A stretch of 64,000 nt of DNA from Actinophytocola algeriensis (lineage in GTDB: Bacteria; Actinomycetota; Actinomycetes; Mycobacteriales; Pseudonocardiaceae): positions 248,001-312,000 of the forward strand of contig NZ_JACHJQ010000007.1 of NCBI RefSeq assembly GCF_014203735.1. The letters run 5' to 3'. The position numbers were made by a program, and so were the translations under genes. Below, one piece after another: positions 1 through 64,000 of the stretch. How positions within the stretch are numbered: position 1 is the stretch's first letter; each line of letters starts with the position of its first letter. The notes below the pieces were generated by a model, which made no database searches, was not told where the DNA came from, and saw nothing but the letters and a program-made list of their open reading frames with translations.

Positions 1-353
1 GGCGGGGACAGGGACGGGTGGCAGCACGTGAAGATCAACCGCAGGAGGTCGTCGGCCACCACGTGGTCCGGGGGCACGTCCTCGCGGGTCAGGTCGGCCA
101 GCCGTTCCTTGTCCGCGCGCACCCGCTCCCGCCGCAGGATGTCGATCGCCTTGCGGCGGGCGGTGACCGTCAGCCACGCCCTCGGCCGCGGCGGCACCCC
201 GGTGACCGGCCAGGCGCCGAGCGCCGCGATCGTCGCCTCCTGCACGGCGTCCTCGGCCAGCCCGACGTCGCCGAGGGTCCGGATCAGGGTCGCGAGGATG
301 CGCGTGCCCTCGACCCGGACCGTCTCGGCGACGGTGTCGTGCTCCGCGCGCAC
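1..353 (-). CDS. ECF RNA polymerase sigma factor, N-terminal part (cut by window edge)
   Basis: The first 117 codons of an extracytoplasmic-function sigma factor; the rest lies outside the window. I read them on the minus strand from a GTG two bases after the stop of the YCII gene. The visible part holds a sigma region 2 pattern (a DAVQEA motif, then a Trp-Pro and a WLTVTARRKAIDILRR segment that binds the -10 element and core enzyme). The stretch that ends in FTCCHPSLSP is typical of the ECF group with a DUF6596 C-terminus. Such sigma factors are usually encoded next to a YCII/DGPF-domain protein, as here, in one operon. The trigger and regulon cannot be read from the sequence. Confidence 0.85.
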   Translation of the reverse strand, partial: MRAEHDTVAETVRVEGTRILATLIRTLGDVGLAEDAVQEATIAALGAWPVTGVPPRPRAWLTVTARRKAIDILRRERVRADKERLADLTREDVPPDHVVADDLLRLIFTCCHPSLSP

Positions 354-355
354 CG

Positions 356-703
356 CTACCGCGCCGCGATGACCGGCCGGACCTCGACGGCGCCGCCCCA
401 GGCCGCGGGGATCTCCGCCGCGATCGCGACCGCTTCCTCCAGGTCGGCGGCCTCGATCAGGTAATACCCGGTCAGGGCCTCCTTGGTCTCGGCGTACGGG
501 CCGTCGGTGGTCACGACCTGACCGCCACGCGCGCCCTCCACCCGGACCACCGTGGCCGTGCTCGTCGGGTGCAGCACGGCGCTCTGCGTGATCCGCTCGG
601 CGTGGTCCACCCCGAACTTGCGGTACTCCGCGAGCTCCTCCGCGTGCTCCGGCGCCCACCAGTCCACGTCGGCGGTGTAGGTCATCGCCAGGTACTGCGC
701 CAT
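356..703 (-). CDS. YCII-related (DGPF) domain protein
   Basis: A 115-residue small soluble protein. The N-terminus MAQYLAMTYTAD and the TDGPYAETKEALTGYYLIEA segment are typical of the YCII/DGPF fold, a ferredoxin-like alpha-beta domain. The start has a good ribosome site (GAGGAGGG, six to seven bases before the ATG). The next gene begins 2 bp after its stop and encodes an ECF sigma factor, a pairing seen in many actinobacteria. The biochemical role of these partners is unknown; they are suspected to modulate the sigma factor or sense a small molecule. Confidence 0.88.
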   Translation of the reverse strand: MAQYLAMTYTADVDWWAPEHAEELAEYRKFGVDHAERITQSAVLHPTSTATVVRVEGARGGQVVTTDGPYAETKEALTGYYLIEAADLEEAVAIAAEIPAAWGGAVEVRPVIAAR

Positions 704-834
704 CTGGTTCCCTCCTCGGTCCCGGCCCGCCCTGGGCCGTCAAGGATGGAACGAACGGGCCCCATCCGGAAAGGACATCATCCGGCCGCCTTCTTCCAGC
801 ACCTCGGCCCCACCAGCACCCCGGCACGGCCTGT

Positions 835-1614
835 TCATCGCGACCGGCGCTCGATGCCGTCCAGCAGCGCGGCGAGGCCGGTCCGGAACGTCTCCGTCGC
901 GGCCTGTTCCTGGTAGGGCACGGTCTCGTCGGTCATCGTGAAGCCGCCCGACCGGGCGAGCTTCGCGACCGCGGGGAAGCGCTGGTCGAAGTCCGGTGCC
1001 ATCTCGGTCAGCAGCGCGGACCGGGCGTACCACCAGTCCTCGTCGGACGTGCCGGTGGCGGCCGACGCCTCCCGCGCCTCGGCGACGACCTGCGCGACGC
1101 CGCGGACGAACTGGAACAACGCGCCGGTGACCTGCCGCAGCGCGGCCGGGTCCAGGCCGGTCTCGAACAGGAGCCGCACGACCTCGTCCAGCACCACGTA
1201 CTCGTTGGGACCCAGCACCGGCCGCGCCTGCGACACCTGCAGCACCCACGGGTGGCGCAGGTAGAACGCCCACATGTCCTCCGCCCACGCGGTGAGCGCG
1301 GGCCGCCAGCCGTCGCCGAGGTCGTAGGTGCGGTGCGCCTCGGCGATCACCGTGTCGTACATGAGGTCGACCAGCTCGCCCTTGCTCGGCACGTAGGTGT
1401 AGAGCGCCATGCCGGTGCGCCCGAGCCGCTCGCCGACCGCGCGCATCGACAGCGCCGCCATCCCGTACTCGTCGGCGACCTCGATGGCCGCCGCGACGAT
1501 CGCGTCGATCGTCAGCCCCTGTTTCGGACCGGGCCGCGGCTCCTCCGCGAGCGGGGTGCGCCAGAGCAGCGCCATCGAGCGACGTGCGTCGCCCTGACCG
1601 GCGAACACCACCAC
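835..1614 (-). CDS. TetR-family transcriptional regulator (TetR_C type)
   Basis: A 259-residue repressor. Residues about 32-80 form the TetR helix-turn-helix (LSMRAVGERLG, then GMALYTYVPSKGELVDLM). The rest matches the all-helical tetracycline-repressor-like C-terminal domain that binds ligand and dimerises. Three GTG codons stand in a row at the start; the first has AAGGAG eight bases upstream and was chosen. The gene is divergent from a UvrA-like ABC ATPase with only 72 bp between the starts. This intergenic region holds a CTTTA/TAAAG inverted repeat, so the likely job is drug-responsive control of both genes. The ligand is unknown. Confidence 0.9.
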   Translation of the reverse strand: MVVFAGQGDARRSMALLWRTPLAEEPRPGPKQGLTIDAIVAAAIEVADEYGMAALSMRAVGERLGRTGMALYTYVPSKGELVDLMYDTVIAEAHRTYDLGDGWRPALTAWAEDMWAFYLRHPWVLQVSQARPVLGPNEYVVLDEVVRLLFETGLDPAALRQVTGALFQFVRGVAQVVAEAREASAATGTSDEDWWYARSALLTEMAPDFDQRFPAVAKLARSGGFTMTDETVPYQEQAATETFRTGLAALLDGIERRSR

Positions 1615-1633
1615 GTTTGCAACTCCTTACGCC

Positions 1634-1672
1634 ATAAAGTACTGTTTTCTGGCATCACTTTACACCATAAAG
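1634..1672. promoter_or_regulatory. Probable operator between tetR-like and uvrA-like genes
   Basis: The 72-bp divergent spacer is AT-rich compared with its surroundings. It holds CTTTA-CACCA-TAAAG (1658-1672), a 5-bp inverted repeat with 5-bp spacing, and TAAAGT (1635-1640) facing ACTTTA (1657-1662). Overlapping inverted repeats between a TetR gene and its divergent target are the usual operator layout. The binding protein is inferred from position. Confidence 0.6.
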
Positions 1673-1686
1673 AGAGAGGCGGCGAC

Positions 1687-3951
<2,265 letters not shown>

Positions 3952-3969
3952 CAGCGGCGATGAGGTGGG

Positions 3970-4003
3970 GCCTGTGCCGGTTGTGCGGCCAACCGGCACA
4001 GGC
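3970..4003 (+). terminator. Rho-independent-like hairpin after the uvrA-like gene
   Basis: A perfect 14-bp stem (GCCTGTGCCGGTTG / CAACCGGCACAGGC) with a 6-nt loop begins 18 bp after the stop codon. There is no T tract, which is common for terminators in high-GC actinobacteria. Confidence 0.65.
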
Positions 4004-4059
4004 GCTGCGCTGACCGGCGGATGGCTTTCGGGGTGTCTCGCCCGGCGGGTGTGCCCTCC

Positions 4060-4300
4060 GGGGGCTTCTCGCCGGAGGGCAGGTCTCTGGGATGGCTTCT
4101 CGGTTTCGTTGTTTGGCTGCGGTTGGGTGCGGGTCTGCCTGCCATCCCGTCGACCTCCCTACGGGCTATCACACCGGCTCAAGGGGGCGGTTCCGGCGTT
4201 TGCCGCCGGTTTGGGTTGGTGGTGCCCCCTTGATCCGGTGTGATCGGGCTTCGCCAGGTCGACGGGATGGCAGGGAGCCCCTTGGTGGCGGGCTTCCGCC
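4060..4300 (+). repeat. Dispersed palindrome-bearing element, copy A
   Basis: This gene-free stretch is centred on a long imperfect palindrome, 4139-4273. The outer 18 bp are perfect (CTGCCATCCCGTCGACCT against its complement at 4256-4273). An inner 21-bp arm (4168-4188 with 4224-4244) has one mismatch. About 40 bp upstream is the block AGGTCTCTGGGATGGCTT (4081-4098). The same blocks, in the same order but on the opposite strand, recur at 28085-28325. No transposase or credible ORF is present. Boundaries are approximate. It may be a non-autonomous mobile element or a structured RNA. Confidence 0.75.
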
Positions 4301-4356
4301 CCGCGCTCGGTTGGCCTTGAGCCGTGAAAGGCGCTTTTCGGGGCTGTGGCGGTGTC

Positions 4357-4526
4357 ATGAAGGGCCCCTTCATCACGCCGGACGTTGCGAAGGGGCCCTT
4401 CATCACGGTGAACGCAACGAAGGGGCCCTTCATCACACCGCGCGTGACGAAGGGGCCCTTCATCACGGTGAGCGCAACGAAGGGGTCCTTCATCGCACCG
4501 GGCGTTACGAAGGGCCCCTTCGTGGC
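4357..4526. repeat. Six-copy 30-bp tandem repeat with palindromic GAAGGGGCCCTTC core
   Basis: Units begin at 4357, 4387, 4417, 4447, 4477 and 4507, an exact 30-bp period. Each has a GAAGGG(G/C)CCCTTC palindrome followed by a 12-14 bp linker. The linkers alternate between two types that are roughly complementary to each other. Because 30 is a multiple of three, both strands stay open and would encode a 10-residue KGPF repeat, but neither reading has a good start context or codon bias. I treat it as non-coding. It lies between the uvrA-like and SWIM genes, at the 3' end of both. Confidence 0.85.
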
Positions 4527-4560
4527 ATCGCTGATGTCTCGACAGCGTCTTTCGGGGCAC

Positions 4561-6135
4561 TCAAAACCCGGCTCGCCGCAACTCGTCCAACAGTGCGGGC
4601 CGGCGTGCGTGGGCCAGCTTCAGCGACGCCACGAACCCCGCGACCGACTCCCCAGCTCGCGAAGCACACGCCGCCATCTCCTTCAGCAGTACGCACGCCT
4701 CCCGGTAGCACTCCCGCCCGCCCCGCGACAGGCACTCCGTCACCAGCGTCCGGTACGCCGCGAGGACCTCGGCCGGATGCGTCTCCGCCCGGGACCGTAC
4801 GACCTCCACCCCCGCGCAGTCGTGCTTCACCGCCGCCAGCCAGGCGGGCTCGTGCTCTCCGTCGTCCAACAGTGCGCCCACCAGTTCCGACGGCGGCAGC
4901 ACCTCCAGGGCCCACGACCGCAGACCCGACCACACCTTCGCCGCCACCGCCGTCTCGCGCAGGCGGCCGTAGCAGAGCCGGGTTCGCGCCGACAGCAAGT
5001 CCGCCTTCCGCAGTGACACCGCGTCGTCGCCGCGTTGGCCGTCCAGGTATGACTCGACCAGTAGCTCCGTCAGGCCCAGGTCCCTGGTTTCCGCCACCCC
5101 GCGCTCCGCCCACCGGATGGCCTCGTCCAGGCGGCCGGCGTGACGCAACACCGCCACGATCTCGCGGTAGGCGCGTACGGCGGGGAGGTCGTCGGACAGT
5201 ACGTCCACCATGGCGTCCGCGTCGCCGGAGGATTTCGCCAGTTGTTCGCGCATGCCGCGCAGGACCGTGTGGTCGGCATCGTCGTCCAGGGCGTGCCACG
5301 CGTCGTTCACCAGCGTGCGGTACGCCGCCATGCCCGGCTCACCCAGCGGCTCCGCGAAGTCGCCGATGTCGATCGTCGGCCACGTCGGCCAGTTCAGGCG
5401 CACGTGGAACAGCCACGACGCCAGCTTCGCCGGGTTCGGGCGGGCCACGGCGCACGCCCGCGCGTACAGCTTCACCGCCCGCCTCGCCACCCCCGACACG
5501 GCGCCCGCCGGGTCGTCCACCGCGCCCAGCGCTTCGACCAGCAGCTCCACCGCATGCCTCGCCAGCGGGCGAGCTTCCGCCGCGTGGCCCGCGTCGACCA
5601 GGGCACGCACCGTGTCCACGACGTCCTTGGCGCGGCCCGCGTAGCCGGGGTCGGCGAAACCGTGGACCCGCAACGCCTCGTCCAGCTGCCTGCGCAACAC
5701 CGCCACCTGCGGCGCTCCCGTGCTGCCCGCCCGCAGCATGAGCTGCCGGTACAGCGCGGGATCCCGCTTCGCCTGCTCCAGCACGAGTTCCACCAGCTCG
5801 CGCTGGTCCAGCGACCGCAGGTACGTCCCCAGGTCGACCTCCGGCACCTGCTCGCCGGACGCCAGCAGGACAAGCCCCACCGCCACGCAGTGCTTGCAGA
5901 AGTTGCCCTCGACCCCGAACGGGCAGCCGCACTCACCGACGAGCGCCGCGTTCCCCCGCCCCAGCCACACCTCGTAGACGTCCTTGCCCCGCACCGCCGC
6001 CCGCACACCCAGCGCCGTCGGTTGCAAGTCCCCCACCGCGTCGACGTAGTCCCGCCCACGGCGGAAGGAGCCGTCGCCGGCGGTGGCGCGCAGATCGTCC
6101 TCGGTGAACCACACCATGCCGCAATTCAAGCGCAC
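4561..6135 (-). CDS. SWIM zinc-finger protein
   Basis: A 524-residue protein with an N-terminal SWIM zinc finger: Cys69-x-Cys71 then Cys80-x-His82 (CGCPFGVEGNFCKH). SWIM fingers bind DNA or protein. The rest is an alpha-helical, Ala/Leu-rich region of about 400 residues, without a catalytic motif that I recognise; it may be a TPR-like solenoid. GTG 6135 is chosen because GGAGG sits seven bases upstream; ATG 6117 lacks such a site. The gene follows the hydrolase by 27 bp and may be the last gene of the mraZ transcript. Its 3' end runs to the edge of the 30-bp repeat array. Confidence 0.85.
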   Translation of the reverse strand: MRLNCGMVWFTEDDLRATAGDGSFRRGRDYVDAVGDLQPTALGVRAAVRGKDVYEVWLGRGNAALVGECGCPFGVEGNFCKHCVAVGLVLLASGEQVPEVDLGTYLRSLDQRELVELVLEQAKRDPALYRQLMLRAGSTGAPQVAVLRRQLDEALRVHGFADPGYAGRAKDVVDTVRALVDAGHAAEARPLARHAVELLVEALGAVDDPAGAVSGVARRAVKLYARACAVARPNPAKLASWLFHVRLNWPTWPTIDIGDFAEPLGEPGMAAYRTLVNDAWHALDDDADHTVLRGMREQLAKSSGDADAMVDVLSDDLPAVRAYREIVAVLRHAGRLDEAIRWAERGVAETRDLGLTELLVESYLDGQRGDDAVSLRKADLLSARTRLCYGRLRETAVAAKVWSGLRSWALEVLPPSELVGALLDDGEHEPAWLAAVKHDCAGVEVVRSRAETHPAEVLAAYRTLVTECLSRGGRECYREACVLLKEMAACASRAGESVAGFVASLKLAHARRPALLDELRRAGF

Positions 6136-6162
6136 CAGCCCGCCTCCCCGGTCACGTTCCCG

Positions 6163-7047
<885 letters not shown>

Positions 7048-7057
7048 GCCAAGGAGA

Positions 7058-9124
7058 TTACGGCTCCACGAGCGGGATGAACGGCGTCTGTTCCTTCGAC
7101 AGCGGGATGTTGTACGTCTGGGCGAGGTGCGAGGCGATGTCGTGGAACAGCGGCGCCGCGCTCTTGCCCTCCGGCGGACCGCCGACGTACTTGGGCTGGT
7201 CCAGCATGATGCCGACGACGAACCGCGGGTCGTCGGCGGGCAGGATGCCCGCGAACGTGATCCAGTACTTCTCCTGGCTGTACCGGCCCGCTTCCTTGTC
7301 GAACTGCTGCGCCGTGCCGGTCTTGCCCGCGATCTGGTAGCCGGTCAGCGCGGCGGGGACGCCGGTGCCGTTGTTCGGGGTGTCCGCGTCCTGCACGACC
7401 GCGCGGAACATGTCGCGCACGGTCCGCGCGGTCTTCGCGTCGACCACGCGCACCGCCTTCGGCTTCGGTTCCGGGATCCGCTTGCCGTCCTCGGTGACCT
7501 GTGCGGACACGATCCTCGGCGGCACGCGGACGCCGTCGTTGGCGACGGTCTGGTACATGCCGGCCATCTGCAGCACGGTCATCGCCAGGCCCTGCCCGAT
7601 CGGCAGGTTGCCGAAGGTCGAGCCGGACCACTGACCGCGCGGCGGCACGCTGCCGGGGCTCTCCCCCGCGAGACCCACACCCGTGCGGGAGCCGAGCCCG
7701 AGCTTCTTCAGCAGCTCGGAGAACTTGTCCGGACCGCACTCCTGCGCGAGCATCAGCGTGCCGACGTTCGACGACTTCGCGAAGATGCCGGTCGTGGTGA
7801 ACGGCATGGTGCCGTGGTCCCACGCGTCGCGGATGGTGCGGTCGGCGACCCGGATGTGGTCGCGCACCTGGTGCACGTCCAGCGGCGAGGTGATGTTCTG
7901 GTCGATCGCGCACAGCGCGGTGACGACCTTGTTCACCGAACCCGGCTCGTACATGTCGCTGACCGCCGGGTTGCCCATCGAGTCGGGGTCCCAGCCGGTG
8001 CTGCTCGGGTCGAACGTCTTGTCGTTGGCGAGCGCGTAGACCTCGCCGGTCTTCGCATCCATGATCACCGCGCTGGCGCCGCGCGCCTGCGACCTCGCCA
8101 CGTAGTCCGTGAGCGACTGCTGCAGGAAGTACTGCAGGTCCGCGTCGATCGTCAGCTCGAGGTCCGCCCCGTCGACCGCGGGCCGCACGTCCCGCTCGGT
8201 GCCGGGGATGATGACGCCGTCGTCGCCTTCCTCGGTGGCCGCCTCCTGGCGGCCGGACGTGCCGGCGAGGTCGTTGTCCCGCAACAGCTCCAGGCCCGCG
8301 AGGCCGTGCAGGTCGTGCTTCTTGGGGTCCTTGTCCTCCGTTCGCCAGTTCGCGACGCCGATGATGTTGGCGGCGGTCGTCTTGCCCGGGTACTCCCGCT
8401 CGGCGCGGTACTCGGCGATGATCGACGGGTACTCGTCCTGGATCGCCCGCGCCACCGCGGGCTGGACGTTGTGCACCAGGTAGACGAAGTTGGAGTCCTG
8501 GCGGAGCTTGCCGAGCAGCTGGCCCTCCGACACCGCGCCACCGAGCTTCGCGGCCATGAACCGCGCCATGTCCTGGGTCTCGGTGTCGAAGTTCAGCGGC
8601 GTGGCCTTCGTCTTGCCGTCCTTGATGTTCTTGTTGTAGGTGTCGATCTCCTCGCGCTGGGCCTTCGGCCGGAACGCGAGCGACCGCGACTCGACGCTGA
8701 ACGCGAGTTCCATGCCGTTGCGGTCGAGGATCGACCCGCGGTGCGCGGGCAGGTCGATCTCCGTCATGCGCTGCCGTTCGGCCTTGGCGGCGAGTGCCTC
8801 GGCCTCGAAACCCTGGACCTGGATGAGCTTCAGCCCGGCCGCGACCAGCGCGGCGATGAGGAGGAAGCGCACGACGACGACGCGGATGTGGTGGTTCGTC
8901 GGCTTGCGCTTCTTGCGCACGAGCCGTCGCGGCCCGACCGGCACCTTGCGCGGCGGCGGCGCCACCCGGCGACCGGACCCGTGCACGGACGCGCGCGGCG
9001 GCACACCACGGGCCGCTCCCCGGCCCGGCACGCCACCACGGACGGGTGCCCCGGACGCGGCGACCCGCTGCACCGGCCGGCGCGCGGGCGTGCCGGGCCG
9101 GCGCGCTCTCGGCTGGCCCGGCAT
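7058..9124 (-). CDS. ftsI: Septal peptidoglycan transpeptidase FtsI (PBP class B)
   Basis: A 688-residue class B penicillin-binding protein that cross-links septal peptidoglycan. The order is a basic, disordered cytoplasmic tail (to about residue 75), one membrane segment (VVVRFLLIAALVAAGLKL), a dimerisation/pedestal region and the transpeptidase domain. The active-site motifs are SVNK (Ser about 396), SSN (about 452) and KTG (about 600). No PASTA repeats follow. It sits in the mraZ-rsmH-ftsL-ftsI order of the dcw cluster. A 94-bp gap with a strong palindrome separates it from ftsL. Downstream is a hydrolase instead of murE. Confidence 0.96.
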   Translation of the reverse strand: MPGQPRARRPGTPARRPVQRVAASGAPVRGGVPGRGAARGVPPRASVHGSGRRVAPPPRKVPVGPRRLVRKKRKPTNHHIRVVVVRFLLIAALVAAGLKLIQVQGFEAEALAAKAERQRMTEIDLPAHRGSILDRNGMELAFSVESRSLAFRPKAQREEIDTYNKNIKDGKTKATPLNFDTETQDMARFMAAKLGGAVSEGQLLGKLRQDSNFVYLVHNVQPAVARAIQDEYPSIIAEYRAEREYPGKTTAANIIGVANWRTEDKDPKKHDLHGLAGLELLRDNDLAGTSGRQEAATEEGDDGVIIPGTERDVRPAVDGADLELTIDADLQYFLQQSLTDYVARSQARGASAVIMDAKTGEVYALANDKTFDPSSTGWDPDSMGNPAVSDMYEPGSVNKVVTALCAIDQNITSPLDVHQVRDHIRVADRTIRDAWDHGTMPFTTTGIFAKSSNVGTLMLAQECGPDKFSELLKKLGLGSRTGVGLAGESPGSVPPRGQWSGSTFGNLPIGQGLAMTVLQMAGMYQTVANDGVRVPPRIVSAQVTEDGKRIPEPKPKAVRVVDAKTARTVRDMFRAVVQDADTPNNGTGVPAALTGYQIAGKTGTAQQFDKEAGRYSQEKYWITFAGILPADDPRFVVGIMLDQPKYVGGPPEGKSAAPLFHDIASHLAQTYNIPLSKEQTPFIPLVEP

Positions 9125-9148
9125 CAGCGATCGCCCCCCGCACGCCGG

Positions 9149-9205
9149 ATGCCCCGAAGGTGCCGTTCAGGACGGTCGACGTCCAGCAGTGCACCTTCAG
9201 GGCAT
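9149..9205. repeat. Palindromic element between ftsL and ftsI
   Basis: Arms ATGCCCCGAAGGTGC (9149-9163) and GCACCTTCAGGGCAT (9191-9205) pair with one mismatch. The ends ATGCCC/GGGCAT and the GAAGG/CCTTC core match the palindromes at 36939-36995 and, more weakly, at 27881-27930. It fills most of the ftsL-ftsI gap and could be a processing site or attenuator in the operon. Confidence 0.75.
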
Positions 9206-9218
9206 GCGGTGGTGTCTG

Positions 9219-9872
9219 TCATCCGCCGGCTCCCTGCCCGTTCGCCGGGGGCGGCTGGTCCTGGTTCGCGGACGGGTTGTCGTTCTCGGGCGGCGTGACC
9301 GGCGTCGGCGGGGTGACCGGTGTCGGGTCGCCCACGACCACGACGGTGCCGTCCGGCTTCACGATGAGCCGGGCCGGGTCACCGGCCGGGACCATGCCCA
9401 TGGCCTTCGCCCGCTCGGCCAGCGACGCCGCCGACTCCTTCTGCGTCACCTCGCGCTGCAGCACCGCCGCGCGCTCGGCCAGCCGCTCGGCGTCCTGCTT
9501 GGCCTGGTCCAGCCGGTAGGAGTCGGCGATGGCCTGCGTGGACAGCCACAGCGTGGCCGCGACACCGACCACCAGCAGCACGATGATCAGCACCGCGAAC
9601 GACACGCGGCCGGAACCGCGGTCGAGGTCCTCGTCCACCACGCGCTGGACCGGCCTGCCCTCGCGCTGGGCCCGCCGCGCGTAGGCGCGCTGGGCCGCCG
9701 CGGACCTGGCCCGGTTCGGTGCCGGGGCACGGGCAGGCGCGGGTGCGGTGTCGACGGTGTCCTGCACCGCGCCCTTCACGGCGCCTTTCGCGGCACCCTT
9801 CCGCGCGCCCTTCGCGGTGCCCTTGGTCGCGTCCTTCGCCCGGGGACGAGTCGGCTCTGCCTGGATCGTCAT
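9219..9872 (-). CDS. ftsL: Cell division protein FtsL-like
   Basis: A 217-residue bitopic membrane protein. A long basic Ala/Lys/Arg-rich cytoplasmic region with KG(A/T) repeats comes first (residues 1-90). One membrane span follows ([21 protein letters not shown]), then a short coiled coil ([20 protein letters not shown]), typical of FtsL/DivIC partners of FtsQ and FtsI. The C-terminus is Pro/Asn/Gln-rich and probably flexible. It overlaps rsmH by four bases (ATGA), which points to translational coupling. Identification rests on topology and position between rsmH and ftsI, since FtsL sequences diverge strongly. Confidence 0.88.
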
Positions 9873-10834
9873 GCCGCCTCCAGAATCCGCTCGGCCGCAC
9901 GCAACCGGACCGAGGCCGCCCGCGGGTTGTGTTCGATCTCCTGCTCGTTCGCCTGCTCCGCGCCCCTGGTCAGCAGCTTCAGCTGCGGCCCGTGGCCGGG
10001 CAGCTCCACCGGCACGCCCTCGGGCGTGCGGGACTTCGCCAGCTCGGCCAGCGCGTGCTTGACGATGCGGTCCTCCAGCGACTGGTAGGACTCCACGACG
10101 ATCCGGCCGCCGACCCGCAGCGCGCGCAGCGCGGCGGGCACCGCGGCGCGCAGCGCGGCGAGCTCGCCGTTGACCTCGATGCGCAGCGCCTGGAACGTGC
10201 GCTTCGCCGGATGGCCGCCGGTGCGCCGCGACGCGGCGGGCACCGCCTCGTACAGCAGCTCCACCAGCCGGCCGCTGTTGGTGAACGGTGTGGTGGCGCG
10301 GGCGCGCACGACCCGGTCGACGATCCGCTTCGCGAACCGCTCCTCGCCGTAGTCGCGCAGGATCCGCACCAGGTCACCCGGCGGGTAGGTGTTCAGCACC
10401 TCCGCCGCGGTCAGCTCGGCAGTCGGGTCCATCCGCATGTCCAGTGGCGCGTCCCGCGAGTACGCGAAGCCGCGCTCGGCGACGTCGAGCTGCATCGAGG
10501 ACACCCCGAGGTCCATGAGCACGCCCGCGACACCGCCGCGGGGTGCGATGCCGAGCCCGGACAGCACGTCCGGCAGCTCGTCGTAGACCGCGTGCACGAG
10601 GTGGACCCGGTCGCCGTACCGCGCGAGGCGGTCACGGGAGCGGTCGAGCGCGTTCGGGTCCCGGTCGAGGCCGACCAGGGTGAGCGCGGGGTGTGCGGCC
10701 AGGAGCGCGTCGGAGTGGCCGCCGAGACCGAGTGTGGTGTCCACGAGGACGGCGCCGGGCTGGGTGAGAGCGGGTTCGAACAGCGCGAGCACCCGCTCCA
10801 GCAACACCGGGACATGTGCCGGGTTTTCGCCCAT
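9869..10834 (-). CDS. rsmH: 16S rRNA (cytosine-1402 N4)-methyltransferase RsmH
   Basis: A 321-residue SAM-dependent methyltransferase that modifies C1402 of 16S rRNA at the P site. The N-terminal [10 protein letters not shown], the SAM loop [18 protein letters not shown], the [12 protein letters not shown] motif with [14 protein letters not shown], and the late [11 protein letters not shown] are all family hallmarks. The usual length is about 310-320 residues. It lies second in the mraZ operon, 159 bp after mraZ, and overlaps ftsL by ATGA. Confidence 0.97.
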
Positions 10835-10993
10835 GCCGAATACACCCCCTCTCCCGCCTCGGAAATTCCAACGGGTGCCGCCAGGTCCCCGCCCGCTCGT
10901 CGAACCTGGCGCCGGGGAAGGTGTGCCAGGGTCGAAGGCGAGCGGAACGGAGGCCTCGCGGCACCCGCGTGCATGCCCGGTGTTCCGCTCCCG

Positions 10994-11425
10994 TCAGAAC
11001 ACGCCGGGCAGGACTTCCTCCCGAGCCTGGGAGTAGTCGTCCTCGTGTTCGTCCAGGTAGGTCTGCCACGCTTGCGCGTCCCAGATCTCCAGGCGGGTGA
11101 TCGCACCGATGACCACGCACTCCTTGGTCAGCCCCGCGTAGCGGCGGAGCTCCGGTGCGATCGCGATCCGGCCTTGGCCATCGGGTCGCTGCTCGTCTGT
11201 ACCGGCGAACAGGTACCGCTGGTAGGCGCGAACCGCCTCGTTCGTCAAGGGAGCGGCAGCCACTTTGCGTGCCATCTCCTCGAACTCCGCTCGCGGAAAG
11301 ACGTAGAGACAGTGGTCCTGACCCTTTGTCACCATCAACCCGCCCGCGAGGGCGTCCCGGAACTTGGCAGGCAGCGTGAGCCGCCCCTTGTCGTCCAGCT
11401 TCGGGGTGTGCGTACCGAGGAACAT
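10994..11425 (-). CDS. mraZ: Transcriptional regulator MraZ
   Basis: A 143-residue DNA-binding protein with two AbrB-like/SpoVT repeats. The first begins [24 protein letters not shown] and the second [18 protein letters not shown]. MraZ represses its own dcw operon by binding TGGG repeats. I chose ATG 11425 because it gives the canonical N-terminus and has GGAGG about ten bases upstream. The frame stays open upstream, but that part overlaps the operator and promoter. A row of four 5-bp repeats with 10-bp period lies at 11472-11506. Confidence 0.96.
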
Positions 11426-11471
11426 CAGGGTCCGCACCTCCCCACCGGTCCGTACGGACCAGCCATGGGGC

Positions 11472-11522
11472 CCCCTTCTGCCCCACTTGCCGCCACCGTA
11501 CCCCACTTTTCACCACAGTCAA
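11472..11522 (-). promoter_or_regulatory. mraZ promoter with MraZ operator repeats
   Basis: On the minus strand a TTGACT -35 (11517-11522) and TACGGT -10 (11495-11500) are separated by 16 bp. Repeats GTGGG, GTGGC, GTGGG and AGGGG lie at 11502-11506, 11492-11496, 11482-11486 and 11472-11476, exactly 10 bp apart with 5-bp spacers. MraZ is known to bind such TGGG direct repeats, here overlapping the -10 and start region, so autorepression is expected. Confidence 0.8.
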
Positions 11523-11868
11523 CGGCGAATGACAGGAATTCGTAAGGTGGATCTCAGAGTTTGCGCAGGTCAACACGCGGGGGGAATGGTGGGGGCCGGT
11601 GGTGGGACTCCCCCATCCGGGTGCCGGAAGAGCGGCCTTCGGTGCCCGGCCAGGCGGCCGAACGGACCGATTTCGACCCTGTTCCAGCCGGGAGGGGTTC
11701 GCCGTGGGGCGTCGTGGGGAACCCCGGTGGGGAGAAGTGGAGGAACCCCGCGCGGGGCCAATTCGCCCGTCCGGAACCCGGCGACGCCAAAAGGCGTACA
11801 AGATAGAAGGACGCCCGTACCTCGTCCTCGCGGATGGAGGGGTGGGGTACTTCTCGCAGGTTTGACAC
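11523..11868. other. Gene-free spacer between the mraZ and moxR transcription units
   Basis: About 345 bp with no credible gene. All frames are open because of high GC, but none has family similarity or a sensible start. It should hold the moxR promoter. A TTGACA (11862-11867) lies at its right end, but I could not place a convincing -10. Confidence 0.5.
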
Positions 11869-11900
11869 ACTTCGTAGCAGGCTCTGTGAGCCTACGAAGT
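11869..11900 (+). promoter_or_regulatory. Hairpin just upstream of the moxR ribosome site
   Basis: ACTTCGTA (11869-11876) pairs with TACGAAGT (11893-11900), and inner GGCT/AGCC extends the stem with a small bulge. The hairpin ends four bases before the AGGAGG of moxR. It may act in the 5' leader or as an operator next to the TTGACA at 11862. The sequence alone does not decide. Confidence 0.5.
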
Positions 11901-11914
11901 TCTCAGGAGGTCGC

Positions 11915-13048
11915 GTGACGTCGAGTACCCCGCCATCGGCGCTGCCCGGTAACCCCTACGCGGCCGGCGGCGATCCCTACGCGCAGCACGCGACCGGCGT
12001 GAACGGCGACCAGCCCGCACAGCCGCAGCACAACCACTACCGCCAGGTCGCGCCGCTCGACGAGCTGGGCGCCGCCGCGCAGCGGATCGCCGCGAACGTC
12101 GAGCGCGTGCTCGTGGGCAAGCCGGAGGTCGTGCGCATCGCGCTCGTGACGCTGCTCGCCGAGGGCCACCTGCTCGTCGAGGACGTGCCCGGGGTCGGCA
12201 AGACGTCGCTCGCGAAGGCGCTGGCCCGTTCCATCGACTGCACGGTGAGCCGCATCCAGTTCACCCCGGACCTGCTGCCCTCCGACGTGACCGGTGTGTC
12301 GATCTTCAACCGGCAGACCAACGAGTTCGAGTTCCGGCCCGGTCCGGTGTTCGCGAACATCGTGGTCGGCGACGAGATCAACCGCGCCTCCCCGAAGACG
12401 CAGTCGGCGCTGCTCGAGTGCATGGAGGAGGAGCAGGTCACCGTCGACGGGAACACCTACCACCTCGAGGCACCGTTCATGGTCATCGCGACCCAGAACC
12501 CGATCGAGATGGAAGGGACCTACGCGTTGCCCGAGGCGCAGCGCGACCGGTTCACCGCGCGCGTGTCGATCGGCTACCCCGACCCGGCCGCCGAGCTGGC
12601 GATGGTCGACGAGCACGCGGGCCACAACCCGCTCGACGACCTGCAGCCGGTGTCGCACGCGGAGCAGGTCAAGCACCTGGTCGAGACGGTGCGCGCGGTC
12701 AAGCTCTCCCCTGACATCCGCCGCTACGCCGTCGAGCTGGTGTCCGCGACGCGGCGGCTGCCGGAGATCCGGATCGGCGCCTCGCCGCGCTCGACGCTGC
12801 ACCTGGTGCGCGCGGCGCGCGCACAGGCGGCGCTGTCCGGCCGCGACTTCGTGGTCCCCGACGACGTGCACGCCGTCGCGGTGCCCGTGCTCGCGCACCG
12901 GCTCGTGCTCACCCCGGAGGCCCAGGCCGGCCGCCGCTCCCCCGCCGAGCTGATCCGCGCGCTCGTGCAGCGGGTGCCGGTGCCCCAGGCGTTGTCCCAG
13001 TCGGCGCCGCAGTCCGGCTCCGACTGGGCCGCACGCGGGAACCGGTAG
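11915..13048 (+). CDS. MoxR-family AAA+ ATPase
   Basis: A 377-residue AAA+ chaperone-like ATPase. Walker A is GVGKTS, Walker B is VVGDEINRASPK, followed by the MoxR sensor ATQNPIEMEGTYALPEAQRDRF. MoxR proteins help fold or activate partner complexes, usually with a DUF58/VWA protein, as here. The first 45 residues are Pro/Gln-rich and probably disordered. GTG 11915 follows AGGAGG by four bases. It heads a plus-strand operon with DUF58 (5 bp gap) and a transglutaminase gene (14 bp gap), a set conserved next to mraZ in many actinobacteria. Confidence 0.93.
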   Translation: MTSSTPPSALPGNPYAAGGDPYAQHATGVNGDQPAQPQHNHYRQVAPLDELGAAAQRIAANVERVLVGKPEVVRIALVTLLAEGHLLVEDVPGVGKTSLAKALARSIDCTVSRIQFTPDLLPSDVTGVSIFNRQTNEFEFRPGPVFANIVVGDEINRASPKTQSALLECMEEEQVTVDGNTYHLEAPFMVIATQNPIEMEGTYALPEAQRDRFTARVSIGYPDPAAELAMVDEHAGHNPLDDLQPVSHAEQVKHLVETVRAVKLSPDIRRYAVELVSATRRLPEIRIGASPRSTLHLVRAARAQAALSGRDFVVPDDVHAVAVPVLAHRLVLTPEAQAGRRSPAELIRALVQRVPVPQALSQSAPQSGSDWAARGNR

Positions 13049-13053
13049 CCGGC

Positions 13054-14328
13054 GTGGCGCGGCCGCTGCGAGGTGCGCTGTCGGGCCTGACCACGCGTGG
13101 GCGGTGCCTGCTCGCGGCCGGGCTCGCGGCGGCACTGTGTTCTTTCGTGCTGAACGAGCGGGACCTGTTGCGCGTCTCCGTGTTCGTGGTGGCGCTGCCG
13201 ATCCTCGTGTGCCTGCTGACCGCGGTGGCGCGGGTCGGCCTGCACGCGCAGCGGCAGATCAACCCGATCCGCACCCCGGTCGGCGGGCGTGCCGAGGTGA
13301 CGCTGCACATCACATCCACCGGCAGGCTGCCGACCGGCGGGCTGCTCGTGTCCGACGGCGTGCCGTACTCGCTCGGCGGCAAGCCGAGGTTCGTCATCGA
13401 GCACCTGCCGAGGCACACCGGCACGCGGTTGCGCTACCACGTGCAGCCGATGCTGCGCGGCATCCAGCAGCTCGGCCCCTTGAAGGCGACGATCACCGAC
13501 CCGTTCGGGCTCGCCGAGTTCGAACGGGAGCTCGCGCACTCGTCGCGGCTGATCGTGGTGCCCCGGGTGGTGAAGCTGCTGGGCGTGCCGGGCGGGTCCG
13601 GGCTGGGTTCCGGCGACGACGGGTCGGTGCGGCTCAACGCGGGCCAGGGCGAGGACGACGCGATCGTGCGCCCGTACCGGCAGGGCGACGACCTGCGGAA
13701 GGTGCACTGGCGGTCGACCGCGAAGCGCGACGAGATGATGGTCCGTGTCGAGGAACGCCCGTGGCGTGGCGGTACGACCGTGATGCTCGACCACCGGGCC
13801 GCCGCGCACCGCGGCACCGGCGCGAACTCGAGCCTCGAGTGGGCGGTCTCGTTCGCGGCCAGCGTCTGCCTGCACCTGCACCGCTACGGGCAGCGGATCA
13901 AGCTCGTCACCGAGTCCGGCGGGCTGATCGTGCGGGACACCGGCGACGGCACCCACAACGACACCGCAGTGCTCGACGCGCTGGCCGCGCTGGCCGCCAC
14001 GCCGACGACGAACATGGACAGCCCCAACGACCCCGGCGGCGGGCAGGAGCTGATCGCGATCCTCGGCGCCACCACGCCGGAACAGCTGTCGGCGCTGATC
14101 GGGCACCGGTCCCGGAGCACGCGCAGTCTCGCGGTCCTGCTGGACACCGCCGCGTGGGCCGCGCCCGGTGAGGGCGAGGCGGGCACGGACCTCGACGGCG
14201 CGCTCGCGCTGCTGCGCGGCGCGGGCTGGGGCGTCACGGTGGCGCGGCCGAACACCCCGATGGCGGCGACGTGGGCGACGCTCTGCCGGACCCACGGCAC
14301 CCGCGCCGACGCGGTGATCACGGGATAG
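13054..14328 (+). CDS. DUF58 domain protein
   Basis: A 424-residue membrane-anchored protein. Two hydrophobic segments near the N-terminus (about residues 18-65) are followed by a beta-rich part and the DUF58 core with the VRPYRQGDDLRKVHWRSTAK motif. DUF58 proteins resemble VWA/MIDAS adaptors and act with MoxR ATPases. GTG 13054 is five bases after the moxR stop. The middle gene of moxR-DUF58-TgpA, its partners suggest a role in assembling or regulating an envelope complex. The exact client is unknown. Confidence 0.9.
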   Translation: MARPLRGALSGLTTRGRCLLAAGLAAALCSFVLNERDLLRVSVFVVALPILVCLLTAVARVGLHAQRQINPIRTPVGGRAEVTLHITSTGRLPTGGLLVSDGVPYSLGGKPRFVIEHLPRHTGTRLRYHVQPMLRGIQQLGPLKATITDPFGLAEFERELAHSSRLIVVPRVVKLLGVPGGSGLGSGDDGSVRLNAGQGEDDAIVRPYRQGDDLRKVHWRSTAKRDEMMVRVEERPWRGGTTVMLDHRAAAHRGTGANSSLEWAVSFAASVCLHLHRYGQRIKLVTESGGLIVRDTGDGTHNDTAVLDALAALAATPTTNMDSPNDPGGGQELIAILGATTPEQLSALIGHRSRSTRSLAVLLDTAAWAAPGEGEAGTDLDGALALLRGAGWGVTVARPNTPMAATWATLCRTHGTRADAVITG

Positions 14329-14342
14329 GGAGTGGCACGACC

Positions 14343-16820
14343 GTGACGACAGCAACCCCGACCCGCCCACCGGCGGGTTCCTCCGGCGGCCGGGGCACAC
14401 CGCCACCGCCACCGCCTTCCGGTGGCGAGCTGACCTCCGCGCAGTGGTCGATGACCGTGACCCCGGTGGTCGCGGCCGTCACCACGCTCTGCGCGGCGCT
14501 CGCGCTGGCCGGTGTCATCGAGGGTCTGCGGTGGTGGGGCTACGCGGGTGTCGCCGTCACCGTGGTCACCGCCGTCGGCCTCGGGTTGCGGGCCGCGCGG
14601 ACCCCGATCCTGCTGGTCGGCCTCGCGCAGATGTTCGCGCTGATGTGCCTGCTGGTCGCGCTGTTCACCAACGAGGGGATCTTCGGGATCCTGCCCGGAC
14701 CGGCGTCGATCGCGGAGCTGGGCAGCGTGCTGCAGACGTCGGTCGAGGTGGTGCGGACCGGGGTGCCGCCGGTGCCCGCGACCCAGGCCGTGCTGTGCCT
14801 CGTGGTGATCGCGATCGGGCTCGTGGCGGTGCTCGTCGACACGCTCGCCGTGTCCGCGGGCACGCCGGCCGCGTGCGGGCTGGTGCTGCTGTGCGTGTAC
14901 GCGGTGCCCGCGTCGCTCGCCGACGAGATGCTGCCCTGGTGGGCGTTCGTGCTCGGCGCGCTGTCGTTCGCGGCGCTGCTCGCGGTCGACGGCACGCACC
15001 GCCACCAGCTGTGGCGCAACCGGCCGACGGTCCAGGGCACCACCGGCGGCCTCGGCGGACCGGCCGCGCTGGTCGCGGGCTCGGTCGCGATCGCGCTGGT
15101 CGCGGGCGCCACGTTCACCTGGATCGGCACGGTCGGCCAGCTGCCCGGCGGTCAGAACGGCAGCGGCGAGGGCGGCCTCGGCCTCAACCCGTTCACCTCG
15201 CTGCGCGGCATGCTCGACCGGGAGGGCAACGTCGAGCTGTTCCGGGTGACCGGCATGGAGGACGACCGCGCCCGCTACCTGCGTGCCATGACGCTGCCCG
15301 TGTACGACCGCAACGGTGGCTGGCGGCGGGACAACGAACGCGAGCTGCCGCAGGGCGTCGCGGCCGACGGCGACCTGCCGCTCCCACCCGGTGTGCCGCT
15401 CGCCGACCGGGACGACCTCACCGAGATCCGGATCGAGCCGATCAACTCCAAGGACTACTGGGCGCCGGTGGCCGGGGTGCCGGTCGGGCTGAGCGAGCTG
15501 CCGGACGACATGCGGTACGACATCGACAGCGGCATGGTCTACGGCGAGTCCCGCCGCTCGCTGCCGGTGTACTTCGAACAGGCCGACCTGTCCGAGCCGT
15601 CCCCGGAGCAGCTCGCGGGCGACGGACCGTTCACCGCGGCCGACCAGGTCCCGTCGATCTACCTGCGCGCCGACGGGATCCCGCAGTCGGTCGTCGAGCT
15701 CGCGCAGCGGCTGACCGCGGGCAAGACCACCACGTACGCGAAGGTCCGCGCGATCAAGGACTACTTCGCCCCCAGCAACAACTTCACCTACGACACCGAG
15801 ACCGGGTCCGGCTCCGACGACAGCGCGCTCGAGGACTTCCTGTTCCGCAGCAAGACCGGGTTCTGCGAGCAGTACGCGTCGGCGATGGCGATCCTGTTGC
15901 GGGCCGCGGAGATCCCGTCCCGCGTCGCCATGGGCTACACCGGCGGCTACGCGAACGGCGACTACCGGACGATCACCACGCAGAACGCGCACGCGTGGGT
16001 CGAGGTGTTCTTCCCGTCCGCCGGCTGGGTGACGTTCGACCCGACGCCGCTGTCCGATGGCACGACCTACAACCCGCCGTACGCCTCGGACACCGGGGTG
16101 TCCGGGCCGGAGGACGACCCGGAGAACCCGGGCCAGACGTCCCAGGTGCCGACCGCGCCGAGCGCGCCGACCGGTACGCCGGAGGACGAGGAGACCACCG
16201 AGGCGGGCGCGGGCGGGAACGACCAGCAGCAGCAGTCGACCGCGCTGTGGGTGTGGGTGGCGATCGCGGCGCTGGTACTGGCCGCGGTCGCGCTGACGGC
16301 GGCGGTCGCGGCGGCGCGCGGGAAACCGCGGCGGCGTGGCATGTTGCTGCCGTTCGCACTCCTCGCGTGGGCGCTGGCGCTGGTGTTCGGCGCCGCGCTG
16401 GTGTCGTGGTGGCTGGCGGCGCTCGTGGTGGTGCTGCTGCTCGCGGCGACCCCGGGCCTGGTCCGCGAGCGCAGGCGGCTGTCGCACCGGCACGACGTGC
16501 ACACGAACGGTCCCGGCGCGGCGACGTCGGCGTGGAACGAGCTGATCGCCGAGTCGCGGGACCGCGGCATCGAGGTCGGCCGCACGGAAACGGTCCGCAC
16601 GGCCGCCCGCCGCATTGCCAGGGAGCACTCCCTCGACGACGGCGGCAGGCGCGCGCTGCGCACCGTGGTCGGCGAGGTGGAACGCTCCTGGTACGGCGGC
16701 CAGGACCAGCCCGACCCGGGCCTGGCCCCCGCCTACGACAACCTCATGGACGGCATCCGCCGCGGCTCCCCGCTCGGCTGGCGGGGCAAGCTCCTCCCGC
16801 GCTCAGTGCTTCGCCGCTGA
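14343..16820 (+). CDS. Membrane transglutaminase-like protein (TgpA type)
   Basis: An 825-residue protein. A Pro/Gly-rich N-terminal tail is followed by about six membrane segments (residues 35-270), an extracytoplasmic region, and a transglutaminase-like domain around 500-580. Its triad is visible as TGFCEQYASA (Cys), NAHAWVEV (His) and FDPTP (Asp). A Ser/Thr/Pro/Glu-rich linker, two more membrane spans and a C-terminal DUF4129-like cytoplasmic region follow. GTG 14343 is preceded by GGGAG. It closes the moxR-DUF58 operon; this trio is widespread, with substrate unknown. Its last 18 bases overlap the convergent GNAT gene. Confidence 0.9.
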   Translation: MTTATPTRPPAGSSGGRGTPPPPPPSGGELTSAQWSMTVTPVVAAVTTLCAALALAGVIEGLRWWGYAGVAVTVVTAVGLGLRAARTPILLVGLAQMFALMCLLVALFTNEGIFGILPGPASIAELGSVLQTSVEVVRTGVPPVPATQAVLCLVVIAIGLVAVLVDTLAVSAGTPAACGLVLLCVYAVPASLADEMLPWWAFVLGALSFAALLAVDGTHRHQLWRNRPTVQGTTGGLGGPAALVAGSVAIALVAGATFTWIGTVGQLPGGQNGSGEGGLGLNPFTSLRGMLDREGNVELFRVTGMEDDRARYLRAMTLPVYDRNGGWRRDNERELPQGVAADGDLPLPPGVPLADRDDLTEIRIEPINSKDYWAPVAGVPVGLSELPDDMRYDIDSGMVYGESRRSLPVYFEQADLSEPSPEQLAGDGPFTAADQVPSIYLRADGIPQSVVELAQRLTAGKTTTYAKVRAIKDYFAPSNNFTYDTETGSGSDDSALEDFLFRSKTGFCEQYASAMAILLRAAEIPSRVAMGYTGGYANGDYRTITTQNAHAWVEVFFPSAGWVTFDPTPLSDGTTYNPPYASDTGVSGPEDDPENPGQTSQVPTAPSAPTGTPEDEETTEAGAGGNDQQQQSTALWVWVAIAALVLAAVALTAAVAAARGKPRRRGMLLPFALLAWALALVFGAALVSWWLAALVVVLLLAATPGLVRERRRLSHRHDVHTNGPGAATSAWNELIAESRDRGIEVGRTETVRTAARRIAREHSLDDGGRRALRTVVGEVERSWYGGQDQPDPGLAPAYDNLMDGIRRGSPLGWRGKLLPRSVLRR

Positions 16821-17309
16821 CCCCAGGGAGCGCTGGGTCCACGCCACGTCGTGCCAGGAGTCGTTCTTCCAGCCGATTTGGCGGTACGTGCCCACCGGTT
16901 CGAAGCCCAGCTTCGTGTGGAGGGCCGCGCTGGCGTCATTCGGGAGCGTCATGCCGGCCACGGCCACGCGGAAGCCGCGGTCGGCCAGTCGCTGGAGGAG
17001 CTCGGTGTACAGGGCACGGCCCACACCGCCGCGGTGGCTGCCCCGCGCCACGTACACGCTGACCTCGCACGAGTACCGGTACGCCGCGCGGGACTTGTAC
17101 TCACCGCCGTACGCGTAACCCACCACCCGGCTGCCGGCCTCGGCGACCAGCCACGCGTGTGTCGTCCGCGCGATCTCGATCCGGGCCGCCATCTCGGCCG
17201 CCGACGGCGGGTCGAGCTCGAACGTGATCGCCGTGTCCAGCACGTACGGCGCGTAGATCGCCGCGCAGGCCGCCGCGTCCCCCGGCTCGGACGCATCCCT
17301 CACCAACAT
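16803..17309 (-). CDS. GNAT N-acetyltransferase (phosphinothricin/L-amino-acid type)
   Basis: A 168-residue GNAT enzyme that transfers acetyl from acetyl-CoA to an amine. It begins MLVRDASEPGDA, has the IYAPYVLDTAITFE segment common to phosphinothricin/methionine-sulfone acetyltransferases, the CoA loop RGSHRGGVGRALY, and ends with GFEPVGTYRQIGWK. The real target may be a modified amino acid. It is divergent from an XRE-cupin regulator across 39 bp that hold an inverted repeat, so it is probably controlled by that regulator. The frame stays open upstream into the regulator, but ATG 17309 gives the family start. Confidence 0.9.
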   Translation of the reverse strand: MLVRDASEPGDAAACAAIYAPYVLDTAITFELDPPSAAEMAARIEIARTTHAWLVAEAGSRVVGYAYGGEYKSRAAYRYSCEVSVYVARGSHRGGVGRALYTELLQRLADRGFRVAVAGMTLPNDASAALHTKLGFEPVGTYRQIGWKNDSWHDVAWTQRSLGSAAKH

Positions 17310-17316
17310 GTCGAAG

Positions 17317-17339
17317 ATAGTAGACACGGCATCCACTAT
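17317..17339. promoter_or_regulatory. Operator-like inverted repeat in the GNAT/XRE divergent spacer
   Basis: ATAGTAGA (17317-17324) faces TCCACTAT (17332-17339), 8-bp arms with one mismatch and a 7-bp spacer. The site lies between starts at 17309 and 17349, so a bound XRE dimer would block both promoters. Binding is inferred. Confidence 0.55.
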
Positions 17340-17348
17340 TGTGAAGAC

Positions 17349-17903
17349 GTGACGGACCTCGGCGCCGCGCTCGCCACCACACTGCAGGCCGCCCGCCAAG
17401 CGCGCGGCCTGTCCGGCGGCGCGCTCGCCGACCGCTCCGGTGTCTCCCGCGCGATGATCAGCAAGATCGAACGGGGCGAGACCCAGCCGACCGCCGTGCT
17501 GCTGTCCCGCCTCGCCGCGGCACTGGGCATGACGCTCTCGGAGCTGGTCGCGCGGGCGGAGCAGGACCAGAACCGCCTGGCCCGCAAGGAGAACCAGCCC
17601 ACCTGGACCGACCCGGACACCGGCTACACGCGCCGCGCCGTCTCCCCCGTCGCCGGCGGGCCGCTCGAACTGGTCGAGGTCGAGCTGCCCGCCGGCGCGC
17701 GGGTCGCGTTCCCCGCGGCGACCTACGCGCACCGGCACCAGCAGATCTGGGTCCTCGAGGGGCGGCTGACCTTCCGCGAAGGCGCCACCGACCACCACAT
17801 GGCGGCCGGTGACTGCCTCCAGCTGGGCCCGCCGCAGGCGTGCGTGTTCGTCAACGAGACGGACACGCCCTGCCGGTACCTGGTGGCACTCGCGCCCCGC
17901 TAG
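17349..17903 (+). CDS. XRE-family regulator with C-terminal cupin
   Basis: A 184-residue protein. Residues 8-62 form an XRE helix-turn-helix (LSGGALADRSGVSRAMISKIE), and about 105-180 a cupin sensor domain (YAHRHQQIWVLEGRLTF). XRE-cupin proteins usually sense a small metabolite and repress their own and nearby genes. GTG 17349 is the only start that keeps the HTH intact; upstream candidates run into stops. It ends with a TAG that is part of the CTAG at the left tip of an inverted-repeat element. Confidence 0.9.
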   Translation: MTDLGAALATTLQAARQARGLSGGALADRSGVSRAMISKIERGETQPTAVLLSRLAAALGMTLSELVARAEQDQNRLARKENQPTWTDPDTGYTRRAVSPVAGGPLELVEVELPAGARVAFPAATYAHRHQQIWVLEGRLTFREGATDHHMAAGDCLQLGPPQACVFVNETDTPCRYLVALAPR

Positions 17904-18067
17904 TGTCCCGCGCCGGAAATCAGGCATCTGATTCGGCGGCCCAGCTTCCTGCCGGCGGCGTTGCCGGTCCGCCCAAGTACGACCCAGTACGAGGACGAAC
18001 CGGCGCCTTGCCAGCAGAAACCTGGATCCACCGACTCAATCACCGCATTTCCGGCGCGGGACACTAG
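17900..18067. mobile_element. MITE-like element with 21-bp terminal inverted repeats
   Basis: The ends, 17900-17920 and 18047-18067, are perfect 21-bp inverted repeats: CTAG, then TGTCCCGCGCCGGAAAT. Inside them a further 18 bp are about 70 percent matched in the same orientation. The element is 168 bp with no ORF. CTAG at both tips may be a target duplication, as for some IS families, or part of the repeat. The left CTAG gives the TAG stop of the XRE gene and the right one the TAG stop of the aldehyde dehydrogenase gene. It could also serve as a bidirectional terminator. Confidence 0.7.
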
Positions 18068-19626
18068 ACCGCCGGGTAGCGGTTGTAGCCGGGGAAGTTG
18101 CCGTACAGCAGTTCGTCCTCCGGGCCCTGCGTGACCGCGTGCACCAGGTGCTCGCCGCCGACGAAGGCACCCTTCCACGAACCGCCGCGGCCGCCGAACG
18201 GCTCCGCGCGGTCGCCACGCGAACGTGGCTTGTTGATGCCGACCTTGAACGCCTGCACGTGCTCGGCCAGCTCGGTCGCCAGCTCCGCGTCGTCGCACGC
18301 GATGGTCGCGACCAGGGCGCCGTTGGACGCGTTCATCTGCGCCAGCAGCTCGGCCTTGGTGTCCACCACGACGATCGTGTCGACCGGGCCGAACGGCTCC
18401 TCGTGCATGAGCCGAGCCGCGCCGGGCGGGGCGAGCAGCGTGGTCGGCGCGACGTACGCGGAGGTGTCCTGCCCTGGCAGGAACCTGCCCTGGTCCAGCG
18501 ACCCGCGGTACAGCGGCACGGCGCCGTGGTGCAGTGCCTCGTCGACCCGCTTGGCGAGGTCGGCCGCCTTGGCCGAGGAGATCATCGGGCCGAAGTCCAG
18601 CGCCGGGAGGTCACCGGAGTCATCCGCCGCGAGGGGGTGCCCGAACCTGATCGACTGCACCACCGGCAGGTAGGTCGCGAGGAACGAGTCCACGAGGTCC
18701 CGCTGCACCACGAACCTCGGGTAGGCGGTACACCGCTGCTTCGCGTACTCGAAGCCCTTCTTCAGGTGCGCGGCGAGGTTCTCCCAGTCGGAGAACTCCC
18801 AGATGCCCCAGGTGTTCAGGCCTTCCTGCTCCAGCATGTGCCGCTTGCCGGTGTCGACGAGCTGCGCGGCGACCTTGCCGCCGTTGTCGCGGCCGCCGAC
18901 GAACGCGAGCGCGCCGATCTCCATCGACCGCACCAGCGCGCCGGACAGCTTCGAACCGTCGCCCGACAGCAGCGTGACCGGCAGGCCTGCGTCGTTCATG
19001 AGCGCGTGCGCGACGGTCAGGCACACCGCGCCGCCCTGCGTCGGGGTCTTCGCGACCACCGCGTTGCCGGCCAGCAGCTGCACCAGCTCGGCGTGCACCA
19101 GGACCGACATCGGGTAGTTCCAGCTCGCGATGTTGGACACCGGGCCGGGCAGCGGGGTCCGCTCGAACGGACGGCCGTGCGCGTCGGTGGCGAGCATCTG
19201 CTCGATGTTCTCGAGGTACCAGCGGACGCCGTCCAGCGCGCGGTCCACGTCGGCGCACGCGAGCTTCCACGGCTTGCCGATCTCCCACGCGAGCAGCAGC
19301 GCGAGGTCGTCGCGGGCGTCGGTCATCGCGTCGACGGCGGCGGTGACCCTGGCCTCGCGCTCGGCGAGCGGCACGTCGGCCCACTCCCGGTGCTGCTGGT
19401 GCGCGGCCGCGACGGCCTTCAGCGCGGTGGGCTCGTCGACCTTCGACAGCTGGCCGATCGTGGACTGGTCCACAGGGGACACCATGGGCGATCGCTCGCC
19501 GCCGTCCTGCCACCGTCCCTCGTACAGGTTCCTCAGCCGGTCACCGGCGAAACCTTCCGGCGCCAGCTGGGCGACCCGCTCTGACAGACGTGCCCACTGA
19601 GCGTGTTCCGGGATGCGCAAAGCCAC
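18064..19626 (-). CDS. Aldehyde dehydrogenase family protein
   Basis: A 520-residue NAD(P)-dependent aldehyde dehydrogenase. Visible are an IASWNYPMSV segment that corresponds to the cofactor-binding motif, the Glu region in LEQEGLN (in place of the usual ELGGKN), and the catalytic Cys in YAKQRCTAYPR. The late HEEPFGPV and the C-terminal PFGGRGGSWKG also fit. The altered Glu motif and the 40-residue N-terminal leader set it apart from common betaine or succinate-semialdehyde enzymes, so the substrate is not assigned. It ends inside the right arm of the MITE-like element. Confidence 0.88.
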   Translation of the reverse strand: MALRIPEHAQWARLSERVAQLAPEGFAGDRLRNLYEGRWQDGGERSPMVSPVDQSTIGQLSKVDEPTALKAVAAAHQQHREWADVPLAEREARVTAAVDAMTDARDDLALLLAWEIGKPWKLACADVDRALDGVRWYLENIEQMLATDAHGRPFERTPLPGPVSNIASWNYPMSVLVHAELVQLLAGNAVVAKTPTQGGAVCLTVAHALMNDAGLPVTLLSGDGSKLSGALVRSMEIGALAFVGGRDNGGKVAAQLVDTGKRHMLEQEGLNTWGIWEFSDWENLAAHLKKGFEYAKQRCTAYPRFVVQRDLVDSFLATYLPVVQSIRFGHPLAADDSGDLPALDFGPMISSAKAADLAKRVDEALHHGAVPLYRGSLDQGRFLPGQDTSAYVAPTTLLAPPGAARLMHEEPFGPVDTIVVVDTKAELLAQMNASNGALVATIACDDAELATELAEHVQAFKVGINKPRSRGDRAEPFGGRGGSWKGAFVGGEHLVHAVTQGPEDELLYGNFPGYNRYPAV

Positions 19627-19714
19627 GGCCTACCTCCATCGCTGTGACGAGAGCCATAGCCGATGGTGACTGGTAACCGGCGATAAGTCATCGAAGTTGC
19701 GTCGGAGGTCACGC

Positions 19715-19749
19715 GCAAAAGAGCGTCGGGTGTCGCAGGACACCCGACG
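19715..19749 (-). terminator. Intrinsic terminator after the DUF3040 gene
   Basis: An 11-bp perfect stem (CGTCGGGTGTC / GACACCCGACG) with a 4-nt loop lies 16 bp after the stop codon. On the minus strand it is followed by CTCTTTTG, a short T tract. Confidence 0.8.
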
Positions 19750-19765
19750 ATCCGTCATCGTTCAG

Positions 19766-20170
19766 TTACGGTCCGTCTTCGAAGCGCTTGCGGAAGCGGT
19801 CCTCCATGCGTTGCGAGAACGAGCTGCGGCGCGCCTTCGGCGAGCCTCCGCCGCCACCGCCCTCAGCGCCCTCCTCGGCTTCCGCGGTTCCATTTCGCAT
19901 TGCGGAGAGCGTGAGCAGCGCACCGAAGAACATGACCAGGAAGCCGAGCAAGCTGACTACCGGGACACCGCCAGGCTTCAGCGGCAGGATGACTCCCAGG
20001 ACCAGAAGGGCGACACCCAGCACAAACAGCGCGATGCCCTGCAGGCGTCGACGCCGCGAGGGGCGGCGAAGACGTGCACCCCGCACGCTGGATGCGAACT
20101 TGGGATCCTCGGCGTAAAGCGCACGCTCAATCTGGTCGAGCAGTCGCTGCTCGTGCTCGGAGAGTGGCAT
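19766..20170 (-). CDS. DUF3040 membrane protein
   Basis: A 134-residue small membrane protein. The start MPLSEHEQRLLDQIERALYAED and the FASSVRG segment are the hallmark of DUF3040. Two membrane segments follow (about 45-62 and 70-90), then a Gly-rich linker and a basic C-terminus with FSQRMEDRFRKRFE. ATG 20170 has AGGAGG seven bases upstream. DUF3040 proteins are common in actinobacteria, often near mraZ or dinB, with unknown function. It is a single-gene unit with its own terminator. Confidence 0.92.
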   Translation of the reverse strand: MPLSEHEQRLLDQIERALYAEDPKFASSVRGARLRRPSRRRRLQGIALFVLGVALLVLGVILPLKPGGVPVVSLLGFLVMFFGALLTLSAMRNGTAEAEEGAEGGGGGGSPKARRSSFSQRMEDRFRKRFEDGP

Positions 20171-20386
20171 TCGTTCCTCCTCCGGCACAGCGGTCGCGAG
20201 CGCCGGGCGATCACGGGTCTTGGCCGCCGGACCCGGCGGGCGCCCCGCGGTGGGGGCGTCTCCTCCAGGATACGAGCCGCGAGGCTCCGCGACTACCCGA
20301 TCCGGAATCATGGTCGTATGCATCAGCAAAACCCGGCCACTCGCGAGTGTGTCACGAGCCCGCACCGACCCCGCCGGGTGGGTTGA

Positions 20387-21394
20387 GTGGAACCGGCGAT
20401 CGCTCTGCGCCAGATCGCGTTCCTGTTGGAGCGCGCGGCCGAGCCGACCCACAAGGTGCAGGCGTTCCGCAAGGCCGCCATGGTGGTGGCCGGGCTGCCC
20501 GACGGTGAGCTCGCCGAGCGCCTGCGTGCGGGGACGCTCACCGCGCTGCCCGGCATCGGCCGCACCACAGCGGGCGTGATCACCGAGGCGGCACGGGGTG
20601 AGGCACCCGCTTACCTGCGACGACTGCTCGAGGGCGGGCTGGCGCCGGTGGCCGGCGGAGAGGCCATGCGCGCCGAGCTCCGGGGCGACTGCCACACCCA
20701 TTCGGACTGGTCGGACGGCGGCAGCCCGATCAGGGAAATGGCGGAAACCGCTGTCCTCCTGGGGCACGACTGGATGGTCCTGACGGACCACTCCCCCCGG
20801 CTCACGGTCGCGAACGGGTTGTCGGCTGAGCGGTTGCGCAGGCAGTTGGACGTCGTCGCCGAGCTCAACGCCGAACTGGCGCCGTTCCGGATCCTCACCG
20901 GGATCGAGGTCGACATCCTCGACGACGGCGGGCTCGACCAGCTGCCGGAGCTGCTGGCCCGCCTGGACGTGGTGGTCGGCAGCGTGCACTCCAAGCTGCG
21001 GATGGGCCGCGAGGAGATGACCGACCGCATGCTGGCGGCGATCGCCGACCCGCACCTGGACATCCTCGGCCACTGCACCGGCAGGCGGGTGAAGGGCAGG
21101 CAGCGGCCGGAGTCGGAGTTCGACGCCGAGGCCGTGTTCGCCGCGTGCGTCACCAACGGGAAGGCCGTCGAGATCAACTCGCGCCCGGACCGCCTCGACC
21201 CGCCGCGCCGCCTGCTGAGCCTCGCACTGGAGATCGGCTGCGTGTTCACGATCGACAGCGACGCGCACGCACCCGGTCAGCTCGACTGGCTGCCGTACGG
21301 CTGCGAGCGGGCCGAAGAATGCGGAATACCACCCGAACGGGTGATGAACACGAAGTCCGCGGACGACCTTCTTGCGTGGGCGGCCGCCCACTAG
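20387..21394 (+). CDS. PHP-domain metallo-hydrolase with helix-hairpin-helix region
   Basis: A 335-residue protein. The first 85 residues hold a PolX-like helical domain with a hairpin (TALPGIGRTTAGVI). The PHP domain follows, with the metal motifs DCHTHSDWSDGG, LTDHSPRL, SVHSKLRM, GHCTGR and DSDAHAP. The layout equals the C-terminal half of PolX-type enzymes but has no polymerase domain. It could be a phosphoesterase or 3'-5' exonuclease acting in DNA repair, which remains inferred. GTG 20387 is the likely start. Confidence 0.88.
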   Translation: MEPAIALRQIAFLLERAAEPTHKVQAFRKAAMVVAGLPDGELAERLRAGTLTALPGIGRTTAGVITEAARGEAPAYLRRLLEGGLAPVAGGEAMRAELRGDCHTHSDWSDGGSPIREMAETAVLLGHDWMVLTDHSPRLTVANGLSAERLRRQLDVVAELNAELAPFRILTGIEVDILDDGGLDQLPELLARLDVVVGSVHSKLRMGREEMTDRMLAAIADPHLDILGHCTGRRVKGRQRPESEFDAEAVFAACVTNGKAVEINSRPDRLDPPRRLLSLALEIGCVFTIDSDAHAPGQLDWLPYGCERAEECGIPPERVMNTKSADDLLAWAAAH

Positions 21395-21478
21395 GGTCGT
21401 CGGGCGGCGGATACTCGGGCGGTGGGTACTCCGGCGGCGGCAATGTCGTCGGGGCGGTGGCGGCGGAGGTGGCAGCTG

Positions 21479-22228
21479 GTGAGGGAGCCGGACGAGCTGG
21501 CGGACGGCATCGCGGTGGTGTCGGCGGCGAAGCGGATCACCGTGCTGTCCGGCGCGGGTGTCTCCACGGACTCGGGCATCCCGGATTTCCGCGGGGCCAA
21601 CGGGTTGTGGACCCGCGACCCGAAAGCCGAGCGGCTGTCGAGCTTCGAGGCCTACCGCGACGACCCGGAGGTGCGGCGCGCGTCGTGGCAGGCACGGCTC
21701 ACGCACCCGGTGTGGTCGGCGGAGCCGAACGACGCGCACAAGGCGCTGGTGGGGCTGGAGCGGGCCGGGCGGCTGGTGTCGCTGGTGACGCAGAACATCG
21801 ACGGGCTGCACCAGCGCGCCGGGTCGGAGTCGGTGCTGGAGTTGCACGGCTCGATGCGCGAGACCGTGTGCCTGCAGTGCAACGAGCGCCGGCCGATGAG
21901 CGAGGCGCTCGAACGGGTGGCCGACGGCAACCCGGACCCGAGCTGCCGGGTGTGCGGCGGGATCCTCAAGTCGGCGACCATCTCGTTCGGGCAGCCGCTC
22001 GACGTCGGCGTGCTCACCGCGGCCCGCGACGCCGTGCTGTCGAGCGATCTCATGCTCGCGGTCGGCAGCTCGCTGTCGGTGCAGCCCGCGGCCGGGCTGG
22101 TCGGTCTCGCGGCCAGGGCAGGCGCGGCCGTGGTGATCTGCAACGCGTCGGAGACGCCGTACGACGACATGGCGGCGATCGTGCTGCGCGACCCGCTGGG
22201 CGAGGTGCTGCCCGCCCTGGTTGGTTGA
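21479..22228 (+). CDS. Sir2-family NAD-dependent protein deacylase
   Basis: A 249-residue sirtuin. The NAD-binding motifs GAGVSTDSGIPDFRG (25-39) and TQNIDGLHQRAG, the catalytic His in LELHGSM and the zinc cysteines CLQC and CRVC are all present. It removes acyl groups from lysines with NAD. GTG 21479 is preferred because GGAGG lies nine bases upstream; GTG 21422 and ATG 21443 would add a low-complexity basic leader. It starts 84 bp after the PHP gene on the same strand and ends 6 bp before a convergent gene. Confidence 0.92.
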   Translation: MREPDELADGIAVVSAAKRITVLSGAGVSTDSGIPDFRGANGLWTRDPKAERLSSFEAYRDDPEVRRASWQARLTHPVWSAEPNDAHKALVGLERAGRLVSLVTQNIDGLHQRAGSESVLELHGSMRETVCLQCNERRPMSEALERVADGNPDPSCRVCGGILKSATISFGQPLDVGVLTAARDAVLSSDLMLAVGSSLSVQPAAGLVGLAARAGAAVVICNASETPYDDMAAIVLRDPLGEVLPALVG

Positions 22229-22234
22229 CGCGGC

Positions 22235-22627
22235 TCAGCTGACGCTGATGCCCGCCGCGCGCAGCGCCTCCTCGATGCGGAGGCGCTCGACTTCGCGGTC
22301 CATGCCCTCACCGACGGAGTCGAGCCGGTGCGGCACGTCGACCGCGGCGCAGGCCTGGACGAGCAGCGCGTCGTAGGCCTCCCGGGTGGCCCGGCGCCGG
22401 ACGGCGGGCGTGCCCGGCGGGAACTCCGCGAGCGTGCGGTGCACCCGGCGCAGGTCGGCGGCGAGCCGTTCGATGGGCGGATGTGCCGGCGCAGGACCGA
22501 GGCGGCGCTTCCGGACGTACGCGCCGATCGCGTCGAGGGTCTTCGGCACCCGCAGCATGACCCAGAACAGCAGCGTCGGGGCGATCACCACGACCACCAG
22601 GAGGATCAGGCTGCCGACGGGCACCAT
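22235..22627 (-). CDS. Hypothetical single-span membrane protein
   Basis: A 130-residue protein that I do not recognise. An N-terminal membrane segment (LILLVVVVIAPTLLFWVML) is followed by a basic, helical cytoplasmic part with RVHRTLAEFPPGTPAVRRRATREAYD, close to other actinobacterial small membrane proteins. ATG 22627 places the membrane span at the start. It is divergent from the secreted M74 endopeptidase gene by 55 bp and convergent with the sirtuin. Confidence 0.75.
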   Translation of the reverse strand: MVPVGSLILLVVVVIAPTLLFWVMLRVPKTLDAIGAYVRKRRLGPAPAHPPIERLAADLRRVHRTLAEFPPGTPAVRRRATREAYDALLVQACAAVDVPHRLDSVGEGMDREVERLRIEEALRAAGISVS

Positions 22628-22682
22628 GAATGGGAATGTTACCTCGTGGACTATTGACGAGAAGTCGTTACTGTTCGTGAGT

Positions 22683-23639
22683 ATGCGTCGAGTCCTCGTG
22701 ACCCTGCTCGCCGTGCTCGCCGTGTTCTGTTCCGGCACCCCGGCACTCGCCTACGCGAACGCCTTCTTCCACACGCAGAGCGCGGGCAACCGCGGCGCGG
22801 ACGTGGCGGCGATCCAGCACCTGCTGACACACCACGGTCACACGCTCACGGCCGACGGCGTGTTCGGTCCGGCGACCACCACCGCGGTCCGCGCGTTCCA
22901 GTCCGCGAAAGGGCTCGGGGTGGACGGCATCGTCGGCCCGGCGACGTGGGGTGCACTGGTGCCGCAGATCAGGCAGGGCGCGAGCGGCCCGGCGGTGCGG
23001 GCGCTGCAGGTGGAGCTGAACGAGAAGCGCAGGCTGTCGCTGCCGGTGAACGGCGTGTTCGACGCCTCGGTGACGACGGCGGTGCGCGACTTCCAGTCCC
23101 ATGCCGGCATCGGCGTCGATGGTGTGGTCGGCCCGACGACGTGGCGGAACCTGGTGTGGCACTACGGATATCCCGACATGGCGGCGGGTCTCTGCGACAA
23201 GGACCCGGACGGCAACGGCACGGCGAACTGGGCCACGGCCGCGTCGGTCGGCCAGCTGGAACGCGCCGCACGGACCTTCGCCGCGACCGGCCAGGGCCAG
23301 ATCCCGTTGGGAGACGCGGGTTTCGAGCACGGCGGCACGATCCCCGGCCACGCGAGCCACGCGGTCGGCCTCGACATCGACGTGTGGCCGATCAGGACGG
23401 ACAACGCCCAGTGCACCGCGGGCCGCATCACGTGGCAGTCGGCGACGTACGACCGCGCCGCCACCCGCGCGCTGGTACAGGCGATCCGCTCGGCCGCATC
23501 CGGCCACGTGCGGCTGATCTTCTTCAACGACCCGGTCCTCATCGACGAGGGCCTCACCACGCAGTACGCCAACCACGACAACCACCTGCACGTCCGCAAC
23601 TGCGAACGCGTGCACCCGAACAGCCTCTACACCTGCTGA
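22683..23639 (+). CDS. Secreted peptidoglycan endopeptidase, two PG-binding domains plus M74-like domain
   Basis: A 318-residue exported protein. It has a signal peptide (MRRVLVTLLAVLAVFCSGTP, likely cut after ALA), two peptidoglycan-binding domains (about 33-90 and 98-158, each with DGVFGPAT- or NGVFDAS-like and DG(I/V)VGP(A/T)TW motifs), and a C-terminal domain like penicillin-insensitive murein endopeptidase MepA (M74). The zinc motifs are visible as HASHAVGLDIDVW and HDNHLHV. It should bind the wall and cut peptide cross-links. ATG 22683 is chosen because the signal peptide begins there. The last 13 bp overlap the convergent gene. Confidence 0.9.
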   Translation: MRRVLVTLLAVLAVFCSGTPALAYANAFFHTQSAGNRGADVAAIQHLLTHHGHTLTADGVFGPATTTAVRAFQSAKGLGVDGIVGPATWGALVPQIRQGASGPAVRALQVELNEKRRLSLPVNGVFDASVTTAVRDFQSHAGIGVDGVVGPTTWRNLVWHYGYPDMAAGLCDKDPDGNGTANWATAASVGQLERAARTFAATGQGQIPLGDAGFEHGGTIPGHASHAVGLDIDVWPIRTDNAQCTAGRITWQSATYDRAATRALVQAIRSAASGHVRLIFFNDPVLIDEGLTTQYANHDNHLHVRNCERVHPNSLYTC

Positions 23640-24193
23640 CCACCCCTGACGAGCGCGTCGTTCACCAACCCCCGAATCTCGTCCGCGGCGAGCCGCCACA
23701 TGAGGAGCTGCCGTTCCGAAGCCGGCCCACCCTCGAGCCCGTCCACGCTCGCGTCGACCTCGTCTGGCAGGTGCAGCAGGCGTTCCCGGGCCTCCTGATC
23801 ACCCGTCTCCACGTAGACGGCGATCGCCGACGAGACACGCTCCCACAGGGCTCGCTGCATGAGGCCCATGTCCTCGGATGTCGTCGGCGCGTGCGCGTTC
23901 AGCCACCGCTCGGAGGTGGACCACAGTTCCTCCGTGGTCAGCCGGACCATGCGCCGGACCGGTGGGTTGGGAGCGCCGCGGAGAAGACCCTCCAGCGAAC
24001 CGGCCGACGTCTGCAGCACGGCATGCAGTTCCCGCCACGCGTGCACGAACTCGTCCTCCTGCGCTCGCTCGCACTGCTCGACCGCCGCTCGCACAGCCTG
24101 CCGGCTCCGCTGCGGAACGGACGACAGCTCCTGCGGCGTCGGTGCCACGCCCTCGGCGGGCTTCCCTTCGCGGCGACGGGAGAACCAGCCCAT
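23627..24193 (-). CDS. Hypothetical protein, last gene of ESX-like operon
   Basis: A 188-residue helical, charged protein with no signal or membrane span. It starts MGWFSRRREGKP and has many Glu/Arg residues and a Trp-rich middle (TTEELWSTSERWLNAH). I cannot assign a family. It overlaps the upstream gene by one base (TGATG type), so it is translated with the WXG-type gene. It may be a cytoplasmic chaperone or immunity-like partner, but this is inferred only from position. Confidence 0.8.
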   Translation of the reverse strand: MGWFSRRREGKPAEGVAPTPQELSSVPQRSRQAVRAAVEQCERAQEDEFVHAWRELHAVLQTSAGSLEGLLRGAPNPPVRRMVRLTTEELWSTSERWLNAHAPTTSEDMGLMQRALWERVSSAIAVYVETGDQEARERLLHLPDEVDASVDGLEGGPASERQLLMWRLAADEIRGLVNDALVRGGQQV

Positions 24194-25206
24194 CAGATAC
24201 CGTCCCCTTTTCCGTTCTCGACGGCCGGATGCTCGGGTGCCGTCTCGTCCGCCCGGCCCTGCCCGTACTTCGTCGGCTCCTTGAGGATCTCCATACCGAC
24301 CTTCTCGGCCAGACCGCCGACTGCTTCCTTGGCCATCGGCCGCACCGCGGCTCCCGGCAGGTTCTTCGCATTGTCGAGGATCAGGTCCATGGACTTGTTG
24401 TAGGCGTCCATGGCCCTGGCCTGACTCTTGGTGTGCCTGGACACCACGGTGGTCAACGCGTTGAGATCCCTGATCGACTCCCTGATCTCCTTGAACAGCC
24501 TGTTGCTCTGCCGCAGCAACCGCATGGCGTTCTTCAACGCCTGCTGCAGCTTGCGCACCAGGTCGACGATCGCATTGCCGGTCCGGGTCACCTGCCCGAC
24601 GATCTCGCCGGACGCCGCCACGGTCACTGGCGGCGGGTAACGGAGAACGATGCTGATCACCTTGCCGACACCCTCGGTGATCAGGTCCCGCACGATCGAG
24701 CGGACCATGGTGAGCAGGATCTTGTTGCGGTTGACGAGGTTGGCGGTGGCGGCAGCCGCACCGGCGGCCGCGTTGTACAGGTCGACGCGGTCGGCGCAGA
24801 AGATCCGGTACTGGTCCACGGCCGGGCCGGACCATCCCGCGGTGTCCGTCTTGTAGTACCCGTCCAGTTCGTCGGCCGCCGTTCTCATCTCGGCCGAGAT
24901 CCCGGACCACGTCTCGGCGGCCACGGTGAGCTGCTCCGTGTCGCAGGTCAGCCAGTCCAGCCAGGCGTTCAGCGGGTCGAAGAACTCGATGACCCAGCCG
25001 AGGCCCATGCTGATGAGCTTGGCCATCGGGTCCTGGATCGCATCCCGGACGTTCAACCCGGCCGAGAGCAGGGTCGTCAGTCCGGCGGCCCACTGGTCAC
25101 TGGACACCTGGTCGACGAGATCCTTGGCGTCCTGCACGAGCCCACTGCCTTCGGCCCACGAAACCTTGTCCTGCGCGGCGGCGGCGATCGGGTTGCCGTC
25201 AGACAT
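24193..25206 (-). CDS. WXG100-like ESX (type VII) secretion substrate candidate
   Basis: A 337-residue, mostly helical protein. A WSGISAEMRTAADELDGYY segment and a WSGPAVDQYR motif (about residue 124) resemble the WXG fold of long type VII substrates. A hydrophobic stretch around 200 and a charged helical C-terminus follow. No toxin domain is visible. It overlaps the EspC-like gene by 8 bp and the next gene by 1 bp. No secretion ATPase (EccC) is in the window, so export would depend on a remote ESX locus. Confidence 0.72.
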   Translation of the reverse strand: MSDGNPIAAAAQDKVSWAEGSGLVQDAKDLVDQVSSDQWAAGLTTLLSAGLNVRDAIQDPMAKLISMGLGWVIEFFDPLNAWLDWLTCDTEQLTVAAETWSGISAEMRTAADELDGYYKTDTAGWSGPAVDQYRIFCADRVDLYNAAAGAAAATANLVNRNKILLTMVRSIVRDLITEGVGKVISIVLRYPPPVTVAASGEIVGQVTRTGNAIVDLVRKLQQALKNAMRLLRQSNRLFKEIRESIRDLNALTTVVSRHTKSQARAMDAYNKSMDLILDNAKNLPGAAVRPMAKEAVGGLAEKVGMEILKEPTKYGQGRADETAPEHPAVENGKGDGI

Positions 25207-25519
25207 CGCCTTCTCCGATCACCCGGAACATCGCCACGAGGTCGAGCTCGTTCGTGGTGAGGTCCCTGAGCCACGCACCGACGTTGTCGTGGTGGACGAT
25301 GCTCGCATCGAGTGTGACCTGGAGGGTGTCCGCGCCCTCCCGTTGCGACTGGATGCATTCGGCGGCCAGTCCTCCGCCGAAGACGCCGAACGCGTCGGAC
25401 GACAGTGTCGTGCCTGCTGCGTCCCTGGCCGTGGTGACCCGGTCCACCAGGGCTGCCAGGTGCTTCTGGTGGGTGCCGAGCATGTCGGCATCGATCTTCA
25501 CCACGTGCGGGTCGGTCAT
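25199..25519 (-). CDS. EspC/WXG-like type VII secretion target
   Basis: A 106-residue small helical protein beginning MTDPHVVKIDADMLGTHQKHLAALVDRV, with a mid-protein FGVFGGGLAAEC turn in the place of the WXG bend. This layout matches the EspC-like (DUF2580-type) small ESX proteins that pair with larger substrates. It overlaps YbaB by ATGA and the following gene by 8 bp, so the four genes form one operon. Assignment rests on length, helical pattern and neighbours. Confidence 0.75.
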   Translation of the reverse strand: MTDPHVVKIDADMLGTHQKHLAALVDRVTTARDAAGTTLSSDAFGVFGGGLAAECIQSQREGADTLQVTLDASIVHHDNVGAWLRDLTTNELDLVAMFRVIGEGDV

Positions 25520-25998
25520 CGCAGCAGCCCGCGGTTCGAGTAGTCCGTGTCGTCGCCGGGGGCCGGGCGCCTGCGGAGCGGCCGGGCCGGCGGTGGCGCC
25601 TCCGGGTCGGCACCGAGGCGCATGGTGCGCCGCGGGTCGCGTGGTCCGGGTGGCGGGGCCGGGTAGGTCCGGCGGTACTGGTCGGCCAGCTCGGTCATCA
25701 GGGTCGTGCCGACAGTGGGTGGCACGGTCTGCTGGACGGCGTCGGCGAGCCTGGCCTGCGCGCGCCGCATGGTGGCCATGATCGACTGGGCCAGGTCCGG
25801 CCCCTGCCGCCCGCCGGGGCCGATGCGCAGGTCGGTGACGTTGCCGGACGCGTCGACCGTGACGGTGACCTGCCCGTCGTCGGACCGCTCGGTGACCGAG
25901 GCGGCCTTCAGTCCGGCGGTGACCTGCTCCGCCTTGCGCACGACGTCGTCGAGCTTCGCCTGGTAGTCGACGAACAGCTGTTCCGGATCGATAGTCAT
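25516..25998 (-). CDS. YbaB/EbfC-family protein
   Basis: A 160-residue protein. Residues 1-95 follow the YbaB/EbfC fold: a helix with LFVDYQAKLDDVV, the strands VTVTVDASGNVTDLRI, then a second helix with SIMATMRRAQ. YbaB proteins bind DNA as dimers, but versions next to ESX genes in actinobacteria may have a different job. The C-terminal 60 residues are Pro/Arg-rich and probably disordered. ATG 25998 has GGGGAGG upstream. It is the first gene of the four-gene operon. Confidence 0.85.
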   Translation of the reverse strand: MTIDPEQLFVDYQAKLDDVVRKAEQVTAGLKAASVTERSDDGQVTVTVDASGNVTDLRIGPGGRQGPDLAQSIMATMRRAQARLADAVQQTVPPTVGTTLMTELADQYRRTYPAPPPGPRDPRRTMRLGADPEAPPPARPLRRRPAPGDDTDYSNRGLLR

Positions 25999-26159
25999 CG
26001 TGGCCTCCCCTGCCATCACTGACCGCACCGAGAGAATAACGGGGCGCACACGTGAACGGAGCCGTTTCGGGCGAGCGAGTGCGAGCGAATGGGACTCTCG
26101 TCCGGCCTCGTCCCGGCGTGCGGTCGTCGATTGTCGGTGGGCTCTGTTTAGCTCTCCGC

Positions 26160-27425
26160 ATGGGTCGGAGTGGGGATCTGCCGCGCGGGCTGGTGGATCG
26201 CTTCAAAGCGCGGGACGGGCAGTGGCCGGACGACACCGGCTGCCCGGTGCTGCACGTGGACATGGACGCGTTCTTCGCGTCCGTCGAGATCAGGGAGCGG
26301 CCGGAGCTGGCCGACAAGCCCGTGGTGGTCGGGGGCACCGGCGGGCGCGGGGTGGTCAGCTCAGCCAACTACCTGGCGCGGACGTACGGCGTGCGGTCGG
26401 CCATGCCGACGGCGCACGCGCGCAGGCTGTGCCCGCACGCGGTGTTCCTACCGCCGACGTTCGCCCTCTACACGGAGGCGTCCGCCGGTGTGATGGCGAT
26501 CTTCCGGGAGATCACTCCGCTGGTGGAGCCGCTCAGCCTCGACGAGGCGTTCCTGGACGTCGCGGGTGCGCTGCGGCGGCTGCGGATGACGCCGGGTGAG
26601 ATCGGCGAGCAGGTCCGGGTGCGGGTGGCGGCCGAGTGGGGCATCACGTGTTCGGTGGGAGTGTCGTCGACGAAGTTCGTGGCGAAACTCGCCTCCGGGC
26701 TCGCGAAGCCGGACGGGATGCTCGTGGTGCCGCGCACGGACATCCTCGACTTCCTCCACCCGCTGCCGGTGTCCGCGTTGTGGGGCGTGGGCAAGAAGAC
26801 GGCGGAGCGGCTGTCCGCGATCGGACTGAACCGGGTCGGTGACGTGGCCGCGATGCCGCTCGCACGGCTGAAGCGGGCGATCGGGGTCGCTGCGGCGGAG
26901 CACCTGCACACGCTCTCCAACGGCCACGACAACCGTGCGGTGGTGCCCGAGTCCGTCGACAAGTCGGTGGGGGCCGAGGAGACGTTCGAGGTCGACCTCA
27001 CCGACCGCGAGGTGCTCAAGCAGGAGCTGCTGCGCCTGTCCGAACGCACCGCGGCGACGCTGCGCCGCCGGGACTTACGCGGCCGCACGGTGTCGATCAA
27101 GGTCCGTTTCGGCGACTTCACGACCATCACCCGCTCCCGCACCCTCCCGGTGGCCACGGACGTCACGCAGGAGATCTACCGCACCGCGTGCCGCCTGCTC
27201 GACGAGCAGACCCCGCCGGGCGCGATCCGCCTGATCGGCGTGCGCATGGAACAGCTGGAGGAAGGCGCGGCCGGCGGCCAGCAACTGTTGCTGGACGCCC
27301 CGGAACGCGGCTGGCGCGACGCCGATCAGGCAGCGGACGAGGCCCGTGCCAAGTTCGGCGGCGCCGCCATCCGCCCGGCGACGCTCCTGACCCAGCGCGG
27401 TGAGAAGCCCGGCCCGGCACGCTGA
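26160..27425 (+). CDS. dinB: Y-family DNA polymerase IV
   Basis: A 421-residue translesion polymerase. The palm motifs are HVDMDAFFASVE (metal Asp) and SLDEAFLDV, with SCSVGVSSTKFVAKLASGLAKPDG, a helix-hairpin-helix thumb (ALWGVGKKTAERL) and a little-finger domain. It copies damaged DNA at low fidelity. ATG 26160 is preferred; the open frame extends back to 26052 without support. The C-terminus is Arg/Pro-rich. A second, DinP-type polymerase is encoded at 56924, so the strain has at least two. Confidence 0.94.
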   Translation: MGRSGDLPRGLVDRFKARDGQWPDDTGCPVLHVDMDAFFASVEIRERPELADKPVVVGGTGGRGVVSSANYLARTYGVRSAMPTAHARRLCPHAVFLPPTFALYTEASAGVMAIFREITPLVEPLSLDEAFLDVAGALRRLRMTPGEIGEQVRVRVAAEWGITCSVGVSSTKFVAKLASGLAKPDGMLVVPRTDILDFLHPLPVSALWGVGKKTAERLSAIGLNRVGDVAAMPLARLKRAIGVAAAEHLHTLSNGHDNRAVVPESVDKSVGAEETFEVDLTDREVLKQELLRLSERTAATLRRRDLRGRTVSIKVRFGDFTTITRSRTLPVATDVTQEIYRTACRLLDEQTPPGAIRLIGVRMEQLEEGAAGGQQLLLDAPERGWRDADQAADEARAKFGGAAIRPATLLTQRGEKPGPAR

Positions 27426-27465
27426 CCCACGCACCGGAATCAGTGACGAACCGCGTCCAGGAAGA

Positions 27466-27834
27466 ATGCGGGTCGTGAACTGGATGTGGATCGTCGGTGC
27501 CGCCGTGCTGGTCGTCGTTCCGCCTGCGCTGGTCCTGGGCAGGCGACGGAAGGCCGAGGCACGGGCGAAGCAGCACATCGCCGACCTGGTCGACAGGCAG
27601 CGAGCCCTGCGGGACGAGGCCCACGAAGCACTCGACGCGTACCGGGCCGCACGTGGCAACGAGGCCGACCTCGCACGGGCACGCCTGCTCCGCGTTCCGG
27701 ACGAGGCCGACGCCAACGCGTGGGCGCTCACGACCGCGGGTGCGTCCGAACAGCAGGTGGCCACGGCGCGTCGCGTCGCCGACGAGATCCGGATGTTCCT
27801 GACCACCGCGATCTCCCTGGACCCGTACTGCTAG
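27466..27834 (+). CDS. Hypothetical membrane-anchored protein
   Basis: A 122-residue protein that I do not recognise. An N-terminal membrane segment (MWIVGAAVLVVVPPALVLG) is followed by a helical, Ala/Arg/Glu-rich cytoplasmic region. The start at ATG 27466 has a weak AGGAAG site; GTG 27475 is an alternative. It is 40 bp after dinB on the same strand and ends before a repeat-rich region. The C-terminal helix (VADEIRMFLTTAISL) resembles DUF-type actinobacterial proteins, but no function can be given. Confidence 0.65.
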   Translation: MRVVNWMWIVGAAVLVVVPPALVLGRRRKAEARAKQHIADLVDRQRALRDEAHEALDAYRAARGNEADLARARLLRVPDEADANAWALTTAGASEQQVATARRVADEIRMFLTTAISLDPYC

Positions 27835-27880
27835 CACCGTGTCCACCAACGTGTGCCGGGTCCTTCGGCCACCGCCGATG

Positions 27881-28030
27881 CCCTGAAAGGCGCGTTCACG
27901 ACACAGCCAATGCCCTCAACGCGCCTTTCACAACAACCCACGTGTCCTCAACGCGCCTAATGGGTGGTGAGTGGAGCGTGATCATCGGTGGATCCAGGCT
28001 GAACGCCCCGAAAGCGCCTTTCGGGACACC
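27881..28030. repeat. Cluster of short palindromes (GAAAGGCGC family)
   Basis: TGAAAGGCGCGTT (27884-27896) pairs perfectly with AACGCGCCTTTCA (27918-27930). CCCGAAAG-CGC-CTTTCGGG (28007-28025) is a second palindrome. A further AACGCGCCT half-site lies near 27950. These share the ATGCCCTGAAAG or CCCGAAAG cores with 36939-36995 and 9149-9205. The cluster abuts the dispersed element copy B. Confidence 0.75.
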
Positions 28031-28084
28031 ACCAGAACCACGAAAGGCGCGAACGACGTGAAGGCGCACGCGTAGGAGGGGGCG

Positions 28085-28325
28085 CAAGCCCCACTCCACC
28101 CCCGAGGCTGCCTGCCATCCCGTCGACCTGGCGAAGCCCGATCACACTGTGCCAAGGGGCCTGCAAGAAGCACAGGATTGCCAAAGCTCCGGCCTCTTGA
28201 CGCGGTGTGATAGCCCGCAGGGAGGTCGACGGGATGGCAGGCAGACCGTCCCTCGCCAAAGAACCGAAGATGCCAAACGCAAGCCATCCCAGAGACCTGC
28301 CCCTCCGGCGAGGAGGCCCGTCCGG
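28085..28325 (-). repeat. Dispersed palindrome-bearing element, copy B (inverted relative to copy A)
   Basis: An imperfect palindrome spans 28112-28240 with an 18-bp perfect outer arm identical to that of copy A. On the minus strand the order is AGGTCTCTGGGATGGCTT (28281-28298), the CCTCCCTGCGGGCTATCACACCG arm, a variable loop, then GTGTGATCGGGCTTCGCCAGG. This is the same order as on the plus strand of copy A at 4.1 kb. Loops and flanks differ, so selection or copying keeps the arms. No gene lies between 27835 and 28469. Confidence 0.75.
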
Positions 28326-28469
28326 CAGGACGCCCGTCCGGCGAGGACAAACCAACACCATGCAGAACGTCCGACGAGGACAACTGGACCGTCGAGATGG
28401 CCTGCGGAGGCAGGCGGCTCGTCGTCAAGCAGTTGACCTGTAGCGCACACCAATCCCTACCGTGCTGGT

Positions 28470-29873
28470 GTGCCGGAACTCAGTCGCCGCCGCAGGCTCC
28501 TGGTGCTCGCGATCTGCTGCGCGAGCATCGTCGTCGTGGTCATGGACATCTCCATCGTCAACGTCGCGCTGCCCGACATGCGCCGCGACCTGGACGCCAC
28601 GGTGTCCGGGCTGCAGTGGACGGTCGACGCGTACACGTTGGTGCTGGCCGGTTTCCTGCTGGTGGCGGGCTCCGCGGCCGACCGGTTCGGCCGCAGGCGG
28701 GTCTTCCGGATCGGACTCGTCACCTTCGGGCTCGGCTCGCTGTTGTGCGGCCTGGCGCCGGACATCGGCTGGCTGGTCGCGGCGCGGGCGCTGCAGGCGG
28801 TCGGCGGCACGATGCTCAACCCGGTGGCCATGGCGATCGTCGCCACCACGTTCCCCGAGCCGGCCGAGCGGGCGCGAGCGATCGGGATGTTCGGCTCGAT
28901 GTCCGGTCTGGCGCTCGCGCTCGGCCCGATCCTCGGCGGCGCGCTCGTCGACGGCCTCGGCTGGCGGGCCGTGTTCTGGGTCAACGTGCCGATCGTGGCC
29001 GCGGCGCTCGTGTGCACGACCCTGTTCGTGCCGGAGTCCCGCGCCGCGCGGGCGCGCCGGTTCGACCCGGTCGGCCAGGTCCTCGTGGTGCTGGTGCTGG
29101 GCAGCCTCGTCTACGCGATCATCGAGTCGACCGCGCTCGGGTGGACGTCACCGGTGATCCTCGGCCTGCTCGCGGTCGCCGCACTCGGCACGCTCGGTCT
29201 CCTCGGCTACGAGGCGCGCCGCGCGGACCCGCTGCTGGAGCTGCGGCTGTTCCGCAGCGTGCCGTTCAGCTCGGCGATCCTGATGGCCCTGCTGGCCCTG
29301 TGCGGGTTCGCCGCGTTCCTGTTCGTCACCACCCTGTACCTGCAGAACGTGCGCGGCATGAGCGCGCTGACGGCCGGTCTGTGCCTGCTGCCGGTCGGGG
29401 TGCTGGTCCTGGTCCTCTCCCCGCTCACCGGCCGGGTGGTCGGCAGGCACGGGCCGCGCGTGCCGCTGGTGGTCGCCGGGACCGCGCTGGCCCTGGGCGG
29501 CGGCGCGTCAGCCCTGCTCGGCCCGGACACCCCCCTGCCCGCCGTGCTCGCGGTCTACCTGCTGTTCGGCGTCTTCCTGGGCACCGTCAACCCGCCGATC
29601 ACCAACACGGCCGTGTCCGGCATGCCGGGCTCGATGGCGGGGCTGGCCGCGTCGGTCGCGTCCGCGGGCAGGCAGACCGGCACCACACTGGGGGTCGCGA
29701 TCGCCGGGACGATCCTGGGATCGGGGCCGGTGTTCACCGACTCGGCGCGGGGCGTGTGGTGGCTGGTGCTCGCGCTCGGCGCCGGTGTGCTGGTCCTGGC
29801 GCTGGTCAGCACCGGCCGCCGGGCCGCGGGCACCGCGGGGCGGGCCGCCGCCGTGTTCGACCGGATCGGGTGA
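28470..29873 (+). CDS. MFS drug transporter, DHA2 (14-span) family
   Basis: A 467-residue multidrug exporter-like protein. About 13-14 membrane segments are visible. Motif A is GSAADRFGRRRV, the first loop has SIVNVALPDMRRDL and motif C is ALALGPILGGAL, typical of EmrB/QacA proton-drug antiporters. GTG 28470 is the likely start. The stop codon (TGA at 29871-29873) directly abuts the convergent methyltransferase stop. Substrates are unknown. The preceding 635 bp are gene-free repeats, so its promoter should lie near 28400-28460. Confidence 0.93.
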   Translation: MPELSRRRRLLVLAICCASIVVVVMDISIVNVALPDMRRDLDATVSGLQWTVDAYTLVLAGFLLVAGSAADRFGRRRVFRIGLVTFGLGSLLCGLAPDIGWLVAARALQAVGGTMLNPVAMAIVATTFPEPAERARAIGMFGSMSGLALALGPILGGALVDGLGWRAVFWVNVPIVAAALVCTTLFVPESRAARARRFDPVGQVLVVLVLGSLVYAIIESTALGWTSPVILGLLAVAALGTLGLLGYEARRADPLLELRLFRSVPFSSAILMALLALCGFAAFLFVTTLYLQNVRGMSALTAGLCLLPVGVLVLVLSPLTGRVVGRHGPRVPLVVAGTALALGGGASALLGPDTPLPAVLAVYLLFGVFLGTVNPPITNTAVSGMPGSMAGLAASVASAGRQTGTTLGVAIAGTILGSGPVFTDSARGVWWLVLALGAGVLVLALVSTGRRAAGTAGRAAAVFDRIG

Positions 29874-30596
29874 TCACGCCCGGCGGGCGACCGCGTGCAG
29901 GCGGGCCGCGATGTCCCGCAGCGGGGCGACCGGAGCCAGTTTCAGCTCCAGCGCGGCCAGCGCGTCCTGCGCCGAGGTGTCCTGTTGCAGCACCGAACCC
30001 GGCACCAGCTCGCTGAGCACCCCGTGCCCCTGCACCAGCTCCACCGACAGCCCGGCGTCGGTCAGCAGCGCCACCAGGCCGTCGGTGTCGAAGCGGCGCA
30101 GCAGCGACTCCTCCGGCAGCCTGCCCGCGGGGTCGTCGGCGAGTGCCGCCGCCTCGGCCAGCCGTCCCGCGACCGCGCGGTGCAGCAGCGCGGCGGTCCG
30201 GTTGGCGACGAGCACCGACACCACACCGCCCGGCGCGACCGCGTGGGCCATCGCCGCGACCGTGTTCTTCGGGTCGTCCACCACCTCGAGCAGGCCGTGG
30301 GCGAGCACGAGGTCCGCCGAGCCCGCGGGCACCACCTGTCCGAGTGCGTCGCTGTCGGCCTGGACCGCGGTGATGCGGTCAGCCACGCCCGCGTCGGCGG
30401 CGCGGCGGGACAACGTCGCGAGCGCGTTCGGGTTCGGTTCGACGACGGTCACGGTGCAGCCCGCGGCCGCGAACGGGACCGCGAGAACGCCGCTACCTCC
30501 ACCAACGTCGAGAACACGCGGTGGCTCGCCGCCGCGGCGGCGCCGCGCGGCGGTCAGCTCGGTGTCGAGCGCGAGTCGAACTGCATCCGGTCGCAT
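29874..30596 (-). CDS. SAM-dependent methyltransferase (class I)
   Basis: A 240-residue class I methyltransferase. The SAM motifs are VLDVGGGSGVLAVPFA, VTVVEPNP and the post-I segment VLAHGLLEVVDDP, with the C-terminal helices of the SmtA/Tam-like group. ATG 30596 gives the start MRPDAVRLALDTEL. It is divergent from the ParA-like gene by 34 bp. Its stop touches that of the convergent MFS gene. The methyl acceptor is unknown. Confidence 0.88.
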   Translation of the reverse strand: MRPDAVRLALDTELTAARRRRGGEPPRVLDVGGGSGVLAVPFAAAGCTVTVVEPNPNALATLSRRAADAGVADRITAVQADSDALGQVVPAGSADLVLAHGLLEVVDDPKNTVAAMAHAVAPGGVVSVLVANRTAALLHRAVAGRLAEAAALADDPAGRLPEESLLRRFDTDGLVALLTDAGLSVELVQGHGVLSELVPGSVLQQDTSAQDALAALELKLAPVAPLRDIAARLHAVARRA

Positions 30597-30630
30597 GATT
30601 CGAAAGGGTAGGCCCCGTAGGGTGCATAGC

Positions 30631-31521
30631 GTGCAAACGGTGGCGGTGCTCAGCCTCAAGGGTGGTGTCGGCAAGACGACCATCGTGCTCGGCCTTGCCT
30701 CGGCGGCCCAGCGCCGGGGCGCGCGCACGCTGGTGGTGGACCTCGACCCGCAGTGCAACGCGACCGCGACGCTGGACCCGGACGACACGGAGGCGACCCT
30801 CGCCGACGTGCTCGAGACACCGCGGCCCGCGGTGCTCCGGGACGCGATCGCGCGCAGCGGGTGGGGCGAGGAGGTCGACGTCCTGGTCGGCTCGGAGGAC
30901 CTCGAGCTGCTCAACGACCAGGACCCGGACCCTCGGCGCCTGGAGAAGCTGTCCAGGGCGCTGGAGGAGCTGGCGCACCTGCTGTCCGATGACGAGCTGC
31001 CCTACCAGCTGGTGCTGCTCGACTGTCCCCCGTCGCTGGGCAGGCTCACCAAGTCGGCGCTGATCGCCGCGCAGGGCGCGCTGCTCGTCACCGAGCCGAC
31101 GCTGTTCGCCGTGTCCGGCGCGCAGCGCGCGTTCGAGGCGGTCGAGCAGGTGGCCGAGGAGCACAACCCGGGGCTGTCGCCGCTCGGTGTGGTGGTGAAC
31201 CGCGTGCGGCCGCAGTCCTACGAGCACCAGTACCGCATCCAGGAGCTGCGCGAGCACTTCGGGAACCTCGTCATGCCGGTCGCGCTGCCCGACCGGCTCG
31301 CGGTGCAGCAGGCACAGGGCGCGTGCCTGCCGATCCACGCGTGGGGCACGCCGGGGTCACGTGAGGTGGCGCTGGCGCTGAACCTGTTGCTGGCGCGCGT
31401 GTTGCGCAGCATGAGCAAGCCCCGGCCACGCCCGGTGATCAGGACCGACGACGACGTGGACGACAACCTGGACCCGGAGGCCGACGTCGACACCGACGAG
31501 CGGGTCGTCCAGGACGGCTGA
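30631..31521 (+). CDS. ParA/Soj-like ATPase
   Basis: A 296-residue deviant Walker A ATPase. The N-terminus has LSLKGGVGKTT (Lys before the loop), VVDLDPQCNATAT, LVLLDCPPSLGRLT and a late PVALPDRLAVQQAQG. The C-terminal 40 residues are acidic and probably disordered. No parB gene and no parS site is seen nearby, so this is an orphan ParA that may position cargo other than the origin. GTG 30631 gives the usual QTVAVLSLKGG start; GTG 30622 is an alternative with a slightly better upstream site. Confidence 0.9.
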   Translation: MQTVAVLSLKGGVGKTTIVLGLASAAQRRGARTLVVDLDPQCNATATLDPDDTEATLADVLETPRPAVLRDAIARSGWGEEVDVLVGSEDLELLNDQDPDPRRLEKLSRALEELAHLLSDDELPYQLVLLDCPPSLGRLTKSALIAAQGALLVTEPTLFAVSGAQRAFEAVEQVAEEHNPGLSPLGVVVNRVRPQSYEHQYRIQELREHFGNLVMPVALPDRLAVQQAQGACLPIHAWGTPGSREVALALNLLLARVLRSMSKPRPRPVIRTDDDVDDNLDPEADVDTDERVVQDG

Positions 31522-31527
31522 CCGTCC

Positions 31528-31938
31528 TCAGTCCTCGATGCAGATCAGGGACGTGCACCTGGTCGTTGTCGTCGTGGTCGTGCGCGGTGGCGTCGTCGTC
31601 GTGGTCCGCCGCGTCGTCGTCGTGGTGGTCGTCGTCGTCTCGTCCGACGGCTCGGACTCCGCGGTCGTCGTCGTGGTGGTGCTCGACGTCGTGGTGGTCG
31701 TGGTCGTGCTCTCGTCCCGCGACGGCCCGGAAGACGACGCTTCCGTCGTGGTGGTGGCGGTGGCACCGGCCGACTGCGAGGCGGGCGGGATCGGCTCCAC
31801 CGCGCCCAACTCGGACGGGTCGTGCTCCGGCCGGTCCGAGCCACCGAGCGCACCGAGCGCGAAGAGCGTGCAGGTGATCGCCCCCACGACGGCCCCGACA
31901 GCCAGCCGGCCGTGACCGCTTTGCAGGGTGGACCCCAT
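31528..31938 (-). CDS. Thr-rich single-span membrane protein
   Basis: A 136-residue protein. One membrane segment (LAVGAVVGAITCTLFALGAL) is followed by about 85 mostly Thr residues, with Ser/Glu and Arg interruptions, and a C-terminal CTSLICIED with two cysteines. The long Thr run should be exposed outside the cell and could be O-glycosylated, acting as a stalk or spacer. It is a low-complexity protein with no family assignment. Its stop is 6 bp from that of the ParA-like gene. Confidence 0.7.
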   Translation of the reverse strand: MGSTLQSGHGRLAVGAVVGAITCTLFALGALGGSDRPEHDPSELGAVEPIPPASQSAGATATTTTEASSSGPSRDESTTTTTTTSSTTTTTTAESEPSDETTTTTTTTTRRTTTTTPPRTTTTTTTRCTSLICIED

Positions 31939-32075
31939 TGGTGTCCTTCGGGTGAGCGTCCAGCGACCACTGGTAGTTGGCTGTCGAATCTACCTCACCC
32001 GAACGGGGGAGTCACCGCGGCATCGCGACGCGGTTGTTCCCGAGTACGCCGTGAGTTGAATCGCGAGAAATGCCT

Positions 32076-32104
32076 TTGCCGGTCCCCGCATTCGGCCGTA
32101 ATGT
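32076..32104 (+). promoter_or_regulatory. Promoter of the putative structured RNA
   Basis: TTGCCG (32076-32081) and TAATGT (32099-32104) are separated by exactly 17 bp, a housekeeping sigma pattern. A start point near 32111 is predicted. No protein gene on the plus strand follows except the 12-codon ORF. Confidence 0.7.
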
Positions 32105-32136
32105 CGGGTGTACACGAGAGAGGAGGTGGTCCAACG

Positions 32137-32175
32137 GTGAATTCCCATAGGACTCGTGAGGTGGCTGTCCGCTAA
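32137..32175 (+). CDS. 12-codon ORF inside the structured RNA
   Basis: GTG to TAA encodes MNSHRTREVAVR. GAGAGGAGG lies about ten bases upstream, a strong ribosome site. The whole ORF sits inside the GGTGGTCC/GGACCACC stem, whose 5' arm overlaps the end of the ribosome site, so translation and folding would compete. It may be a leader-like peptide, or the apparent ribosome site may only be part of the stem. Confidence 0.4.
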   Translation: MNSHRTREVAVR

Positions 32176-32311
32176 GGACCACCCAAACGGACATGGTTTG
32201 GCCGGCCGCGCTACACGGCATGACACCGGTTCGCCGGTGCCGGAGACGCGCGGTGTGGTCGGCGAATACCAGGCAGTCACCCAGCCCCCGGAGCTCTCAG
32301 GGACCTAGTCC

Positions 32312-32359
32312 GCCCCTGGGCCTGCGCAAGCAGGAGACGGCCCGGGGGCTGTTTTATTT
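32312..32359 (+). terminator. Intrinsic terminator of the structured RNA
   Basis: GCCCCTGGGCC (32312-32322) pairs with GGCCCGGGGGC (32339-32349) through 11 bp including one U-G pair. TGTTTTATTT follows at 32350. It ends just before the stop of the convergent coiled-coil gene. Confidence 0.85.
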
Positions 32360-32367
32360 CCCCTGTT

Positions 32368-33240
32368 TCATTTGCCCAGTTCGTCGAGCTTCTGCTCGGC
32401 CTGCTGCACGAGCCGCCACGCCTGCCCGGCCCTGCGCTCGGCGTCCTTCACCGACCGGCTCGCCGACCCGACGCGCCGGCGCGCCTCCTTCTCCTCGGCC
32501 TCGGCGGCGTCCAGCTCCTCGTTGATCCGGCGCACCTTCTCGGTCGCCGCGTCCACCGCCTTCTGCGTCTCGGCGAGGATCCGTTCCTCTTCCTTGCGGT
32601 CGGCCTCGGCCTCCTTGACCGCCCCCCGCGCGTCGTCCAGTTCCTGCCGGGCCGCGTCCCGCTTGCGTTCCAGCTCGGCGTCCTCGCGAGCGGTCCGCTC
32701 CTTCTGCGGCTTCTTCGGCGCGCGCCTCGGCACGAGGCCCGTCGCCGCGGCCGGGTCGGCGGACGGCCACGCCGCGGCGGCCGCGGCCAGGTCCTTCGCC
32801 GATGCCAACCTGCCCGCGATCAGCACGCGCGCGACCTCGGCGTCGGCGATCGCGGTCGTGAAGATGTCCTCCAGCTCACGGGTGACGCCCTCGGTCAGCG
32901 GCGACCCGTTGAGCTTGCCCGCGCGCGCCACCAGCCCGTTGACGAGCTTGGTGCGCCGCTGCGACAGGGCACGCAGGTCGGCGCCCGCCAGGTTCGCGTG
33001 CGCCTCCCGGAACGCGTCACCCAGCTCGGCGACCTCGTCGACGTCCGCGTCCGGGTCGCGGGCGAGCTGGTTCGCGAGGTGCGCGGACGTGGTCGGCTTC
33101 GCGAGCTTCTCGATGGCGGCGGCCAGCTTGGCGTCACCGGCGGTCCTGGCCTCCTTCGCCAGTTCCTTGCGGCGTGGCGTGAAGTCCTCGCGGGCACCGG
33201 CGTACAGCTCGTCTGCGGCGGAATCCAGGTCGGCGGGCAC
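32368..33240 (-). CDS. Coiled-coil hypothetical protein
   Basis: A 290-residue, mostly helical protein. The N-terminus (PADLDSAADELYAGAREDFTPRR, KPTTSAHLANQLAR) is followed by an Ala-rich region and, from about residue 195, a long Lys/Glu/Arg-rich coiled coil (QELDDARGAVKEAEADRKEE and onward). I know of similar actinobacterial proteins without assigned function. GTG 33240 gives the usual VPADLDS start; upstream GTG codons in frame lack support. It is divergent from pyrD by 72 bp. Confidence 0.8.
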   Translation of the reverse strand: MPADLDSAADELYAGAREDFTPRRKELAKEARTAGDAKLAAAIEKLAKPTTSAHLANQLARDPDADVDEVAELGDAFREAHANLAGADLRALSQRRTKLVNGLVARAGKLNGSPLTEGVTRELEDIFTTAIADAEVARVLIAGRLASAKDLAAAAAAWPSADPAAATGLVPRRAPKKPQKERTAREDAELERKRDAARQELDDARGAVKEAEADRKEEERILAETQKAVDAATEKVRRINEELDAAEAEEKEARRRVGSASRSVKDAERRAGQAWRLVQQAEQKLDELGK

Positions 33241-33312
33241 ACCCCCATCCTGCCGCGAACCGGCGACGATGGTCACGCCGCGGGCCCCGTCGCGGGATGA
33301 AACGATGGCCGG

Positions 33313-34320
33313 GTGGTCTACCAGCGAGTTCTGCGGCCGGCGTTGTTCCGGATGGGTGGCGGCGACGCCGAGGTGGCGCACGAGCGCACGGTGCGGATGA
33401 CCGCGCGGCTCGGTGCCGTGCCGCCTGCCGTGGCCGGCCTGCGCCGGTACTTCGGCGGGGCCGCGCCCAGGACCGTGTTCGGCATCCCGTTCCCCGGCCC
33501 CGTCGGGCTGGCGGCCGGGGTGGACAAGGACGGCCGGGCGCTGAAGGCGTGGCCCGCGTTCGGGTTCGGGTTCGTCGAGGTCGGCACGGTGACGTGGCAC
33601 GCTCAGCCCGGCAACGAGAAGCCGCGGCTGTTCCGGCTGCCTGCGAGCGAGGCCGTGATCAACCGGATGGGTTTCAACAACGGCGGCGCGGAGGCGCTCG
33701 CGGCGCGGCTGACGGCGTTGGGGCCGTTGCGGGTGCCGCTGGGTGTGAGCATCGGCAAGTCGAAGATCACCCCGGTGGACGAGGCGGTCGACGACTACCG
33801 GCGCTCGCTGCGGGTGCTGGCGCCCCACGCCGACTACGTCGCGGTGAACGTCAGCTCACCCAACACCCCGGGCCTGCGCGGCCTGCAGGACAAGGCGGCG
33901 CTGGACACGCTGCTCGGTGAGCTGCGGACGACGCTGCCGCTGCTGGTGAAGATCGCCCCGGACCTGACGGACGAGGCGATCGGCGAGGTCCTCGAGGTGT
34001 GCGCGGCGCACCGGGTGGCCGGCTTGATCGCGACGAACACGACGCTGTCCCGCACGGGACTGGCCCCGGTAGACGAGGCCCGCGGCGCGGAGACGGGCGG
34101 CCTGAGCGGCCGCCCGCTGACGGGACGCGCGCTGGAGGTGGTGACGTTCGTGGCGAAGGAGACGGGCGGCGACCTGCCGATCATCGGCGTGGGCGGCATC
34201 CACTCCGTGGACGACGCGCTGCGGATGCTGGACGCGGGCGCGTCACTGGTGCAGCTCTACACGGGTTTCATCTACCGCGGCCCTGGCCTGGTGCGGGAGA
34301 TCAACCGCCGGGCCCGGTGA
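33313..34320 (+). CDS. pyrD: Dihydroorotate dehydrogenase (quinone), class 2
   Basis: A 335-residue class 2 enzyme, membrane-associated and quinone-linked, which oxidises dihydroorotate to orotate in pyrimidine synthesis. Features: N-terminal helix region ([18 protein letters not shown]), [57 protein letters not shown] with the catalytic Ser, [20 protein letters not shown] and IGVGGI. GTG 33313 is the start. It ends 6 bp before the pspM stop. Confidence 0.96.
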
Positions 34321-34326
34321 CCGGGG

Positions 34327-35187
34327 TCAGTGGTGTTCCGAGAGCTCGCGTAGTGCGACGGCGAGGCCGGCGAGGTGGTCGGTGGCCTCGGCCAGTTCCT
34401 GCTTCGGACCTGGCGACGAGCTGGCGGCCACGACGCGGCCTGCGGCCGCCACGAGGCTGCGGTAGCCGTTCAGGCCCTCGTCGAGCTGTTCACGCAGGCG
34501 CCGCACGCCTTCGATGAGCGGGCCGCGTTCCATGGGCGGCGCGTGGTCGCGGGCCAGTTCGACGGCCGCGAGCTGGGCCGCGACCGCCCGCAGTGCCTGC
34601 GCGGCCTCGGCACCGGTCTGTTCCGCGTGTGCCACCGACTCGAGCGGCACGGACGCCGGGGTGCCCTGAGTGCCGGCCAGCTGGCGGACCAGCTGGGTCA
34701 GTGCGTCCTCCGCCTCGCCCAGCCGCTGCATCGGCTCGTGGGCGGCGGACTCGCGAGGCGGCATCGGCGGGCGGGCCTGTGCCACGACCGCGGGCCTGTG
34801 CTGCTGGTCGAACTCCTCGCGGGCCCGCTTCAGCAGGACCATGCGGCGGGTGGAACGGATCGACAGCGCGCCGGTCGCGGCCACCGCGGCCACGCCACCG
34901 GCGATCATCGACGCTTCCGGGCCCTCGCCGACCATGCCGGTGAAGGCCATCGCCACGTACACGACCAGGAACAGGCAGACGATCGCCCAGGCGAGCGCCC
35001 ACCGGGACGCCCACATCCGCTTGCGTTCCAGGCGACGGCGCTGCCGTTCGATGCGCACGTTCTCGTCCTGTCGCCGCGCGAGTGCTTCCTGCACCTGCGC
35101 GACGACCGACGTCTTCATCTGGTTGTTGTTGAGGTACTTCCCGACCATCTGGGTGAGCTGGTAGATGTCCCGGCCACGCGGTGCCAT
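34327..35187 (-). CDS. pspM: Phage-shock envelope-stress protein PspM
   Basis: A 286-residue protein with two membrane spans (about 60-80 and 90-110), between an N-terminal basic helix (RRQDENVRIERQRRRLERKR) and a long cytoplasmic helical tail. The start MAPRGRDIYQLTQMVGKYLNNNQMKTSVV is close to PspM of actinobacteria, encoded directly after pspA as here (41 bp gap). It is thought to link PspA to the membrane in the ClgR-PspA-Rv2743c type system. The identity rests on position and pattern. Confidence 0.85.
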   Translation of the reverse strand: MAPRGRDIYQLTQMVGKYLNNNQMKTSVVAQVQEALARRQDENVRIERQRRRLERKRMWASRWALAWAIVCLFLVVYVAMAFTGMVGEGPEASMIAGGVAAVAATGALSIRSTRRMVLLKRAREEFDQQHRPAVVAQARPPMPPRESAAHEPMQRLGEAEDALTQLVRQLAGTQGTPASVPLESVAHAEQTGAEAAQALRAVAAQLAAVELARDHAPPMERGPLIEGVRRLREQLDEGLNGYRSLVAAAGRVVAASSSPGPKQELAEATDHLAGLAVALRELSEHH

Positions 35188-35228
35188 CCGCTGCCTCCCC
35201 TGCTAGTCGAGCACGAACACACCAGGAC

Positions 35229-36068
35229 TCAGTTGCCCTGCGGGTTCGCCTTCTGCTCCTGCGCGACGCGCTGCGCGATCTCGGCCTGGATGTTCTGCGT
35301 CGCGGCCGAGCTCGACGACGAGCCGCTGGTGACCTGCGGCGCGGCGCCGCCGCCCATCGACGCGCGGATCTGGTCCAGGCGCGACTTGCCCGCCATCTCC
35401 GTGGTGGAGGCCTGGACCTCCATCATGCGGCCCTGCACCGAGTTCGACGCCAGCTCCGCGGACCCGAGCGCGGTGGTGTACCGCTTCTCGATCTTGTCGC
35501 GAACCTCCTCGAGCGAGGGCGTGTTGCCGGGCGCGGCCAGCTCGCTCATCTGGTTGAGCGACTTGGACACCTGCTCCTGCATCTTCGCCTGCTCGAGCTG
35601 GCTCAGCAGCTTCGTGCGCTCGGCCAGCTTGTTCTGCAGCATCATCGCGTTGCGCTCGACGGCGGTCTTCGCCTGCGTCGCGGCCTGCAGCGCCTGGTCG
35701 TGCAGCGTCTTCAGGTCCTCGATGTCCTGCTCGGCGGTGACCAGCTGCGTGGCGAACGACTCCGCCGCCTGCTCGTACTGGGTCGCCTTCGCCTCGTCGC
35801 CGTTGCTCCGCGCCTCGTCGGCCAGCACGAGCGCCTGACGCGCGGACGACTGCAGCTTCTCGACGTTGCCGAGCTGCCGGTTGAGCTTCATCTCCAGCTG
35901 ACGCTGGTTGCCGATCACGGCCGCGGCCTGCTGGGAGAGCGCCTGGTGCTGCCGCTGGGCCTCCTCGATGGCCTGCTGGATCTGCACCTTCGGGTCGGCG
36001 TGCTCGTCGATCTTCGACGAGAAGGCCGCCATGAGGTACTTCCAGAACTTCACGAACGGGTTGGCCAT
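35229..36068 (-). CDS. pspA: Phage-shock protein A (PspA/IM30)
   Basis: A 279-residue ESCRT-III-like membrane-repair protein. It begins [21 protein letters not shown], an amphipathic lipid-binding helix, followed by a long coiled coil ([20 protein letters not shown] onward to about residue 190) and a disordered Ser/Gln-rich C-terminus. It stabilises the membrane under stress. It sits in an arrangement like M. tuberculosis clgR-pspA-Rv2743c, with one extra membrane gene between clgR and pspA. Confidence 0.96.
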
Positions 36069-36237
36069 CTCCTCCGCCTGCCTTACTCCGCGCTGGTCGC
36101 AGTTCGTAACTCGTGTCCCCGGCTGCCGCTCCCACCGTCACCGGTTGGTATGGCAACGCCCCGTCATCACTGTGGGTTCCATCGTGTCAGGTGGGCGGCA
36201 GTCCTCACCACTCAACCCGGCATAAATCAGGAACTGA

Positions 36238-36912
36238 TCAGGGATGGCCCTGACCGGCCGGACCGATCTCAGGGTCGGTGGCCCGCCGCACCTCGACCAA
36301 TCCCTCCCGCAGGCCGTCGAGCCTACCGGTGAGGTCGGCGGCCGCGTCGGAGTTGGTCGACAACGCGCTGGTCGCTCCCGTGATCAGCTCCGCGAGCTCG
36401 TCCCTGGCCCGCTCGAACTCCATGACGGTCGCCTGCATCTTCGCGAGCAGCGCGTCCCTGGTCTCCCGCTGGCGGGCCGCCGCCGCGAGCCGCGCGGACA
36501 CCGCCTGGTGCGCCCGCACCAGGTCAGCCTGGGCCGGTGCCCCGTCGGCCTCGGCGATCGCGCCTGCCAGCGCGGCCCGCTCGTCCTCCAGCGAGGGCAC
36601 CGGAATACGCGAGATCGTGTGATCCAGCTCCGCCACCTGGGCGGCTGTGACCCGCAACTCCATGACGACCTGCGTGGCGTCGGCGGCCAGCGTGGCGAAC
36701 CCGGGCTGCTCACCGAGCGAAGCGGTCAGCTCACGCAGCACCCGCTCCCCCCGCGACACCCACACCTGTGCGGCACTCCCCAGCAGCGGCTGCCGCCCAC
36801 CCACAGACTGCGGCAGGGCCGCTTGCTGACGACGGGTGCTGATGATCATGAACGGCACCGTGACAAGCGCGAGCAACCCGATCACGACGAGCAGGAACAT
36901 CAGGGCGGTCAC
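36238..36912 (-). CDS. Hypothetical membrane-anchored coiled-coil protein
   Basis: A 224-residue protein. One N-terminal membrane span (MFLLVVIGLLALVTVPFMII) is followed by a soluble helical part that contains Ala/Glu/Arg coiled-coil heptads. No family is recognised. It lies between clgR and pspA on the same strand, which suggests a part in the envelope-stress locus. Upstream is the perfect 57-bp palindrome; 169 bp downstream pspA begins. Confidence 0.75.
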   Translation of the reverse strand: MTALMFLLVVIGLLALVTVPFMIISTRRQQAALPQSVGGRQPLLGSAAQVWVSRGERVLRELTASLGEQPGFATLAADATQVVMELRVTAAQVAELDHTISRIPVPSLEDERAALAGAIAEADGAPAQADLVRAHQAVSARLAAAARQRETRDALLAKMQATVMEFERARDELAELITGATSALSTNSDAAADLTGRLDGLREGLVEVRRATDPEIGPAGQGHP

Positions 36913-36938
36913 CCCAAGAGCCTAACCACAGCAGACCG

Positions 36939-36995
36939 ATGCCCTGAAAGACGCTTTCGGGACGCTGAGCGTCCCGAAAGCGTCTTTCAGGGCAT
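36939..36995. repeat. Perfect 57-bp palindrome (28-bp arms)
   Basis: Arms 36939-36966 and 36968-36995 are exact reverse complements with a single central base. The ends read ATGCCCTGAAAGACGC and GCGTCTTTCAGGGCAT. It lies 26 bp upstream of the membrane-protein start and 37 bp after the clgR stop, so it could end clgR transcription or regulate the next gene. It belongs to the same family as the palindromes at 9149 and 27884. Confidence 0.85.
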
Positions 36996-37031
36996 GAAGC
37001 CGAGCCAGGTCGCCCGGGCCGGCTTTTGAGA

Positions 37032-37472
37032 TCACGCGGCGAAGATCGCCCCGGCCCCCTGCAACGAGGACTCCATCCGGTGGCTGAGCACCGGCTGCAG
37101 CCGCAGGTCAGCCAGGTTGTCCCCGACCACGGCGGGCACCAGCCTGCCACCCTCCACCGAGCCGACAGACGCAGACGCGCGCGGCCCTGAGTTGTCCGCC
37201 TCGACCCGCTCCGCGGTCTCCGGCAGCTCGACCGACTCGAGCGCGCCGATGTCGGTCGCCACGTTGGACAGCAGCACCGACAGCGGCAGGTCCAGCGCTT
37301 CGCAGATCGCGGCGAGCAGCTCGCTCGACGCCTCCTTGCGACCGCGTTCGACCTCCGACAGGTAGCCAAGGCTCACCCTGGCGGCTCGGGAGACCTCACG
37401 CAGCGTGCGTCGCTGGTTGGTGCGAGCGTGCCGGAGCCGATCACCGATCGCCTCGCGCAACAGCACGGTCAT
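37032..37472 (-). CDS. clgR: XRE-type regulator ClgR
   Basis: A 146-residue regulator of Clp proteolysis and envelope-stress genes. The HTH lies at about 8-65: [20 protein letters not shown] then [20 protein letters not shown], which is nearly invariant in ClgR. The C-terminal tail ends GAGAIFAA, a pattern fitting Clp-dependent turnover of ClgR. ATG 37472 has GGGAGG five bases upstream. A CGC-N5-GCG site lies about 100 bp upstream. The neighbours pncC-pgsA-rimO-argA and pspA match the M. tuberculosis Rv2744c-Rv2748c region. Confidence 0.95.
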
Positions 37473-37572
37473 CGCGCGCCTCCCTTCAAGATCACTACGC
37501 CGGACCGGGAGGGTCCGGCATGATGAACACGTTACCGAGACCTCGCGATCATCGGCAGCGACATCACCGTCC

Positions 37573-37589
37573 GTACGCCAAGGGCGAAC
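37573..37589 (-). promoter_or_regulatory. ClgR box upstream of clgR
   Basis: GTACGC-CAAGG-GCGAAC (read on the plus strand) fits the CGC-N5-GCG ClgR consensus with matching flanks. It lies about 100 bp before the clgR ATG and after the pncC stop, which points to autoregulation, as described for ClgR in other actinobacteria. Confidence 0.75.
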
Positions 37590-37644
37590 GAGTGAACCCG
37601 CCCCGGTGTTCCCTCAAGTATGGCGGACCTGCTCGAGCCCGGCC

Positions 37645-38157
37645 CTAGTCCTGCTGGTCCGCGAGCTTGCTGAGCAGGCCCAACGCCGCCGCGACGGCCC
37701 CCGCGCGGACCTGGTGGCGGTTCCCGTCGATACCGATGGTGCGCACTTCCGCCACGTCCGGGCCCGACACGCCGATGTGGACCACGCCGGGCTCGATCCC
37801 GTCCTGCTGGTCCGGTCCTGCCACGCCGGTGAGCCCGACGCCCCAGGTCGCGCCGCACGTGACGCGGGCCCCGTCGGCCAGCTGCGCGGCCACGTCCGGG
37901 TGCACCGCACCGTGTTCGGCGAGCAGTTCGTCGTCGACTCCGGCGAGCTCGTGCTTGAGCGGTGTCGCGTACACCACCAGCCCGCCCCTGACCACGGCCG
38001 ACGACCCGGGCACGCTCGTCAGCACCGCCGCGACCAGCCCGCCCGTGAGGGACTCGGCGGTCGCGACCGTCTGGTACTTCTTCTTCAACGCGCCGACCAG
38101 GTCCGCCAATTCCGCCGCGTCGACGCCGACGAACTCGGCGAGCGGGTTCCTACCCAT
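37645..38157 (-). CDS. pncC: Nicotinamide-nucleotide amidohydrolase / CinA C-terminal domain protein
   Basis: A 170-residue stand-alone CinA C-terminal domain. The motifs ATAESLTGGLVAAVLTSVPGSS, GGLVVYATPLKHELAGV and GVGLTGVAGPDQQDG are characteristic. It deamidates nicotinamide mononucleotide in pyridine-nucleotide recycling. ATG 38157 overlaps the end of pgsA by 8 bp, so the two are coupled. It is 172 bp upstream of clgR on the same strand, an arrangement typical of actinobacteria. Confidence 0.93.
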   Translation of the reverse strand: MGRNPLAEFVGVDAAELADLVGALKKKYQTVATAESLTGGLVAAVLTSVPGSSAVVRGGLVVYATPLKHELAGVDDELLAEHGAVHPDVAAQLADGARVTCGATWGVGLTGVAGPDQQDGIEPGVVHIGVSGPDVAEVRTIGIDGNRHQVRAGAVAAALGLLSKLADQQD

Positions 38158-38776
38158 GTGTGGCCCGCAGGCGGAGCGCCCGCACCACGTAGTCGACGCC
38201 GGTGATCACGGTGAGCGCGAGCGCGATGCCCATGCCCGCCCACAGCAGCGGGTCGAGCGCGGCGGGCAGCGGCAGCAGGTACAGGCCGATGGCGATGATC
38301 TGCGCGAACGTCTTGACCTTGCCGCCGTAGCTCGCCGCGATCACGCCGTAGCGGATCACCCAGAACCGCAGCAGCGTGACCAGGATCTCCCGGCCGGCGA
38401 TGGTCAGCGTCACCCACCAGGGCAGCTCCCCGAGGGCGGAGAGACCGACGAGGGCGGCGCCGGTGAGCGCCTTGTCCGCGATGGGGTCGACGACCTTGCC
38501 GAAGTCGGTGACGAGCCCGTACTTGCGGGCCAGGTGACCGTCGATGAAGTCGGTGATCGACCCGACGGCGAACACGAGGAACGCCACCATCCGCCAGCTG
38601 TCCGACACACCGTCGTCGGCGAACAGGGCGAACAGGAACACCGGCACCAGTGCCAGCCTGGTGACGGTGAGGATGTTCGCGATGTTGACGAGTGGCACCT
38701 GCGCCACGGCGGGTGGGCCCAGCGCCTCTCCCGCGGCTCCTGCCGGCGTCGTGCCGTCGGCAGGCGTGGCACTCAT
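38150..38776 (-). CDS. pgsA: CDP-diacylglycerol-glycerol-3-phosphate 3-phosphatidyltransferase
   Basis: A 208-residue CDP-alcohol phosphatidyltransferase. Several membrane helices surround the catalytic pattern DG(x)2AR(x)8G(x)3D(x)3D, seen from DGHLARK to DPIADK. The first 27 residues are a Pro/Ala/Gly-rich tail. It makes phosphatidylglycerol phosphate, the precursor of phosphatidylglycerol and cardiolipin. It overlaps rimO by ATGA and pncC by 8 bp. Confidence 0.92.
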
Positions 38777-40197
38777 CGGAGCACCTCTAACGGCCGCACC
38801 ACCAGGTCGACGCCTTCGGACTCGACCACCTTGCCGACCACGAAGTCACCCACCGAGATCCCCGCGCCGTCCGGACCGGCGTCGAGCAGCAGGCATTCGC
38901 CGTCCACCTCGGGCCCCTGGTGCGCGGCGCGCCCGGCGACCCCGTCCTCGTCGTCGCGTTCGACCAGCACGCGCACCTCGTCCCCGATGCGGTCCTCCGC
39001 GCGCTGCGTGGTCAGCTGTTCGACCAGGTCGGAGACCCGCGCGACCCGCGCGGCGACCTCGGCGGGGTCCAGCTTGCCGTCGAGTTTCTCGGCCTCGGTG
39101 CCGTCTTCGTCGGAGTAGCCGAACACACCAACCACGTCCATCCGTGCCTCGGTGAGGAAGTGCTCCAGCTCGGCCAGCTCCTCCTCGGTCTCACCGGGGA
39201 AGCCGACGATGACGTTGCTGCGGATGCCGGCGTCGGGGGCGAGCGCGCGGATCTGGTCGATCAGCGCGAGGAACGACTCGGTGCCGCCGAAGCGGCGCAT
39301 CCTGCGCAGCACGGTCGAGCTGGCGTGCTGGAAGGACATGTCGAAGTAGTCGGCGACGCCGTCGGTGCCCGCGATGGCCTTGAGCAGGGCGGGACGGGTC
39401 TCGGCGGGCTGCAGGTAGGACACGCGGACGCGCTGGATGCCGGGCAGCGCGGCGAGGCGCGGCAGCAGCAGCGACAGCGCGTCGGGGCCGCCGTGCTCGC
39501 GGCCGAGGTCCTTGCCGTAGGACGTCGAGTTCTCGCTGACGAGGAACAGCTCGCGAACGCCCTGCTCGGCGAGCCAGGCGCCCTCGGCGACGATCTCGTC
39601 CGGGGTGCGGGACACGAACGCGCCGCGGAAGGACGGGATCGCGCAGAACGAGCAGCGCCGGTCGCAGCCGGAGGCGATCTTCAGCGACGCGAACGGGGCG
39701 TCGTCGAGCCGCTTGCGCACCACCCGGGGGCCCCAGCCGTGGCCGGGCACGGACAGGTCGGCCGGCTTGCGCTCGACCGGGGTGATCGGCAGCAGCGTGC
39801 GCCGGTCCACCGGCTGGTGGGAGGCGACGGCACGGCCCGCGACGACGTCGTCGAGCCGCTCCCCCAGGTTCGGGTAGTGGTCGAACCCGAGCACCGCGGC
39901 CGCCTCCGGCAGGCTCTCGGCCAGCTCGGCGCCGTACCGCTCGGCCATGCAGCCGACGGCGACGACCTTCGCGCCGGACTCGGCGGCGTCGAGCAGCACG
40001 TCGACGGAGTCCTTCTTGGCCGACTCGACGAACCCGCAGGTGTTCACCACCACGACGTCGGCGCCAGCACCCGTGCCGTCGGTGACCTCCCAGCCACCCG
40101 CGGCGAGACGGCCGGCCAGTTCCTCGGAGTCGACCTCGTTGCGGGCGCACCCGAGGGTGAGCAGGGCGGCACGGCGCGACGGTGGTGGTGTTGACAC
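38773..40197 (-). CDS. rimO: Ribosomal protein S12 methylthiotransferase RimO
   Basis: A 474-residue radical-SAM methylthiotransferase. The N-terminal UPF0004 cysteines are in [17 protein letters not shown] and VGCMAER. The radical-SAM cluster motif is [11 protein letters not shown]. The C-terminal TRAM domain follows GDEVRVLV. It adds a methylthio group to Asp88 of S12. GTG 40197 gives the usual STPPPSRR start; an in-frame ATG at 40227 would add ten residues. It starts the rimO-pgsA-pncC chain, joined by overlaps. Confidence 0.94.
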
Positions 40198-40276
40198 GTG
40201 CTTCAGGGTAACTGCCGTTCCCGCCACCAGGGCCCGATGTGCCTCCGATGGGTCTCACGTGGCAGGTTGGGCCCTT

Positions 40277-40909
40277 GTGAGCGAGAGCGACGGAGCGGAC
40301 GCCGTCTGGACTGAGGAGCGCGCGCAGGCGCGAGGAACGAGCGCCGAGCACGCGACGAGGGAAGACGGTGTGCTAGCGGAGGAGCGACGCGAACAGTCGA
40401 GCACCGCGAGCGAGCAGGTTGTGGTGGTGCGGCGGGCGCGGGTCGGAGACGTGCGGGGGATCAAGTCCATCATCGACACGTACGTGGGCAAAGTGCTCCT
40501 GGCCAAGGAACTGGTCACCCTGTACGAGGACGTGCAGGAGTTCTGGGTGGCCGAAGTGGACGGCGAACTGGTCGGCTGCGGCGGGCTGCACGTGCTGTGG
40601 GAGGACATCGCCGAGATCCGGTCGATCGCGGTGCTGCCGGACACGGCGCGCCTCGGCATCGGCGGGCTGCTGGTCGAGCGGCTGCTTGCGGTGGCGCGGG
40701 ACCTCGGCCTGCAGCGGGTGTTCGTGCTGACCTTCGAGACCAAGTTCTTCGCGCGGTTCGGGTTCGTCGAGATCGACGGCACCCCGGTGAGCGCCGAGGT
40801 GTACGAGCAGATGCGCCGCTCCGCCGACGAGGGTGTCGCCGAGTTCCTCGACCTGCCCTACGCCAAGCCGAACACCCTGGGGAACAGCCGCATGCTCCTC
40901 GAACTCTAG
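40277..40909 (+). CDS. argA: Amino-acid N-acetyltransferase, ArgA/NAGS type (GNAT)
   Basis: A 210-residue GNAT acetyltransferase for the first step of arginine synthesis. From RRARVGDVRGIKSIIDTYVGK onward it follows M. tuberculosis ArgA closely: LVTLYEDVQEFWVAE, GGLHVLWEDIAEIRS, FVLTFETKFFARFGF and NTLGNSRMLLEL. The first 47 residues form an acidic, repetitive leader (AEHATREDGVLAEERREQ) absent from the mycobacterial protein. Starting at GTG 40277 keeps this leader; a later GTG near 40420 would remove it. The rimO neighbour matches the conserved order. Confidence 0.88.
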   Translation: MSESDGADAVWTEERAQARGTSAEHATREDGVLAEERREQSSTASEQVVVVRRARVGDVRGIKSIIDTYVGKVLLAKELVTLYEDVQEFWVAEVDGELVGCGGLHVLWEDIAEIRSIAVLPDTARLGIGGLLVERLLAVARDLGLQRVFVLTFETKFFARFGFVEIDGTPVSAEVYEQMRRSADEGVAEFLDLPYAKPNTLGNSRMLLEL

Positions 40910-41019
40910 GTGTTCCCCTATCGATACCGAGATTTGAACCGATCAGGGGTTCCCCGGCCACGTGGGAACGGGCGTAATTGATCAGACCCTGTTCCTGACT
41001 GATCGCGAGGGAGATCTCC

Positions 41020-41538
41020 GTGGCCACGTCAACCCTGCGCCGTGCCGCCCGGGCATTCGTCACCACCGTCGTCGTTTCCGGCACCGTGTTCGCCGGTGCC
41101 GCCACCGCGTCCGCCGCGCTGGACCCGGCGCAGCTGCGCCAGGTGACCGACCAGTACCTGTACACCACGAGCCTGAACGGCTTCCAGACCGTGCGGTCGC
41201 AGCAGCCGTACAACGGACAGCTCGACTGGGGCTCCGACGGCTGCTCCAGCTCGCCGGACAACCCGTTCGGGTTCAACTTCGTGAAGGCCTGCTACCGCCA
41301 CGACTTCGGGTACCGCAACTACAAGAAGCAGTCCCGGTTCACCGAGTCGACCCGCCTGACGATCGACAACAACTTCAAGGAAGACCTGTACGAGATCTGC
41401 GCGGGCAACTGGGCCTGCAACCGGACCGCGGACGTGTACTACGCGGCGGTGCGCCAGTTCGGCGCCAGTTCGGTGTCGACGGCGCAGGCTGTGGACAAGG
41501 CTGCCAACGCCGCCAAGGCAGCCGCTGCCGTCAGCTGA
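41020..41538 (+). CDS. Secreted phospholipase A2 (prokaryotic type)
   Basis: A 172-residue exported enzyme. The signal peptide ends near ATASA. The mature part has the prokaryotic PLA2 motif in CYRHDFGYRNYK with the catalytic His-Asp pair, flanking cysteines in DGCSSSP, EICAGNWACN and the calcium-loop region. It cuts the sn-2 ester of phospholipids. GTG 41020 is the start. The upstream 110 bp are gene-free. It ends 6 bp from a convergent gene. Confidence 0.92.
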   Translation: MATSTLRRAARAFVTTVVVSGTVFAGAATASAALDPAQLRQVTDQYLYTTSLNGFQTVRSQQPYNGQLDWGSDGCSSSPDNPFGFNFVKACYRHDFGYRNYKKQSRFTESTRLTIDNNFKEDLYEICAGNWACNRTADVYYAAVRQFGASSVSTAQAVDKAANAAKAAAAVS

Positions 41539-41544
41539 CCCGGC

Positions 41545-41820
41545 TCACTGCCAGGGGCCCTGCTGAGGTGGATAGGGCCCCTGGGGTGGCGGCCCCGGCG
41601 GCGGGTACTGCTGGGGCGGATAGTGCTGTTGCGGGTGGCCCTGCTGCGGGTACTGCGGGGGATAGTGCTGGGGCGGGTACTGCTGCCCATAGGGCGGCGG
41701 GTAGTTCGGCGGGAACCGCGGCCCCCGCTTCTTGCTCGCGCGCACGGCGAGCGTGACCCCGACCGCGATCCCGATCACCGCGACGATGATCAGCAGCTCC
41801 GGTACCCCGAGATTGCCCAT
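41545..41820 (-). CDS. Small membrane protein with Pro/Tyr-rich tail
   Basis: A 91-residue protein. One N-terminal membrane span in VPELLIIVAVIGIAVGVTLAV is followed by a basic patch (RASKKRGPR) and a 55-residue tail of PPYG, PPQ and HYPP repeats. The start MGNLGVPELLIIVAVI resembles TatA, but the amphipathic helix that defines TatA is missing. The function is unknown. Proline-rich tails often bind partners or mediate assembly. Confidence 0.65.
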   Translation of the reverse strand: MGNLGVPELLIIVAVIGIAVGVTLAVRASKKRGPRFPPNYPPPYGQQYPPQHYPPQYPQQGHPQQHYPPQQYPPPGPPPQGPYPPQQGPWQ

Positions 41821-41884
41821 CAGAACCCCCGAATCCCCTGGCCGACGTGTACGGGAGAGCGTACGCGCCGGCCGGGGGCCCGGC

Positions 41885-43015
41885 TCAGCAGTTGCCGGTC
41901 GTGGCGCGGCCCGCCAGGCGGTCGGCGACCCAGCTCGTCACGCTCGGGCTCATCACCGCCGCCGTCACGAAGTGGGGGCCGGTGTTGGTGCGCTGGAACG
42001 TCACGTTGCCGCCGCCCGCGCACCACGCGGACCGCAGGGCGACGCTCACCTGTACGGGCAGGATCTCGTCACCGTTCGAGTGATACAGCAGCACCGGCAC
42101 CCGGGGCGTGGTGCCGCCGAGCTTCTGCTCGTCGACCCTGGCCGACCACTCGGGGCGGCTGAGCACGTCCTCCGTCGTGTAGTCGGCCATCGACCTGCCC
42201 GAGTACTTCGTCTGCAGCTCGTCGGTGCAGTCGTCGCGGATGTCGGTGATCGCCTCGCGGCCGGTGTCGTTGAGGAACGGCGTGATGTCCAGCTCCGGGT
42301 AGGTGATGTCGAGGCCGTAGCCCGCCGCGAGCACCAGGCCTGCGTTGTCGCCGCCGTCGTTGTGCTCGGCCACCACCTTCAGGTCGGCGGGCGGGGCACC
42401 GACCGCGTAGGCGGCGATGTTCAGCTGCGGCGCGTAGGTCGGCGCGAGCTGCGCGGCCCAGCCCGCGGCGTGCCCGCCCTGCGAGTAGCCGACGATCGCG
42501 ACCTTCGTGTTCGCGGACAGGCCCGTGCCGGGCAGCCGGAGCGCGGCGCGGACGGCGTCGAGCGTGGCGTTGCCCTCGGACCGGCCCGCCATGTAGGTGT
42601 GCTCGCCCGGCGTGCCGATGCCCTCGTAGTCGGTGAGGGCGACCGCGAAGCCGCGGGTGGCGTACTGGTGGATCAGCAGGCCCTCGGTCTCGTCGCCCGC
42701 CTCGAGGTGGCGGGACGGCGCGCACTGGTCGCCGAGGCCGTGCGTGCCGGGTGCGTAGCCGACGACCGGGGTGCTGGCGTTGGCGCCCCTCGGCACGATC
42801 ACCGTGCCGCTGACCGTGATCGGGGCGCCGGTCGCGGACGTGGACTGGTAGGTGATCGTCCAGACCTTGGCGTAGAAGAAACCGGGCGCGCTGACGGCGC
42901 GGGCGGAGATCACGTCGCCAGGTGCGGCGGCGACGGCGGGCGTGGCGGCGGCCGGTGGAGCAACCGACAGTGCGGCAGCGAGCAGGGTTGCTGCCGCCAG
43001 ATGGCGTACGAACAT
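41885..43015 (-). CDS. Secreted lipase (Lip / triacylglycerol-lipase-like family)
   Basis: A 376-residue exported alpha/beta hydrolase. A signal peptide (to about residue 30) precedes a domain with VSGTVIVPRG, VALTDYEGIGTPGEHTY, the nucleophile elbow GYSQGGHAAG, and the Asp/His region near LLYHSNGDEILPV and NTGPHF. This pattern matches secretory lipases of the LIP family. Cysteines near the C-terminus (SAWCAGGG, TGNC) may form a disulfide. It follows the small membrane gene in the same direction by 64 bp. Confidence 0.87.
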   Translation of the reverse strand: MFVRHLAAATLLAAALSVAPPAAATPAVAAAPGDVISARAVSAPGFFYAKVWTITYQSTSATGAPITVSGTVIVPRGANASTPVVGYAPGTHGLGDQCAPSRHLEAGDETEGLLIHQYATRGFAVALTDYEGIGTPGEHTYMAGRSEGNATLDAVRAALRLPGTGLSANTKVAIVGYSQGGHAAGWAAQLAPTYAPQLNIAAYAVGAPPADLKVVAEHNDGGDNAGLVLAAGYGLDITYPELDITPFLNDTGREAITDIRDDCTDELQTKYSGRSMADYTTEDVLSRPEWSARVDEQKLGGTTPRVPVLLYHSNGDEILPVQVSVALRSAWCAGGGNVTFQRTNTGPHFVTAAVMSPSVTSWVADRLAGRATTGNC

Positions 43016-43093
43016 GTGCCCTCCAGAGGTTCAGACCATACCTCCAATTTAACTCGCCAGTAACTTGGCGTGAAGGGCCCTAAACTTCCCAGA

Positions 43094-43993
43094 ATGCGCC
43101 TGGTAATGGTGTTCCTGATGCTGGTGCTGGCCGGTTGCACGGCCGCGCCGGCCCCGTCGGCACCACGCGACCACGTGCTGCGCCAGCTCGACGATCATCC
43201 ACTGTGGACGATGCGGTACGACGGCGACTACGACCGGATGAAGAACGTCACCCGGCCGACGCCCACCACCCCGTTCGGCTGCTCACTGTTCGCCACCAAC
43301 GACGCCGATGACCCGCTGTTCGCCCGCAACTTCGACTGGGACCCCGCGCCCGCGATGCTGCTGTTCACCGACCCGGCCGACGGCTACGCGTCGGTGTCCA
43401 TGGTCGACCTGTCCTACCTGGGCATCACCGACCCGGCCACCGAACGCGACAAGCTCGTGGACGCGCCGCTGCTGCCGTTCGACGGCATGAACGAGAAGGG
43501 CCTCGCGATCGGGCTGGCCGCGGTCGACGACGCGGAGCCGGGCACGCGCCCGGACCGGCCGACGGTCGGCAGCGTCCGGATCATCCGCCTGGTGCTCGAC
43601 ACGGCCGCGACGGTCGAGGAGGCCAAGCGGGTCTTCGAGGAGCACAACGTCGACTTCGACGGCGGTCCGCCGCTGCACTACCTGGTGGCCGACGCGACCG
43701 GGAAGTCCGCCGCGATCGAGTTCGTCGACGGGGAGGTCGTCGCGCTGCCCACGCAGGCGGCGGTCAACTTCACGCTGTCCGGCACCGACGAGGACACCCG
43801 CCGGGCCGACACCCGCTACCGCACCGCGACCGAGGGCCTCTCCCCCGGCATGGACTGGCGCGCGGCGATGGACCTGCTCGGCGAGGTGCGGCAGAACCAC
43901 ACCCAGTGGTCGGTGGTCTACGGGCTCGGGACCCGGACCGTGCACGTGGCGACCGGCAAGCGGTTCGACCAGGTGCACCGGCTGACGCTCTAG
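43094..43993 (+). CDS. Lipoprotein linear-amide C-N hydrolase (choloylglycine/NAAA-like)
   Basis: A 299-residue protein with a lipobox (MLVLAGC), so it should be anchored outside the membrane. The core has FGCSLFATN and FARNFDWD, the Ntn-hydrolase features of acid-ceramidase-like and bile-salt-hydrolase relatives, and later GLAIGLAAVDD. It probably hydrolyses an amide such as an N-acyl amino acid; the substrate is unknown. ATG 43094 starts the lipoprotein signal. Its stop shares a CTAG with that of the convergent ftsK. Confidence 0.83.
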   Translation: MRLVMVFLMLVLAGCTAAPAPSAPRDHVLRQLDDHPLWTMRYDGDYDRMKNVTRPTPTTPFGCSLFATNDADDPLFARNFDWDPAPAMLLFTDPADGYASVSMVDLSYLGITDPATERDKLVDAPLLPFDGMNEKGLAIGLAAVDDAEPGTRPDRPTVGSVRIIRLVLDTAATVEEAKRVFEEHNVDFDGGPPLHYLVADATGKSAAIEFVDGEVVALPTQAAVNFTLSGTDEDTRRADTRYRTATEGLSPGMDWRAAMDLLGEVRQNHTQWSVVYGLGTRTVHVATGKRFDQVHRLTL

Positions 43994-46608
43994 TCCTCGC
44001 CGTCGAAGTCGTCGTCTGACGCGGGCGGTCCGCCGCCGCGGATCGTGTACAGCACCGAGTCCAGCTCGTCGGGCTTCACCAGCACGTCGCGGGCCTTCGA
44101 GCCCTCGGACGGGCCGACGACGCCACGGCTCTCGAGGAGGTCCATCAGGCGCCCGGCCTTCGCGAAGCCGACCCGCAGCTTGCGCTGCAGCATCGACGTC
44201 GACCCGAACTGCGAGGTCACGATCAGCTCGGCGGCCTGGATCAGCACCTCGAGGTCGTCGCCGATCTCCTCGTCGACGTCCTTCTTCTCCGCCGCCTTCG
44301 CCGAGGTCACGCCGTCGGTGTACTCGGGCTGCGCCTGTTCCTTGACGAAGGAGACCATCGCGTTGATCTCTTCGTCGGTGATGAACGCGCCCTGGACGCG
44401 GATCGGCTTCGACGCGCCCATCGGCAGGTAGAGCCCGTCACCCATGCCGATCAGCTTCTCCGCGCCCGGCTGGTCCAGGATGACCCGCGAGTCGGTGAGC
44501 GACGAGGTGGCGAACGCCAGCCGCGACGGCACGTTCGTCTTGATCAGGCCGGTCACCACGTCCACCGACGGGCGCTGCGTCGCCAGCACCAGGTGGATGC
44601 CCGCGGCACGCGCCTTCTGGGTGATCCGCACGATCGCGTCCTCGACGTCGCGCGGGGCGGTCATCATCAGGTCGGCCAGCTCGTCGACGATCGCGAGGAT
44701 GTACGGGTAGGGCCGGTACTCGCGCTCGGAACCCGGTGGTGCCTGGATTTCGCCGGATCTCACCTTTTTGTTGAAGTCGTCGACGTGCCGGACCCGGTTG
44801 GCCTGCATGTCCTGGTAGCGCTGCTCCATCTCCTCGACCAGCCACGTCAGCGCGGCCGCGGCCTTCTTCGGCTGCGTGATGATCGGGGTGATCAGGTGCG
44901 GGATGCCCTCGTAGGGCGTCAGCTCCACCATCTTCGGGTCGATCAGGATCATCCTGACCTCGTCCGGGGTGGCCCGCGCGAGCAGCGACACCAGCATCGA
45001 GTTGACGAAGCTGGACTTGCCGGAACCGGTGGAGCCCGCGCACAGCAGGTGCGGCATCTTGGCGAGGTTCGCGGTGACCATGTGGCCCTCGATGTCCTTG
45101 CCGAGGCCGATCACCATCGGGTGCGTGTCCTTGACCGCGGTGTTGGACCGCAGGACGTCACCGAGCCGCACCATCTCGCGGTCGGAGTTCGGCACCTCGA
45201 TGCCCACCGCGGACTTGCCGGGGATGGGCGCGAGGAGCCGCACGTTGTCGGTGGCCACCGCGTACGCGATGTTCTTGGTCAGCGCGGTGATCTTCTCGAC
45301 CTTCACCGCCGGGCCCAGCTCGATCTCGTACCGCGTGACGGTCGGGCCGCGGGTGAAGCCGGTGACCTGCGCGTCGATGGAGAACTGGTCGAGCACGCCG
45401 GTGATCGCCTCGATCATGGCGTCGTTGGCGCGGCTGCGGGTCTTGGGCGCGTCGCCCGCCTCGAGGATGTTCGGGTCCGGCAGCGTGTAGTCGCCGTCGA
45501 CCACCCGCGGGGTGAGCGCGAGCTGGCCCTGGCCACCCGCGTCCTTGGCCTGCGGGATCTCGGCGACCTCGACGGGCTTCTTGCGCTTGCGTGGCGGCGG
45601 GGCGGGCTGGGCTGCGGCGGCTGGGGGCTCCGGGGGCGGCGGGATCTCCTCGCCGACGCCGGTCTCGGCGAGCGGTGGCGCGGCGGCGCCGTCGGCCATG
45701 GTGGCCTGGCGGCGGCGCGACGGGCGGCGCAGCCGGACCGGCTCCGGCTCCTCGGTGTCGTCCTGGCCCGGCAGGTCGAGGCCCTCGGCCTCGTAGCCTT
45801 CGCGGTCCTCGGGGTCCATGCCCAGCTCACGCAGCCGGGTCGGGATGTCGCGGAAGCGGGTGCCGGTGAACACCAGCACACCGAAGCCCAGCACGAGCGC
45901 CAGCAACGGCAGCGCGACCCACGCGGTGACGCCCTTGGCGAGCAGCCCGCCGGACACGTACCCGAGCGCGCCGCCCGCGTACATGCGGCCGAGGTTGTCG
46001 GCGGGCTGGTCGGCGAAGATGTGCAGCACGCCGAGGATCGCGAGGACGAACAGCAGCGCGCCGATGACCAGGCGGGGCCGCTTCTCCGGCTGCTGGTCCG
46101 ACCGCATCAGTGCGATGCCGACGACGAGCAGCGTCAGCGGCAGCGCCATGGCGGCGGCGCCGACGACCGACCGCGCGCCGACCTCCAGGTAGTGGCCGAC
46201 GGGTCCGGCGGCCTGCCACCAGATGCCCGCGCCCGCGATGACGCCGACGGCGATCAGGCCGAACGCGAGACCGTCGCGGCGGTGCGCGGAGTCCAGCTCC
46301 TTGGTGCGGCCGACGGTGCGGGCGAGGCTGCCGACGCCCTTGGCCAGCAGGTTCCAGCCACCGCGCAGGCCACGGCCGACCGCGCTCGTGACCGAGCCCT
46401 TCCGCGCGGGCTTGCGTGCCGGTGGGCGGCGGGCGGCGGGACGGGCAGCGGACCTGGTCGACTTGGCGGACTTGGCCGGCGGCCTGGACGACCTGGTCGA
46501 GCCGCTCTTGGCGCGGGCACCGCTTCCGGAGCCGCCACTCGCACCGCGGCCCTTGGGGCTTCTGGAAGCTGCTGTCCGGTTCGCCACAACCCCCCACGGT
46601 AGTCGCAT
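43990..46608 (-). CDS. ftsK: DNA translocase FtsK
   Basis: An 872-residue septal DNA pump that clears the chromosome at division. A basic, Arg/Ala/Ser-rich tail (to about 90) is followed by four membrane helices (about 110-260), a Pro/Glu-rich linker, the RecA-like motor with Walker A GSTGSGKSS and Walker B LIDPKMVELT, and a winged-helix gamma domain (QRKLRVGFAKAGRLMDLLE) that reads KOPS-like sites. ATG 46608 is used; GTG 46587 is possible. The gene lies near argA as in M. tuberculosis, but lipid hydrolase genes intervene. Confidence 0.96.
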   Translation of the reverse strand: MRLPWGVVANRTAASRSPKGRGASGGSGSGARAKSGSTRSSRPPAKSAKSTRSAARPAARRPPARKPARKGSVTSAVGRGLRGGWNLLAKGVGSLARTVGRTKELDSAHRRDGLAFGLIAVGVIAGAGIWWQAAGPVGHYLEVGARSVVGAAAMALPLTLLVVGIALMRSDQQPEKRPRLVIGALLFVLAILGVLHIFADQPADNLGRMYAGGALGYVSGGLLAKGVTAWVALPLLALVLGFGVLVFTGTRFRDIPTRLRELGMDPEDREGYEAEGLDLPGQDDTEEPEPVRLRRPSRRRQATMADGAAAPPLAETGVGEEIPPPPEPPAAAAQPAPPPRKRKKPVEVAEIPQAKDAGGQGQLALTPRVVDGDYTLPDPNILEAGDAPKTRSRANDAMIEAITGVLDQFSIDAQVTGFTRGPTVTRYEIELGPAVKVEKITALTKNIAYAVATDNVRLLAPIPGKSAVGIEVPNSDREMVRLGDVLRSNTAVKDTHPMVIGLGKDIEGHMVTANLAKMPHLLCAGSTGSGKSSFVNSMLVSLLARATPDEVRMILIDPKMVELTPYEGIPHLITPIITQPKKAAAALTWLVEEMEQRYQDMQANRVRHVDDFNKKVRSGEIQAPPGSEREYRPYPYILAIVDELADLMMTAPRDVEDAIVRITQKARAAGIHLVLATQRPSVDVVTGLIKTNVPSRLAFATSSLTDSRVILDQPGAEKLIGMGDGLYLPMGASKPIRVQGAFITDEEINAMVSFVKEQAQPEYTDGVTSAKAAEKKDVDEEIGDDLEVLIQAAELIVTSQFGSTSMLQRKLRVGFAKAGRLMDLLESRGVVGPSEGSKARDVLVKPDELDSVLYTIRGGGPPASDDDFDGED

Positions 46609-46696
46609 CAGCCACAGGAGTCACTCACGGCACACGAACACCGGGATGTCGACATCCGCTGGCGGACCCCGGCAGGGGTCGTGCGATGCTCCGCTC

Positions 46697-47554
46697 ATGG
46701 TCGCGCTGTCTCGCCGCACTTCCGAGTCGACACGCCGGTGGCCCCGCCGCGGGCCGTTGGCACGGCGACCCCGGCCGCAGCAGGTCTCGCTGGCCTGGCG
46801 GGCGATGACGCGGTTCGACGTGTGGTTCGTCCGGCTGGTCGGCAAGATCGAGATCACCGGCTCGCTGCCCGCCGAACTGCGGCACAAGCCCATGCTGATC
46901 GCGGCCAACCACATCGGCATGTTCGACCCGTTCGTGCTCACCGCCGCGCTGCGGCTCGCCGGGGTGAGCCCGCGGTTCATGCTCACCGGCGGGCTGCTGG
47001 ACGCGCCGGTGATCGGATGGGGCCTCAAGCTCGGCGGCAGCCTGCGGGTGGACCGCGGCAAGGCGAACGTCATCGAGGCGTTCGACCGGGCCACGACCGC
47101 GCTGCGCGAGACGCCCGGCCCGGTGCTGGTGTACCCGGAGGGCCGCGTCAGCCGCGACCCCGGGCTGTGGCCGGAGCGCGGGAAGAGCGGCGTGGCGCGG
47201 ATGGCGCTGACCGGTGACGTGCCGGTGCTGGCGATCAGCCAGTGGGGCGCGCACGAGGCCGTGTACTGGGGCACGGAGGTCGTGACCGGGTGGCGGGACG
47301 TCCTGCCGCTGCTGACGTCGTGGCTGCGCGCGGTCCGCGACCGGCCCACGTTCAAGGTGCACTTCGGCCCGGTCGTGGACCTGTCCGACCTGTCCGCCGC
47401 GAAACCCGGCGACGCGATCCGCGCCCACAAGCGGATCATGCAGACCATCGCGGACAACCTGGTGCCGCTGCGCGCCGACGAGCTGGACAAGCCGAAGTTC
47501 CACGACCCCACCCGGCCGACGGACAGCAAGAGCCCCTGGAAGCCGCAGGTGTAG
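46697..47554 (+). CDS. 1-acyl-sn-glycerol-3-phosphate acyltransferase-like protein
   Basis: A 285-residue PlsC-family acyltransferase. The HX4D motif appears as ANHIGMFD, followed by the substrate motif VYPEGRVSRDPG. The first 35 residues are basic and Ser/Arg-rich. It should attach an acyl group to lysophosphatidate or a related lipid. ATG 46697 is the likely start; ATG 46805 would give a shorter form. The stop abuts the stop of the convergent Lrp gene (TAGCTA). Confidence 0.88.
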   Translation: MVALSRRTSESTRRWPRRGPLARRPRPQQVSLAWRAMTRFDVWFVRLVGKIEITGSLPAELRHKPMLIAANHIGMFDPFVLTAALRLAGVSPRFMLTGGLLDAPVIGWGLKLGGSLRVDRGKANVIEAFDRATTALRETPGPVLVYPEGRVSRDPGLWPERGKSGVARMALTGDVPVLAISQWGAHEAVYWGTEVVTGWRDVLPLLTSWLRAVRDRPTFKVHFGPVVDLSDLSAAKPGDAIRAHKRIMQTIADNLVPLRADELDKPKFHDPTRPTDSKSPWKPQV

Positions 47555-48046
47555 CTACAGCTTCAGGGCACGGGCCGGGATCGCCGTGCCGGTGCGGATG
47601 GGGTTGAGCACGAACAGGGTCGAGTACCGGCGGACGTTCAGGGCCTCGGTCAGCAGCCGCTCCGAGACCTCCTTGTGGTGGGCCATGCCCGAGGTCGTCA
47701 GCACCACGACGTAGTCCCACTCGCCGGAGACCACGTACAGCTGCTGCACCTCGGGTGCCGCGAGGAGCTTGCGCTGGAACGCGTCGTGCAGCCGGGGCGA
47801 CTCGCGTTCCACGGCGACCAGGCACACGGCGTACACCAGGTCGTGGCTGACCTTCGGGTCCAGCACGGCCGAGGTGCGGGCCAGCAGGCCGCTCGTCCGG
47901 TAGCGCTCCATCCGCCGCTGCACCGCGCTCGGCGACAGCCCCACGACCTCACCCAGCTCCCGCAGGGTGCGGCTCGCGTCGGTCTGCAGTTCGTCCAGCA
48001 ACAGGTGATCGATCTCGTCCAGCTTCACGCAAAAATTTTGCGTCAT
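47555..48046 (-). CDS. Lrp/AsnC-family regulator
   Basis: A 163-residue regulator. An N-terminal HTH (LDEIDHLLLDELQTDASRTL, then GLSPSAVQRRMERYR) is followed by a RAM ligand-binding domain with YVVSGEWDYVVVL. The start is uncertain: ATG 48046 reads MTQNFCVKLDEID, while GTG 48028 gives the usual KLDEID start. A perfect 17-bp palindrome covers this place. It is divergent from an EamA transporter and probably regulates it in response to an amino acid. Confidence 0.9.
   Translation of the reverse strand: MTQNFCVKLDEIDHLLLDELQTDASRTLRELGEVVGLSPSAVQRRMERYRTSGLLARTSAVLDPKVSHDLVYAVCLVAVERESPRLHDAFQRKLLAAPEVQQLYVVSGEWDYVVVLTTSGMAHHKEVSERLLTEALNVRRYSTLFVLNPIRTGTAIPARALKL
48027..48043. promoter_or_regulatory. 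Perfect palindrome, likely Lrp operator
   Basis: ACGCAAAAATTTTGCGT is a perfect 17-bp palindrome with a central A. It lies at the 5' end of the lrp-like gene and 80 bp before the divergent EamA start. The TGCG/CGCA ends and AT core fit Lrp-type sites. If it regulates lrp by blocking transcription, the protein start is probably GTG 48028. Confidence 0.65.
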
Positions 48047-48123
48047 GCCGGGAAAAAATTCAATTGGCGTCCGCACCTTCTGACATACCGTGAAGGCACT
48101 GCCAGGGAAAGGAAAAACCGGGG

Positions 48124-49119
48124 ATGACGACTACGGTGACGACCCAGCCGATCACGTCGGCCACCAGTCAACCGTCTACGACGGTTACGCGTGGCACGGT
48201 GCTGATCGTGCTGGCGTCGATCTGCTTCGGCACCTCCGGCCCGTTGGTGAAACCGGCCATGGACGCCGGGCTGTCGCCGCAGCAGGTGGTGAGCTTCCGC
48301 ATCGGGCTCGCGGCGGCGCTGCTGCTGGTGTTCGTGGCCGCGACCCGGCCGAAGCTGCTGCGGCTGCGGCGGTCCGACCTGCCGCTGCTCCTCGGCTACG
48401 GGCTGGTCGGGGTGGCCCTGGTGCAGTTCCTGTACTTCGCGGCGGTCTCCCGCATCCCGATCGGCGTGGCGCTGCTGCTGGAGTTCACGTCACCGGTGCT
48501 CGTGGCGCTGTGGGTGCGGTTCGTGCGGCGCGTGATCCTGCCCGCCCGCATGTGGGTGGGCACGGCGCTGGCACTGGTCGGCCTGGCGATGGTCGCCGAG
48601 GTGTGGCAGGGGCTGCGGCTCGACGCGCTCGGCCTGCTGTTCGGCGTCGCCGCGGCGCTGTGCGCTGCCGCGTACTTCCTCATCGGCGAGCGCGGGGTCA
48701 GCACGCTGCCCGCACTGGGCCTCGTCACGTGGGGCATGGTCATCGGCGCGGTCGCGGTCGCGGTGGTGGCGCCGCCGTGGTCGCTGCCGGGCGACATCAT
48801 GGCGAGCGACACGGACTTCGGCGGGCTGACCGTGCCCGTGTGGACGCTGCTGGTCACGTGCGCGGTGGTCAGCACGGCCATGGCGTACCTCCTGTCGATC
48901 AGCGCGATGCGGTACCTGCCGGCGAACGTGGTCAGCGTGATCGCCCTGTGCGAGCCGATCGTGGCCATCACGCTGGCGTGGCTGGTGCTCGGCCAGGCAC
49001 TCACGCTGGTGCAGGTGCTCGGCGCGGGAGTGCTGCTCGTCGGCGCCACGATCGTGCAGCTGGCCTCCCGTAAGCCGAAGGTCGTACTGACGGAGGACGA
49101 GGTTCACCCGCAGGTCTGA
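48124..49119 (+). CDS. EamA-family drug/metabolite transporter
   Basis: A 331-residue DMT exporter with ten membrane helices in two EamA repeats. The first repeat has SICFGTSGPLVKPAMDAG, the second ISAMRYLPANVVSVIALCEP and VLGQAL. Members export amino acids or drugs. ATG 48124 is followed by a Thr/Ser-rich N-tail. The divergent Lrp gene with a palindrome suggests amino-acid-controlled export; the substrate is unknown. Confidence 0.9.
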   Translation: MTTTVTTQPITSATSQPSTTVTRGTVLIVLASICFGTSGPLVKPAMDAGLSPQQVVSFRIGLAAALLLVFVAATRPKLLRLRRSDLPLLLGYGLVGVALVQFLYFAAVSRIPIGVALLLEFTSPVLVALWVRFVRRVILPARMWVGTALALVGLAMVAEVWQGLRLDALGLLFGVAAALCAAAYFLIGERGVSTLPALGLVTWGMVIGAVAVAVVAPPWSLPGDIMASDTDFGGLTVPVWTLLVTCAVVSTAMAYLLSISAMRYLPANVVSVIALCEPIVAITLAWLVLGQALTLVQVLGAGVLLVGATIVQLASRKPKVVLTEDEVHPQV

Positions 49120-49194
49120 TGACGTGGCAGCCGTCACAGCGAGACGCTTTCCGCGATACACCAGGCAGGACGAGCGTCGAAGCAGGTGACAGCC

Positions 49195-49296
49195 ATGATG
49201 CCGACGAGGCGAGAACAGCGCAGGGCACGACGGGCGTTGCTGCGGCAAGTCTTCACCGTGGGCTGCGCCCTGGCCGTCGCGCTCGCGAAACGCTGA
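49195..49296 (+). CDS. Possible 33-residue peptide
   Basis: ATG to TGA encodes a basic N-terminus (MPTRREQRRARRALLRQ) and a hydrophobic end (FTVGCALAVALAK). AGCAGG lies about seven bases upstream. It follows the EamA gene by 75 bp. It may be a short membrane peptide; evidence beyond length and ribosome site is lacking. Confidence 0.35.
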   Translation: MMPTRREQRRARRALLRQVFTVGCALAVALAKR

Positions 49297-49297
49297 G

Positions 49298-50428
49298 CTA
49301 CGCGGCCACCGTGCACGTCACGGGCGGGATGCTCTTGACCGGGGTGAACACGCGGTCCGGGTCGTAGGCCGCCTTGACCTCGCGCAGCCGCGCGTAGTCG
49401 GCCGCGGTGTACGCGGTGTGGGTGCGGGCCGGGTCGTGGAGCCAGTTGAGGAACGAGCCACCGGTGCCGTTCGCGACGACCGGCGCGACCACCTCGGCCG
49501 GCCCGTCGACGACCACGGAGAACGGCACGTCGCGGTGCCCGATCGGACCCGCGTCCGCGCCGGGCCGCGCCATGGCGCCACCCCACCGCCGCACCTCGAC
49601 CGTGTTCGCGCCGCCGTGGACCGCGTCGACGATGGCCGCGACGGGCACGTCGTGCCGCAGGGTGAAGTTGTGGGGCGCGGTGCCGCCGACCGTGCCGCTC
49701 TCGGTGTAGGACATGGCGCGCCAGCCGTCGGCGACCGGCTCGCCGAGCCACAGCGGTGCCAGCGCACGGCGGGCGTCCTCGGCCGGCCCGGCGTACATGC
49801 CGCGGATCGCGACGGACTCGCGGGTGAGCACGACGTTCGCGGTCAGCTCGTCCGGGATGTCGGTGTCCCGGTAGGCGGCGAGCACGTCGGCGGCCAGGTG
49901 GAGCGGGAAGGTGGCGGTGCCCGCGTACACGGTCCCGGCGGGGTACAGCCTGAACTCGAGCGCGGTCACGACGCCGAAGTTGGCGCCACCGCCCCGGATC
50001 GCCCAGAACAGGTCCGGCTCCCGGTCGGCGGAGATGGTGCGCGGCTCACCGTCGGCGGTGACGATCTCGGCCCGCAGGACGCTGTCGGCGGCGAACCCGT
50101 ACCGGCGGGACAACCAGCCCATGCCCCCGCCGAGCGTGTACCCGACCACGCCGACGTCCGGCGAGGTCCCGGACAACGGCGCGAGCCCGAACGGCGCGGC
50201 AGCGGCGATGACCTCACCCCAGCGCACCCCCGCACCGACCCGGGCCACCCGCCGCCCCGGGTCGACGAACACGCCGGTCATCCCGGCCGTGGTGATCACG
50301 ACGGCGTCGTCGGCGGCGGGCATGGGCCCACCGTGCCCGGTCGCGTACACGGCGACGGGCAACCCGTGCTCCCGCGCGGTCGACACTGCGTTCCGGACGT
50401 CGGCCGAGGTGGTGGCATCGGCAATCAT
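49298..50428 (-). CDS. FAD-linked oxidoreductase (BBE/VAO family)
   Basis: A 376-residue FAD-binding protein. Residues 15-30 hold VYATGHGG with the likely covalent His. GYTLGGGMGWLSRRYG, RGGGANFGVVTALEF and the C-terminal YDPDRVF are typical of berberine-bridge-like oxidases. It should oxidise a small molecule with FAD; the substrate is unknown. It is shorter than the usual 450 residues: the N-terminal part before the flavin site is small. ATG 50428 has AGGGAG upstream; GTG 50479 would add 17 residues that resemble the family N-terminus. Confidence 0.85.
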   Translation of the reverse strand: MIADATTSADVRNAVSTAREHGLPVAVYATGHGGPMPAADDAVVITTAGMTGVFVDPGRRVARVGAGVRWGEVIAAAAPFGLAPLSGTSPDVGVVGYTLGGGMGWLSRRYGFAADSVLRAEIVTADGEPRTISADREPDLFWAIRGGGANFGVVTALEFRLYPAGTVYAGTATFPLHLAADVLAAYRDTDIPDELTANVVLTRESVAIRGMYAGPAEDARRALAPLWLGEPVADGWRAMSYTESGTVGGTAPHNFTLRHDVPVAAIVDAVHGGANTVEVRRWGGAMARPGADAGPIGHRDVPFSVVVDGPAEVVAPVVANGTGGSFLNWLHDPARTHTAYTAADYARLREVKAAYDPDRVFTPVKSIPPVTCTVAA

Positions 50429-50521
50429 CACTGGCTCCCTGGGGCGTCGATCTGTAGGTGTCACCCACAGGTCGAACACGCAGACGCGCGATCGACACGC
50501 GAAGCCAGAAATTTTGGGGAG

Positions 50522-54676
<4,155 letters not shown>

Positions 54677-54786
54677 CTTCCGGCCTCCTCGTCGCCCGGT
54701 TCGTCGCCCGGTCTGGTTACTCGGACCGGTGAGGAGGATGCCAGGTTCCGTCGAATTCGCTCACGGTGTTCAGGAATTCGCTTCGC

Positions 54787-55437
54787 TCACAACCCGCGGC
54801 TGAGGCCCTGCACGGCTCCGATCGCGGACTGCTCGCCGTCGAACTCGACCCGCGCGGCGTCCCGCCCGAACGCGAACAGCAGCAGCTCACCGGGCTCGCC
54901 GGTGACGGTGACGGTGTTCGGACCGCGCTTGACGACGATCGACTCGCCACCGAGCGGAGCCTGCGGAGCCGATGCCGGCCGGGCGAGGACGAGCCCGACG
55001 GGGGTGCGCCGCAGCGTCATCTTCCCGGCCCGCTTCAGCCCGGCCCACAGGGCGGCGTCGCGCTTCGCGTCGGGCTCGCGCGGCGTCCAGCCCTCCTGGC
55101 CGCGGCGCACGTCCTCGTGGTGGACGAACAGCTCGATGCTGTTGACCAGCTTGTCCACGGCGGGCAGGCGGGTCGGCCACCACAGGGGCGGGCCGCCGCG
55201 GACGAGGCCGACCAGCTCACGCCACGGCCTGCGCGCGTAGGTGTCCTGCACGCGCTTGGTGTGCCCGGCGAACGCGGACAGCAGGATGCCCGGCGCGGCG
55301 TCCAGCCGGTGCTCCCGCACCACGAGGTGTGCGGCGAGGTCCCGGGTCTGCCAGCCCTCGCACAGCGTCGGCTGGTCGGGACCCAGTTCGTCGAGCAGGT
55401 CGCACAGCGCGGCACGCTCGTCCGTGGCAACAGACAT
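54787..55437 (-). CDS. TIGR03085-family metal-binding protein (DinB/MDMPI-like)
   Basis: A 216-residue protein. The four-helix part starts MSVATDERAALCDLLDELGP and has HLVVREHRLDAAPG and the metal-like HHEDVRRG. The C-terminal part is beta-rich (VVKRGPNTVTVTGEPGELLLFAFGR). The pattern fits TIGR03085 proteins, related to mycothiol-dependent maleylpyruvate isomerase. It lies between two similar kinase genes, 24 bp after the second kinase's stop. Confidence 0.86.
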   Translation of the reverse strand: MSVATDERAALCDLLDELGPDQPTLCEGWQTRDLAAHLVVREHRLDAAPGILLSAFAGHTKRVQDTYARRPWRELVGLVRGGPPLWWPTRLPAVDKLVNSIELFVHHEDVRRGQEGWTPREPDAKRDAALWAGLKRAGKMTLRRTPVGLVLARPASAPQAPLGGESIVVKRGPNTVTVTGEPGELLLFAFGRDAARVEFDGEQSAIGAVQGLSRGL

Positions 55438-55461
55438 GCCCCGAGCCTACCGACGGGTAGC

Positions 55462-56901
55462 TCACTCCTGCGGGGTCACCGGCTTCGACAGCTGCGTGCG
55501 GTCGGTGTTGCGGACCGCGCAGAGCACGGACTGGTCACCCTGTTCCGAGTCGGTCCACGTCGCCTCGGTCGGCAGCAGCGTCACGTAGGACCGGCCGCCG
55601 CGCTCCTTCTCCACGACGTGGGTGTCGTCGTTGAACACGACCGAGCAGATGCTCTCGCCGAGGGACGCGAGGCGGTCCTTGCCCGGGTAGCCCATGTCAT
55701 CCGACTGGTACAGCTCGGTGCCGTAGACCATCTCGAAGTCGTGCAGCTCGTCGCAGGTGACACTCGACGGGACGCCGCGCCCCCGCTGCAGCGGGGAGCT
55801 GCCGCAGCTGCCGGGCGAGACCTGCAGCTCGGGGATGTCGCCGTTCTCGCCGTAGGTGAACGTCTCGCCCTTCGCCGGGTCGACGACGGGCTCGACCAGC
55901 CCGGTGCGGCCGGAGAACCAGCCACCGGCGAACGCGCAGGCGACCAGCACCGCGACCACGGCCACGATGGGCCAGGACCTGCGTTTCCCGCGCGGCGCGG
56001 GCGCGAGCTGGGTGGCATGCGGGCCGGGGTACATCGCGGTCGCCGCGGCGGCCACCGTCTGCTCGCCGGTCGGGGTGCCGACCTGCGCGAGGAGCCCGCG
56101 CACCTGCTGCGCGGACAGCCGCGCCTGCGGGGTCGCGTTCAGCAGGCCCATGATCACCGACGCGAGCGGACCGTGGCCACGCGTCAGGTAGGGCACCTCG
56201 CTGACGATCGCGTGCATGGTCGCGGCGGTGGTCGGCCGCTCGAACGCGGAGTTGCCCTCGATCGCGAAGAACAGCGACGCGCCCAGTGCCCACAGGTCGG
56301 AGCCCGCGTCGGCCTGCCTGCCGTGGATGACCTCCGGCGCCAGGTAGGTCGGCGAACCGAGCAGGATGCCGCTGCTGGTCAGGCGCGGGTCGTCGGTGGT
56401 CTGCGCGATGCCGAAGTCGGTCAGCTTCACCCGCCCATTCGGCTGCACCATGATGTTCGACGGCTTCACGTCGCGGTGCACCACGCCCGCGGCGTGCGCG
56501 GCCTCCAGCGCGGACAGCAGCTGCTCGGCGATCCGCGCGACCGCCTCGTGGCCCAGCGGGCCCTGGCGGGCGACGATGTCGGTCAGCGTCGGCGCCTGGA
56601 TCAGCTCCATGACGATGTAGGTCGCGCCCGCTTCCTGCAGCACGTCGAACACCGTGACCACGCCGGGGTCGTTGAGCCGCCCCGCCGCACGTGCCTCGCG
56701 GAGCACGCGCTCCTCCAGCACCCGCCGTTCCTCCGCAGGCACACCGGCCGGGAGGTGCAGCTCCTTGATGGCGACCCGCCTGCCGATGGTCCGGTCCTCG
56801 GCGAGCCACACGATGCCCATGCCGCCGCGGCCGATCTCCTCGAGAACGGCGTACCGGCCGGCGATCACCCGCTGACGGGTTACTTCGGGCTGCTGTGTCA
56901 C
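55462..56901 (-). CDS. Membrane Ser/Thr protein kinase, paralog of the dapA-linked kinase
   Basis: A 479-residue Hanks-type kinase. The kinase domain has GRGGMGIVWLAED, VAIKELHLPAG, HRDVKPSN and DFGIAQTTDDPRLTSSG. One membrane span (WPIVAVVAVLVACAFAGGWF) leads to a four-Cys outer domain (GSCGSS, VTCDELHDFE, SICSVVF, VLCAV) with the CDE-H-D-E-V-type septum-formation pattern. GTG 56901 is used; the frame stays open further upstream across dinP. It and the kinase at 53219 are likely duplicates. Confidence 0.9.
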   Translation of the reverse strand: MTQQPEVTRQRVIAGRYAVLEEIGRGGMGIVWLAEDRTIGRRVAIKELHLPAGVPAEERRVLEERVLREARAAGRLNDPGVVTVFDVLQEAGATYIVMELIQAPTLTDIVARQGPLGHEAVARIAEQLLSALEAAHAAGVVHRDVKPSNIMVQPNGRVKLTDFGIAQTTDDPRLTSSGILLGSPTYLAPEVIHGRQADAGSDLWALGASLFFAIEGNSAFERPTTAATMHAIVSEVPYLTRGHGPLASVIMGLLNATPQARLSAQQVRGLLAQVGTPTGEQTVAAAATAMYPGPHATQLAPAPRGKRRSWPIVAVVAVLVACAFAGGWFSGRTGLVEPVVDPAKGETFTYGENGDIPELQVSPGSCGSSPLQRGRGVPSSVTCDELHDFEMVYGTELYQSDDMGYPGKDRLASLGESICSVVFNDDTHVVEKERGGRSYVTLLPTEATWTDSEQGDQSVLCAVRNTDRTQLSKPVTPQE

Positions 56902-56923
56902 CCGCAGGATGTTAGATGGCCGT

Positions 56924-58018
56924 ATGGCGGCCTGGGTGCTCCACGTCGACCTCGACCAGTTCATCGCGGCGGTCGAGGTACTGCGGGACCCGTCGCTGGC
57001 CGGGAAACCCGTGGTCGTTGGCGGGCGGGGCGACCCGGCCGAACGCGCGGTCGTGGCCACCGCGTCCTACGAGGCGCGGGAGTTCGGCGTGCACTCGGGC
57101 ATCCCGCTGCGGCTGGCGAAGAAGCGCTGCCCGGACGCGATCTTCCTGCCGCACGACCCACCCGCGTACGACGCGGCGTCGGCCGAGGTCTACGCGGTGC
57201 TGCGGTCGCTCGACGGTGTCGTGGTGGAGGCACTCGGCTGGGACGAGGCGTTCCTCGGCGTCACCACCGACGACCCGGTGGCGTTCGCCCTGTCGGTGCG
57301 GGCGGCGGTGCTCGAGCACACCCGGTTGTCGTGCTCGATCGGGATCGGGGACAACAAGCTGCGCGCCAAGCTCGCGACCGGGTTCGCGAAGTGTCGGAAC
57401 GTGCGCTCCGCAAGCTCCGCGACGTGTCGGGATGTTCGCTCCGCAAGCTCCGCGAAGGCAGCCGGGGTGTACCAGCTGACCAGGGACAACTGGTTCGCGG
57501 TGATGGCGGAGCGGCCGACCACCGCGCTGTGGGGCATCGGCGCGAAGACCGGCCGCAAGCTCGCCGAGCTGGGGTTCACGACGGTGGCGGAGCTGGCCCG
57601 CGCGGAGCCGGAGGTGCTGGCCGAGCGGCTGGGGCCGCGCATGGGCCCGTGGTACCGGGGACTCGCGCGGGGTGCGGGCAGTGCCGAGGTCACCGACACG
57701 CCGTGGGTGGCGAAGTCGCGCAGCCGGGAGACCACGTTCCAGGTGGACCTGACCGACGGCACCGAGATCGCCGCCGAGGTGTCGGCACTCGCCCGGCGGG
57801 TCGCGGCCGACGTCGTCGCGGAGGGCCGCCCCGCCGCGCGGGTGGCGGTGAAGGTGCGGTTCGCGCCGTTCTTCACCCACACCCGCAGCATGACGCTGCC
57901 GTCGCCGACCGACGACGTCACGCGGCTGACGGAGGCCGCGCTCGCGGTGCTGGCGAAGTTCGAGCTGGACCGCCCGGTCCGGCTCCTCGGCGTGCGCGCG
58001 GAGTTCCCCGAGTCCTAA
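56924..58018 (+). CDS. Y-family DNA polymerase, DinP type, with a tandem insertion
   Basis: A 364-residue polymerase close to mycobacterial DinP. It begins MAAWVLHVDLDQFIAAVEVL and has GWDEAFLGV, SCSIGIGDNKLRAKLATGFAK and ALWGIGAKTGRKL. A 22-residue insertion (about 157-178) splits the usual TGLAKPAG-like segment, encoded by two 33-bp copies. ATG 56924 gives the DinP start. The divergent kinase start is only 22 bp away. Its stop overlaps the ACT gene stop. Confidence 0.9.
   Translation: MAAWVLHVDLDQFIAAVEVLRDPSLAGKPVVVGGRGDPAERAVVATASYEAREFGVHSGIPLRLAKKRCPDAIFLPHDPPAYDAASAEVYAVLRSLDGVVVEALGWDEAFLGVTTDDPVAFALSVRAAVLEHTRLSCSIGIGDNKLRAKLATGFAKCRNVRSASSATCRDVRSASSAKAAGVYQLTRDNWFAVMAERPTTALWGIGAKTGRKLAELGFTTVAELARAEPEVLAERLGPRMGPWYRGLARGAGSAEVTDTPWVAKSRSRETTFQVDLTDGTEIAAEVSALARRVAADVVAEGRPAARVAVKVRFAPFFTHTRSMTLPSPTDDVTRLTEAALAVLAKFELDRPVRLLGVRAEFPES
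57391..57456 (+). repeat. In-frame 33-bp tandem duplication inside dinP
   Basis: Units 57391-57423 and 57424-57456 differ at a few positions. They encode CRNVRSASSAT and CRDVRSASSAK. GCTCCGCAAGCTCCGCGA is shared. Mycobacterial DinP lacks this segment. Confidence 0.85.
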
Positions 58019-58392
58019 GGGATCTCGTGGCCCGCCTCGCGCAGCGCCTTCACCGCGCGTTGCAGGTCGGCGGCCTTCACCAGCACGTGGTCGGTGTCGT
58101 AGGTCGAGACCGCGAACAGGCTCACCCCGGCCGCCGCCAGCTCACCCGCGAGCGCCGCCATGATCCCGGTGAGGTCGAACTCGAGCGGACCGCGGACGGT
58201 GAGGAGCCGCCAGCCGGGGTGCGCGTGCTCGGTCTCGGGCGCGACGTCGGTCGGGCAGACGATCGACACCTCGGTCGGCGTGCTGGTGATCGACACCAGC
58301 CCGGCCGCCTCGATCCGAGGCGCCTCGGTACCGGCCGGCAGACGACTGACGGTGTAGTCCCCCGGCGCGATGTCGATCGTGAGCCGCTTCAC
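58015..58392 (-). CDS. ACT-domain protein
   Basis: A 125-residue protein with two ACT-like halves: LTIDIAPGDYTVSRLPAG and a C-terminal half with GIMAALAGELAAAGVSLFAVSTYDTDHVLV. ACT domains bind amino acids. It may be a stand-alone sensor. GTG 58392 is the only start that fits. It ends 4 bp inside dinP and is 6 bp after thyX, so it could share the thyX transcript. Confidence 0.86.
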   Translation of the reverse strand: MKRLTIDIAPGDYTVSRLPAGTEAPRIEAAGLVSITSTPTEVSIVCPTDVAPETEHAHPGWRLLTVRGPLEFDLTGIMAALAGELAAAGVSLFAVSTYDTDHVLVKAADLQRAVKALREAGHEIP

Positions 58393-58397
58393 CCGCC

Positions 58398-59150
58398 TCA
58401 GCCCTCGGTGACGAACGGGCTCGACGCGACCTCGGTGCCGTCCGGCAGCTCGGAGATCTTGAAGTCGTCGAAGACGTTGGTCGCCGCCAGCTGCAGCTCG
58501 CGGAGGCACTGGATCGCCAGCTGGCGGATCTCGACATCGGCGTGCTCGCTGGCTCGCATCGCGATGAAGTGCCGCCAGGCCCGGTAGTTCCCGGTGACGA
58601 CGATCTTCGTCTCGGTCGCGTTCGGCAGCACCGCGCGGGCGGCCTGCCGGGCCTGCTTGCGCCGCAGCGTCGCGTTCGGCACGTCCGCGAAGTGCTCCTC
58701 GAGCCCCTTGAGCAGGTCGGTGTACGCGGCGACGCTCGCCTCGGCGGCCTTCATGAACTTGTCGTGGAGGACCGGATCGCCCGCGATCACGTCCGGCTCC
58801 ACCATCGCCGCGTTCCGCTCGGGGACGTAGCGCTGCGAGAGCTGGGAGTAGGAGAAGTGCCGGTGCCGGATCAACTCGTGGGTGAGCGAGCGGGAGATCC
58901 CGGTGATGTAGAAGCTCACCGTGCCGTGTTCGAGCACGGAGAGGTGCCCCACCTCGAGGATGTGGTTGAGGTACCCGGCGTTGGTGGCCGTCACGGGATT
59001 GGGTTTCTTCCACGACTGGTAGCACGCGCGGCCCGCGAACTCGGCGAGCGCCTCGCCACCGTCCGCGTCCGTCGTCCACGGCACGTCCTTCGGCGGAAAG
59101 AACTCCGTCTTGGCGATGAGCTGCACTCTCGGCGACACGGTCTCCGTCAT
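58398..59150 (-). CDS. thyX: Flavin-dependent thymidylate synthase
   Basis: A 250-residue ThyX, which makes dTMP with FAD and NADPH. The ThyX motif is [13 protein letters not shown] (residues 95-107), with CYQSW, EHGTVSF and [24 protein letters not shown] 59150 gives the family start. It lies near dapA-rnj as in many actinobacteria, but the kinase/dinP block intervenes. It is divergent from the RHH-like gene by 111 bp. Confidence 0.97.
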
Positions 59151-59226
59151 GCCGGAAAGAGTAACCGCCGCACGTGGCGCCGCTTCGCATCGACGCGTGC
59201 CGTCACAACGCTGTCGCCAGCGACAC

Positions 59227-59261
59227 TTGCCTGATGTCATTCGTGGTGTCATAGTGACATC
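59227..59261 (+). promoter_or_regulatory. Leaderless promoter with overlapping operator
   Basis: TTGCCT (59227-59232) and CATAGT (59250-59255) are 17 bp apart, so transcription should begin at or next to the ATG (59262). TGTCA-TAG-TGACA (59247-59259) is a perfect palindrome, and GATGTCA (59233-59239) faces TGACATC (59255-59261). No ribosome site exists. The downstream product probably binds here. Confidence 0.65.
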
Positions 59262-59801
59262 ATGGATCTCACACCGTATATCGCCTCGCTGCGGGAGGAC
59301 TTCGCCACGGCCGCCTCGGCCGGCGACGAGAACACCCGCCGCACGGCGGAGGTGCTGGCGGCGGCGCTGGAGCCGGCGGCACGCCTCGCGATCATGAACG
59401 CCCTGTCCGACCTGGCCGCCGAGGTGACCGCCGCGCAGGAGGACCACGTCGTCGACGTGCGGCTCGCCGGCCGTGACGTCCAGGTCGTGGTCACGTCCAG
59501 GGCACAGCCGCACGACGACCCGCGCGGGAGCGACCTCCCGCCGGTCGACGACACGGCGGGCGGCGACATGAGCCGCATGACGCTCCGGCTGTTCGAACAG
59601 CTCAAGTCGAAGGCCGAGCAGGCGGCGGCGGCACAGGGGGTGTCGCTGAACACGTTCGTCCAGCAGGCGGTGCAGGGGGCACTGCACGGCAGGAGCCGCG
59701 CGTTCGGTGGCGGCAAGGAGTGGGGCGGCGGCCAGCGTGGCTGGGGCGGCCCCGAGCGCGGGCAGAGCGGCTCCCGCGTGCACGGCTGGTACGAGGGGTG
59801 A
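59262..59801 (+). CDS. HicB-like/ribbon-helix-helix protein
   Basis: A 179-residue protein. The first 80 residues form a helical/beta part with [19 protein letters not shown]. Residues about 104-142 ([34 protein letters not shown]) match a ribbon-helix-helix DNA-binding fold as in HicB antitoxins. The C-terminus is Gly/Arg/Trp-rich. No hicA toxin is near. It probably autoregulates from the palindrome at its start. DUF4097 follows 5 bp later. Confidence 0.8.
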
Positions 59802-59806
59802 CGGGG

Positions 59807-60724
59807 ATGACTGAAGAGAACGTGGTGCGCAGACAGAGTTTCGACGCCGAGGGCCCGGTCGAGCTGGACCTCGGCACCGGGGGCGGCGGCGTCACGGTGC
59901 GGCTGGTCGACGAGCCAGGGGTGCACGTGGAGATCCGCCACGACCCCAGTGCCGCGAGCCCGTGGGCCCAGGGCGTCACCAACCTGATGAGCTGGGTCAG
60001 CACCCAGTTCGGCAGCCAGCTGGGCGGCCAGTTCGGCGAAACCGTGCCACCGGGTTCCAACGCCGACGCGGAAGCCGTACGCCAGACCAGGGTGGACTTC
60101 AACGCGGGCCGCCTGGTGGTCCGCACACCGAAGGACATCCAGCTCCGCAACATCCCGATCCTGGTGTCCGTCCAGGCCCCGGTCGGCTCCCACGTCGAGG
60201 CCCGCACGGGTTCCGGCGACGTGACGGTCAACGGTGGTGCGGGCCGCCTGAACCTCAACACGGGCTCGGGCCGCATCAGCGCCGACCAGGCCGAGAGCAC
60301 GGTTCACGTGGACACCGGCTCGGGCACCGTGCGCCTGGGCCCGATGGCAGCGGGCCTGCGAGCCAAAACCGGCAGCGGCGACGTGGAGATCACCGCGATC
60401 GGCGGCGCAAGCACCGTGGTCACCGGCAGTGGCGACGTCTGGCTGGGTGCCGTCACGGGCGACGTCCTGGCCCGCACGGGCAGCGGCCGCGTGACCATCG
60501 CCAACGCGGCGTCGGGCGAACTGGAGCTGCACACCGGCTCCGGCGCCATCCACGTGGGCGTCCGCGAGGGCAGCCCGGCAGAGGTCGACCTGTCCTCCGG
60601 CTCGGGCGAAGCCCGCAGCGACCTGGACCTGAAGACCAGCCCACCGGAGTCGAAGCCGTCCCTGCGCATCCGCGGCCGCACCGGCTCGGGCAGCGCACTG
60701 GTCACGGCCGCAGCCACGGAGTAG
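59807..60724 (+). CDS. DUF4097 beta-strand-repeat protein
   Basis: A 305-residue protein with a run of short beta repeats marked by TGSG ([33 protein letters not shown] and so on), typical of DUF4097, a putative adhesin-like parallel-beta fold. No signal peptide or membrane segment is visible, so it is probably cytoplasmic. ATG 59807 is five bases after the RHH stop, with GGGG upstream. The pairing with an RHH regulator suggests one two-gene unit. Function unknown. Confidence 0.88.
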
Positions 60725-60748
60725 ATCACTGCCCACAGGGGGAAAGAA

Positions 60749-60792
60749 CCTGAGCGGCGCCTCCGTTCCCAGCACACGAGGCGCCGCTCAGG
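60749..60792 (+). terminator. Hairpin after the DUF4097 gene
   Basis: A 15-bp perfect stem (CCTGAGCGGCGCCTC / GAGGCGCCGCTCAGG) with a 14-nt loop begins 24 bp after the stop. No T tract. Probably the terminator of the RHH-DUF4097 unit. Confidence 0.65.
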
Positions 60793-60849
60793 CCTGTGCT
60801 CGGGCCTCCCGGACAAGATCAACGGCGGCCTCCGGCCCCCGAAATCCAG

Positions 60850-61505
60850 CGTAACGGCAAGCACCGACAACTTCGGCCGCAGCGGAACGACCCCTGTGGA
60901 CAACTGCGGAACACGTGCAGGCACTCCCCCGGGCGCACCAGCTCAAGCCCGGGCCGCCCACACAGCCGCGGCCGGTTCAGCGCCCAATCCGACCGCCTCG
61001 CCCCGGCCGACACGGCACCCAACCCGACTCGGCCACAGCCCGACCCGGTAGGCGAAGGCGCTCCCCCTGCGCGGTCAGGCACCCAACCCAGCCCGGCCGC
61101 TCAGCGAGTCCGGCCGCGCAGCCCGGCCCAGCCACCAGGCCAACCGGGCCCGGCCGCCAGCCCAGTCCGGCCCCACCCGGCCTGGCACCCCAACCCAGCT
61201 CAGCTGCTCGGCCCAGGCCAGAACCCCGCTCGGCTCAGCCGCTTACGGATCCAATTCCCAAGCCCCGGCCCGGCCACCAGCGCCGATTCCGGCTCAACGC
61301 CAACCCGGCCCGTCGGCCGAGCACAATCCGGCAGCCCAGCACTCAGCCCAATCCGGCAGCCCGGCCGCCAATCCGGCCCGTGCCCAACCCAGCTCGCCGC
61401 CCGGGCCACCCAATCCCAATCCGTCTAGCCCAGGTCCAGTCCGACCCGAACTGCCGAAATCTCCCTCCTCCCCTCGCATTCCTCCCCCGACTGGCCCCCC
61501 GGCCC
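60850..61505. repeat. C-rich low-complexity tract with degenerate CAGCCCGGCC repeats
   Basis: About 650 bp whose plus strand is rich in C and poor in T/G. Degenerate units such as CAGCCCGGCC and AATCCGGCAGCC recur irregularly. Both strands have open frames, but their proteins are Pro/Arg-rich without domains, and codon third positions are not GC-biased like genuine genes here. The minus strand has GGG runs and could form G-quadruplexes. No gene is called. It lies upstream of nothing obvious: both flanking genes end here. Confidence 0.65.
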
Positions 61506-61510
61506 CGCAG

Positions 61511-62743
61511 TCAGACCCTCAGCACCTTCGCCAGCGCCGCCGCCAGATTTCCCTTGTCTCCCACCGCAACCGAGTCCACACCGAGCCATCCGGCCATCGC
61601 GCGCAGTTCGGCTGCCAGTTCGACGGCCACGCGTGCGTGGTCCACCCCCGGCTCGGCGAACACGCCCCGCGCTCGCAGAACGCCCTCCGCGCGGTCGGTC
61701 TTCAGGTCCACCCGGCCCACCAGTTCCCCGTCGAGCAGGAACGGGAAGACGTAGTAGCCGTAGACGCGTTTTGGCTCCGGGACGTAGATCTCGATGCGGT
61801 AGTGGAAGTCGAAGATCCGCTCGGTGCGTTCGCGGCGCCAGATCAGTGGGTCGAACGGGCACAGCAGCGCGCGGCCCGTGACCTTGCGCGGGGTCTTCGC
61901 CGCCAGGTGGCGGTACGCGGGCTGGGGCCAGCCCCGTACCTCGACCTCCTCCACCAAGCCTTCGGCCACCAGCTCCGCCAGCGCGGCCTGGCTGCGGGAC
62001 GGCTTCAGCCGGTAGTAGTCACGCAGGTCCGGCTCGGTGCCGATGCCGTGGGCCGTGGCGGCGCGCAGCATCAGTTCGCGGGCGGCCTCCTCGTCGGGGA
62101 TCGGTGCTGCCGCAAGGACTTCCGGCGGCAGCACCCGCTCCGGTAAGTCGTACAGGCGCTGGAAACCGCGGCGGGTGCCTGTTGTCAGCTCGCCCGTCGC
62201 GAAGAGCCACTCGCACGCGTGCTTCACCGCCGAACGGTTCCACCAGCCACCCGGGGCCTTCTTCGCGCGGCCCTCCGCGAGGCCCAGCTCGTCCTCCAGC
62301 GGGCCGGCGCCGATCGGGCCCAGTTCCTTCACCGCGGCAAGCACGTCGTCGAACAGGCCCGGGGCGTCCTTGCGCAGCGAGGCGTACCGGTGGGCGTACT
62401 TCGCCTCGTACTCGCGCATGCGCCAGCGGAACAGCGGCCAGTCCGCGACCGGCAACAGGCTCGCCTCGTGCGCCCAGTACTCGACGAGCTGCCGCGGTTT
62501 GCGGGCGTGGTGTGTCCACGCCGCGTCGTCGAGCACAGCCATCTCGTACGGGCCGACCCGGGAGAACAGCGGCATGTAGTGCGCGCGCACGGCCACGTTC
62601 ACCGAGTCGAGCTGGATCAGCCGCACCCGGTCGAGCACCCGTTTCAGGTGCCGCCGCGACACGTCGCCGCCTGCCCGGGGCTCGGTGAAACCCTGCGCCC
62701 CCAACGCGATCCGCCGCGCGGCATCCGCACCGAGCACGGTCAT
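61511..62743 (-). CDS. YcaQ-like winged-helix protein (crosslink-repair glycosylase family)
   Basis: A 410-residue protein of the DUF1006/YcaQ family. The IQLDSVNVAVRAHYMPLFSR segment holds the conserved Gln-Leu-Asp. Later motifs include EYWAHEASLLP, KHACEWLFATGEL and LCPFDPLIWRRERTERIFDF. Relatives (E. coli YcaQ, Streptomyces AlkZ) unhook DNA interstrand crosslinks and can give resistance to DNA-alkylating antibiotics. ATG 62743 is chosen: GGAGGG is nine bases upstream and the ATGA overlaps the EamA stop. Confidence 0.92.
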   Translation of the reverse strand: MTVLGADAARRIALGAQGFTEPRAGGDVSRRHLKRVLDRVRLIQLDSVNVAVRAHYMPLFSRVGPYEMAVLDDAAWTHHARKPRQLVEYWAHEASLLPVADWPLFRWRMREYEAKYAHRYASLRKDAPGLFDDVLAAVKELGPIGAGPLEDELGLAEGRAKKAPGGWWNRSAVKHACEWLFATGELTTGTRRGFQRLYDLPERVLPPEVLAAAPIPDEEAARELMLRAATAHGIGTEPDLRDYYRLKPSRSQAALAELVAEGLVEEVEVRGWPQPAYRHLAAKTPRKVTGRALLCPFDPLIWRRERTERIFDFHYRIEIYVPEPKRVYGYYVFPFLLDGELVGRVDLKTDRAEGVLRARGVFAEPGVDHARVAVELAAELRAMAGWLGVDSVAVGDKGNLAAALAKVLRV

Positions 62744-63702
62744 CGTGGACATCCCTCCGTCACGCTCGTCAACTTCTCCTTGGCCCGCTGTTCCCCGCGC
62801 ACCACCAGCACCACCGCGCACAGCACCACCAGCCCGCCCGCGAACTGGGCCGCCCCGAACCGCTCGTCGGCGAACAGCACCCCGAGCAGCACGGCGATCA
62901 CCGGGTTCACGTACGCGTACGTGGCCACAGTGGACACCGGCAGCCTGCCCAGCGCGTATACGTACGAGCTGAACGCGAGCGACCCGAACACCACGCAGTA
63001 CCCCCACCCGAGCCACGACGCCGTCGACACCTCGGCCACCACGACCTGTTCACCGCGTACCACGCCGCCGACGGTCAGCACCGCACCGCCGATGAGCATG
63101 CCCACCGCCGAGAACGTCACCGGGTTGGGCGGTGTCGGCAGCCGCGACCCCGCGACCGTGCCCGCCGCCCAGCCGAGCGCCGCGAGCACCACCAGCCACG
63201 GCCCCCACCACGCCGTCCCGTGGGTGCCCGCGACCGGACCACCGAGCAGCAGCACCACCAGCCCGACCAGCCCGATCGCCACCCCGGCGACCGTCACGAG
63301 CGGTGGCCGCTGCCCCGTTAATCGCCGGAACACCACCACGTACAGCGGCACGCACGCGACCAGCAGCGCCGCGAGCCCCGACGCCACCTGCCGCTCTGCC
63401 ACCACGACCAGCCCGTTGCCCCACGCGGGCAGCAGCACCCCCACCAGCGCCGCCGTGCCGAACTGCGGCCACGTCATCCGGAACGCCGCCGGGCCGGCGA
63501 ACGCCAGCACCGCGAGGCACAGCAGCCCACCGGACACCAGGAACCGCGCCCCGGCGGACAGCAGCGGCGGCATGGTCTCGACGCTGACCCGGATCGCCAG
63601 GTACGTCGAGCCCCACACCACGTAGACCACGCCGAGCGCCGCCCAGGCCAGCCAGGCCGGGGCGCGGGTCGGAGCGGTCGACGGGGCCGCGGAAACAGTC
63701 AC
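62740..63702 (-). CDS. EamA-family transporter
   Basis: A 320-residue DMT exporter with ten membrane helices. The first repeat has VVYVVWGSTYLAIRVSVETMPP, with the RhaT/EamA sequence GARFLVSGG; the second has YVYALGRLPVSTVATYAYVNP. GTG 63702 is the likely start, with no clear ribosome site. It overlaps the YcaQ-like gene by ATGA. An exporter paired with a crosslink-repair protein would fit a drug-resistance cassette, which is inferred. Confidence 0.9.
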   Translation of the reverse strand: MTVSAAPSTAPTRAPAWLAWAALGVVYVVWGSTYLAIRVSVETMPPLLSAGARFLVSGGLLCLAVLAFAGPAAFRMTWPQFGTAALVGVLLPAWGNGLVVVAERQVASGLAALLVACVPLYVVVFRRLTGQRPPLVTVAGVAIGLVGLVVLLLGGPVAGTHGTAWWGPWLVVLAALGWAAGTVAGSRLPTPPNPVTFSAVGMLIGGAVLTVGGVVRGEQVVVAEVSTASWLGWGYCVVFGSLAFSSYVYALGRLPVSTVATYAYVNPVIAVLLGVLFADERFGAAQFAGGLVVLCAVVLVVRGEQRAKEKLTSVTEGCPR

Positions 63703-63748
63703 GGCGACACCATGACATGGACCACCGACAAAAACTGACCAGGCCTGG

Positions 63749-64000
63749 TCAGCGCGGGCGGAAAGCCGAACCCGTGATCCCCGTGTTGTCCTTGATCTTG
63801 CCGACGCAGCGGTAGACGCCCAGGTCACGGGACACGTCGTCGCTCGAAGGGGGCAGGATCTCGAAATCCCAGCGGTCCGCCCCGTACTCGAGCGCGTCCC
63901 CGTACCGCGACGCCAGCAGGGTGTCCACCGAGCACACCTGCTTGACGACCGGGTGCTCGGCCAGCACGTCCTGGTACGGGTCGGACACGTCGCCCGGCAC
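63749..64000 (-). CDS. C-terminal part of a septum-formation-like or kinase-type outer domain (cut by window edge)
   Basis: Eighty-three codons to a stop; the 5' end lies outside the window. Cysteines in VCSVDTLLASRYG and YRCVGKIKD and the pattern Tyr-Gln-Asp near the start resemble the outer domains of the two kinases at 53219 and 55462. No membrane segment is in the visible part. It could be a secreted or membrane protein of the same family. It lies 46 bp upstream of EamA on the same strand. Confidence 0.55.
   Translation of the reverse strand: MPGDVSDPYQDVLAEHPVVKQVCSVDTLLASRYGDALEYGADRWDFEILPPSSDDVSRDLGVYRCVGKIKDNTGITGSAFRPR

Follow-up and report, generated by a model that had tools for sequence, protein, structure and literature searches.

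A reading frame built into the fold of Ms_IGR-5, a catalogued actinobacterial small RNA, hints at a translation-gated switch

Introduction

What is a 12-codon reading frame doing inside the fold of a structured RNA? The question is raised by a locus of Actinophytocola algeriensis that lies in a stretch of 64,000 nt (contig NZ_JACHJQ010000007.1, positions 248,001 to 312,000), here called the window, whose own numbering is used throughout. The original prediction, made from the letters alone, described a free-standing transcript with a tiny open reading frame (ORF) enclosed in its first stem, proposed that ribosomes on this ORF control the fold, and knew of no named family with this layout. Here we identify the RNA, compare it with its relatives, and consider what its architecture may be for.

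Results

A covariance-model search matched positions 32112-32357 of the forward strand to Rfam family RF02471 (Ms_IGR-5) with 83.2 bits (E 6.8e-17, cut-off 45) across the whole model, positions 1-184. The RNA does belong to a named family, contrary to the original prediction. As a full-length match above the curated cut-off, it is not different from Ms_IGR-5, and the window holds a member of this catalogued actinobacterial sRNA. The Rfam search that had been recommended as a check gave no other family, 6C included, for this stretch up to E 1, and ARAGORN found 0 tmRNA genes in the window. A 60-nt query had no match among phage records, and a phage origin was set aside. The genome carries a single RF02471 match, and single copies are usual; among the rows listed for genomes of the same taxonomic family, the exceptions are G111 and G171 with two each. 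Our own model of the RNA, R1, was built from 56 sequences and includes two helices introduced below, P1 and P2; it scores 96.3 bits on the window RNA, over the 5' domain that R1 describes.

Transcription of relatives has been reported in S. lividans (PMC8079986), S. avermitilis (PMC8780764) and M. smegmatis, where IGR-5 overlaps ncMSMEG15794c (PMC10454040). The openly licensed literature searched, to which the original IGR-5 description (Li et al. 2013, RNA) does not belong, held no account of the mini-ORF or of the match to the 16S tail described below.

RF02471 was found in 161 of 200 genomes of the same family, always over the cut-off, and had no match in 39. It occurred in 192 of 296 genomes of the class (191 over the cut-off) and, at E 0.001, in 70 of 396 genomes of the phylum (35 over the cut-off). 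R1 matched 144 of these 396 genomes at E 0.01 and 141 at 0.001, values that are rough because calibration was short and that include genomes which supplied R1's sequences. R1 also matched 39 of 217 genomes of Acidobacteriota (the phylum of L173, labelled Bryobacterales), 12 at E 4.4e-7 or better and 27 at 2.8e-6 to 0.0088, and 4 of 218 genomes in the phylum of L191, labelled Deltaproteobacteria. The best 12 of the 39 Acidobacteriota matches and all 4 from L191's phylum (L305-L320) have a ribosome site with an in-frame short ORF in 16/16, and a TAG 15 nt after a GAGGTG in 16/16.

An exact-pattern scan of named genomes returned at least 120 stretches. Among the 80 matches listed with labels, nine fall outside Actinomycetota: Sumerlaeota, Zixibacteria, Nitrospirae, two Deltaproteobacteria, two Bryobacterales and two Acidobacteria. 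Since all nine are metagenome bins, single cases could be misbinned, and the mutually similar pairs (Bryobacterales, Deltaproteobacteria) are safer. One of the two Acidobacteria, L179, labelled Acidobacteriota, resembles an Acidimicrobiia contig by sequence and was left out of the range evidence. These matches suggest that the class extends to Acidobacteriota, with thinner evidence for other phyla.

For comparative counts we used 140 RF02471 matches, either the best-scoring in family and phylum or hand-chosen for spread over family, phylum and class, together with 120 pattern-scan loci. Removing 28 repeated 5' domains from these 260 left 232 distinct loci, and dropping 2 near contig ends left 230. 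In the 120 scan loci, GAGGTGRCYG and part of the ribosome site are set by the search pattern, which leaves the spacing between the two, the frame, P1 and the pseudoknot free. The features of the window RNA are collected in Table 1.

Table 1. Features of the Ms_IGR-5 locus, in window coordinates
Feature	Position	Strand	Evidence or remark
A-tract upstream of -35	32068-32070	+	A at -43 in 159/230 and at -42 in 170/230 aligned promoters
-35 element TTGCCG	32076-32081	+	TTG near -36 family-wide
-10 element TAATGT, 17-nt spacing from -35	32099-32104	+	conserved TANNNT
Ms_IGR-5 RNA with its U-run	32112-32359	+	RF02471 match, R1 match
P1 5' arm CACGAG	32113-32118	+	covariation; pair probability 0.84-0.98
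Extended Shine-Dalgarno site GAGAGGAGGTGGTCC	32118-32132	+	can pair with all 15 nt GGATCACCTCCTTTC of relatives' 16S 3' tail, G-U allowed
12-codon ORF GTG AAT TCC CAT AGG ACT CGT GAG GTG GCT GTC CGC TAA	32137-32175	+	frame, start and stop conserved
Pseudoknot 5' arm GGACU, codons 5-6	32150-32154	+	
P1 3' arm CUCGUG, codons 6-8	32153-32158	+	closes loop with ribosome site and start codon
P2 5' arm GGUGGCUGUC (32160-32169) and P2b CGCU (32170-32173), codon 8 to the stop's U	32160-32173	+	
GGACCACC, proposed 3' arm against ribosome site	32176-32183	+	lineage-specific, not the favoured fold
UUCG-capped hairpin CACCGG-UUCG-CCGGTG, variable region between P2 arms	32224-32239	+	folding
P2b 3' arm GGCG	32261-32264	+	pairs with 32170-32173
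P2 3' arm GGCAGUCACC, site before terminator	32272-32281	+	pairs with 32160-32169
Intrinsic terminator: outer stem 32282-32291 x 32342-32351, inner hairpins (one GCAA-capped), then UUUUAUUU	32282-32359	+	
Hairpin within terminator, loop = pseudoknot partner	32296-32320	+	
Pseudoknot 3' arm AGUCC, in hairpin loop	32307-32311	+	

The promoter with 17-bp spacing seen in the original prediction proved to be a family feature. Across the 230 loci the layout is common: TANNNT, TTG near -36 and an A-tract near -43, which in the window is presumably placed like an UP element. Relative to the first A of the RNA, TANNNT begins at -13 or -12 in 190/230 loci, where it is the sole such site in the preceding 22 nt; in 20/230 the 22 nt before the RNA start contain none. 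The UUCG-capped hairpin and the GNRA-capped terminator stem were also described correctly, the latter as CCTGC-GCAA-GCAGG (from 32321) inside the terminator. The genes that probably flank the RNA are ORFs 31528-31938(-) and 32368-33828(-), both on the opposite strand as had been noted and both without a Pfam match. Genes for a ParA-like ATPase, a dihydroorotate dehydrogenase and a PspA/IM30 protein lie farther out. Among the 140 loci compared, no ORF family neighbours more than 24, and the first coding stretch downstream, its strand called by a GC3 rule of thumb, is on the opposite strand in 116 of the 230 loci, on the same strand in 88 and not found in 26. With its conserved promoter and with downstream genes on either strand, the RNA is probably a free-standing transcript of about 250 nt, as proposed.

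Several other features of the window were recorded along the way. ORF 31528-31938(-) would encode 136 aa, threonine-rich and of low complexity, over a GTC/GTG-type DNA repeat. An mraW RNA (RF01746, 63.9 bits, cut-off 50) lies at 10863-10972(-). A dispersed short repeat, CCGATGCCCTGAAAGGCGCGTTCACGAC, occurs at 27875-27902, 27907-27934 and 36936-36963; the third of these overlaps a perfect inverted repeat (36939-36995, 28-nt arms) and is like a small intergenic repeat element. Another inverted repeat (28108-28244) has 54-nt arms, 78% complementary and 29 nt apart.

The tiny ORF with a strong ribosome site is present as described, and its frame is kept among relatives. When starts are sought 2 to 11 nt downstream of the ribosome site's TCC, the main frame (through GAG-GTG) has an ATG, GTG or TTG start in 210 of the 232 distinct loci, against 63 and 1 for the other two frames. 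These 210 ORFs have 12 codons in 168 loci, 13 in 24, 14 in 16 and 15 in 2. The start shifts with the distance from ribosome site to GAGGTG: it is in frame at offset 4 in 61/61 loci with 25 nt, at offset 5 in 69/73 with 26 nt, at offset 6 or 3 in 39/39 with 27 nt, and at offset 4 or 7 in 13/13 with 28 nt. At longer spacings no ATG, GTG or TTG is in place in 8/15 loci (29 nt) and 6/10 loci (32 nt), and several long-spacing loci have CTG, ATT or ATC there instead. Counting CTG, ATT, ATC and ATA as starts raises the main frame to 226/232 and the third to 2; near-cognate starts are a reading and not proof, since the second frame is then open in 132/232.

The end of the ORF is fixed as well. Counted from the start of GAGGTG, 228 of the 230 loci have a stop at exactly 15 nt, and this stop keeps its position even though its last two bases are outside P2 as drawn. 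Internal stops interrupt the main frame in 1 of 210 loci, versus 156 and 196 for the other frames. Two distant loci, L078 and L080, lack one base in the P2 5' arm and reach TAG one base earlier. By eye, a short ORF from ATT (L078) or TTG (L080) still ends at that same TAG.

The encoded peptide behaves differently from the frame. Between close pairs of loci, codons 2-4 show 114 amino-acid changes versus 20 silent ones, and the third position changes least (27/134). These codons are rich in A and T, in keeping with a region kept open for initiation. Further along, the residues [R/W]T[R/C]EV[A/T]x are encoded by bases that pair. By these comparisons the ORF is conserved as an ORF, and the peptide appears not to be conserved beyond what pairing demands. 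Starts in the 12-codon class are TTG in 73, ATG in 64 and GTG in 31 of 168 loci, and stops among the 230 loci are UAG in 179, UGA in 31 and UAA in 18. TTG as the commonest start and UAG as the main stop are unusual for G+C-rich actinobacteria.

We then asked which fold the RNA adopts. The window sequence alone folds into P1, P2 and P2b, with a minimum free energy (MFE) of -115.7 kcal/mol compared with -103.0 (sd 5.4) for shuffles, of which 3/200 were as good. Alignment A1 was drawn from 69 diverse sequences, each selected for a good P2 score and with no filter on P1; 13 rows were removed by hand, most for a misplaced P2 arm, leaving 56. Over P1 and P2 together, 87.5% of A1 cells are paired versus 75.8% when shuffled, with 118 double-changed cells versus 34.7 and a covariation of 0.367 versus 0.153; 0/500 shuffles reach any of the three values, of which the P2 counts lean upward because of the score filter and the dropped rows. 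Sliding the partners by 1-3 columns lowers pairing to 50.2% or less. In the main run of P1, four of five pairs change on both sides, and the fifth-from-the-end pair is unpaired in 33/56. At the second base of codon 11 and its partner, the 56 sequences include C-G 19, T-G 14, G-C 12, A-T 6 and T-A 4 times.

The larger set gave a similar picture. On the 230 loci P1 is paired at 0.813, compared with 0.698 when arms are swapped (maximum 0.721 of 300). P2, its arm picked by complementarity, is paired at 0.963 versus 0.869 with arms swapped, and a P2 score of 14 is reached by 209 of 230 loci versus 95 with shuffled downstream sequence. For the pseudoknot, GTCC lies in a hairpin loop, under a lenient hairpin rule, in 167 of the 196 loci with xGGACx. 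Its outer pairs form at 0.677 versus 0.397 when permuted (0/2000) and at 0.449 versus 0.302 (1/2000), and the core is swapped to CGACC/GGUCG in L058, L070 and L185. As predicted helices, P1 and P2 covary strongly and the pseudoknot moderately. Outside Actinomycetota the pseudoknot is uncertain: the pattern-set loci there have no partner or doubtful ones, L305-L314 have exact hairpin-loop complements of 4-5 nt in 8/10 cases (GACC/GGTC, GGAC/GTCC or GGACC/GGTCC) that may be chance, and L315-L320 have no like pair.

On A1, RNAalifold recovered the inner pairs of P2, together with a small pairing within the ribosome site, and did not find P1. The structure printed by Rfam for RF02471 is without P1, P2 and the pseudoknot. 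It includes a helix, 14-19 x 55-60, that pairs in 294/336 A1 cells, but whose 5' side hardly varies and whose two outer pairs fail in 35/112 cells; the helix is absent from the window's MFE. This result questions the Rfam drawing, not membership of RF02471.

The stem in which the original prediction had placed the ORF, GGTGGTCC/GGACCACC (32125-32132 x 32176-32183), is not favoured: its pairing probability is 0.001, and forcing it costs 4.5 kcal/mol. Its 3' arm, as GGACCRCC near the stop, occurs in 30/230 loci, 21 of them among the 41 Pseudonocardiaceae, so that the stem is at most a lineage-specific alternative. In favour of the stem, 33/230 loci have, no more than 45 nt from the stop, a sequence complementary to the ribosome site at 8/8 positions, versus a shuffled mean of 15; at 7/8 or better the count is 145 versus 131.7, no excess worth naming. 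Given its low probability and limited lineage, we rejected this stem as the main fold. The broader idea, that the fold depends on translation of the embedded ORF, fared better: frame, start, stop and folds are conserved in the 230 loci and recur in Acidobacteriota, with other helices than the one named. The check for neutral decay was also run, and stems and ORF do not decay like neutral sequence. What had been missed is that the ribosome site can pair with the whole 16S 3' tail and that the ORF itself forms P1, P2 and the pseudoknot.

We next considered the ribosome site. With G-U pairs allowed, all 15/15 nt of the 16S tail are pairable in 139 of the 140 RF02471-found loci, a set that leans towards this match because the Rfam model covers the ribosome-site stretch; with Watson-Crick pairs only, the longest run is 7-15. 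The complementarity is taken from relatives, since an exact pattern did not find the 16S end of the window genome itself. GGATCACCTCCTTTC is present in 20 of 22 relatives searched. Of 25 such loci read, 24 follow directly on what we take to be the end of the 16S rRNA sequence; the remaining one, L287, overlaps with the RNA gene, on the other strand. The 9.7-Mb genome has 5 GAGGAGGTGRTCC sites versus 4 for the reversed control pattern; with counts so close, the long site does not look like a gene habit here.

The two P1 arms enclose the ribosome site and start codon, with 34-36 nt between them in 173/230 loci and 33-45 nt in 229/230. A length of 34-36 nt is about a ribosome footprint. Ribosome-protected reads have been reported on Ms_IGR-5 homologues of M. 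abscessus and M. smegmatis (PMC4974804). They agree with translation but are weak evidence, because most characterised E. coli ncRNAs show such reads too (PMC4974804).

Finally, we compared the RNA with known systems, beginning with CC2171 (RF01867). CC2171 has no match up to E 1 in window positions 32000-32450, where its 75-bit cut-off is not reached. Of 8 non-actinobacterial genomes tried, 4 (L191, L152, L168, L173) give sub-threshold RF01867 matches at the place of the Ms_IGR-5-like RNA, which suggests kinship of the two families and is not proof. Six plasmid loci (Methylobacterium, Azospirillum, Skermanella, Sphingobium) comprise five at 68-84 bits for CC2171, two of them over 75, and one at 24.2; this last (L303), where a 57-codon ORF starts, was dropped as a CC2171 RNA. 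The five have AAGGAGGTG[AG]TC[CT] at the beginning, a start codon 1 nt on and a short ORF of 24-26 codons beginning MSHC or VSHC. A CATTG-type stretch of this ORF is complementary, by eye, to a site just before the terminator, as in P2 of Ms_IGR-5. No listed gene lies under the ORF in three annotated records. CC2171 differs from the window RNA in its longer ORF and other sequence; the anatomy is similar, and common descent is not proven. In one case, L302 on a Skermanella plasmid, the CC2171-type RNA lies just downstream of hflX, an annotated GTPase.

Leader peptides and attenuators under ribosome control select between RNA folds as a ribosome moves along a short ORF. The window RNA would be alike in its ribosome-chosen folds and differs in that no regulated downstream gene was found and that it ends at its own terminator. 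Toxic minigenes combine a very short ORF with a strong ribosome site, and tmRNA carries an mRNA-like part among folds; the window RNA differs from these in its ORF of 12 codons and in the ARAGORN result. SgrS and SR1 are dual-function sRNAs with an ORF (PMC11133741). They differ as well, in that the window RNA's peptide is not conserved apart from pairing and its ORF is structure.

Discussion

The sRNA family is a catalogued one. It has a well-supported internal logic of which the literature searched gave no description. Comparison of the loci establishes a layout in which a site able to pair with the whole 16S 3' tail sits in a loop closed by P1, followed by a short start-to-stop frame of 12-15 codons that is conserved. 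In the same comparison, codons 5 to the stop form the pseudoknot, P1 and P2.

Our reading, held with slightly less than even confidence, is that RF02471 is a free-standing structured RNA working as a translation-gated switch. A 30S subunit would dock on the ribosome site via the 16S tail, and the ribosome would translate the mini-ORF, stopping at the far edge of the P2 5' arm and melting the pseudoknot, P1 and P2 on its way. Initiation and folding seem compatible, elongation and folding not. Translated copies would open, freeing the P2 3' arm, the GAAUnCC motif and the hairpin loop, or leading to degradation of the RNA, and untranslated copies would stay folded. The RNA would thereby report how often initiation-competent ribosomes arrive, with the open or folded form acting in trans on a partner and the peptide a by-product. 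Frame, start and stop persist although the peptide drifts, which makes ribosome passage the likely signal. On this evidence the window RNA looks like an old, widespread ribosome-responsive RNA.

A reading that gives the ribosome site the leading part is that the RNA docks or parks 30S subunits: the 16S-tail duplex would hold them and titrate initiation, for example from Shine-Dalgarno to leaderless mRNAs, and the mini-ORF would serve only to release the ribosome. The near-universal complementarity to all 15 nt speaks for it, as do the GAGGAGGTGRTCC counts (ordinary genes seem not to use the site), the common weak starts (TTG in the 12-codon class; CTG, ATT and ATC in several distant loci) and the prevalence of UAG stops. 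It leaves unexplained why codons 5-12 form P1, P2 and the pseudoknot and why the stop falls at the end of P2, and we consider it unlikely. The G-rich stretch in the loop might instead be the seed of an ordinary antisense sRNA, the Shine-Dalgarno-like sequence pairing with C-rich RNAs, of which 6C/B11-type loops are an example. The Rfam label of sRNA fits this view, which does not predict a conserved frame, start and stop and which we regard as improbable.

Two further explanations look to what the ORF encodes or what follows it. In a dual-function RNA the 12-residue peptide would itself be active, and [R/W]-T-[R/C]-E-V-[A/T]-x does recur, with TREV in several Acidobacteriota loci. The recurrent codons are the paired ones, however, and residues change where the partner base changes, as at codon 11; together with the excess of nonsynonymous changes in codons 2-4 this disfavours the peptide as the product and makes the explanation very improbable. 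The layout of ORF, alternative helices and terminator also resembles a leader peptide with an attenuator of a downstream gene. The next likely gene in the window is convergent, however, no ORF family accompanies the loci, and, by the GC3 rule, the downstream strand is mixed over the 230 loci; on this last ground we rejected attenuation of a neighbour gene, to which we assign almost no probability.

The translation-gated switch invites a wider reading, in which Ms_IGR-5 and CC2171 would be branches of one ancient bacterial class of free-standing RNAs that gauge the availability of mature 30S subunits ready for initiation. The 3' end of finished 16S rRNA, when free, would wind into the closed loop, and the outcome would flip a trans-acting RNA, in the manner of 6S RNA and RNA polymerase. 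We consider this wider reading rather unlikely.

The case also illustrates how a single object may be split, with sRNA catalogues describing one half and catalogues of small proteins the other. If the translation-gated switch is true, a testable fold replaces the one drawn by Rfam, and the range of RF02471 grows from actinobacteria to Acidobacteriota and perhaps others. Bacteria of several phyla would then maintain a dedicated RNA in which the reading frame is the entire architecture, and the act of translation, not the peptide, would be the signal. This would suggest what a catalogued Rfam family does and would open a direct test of how cells gauge their ribosome supply.
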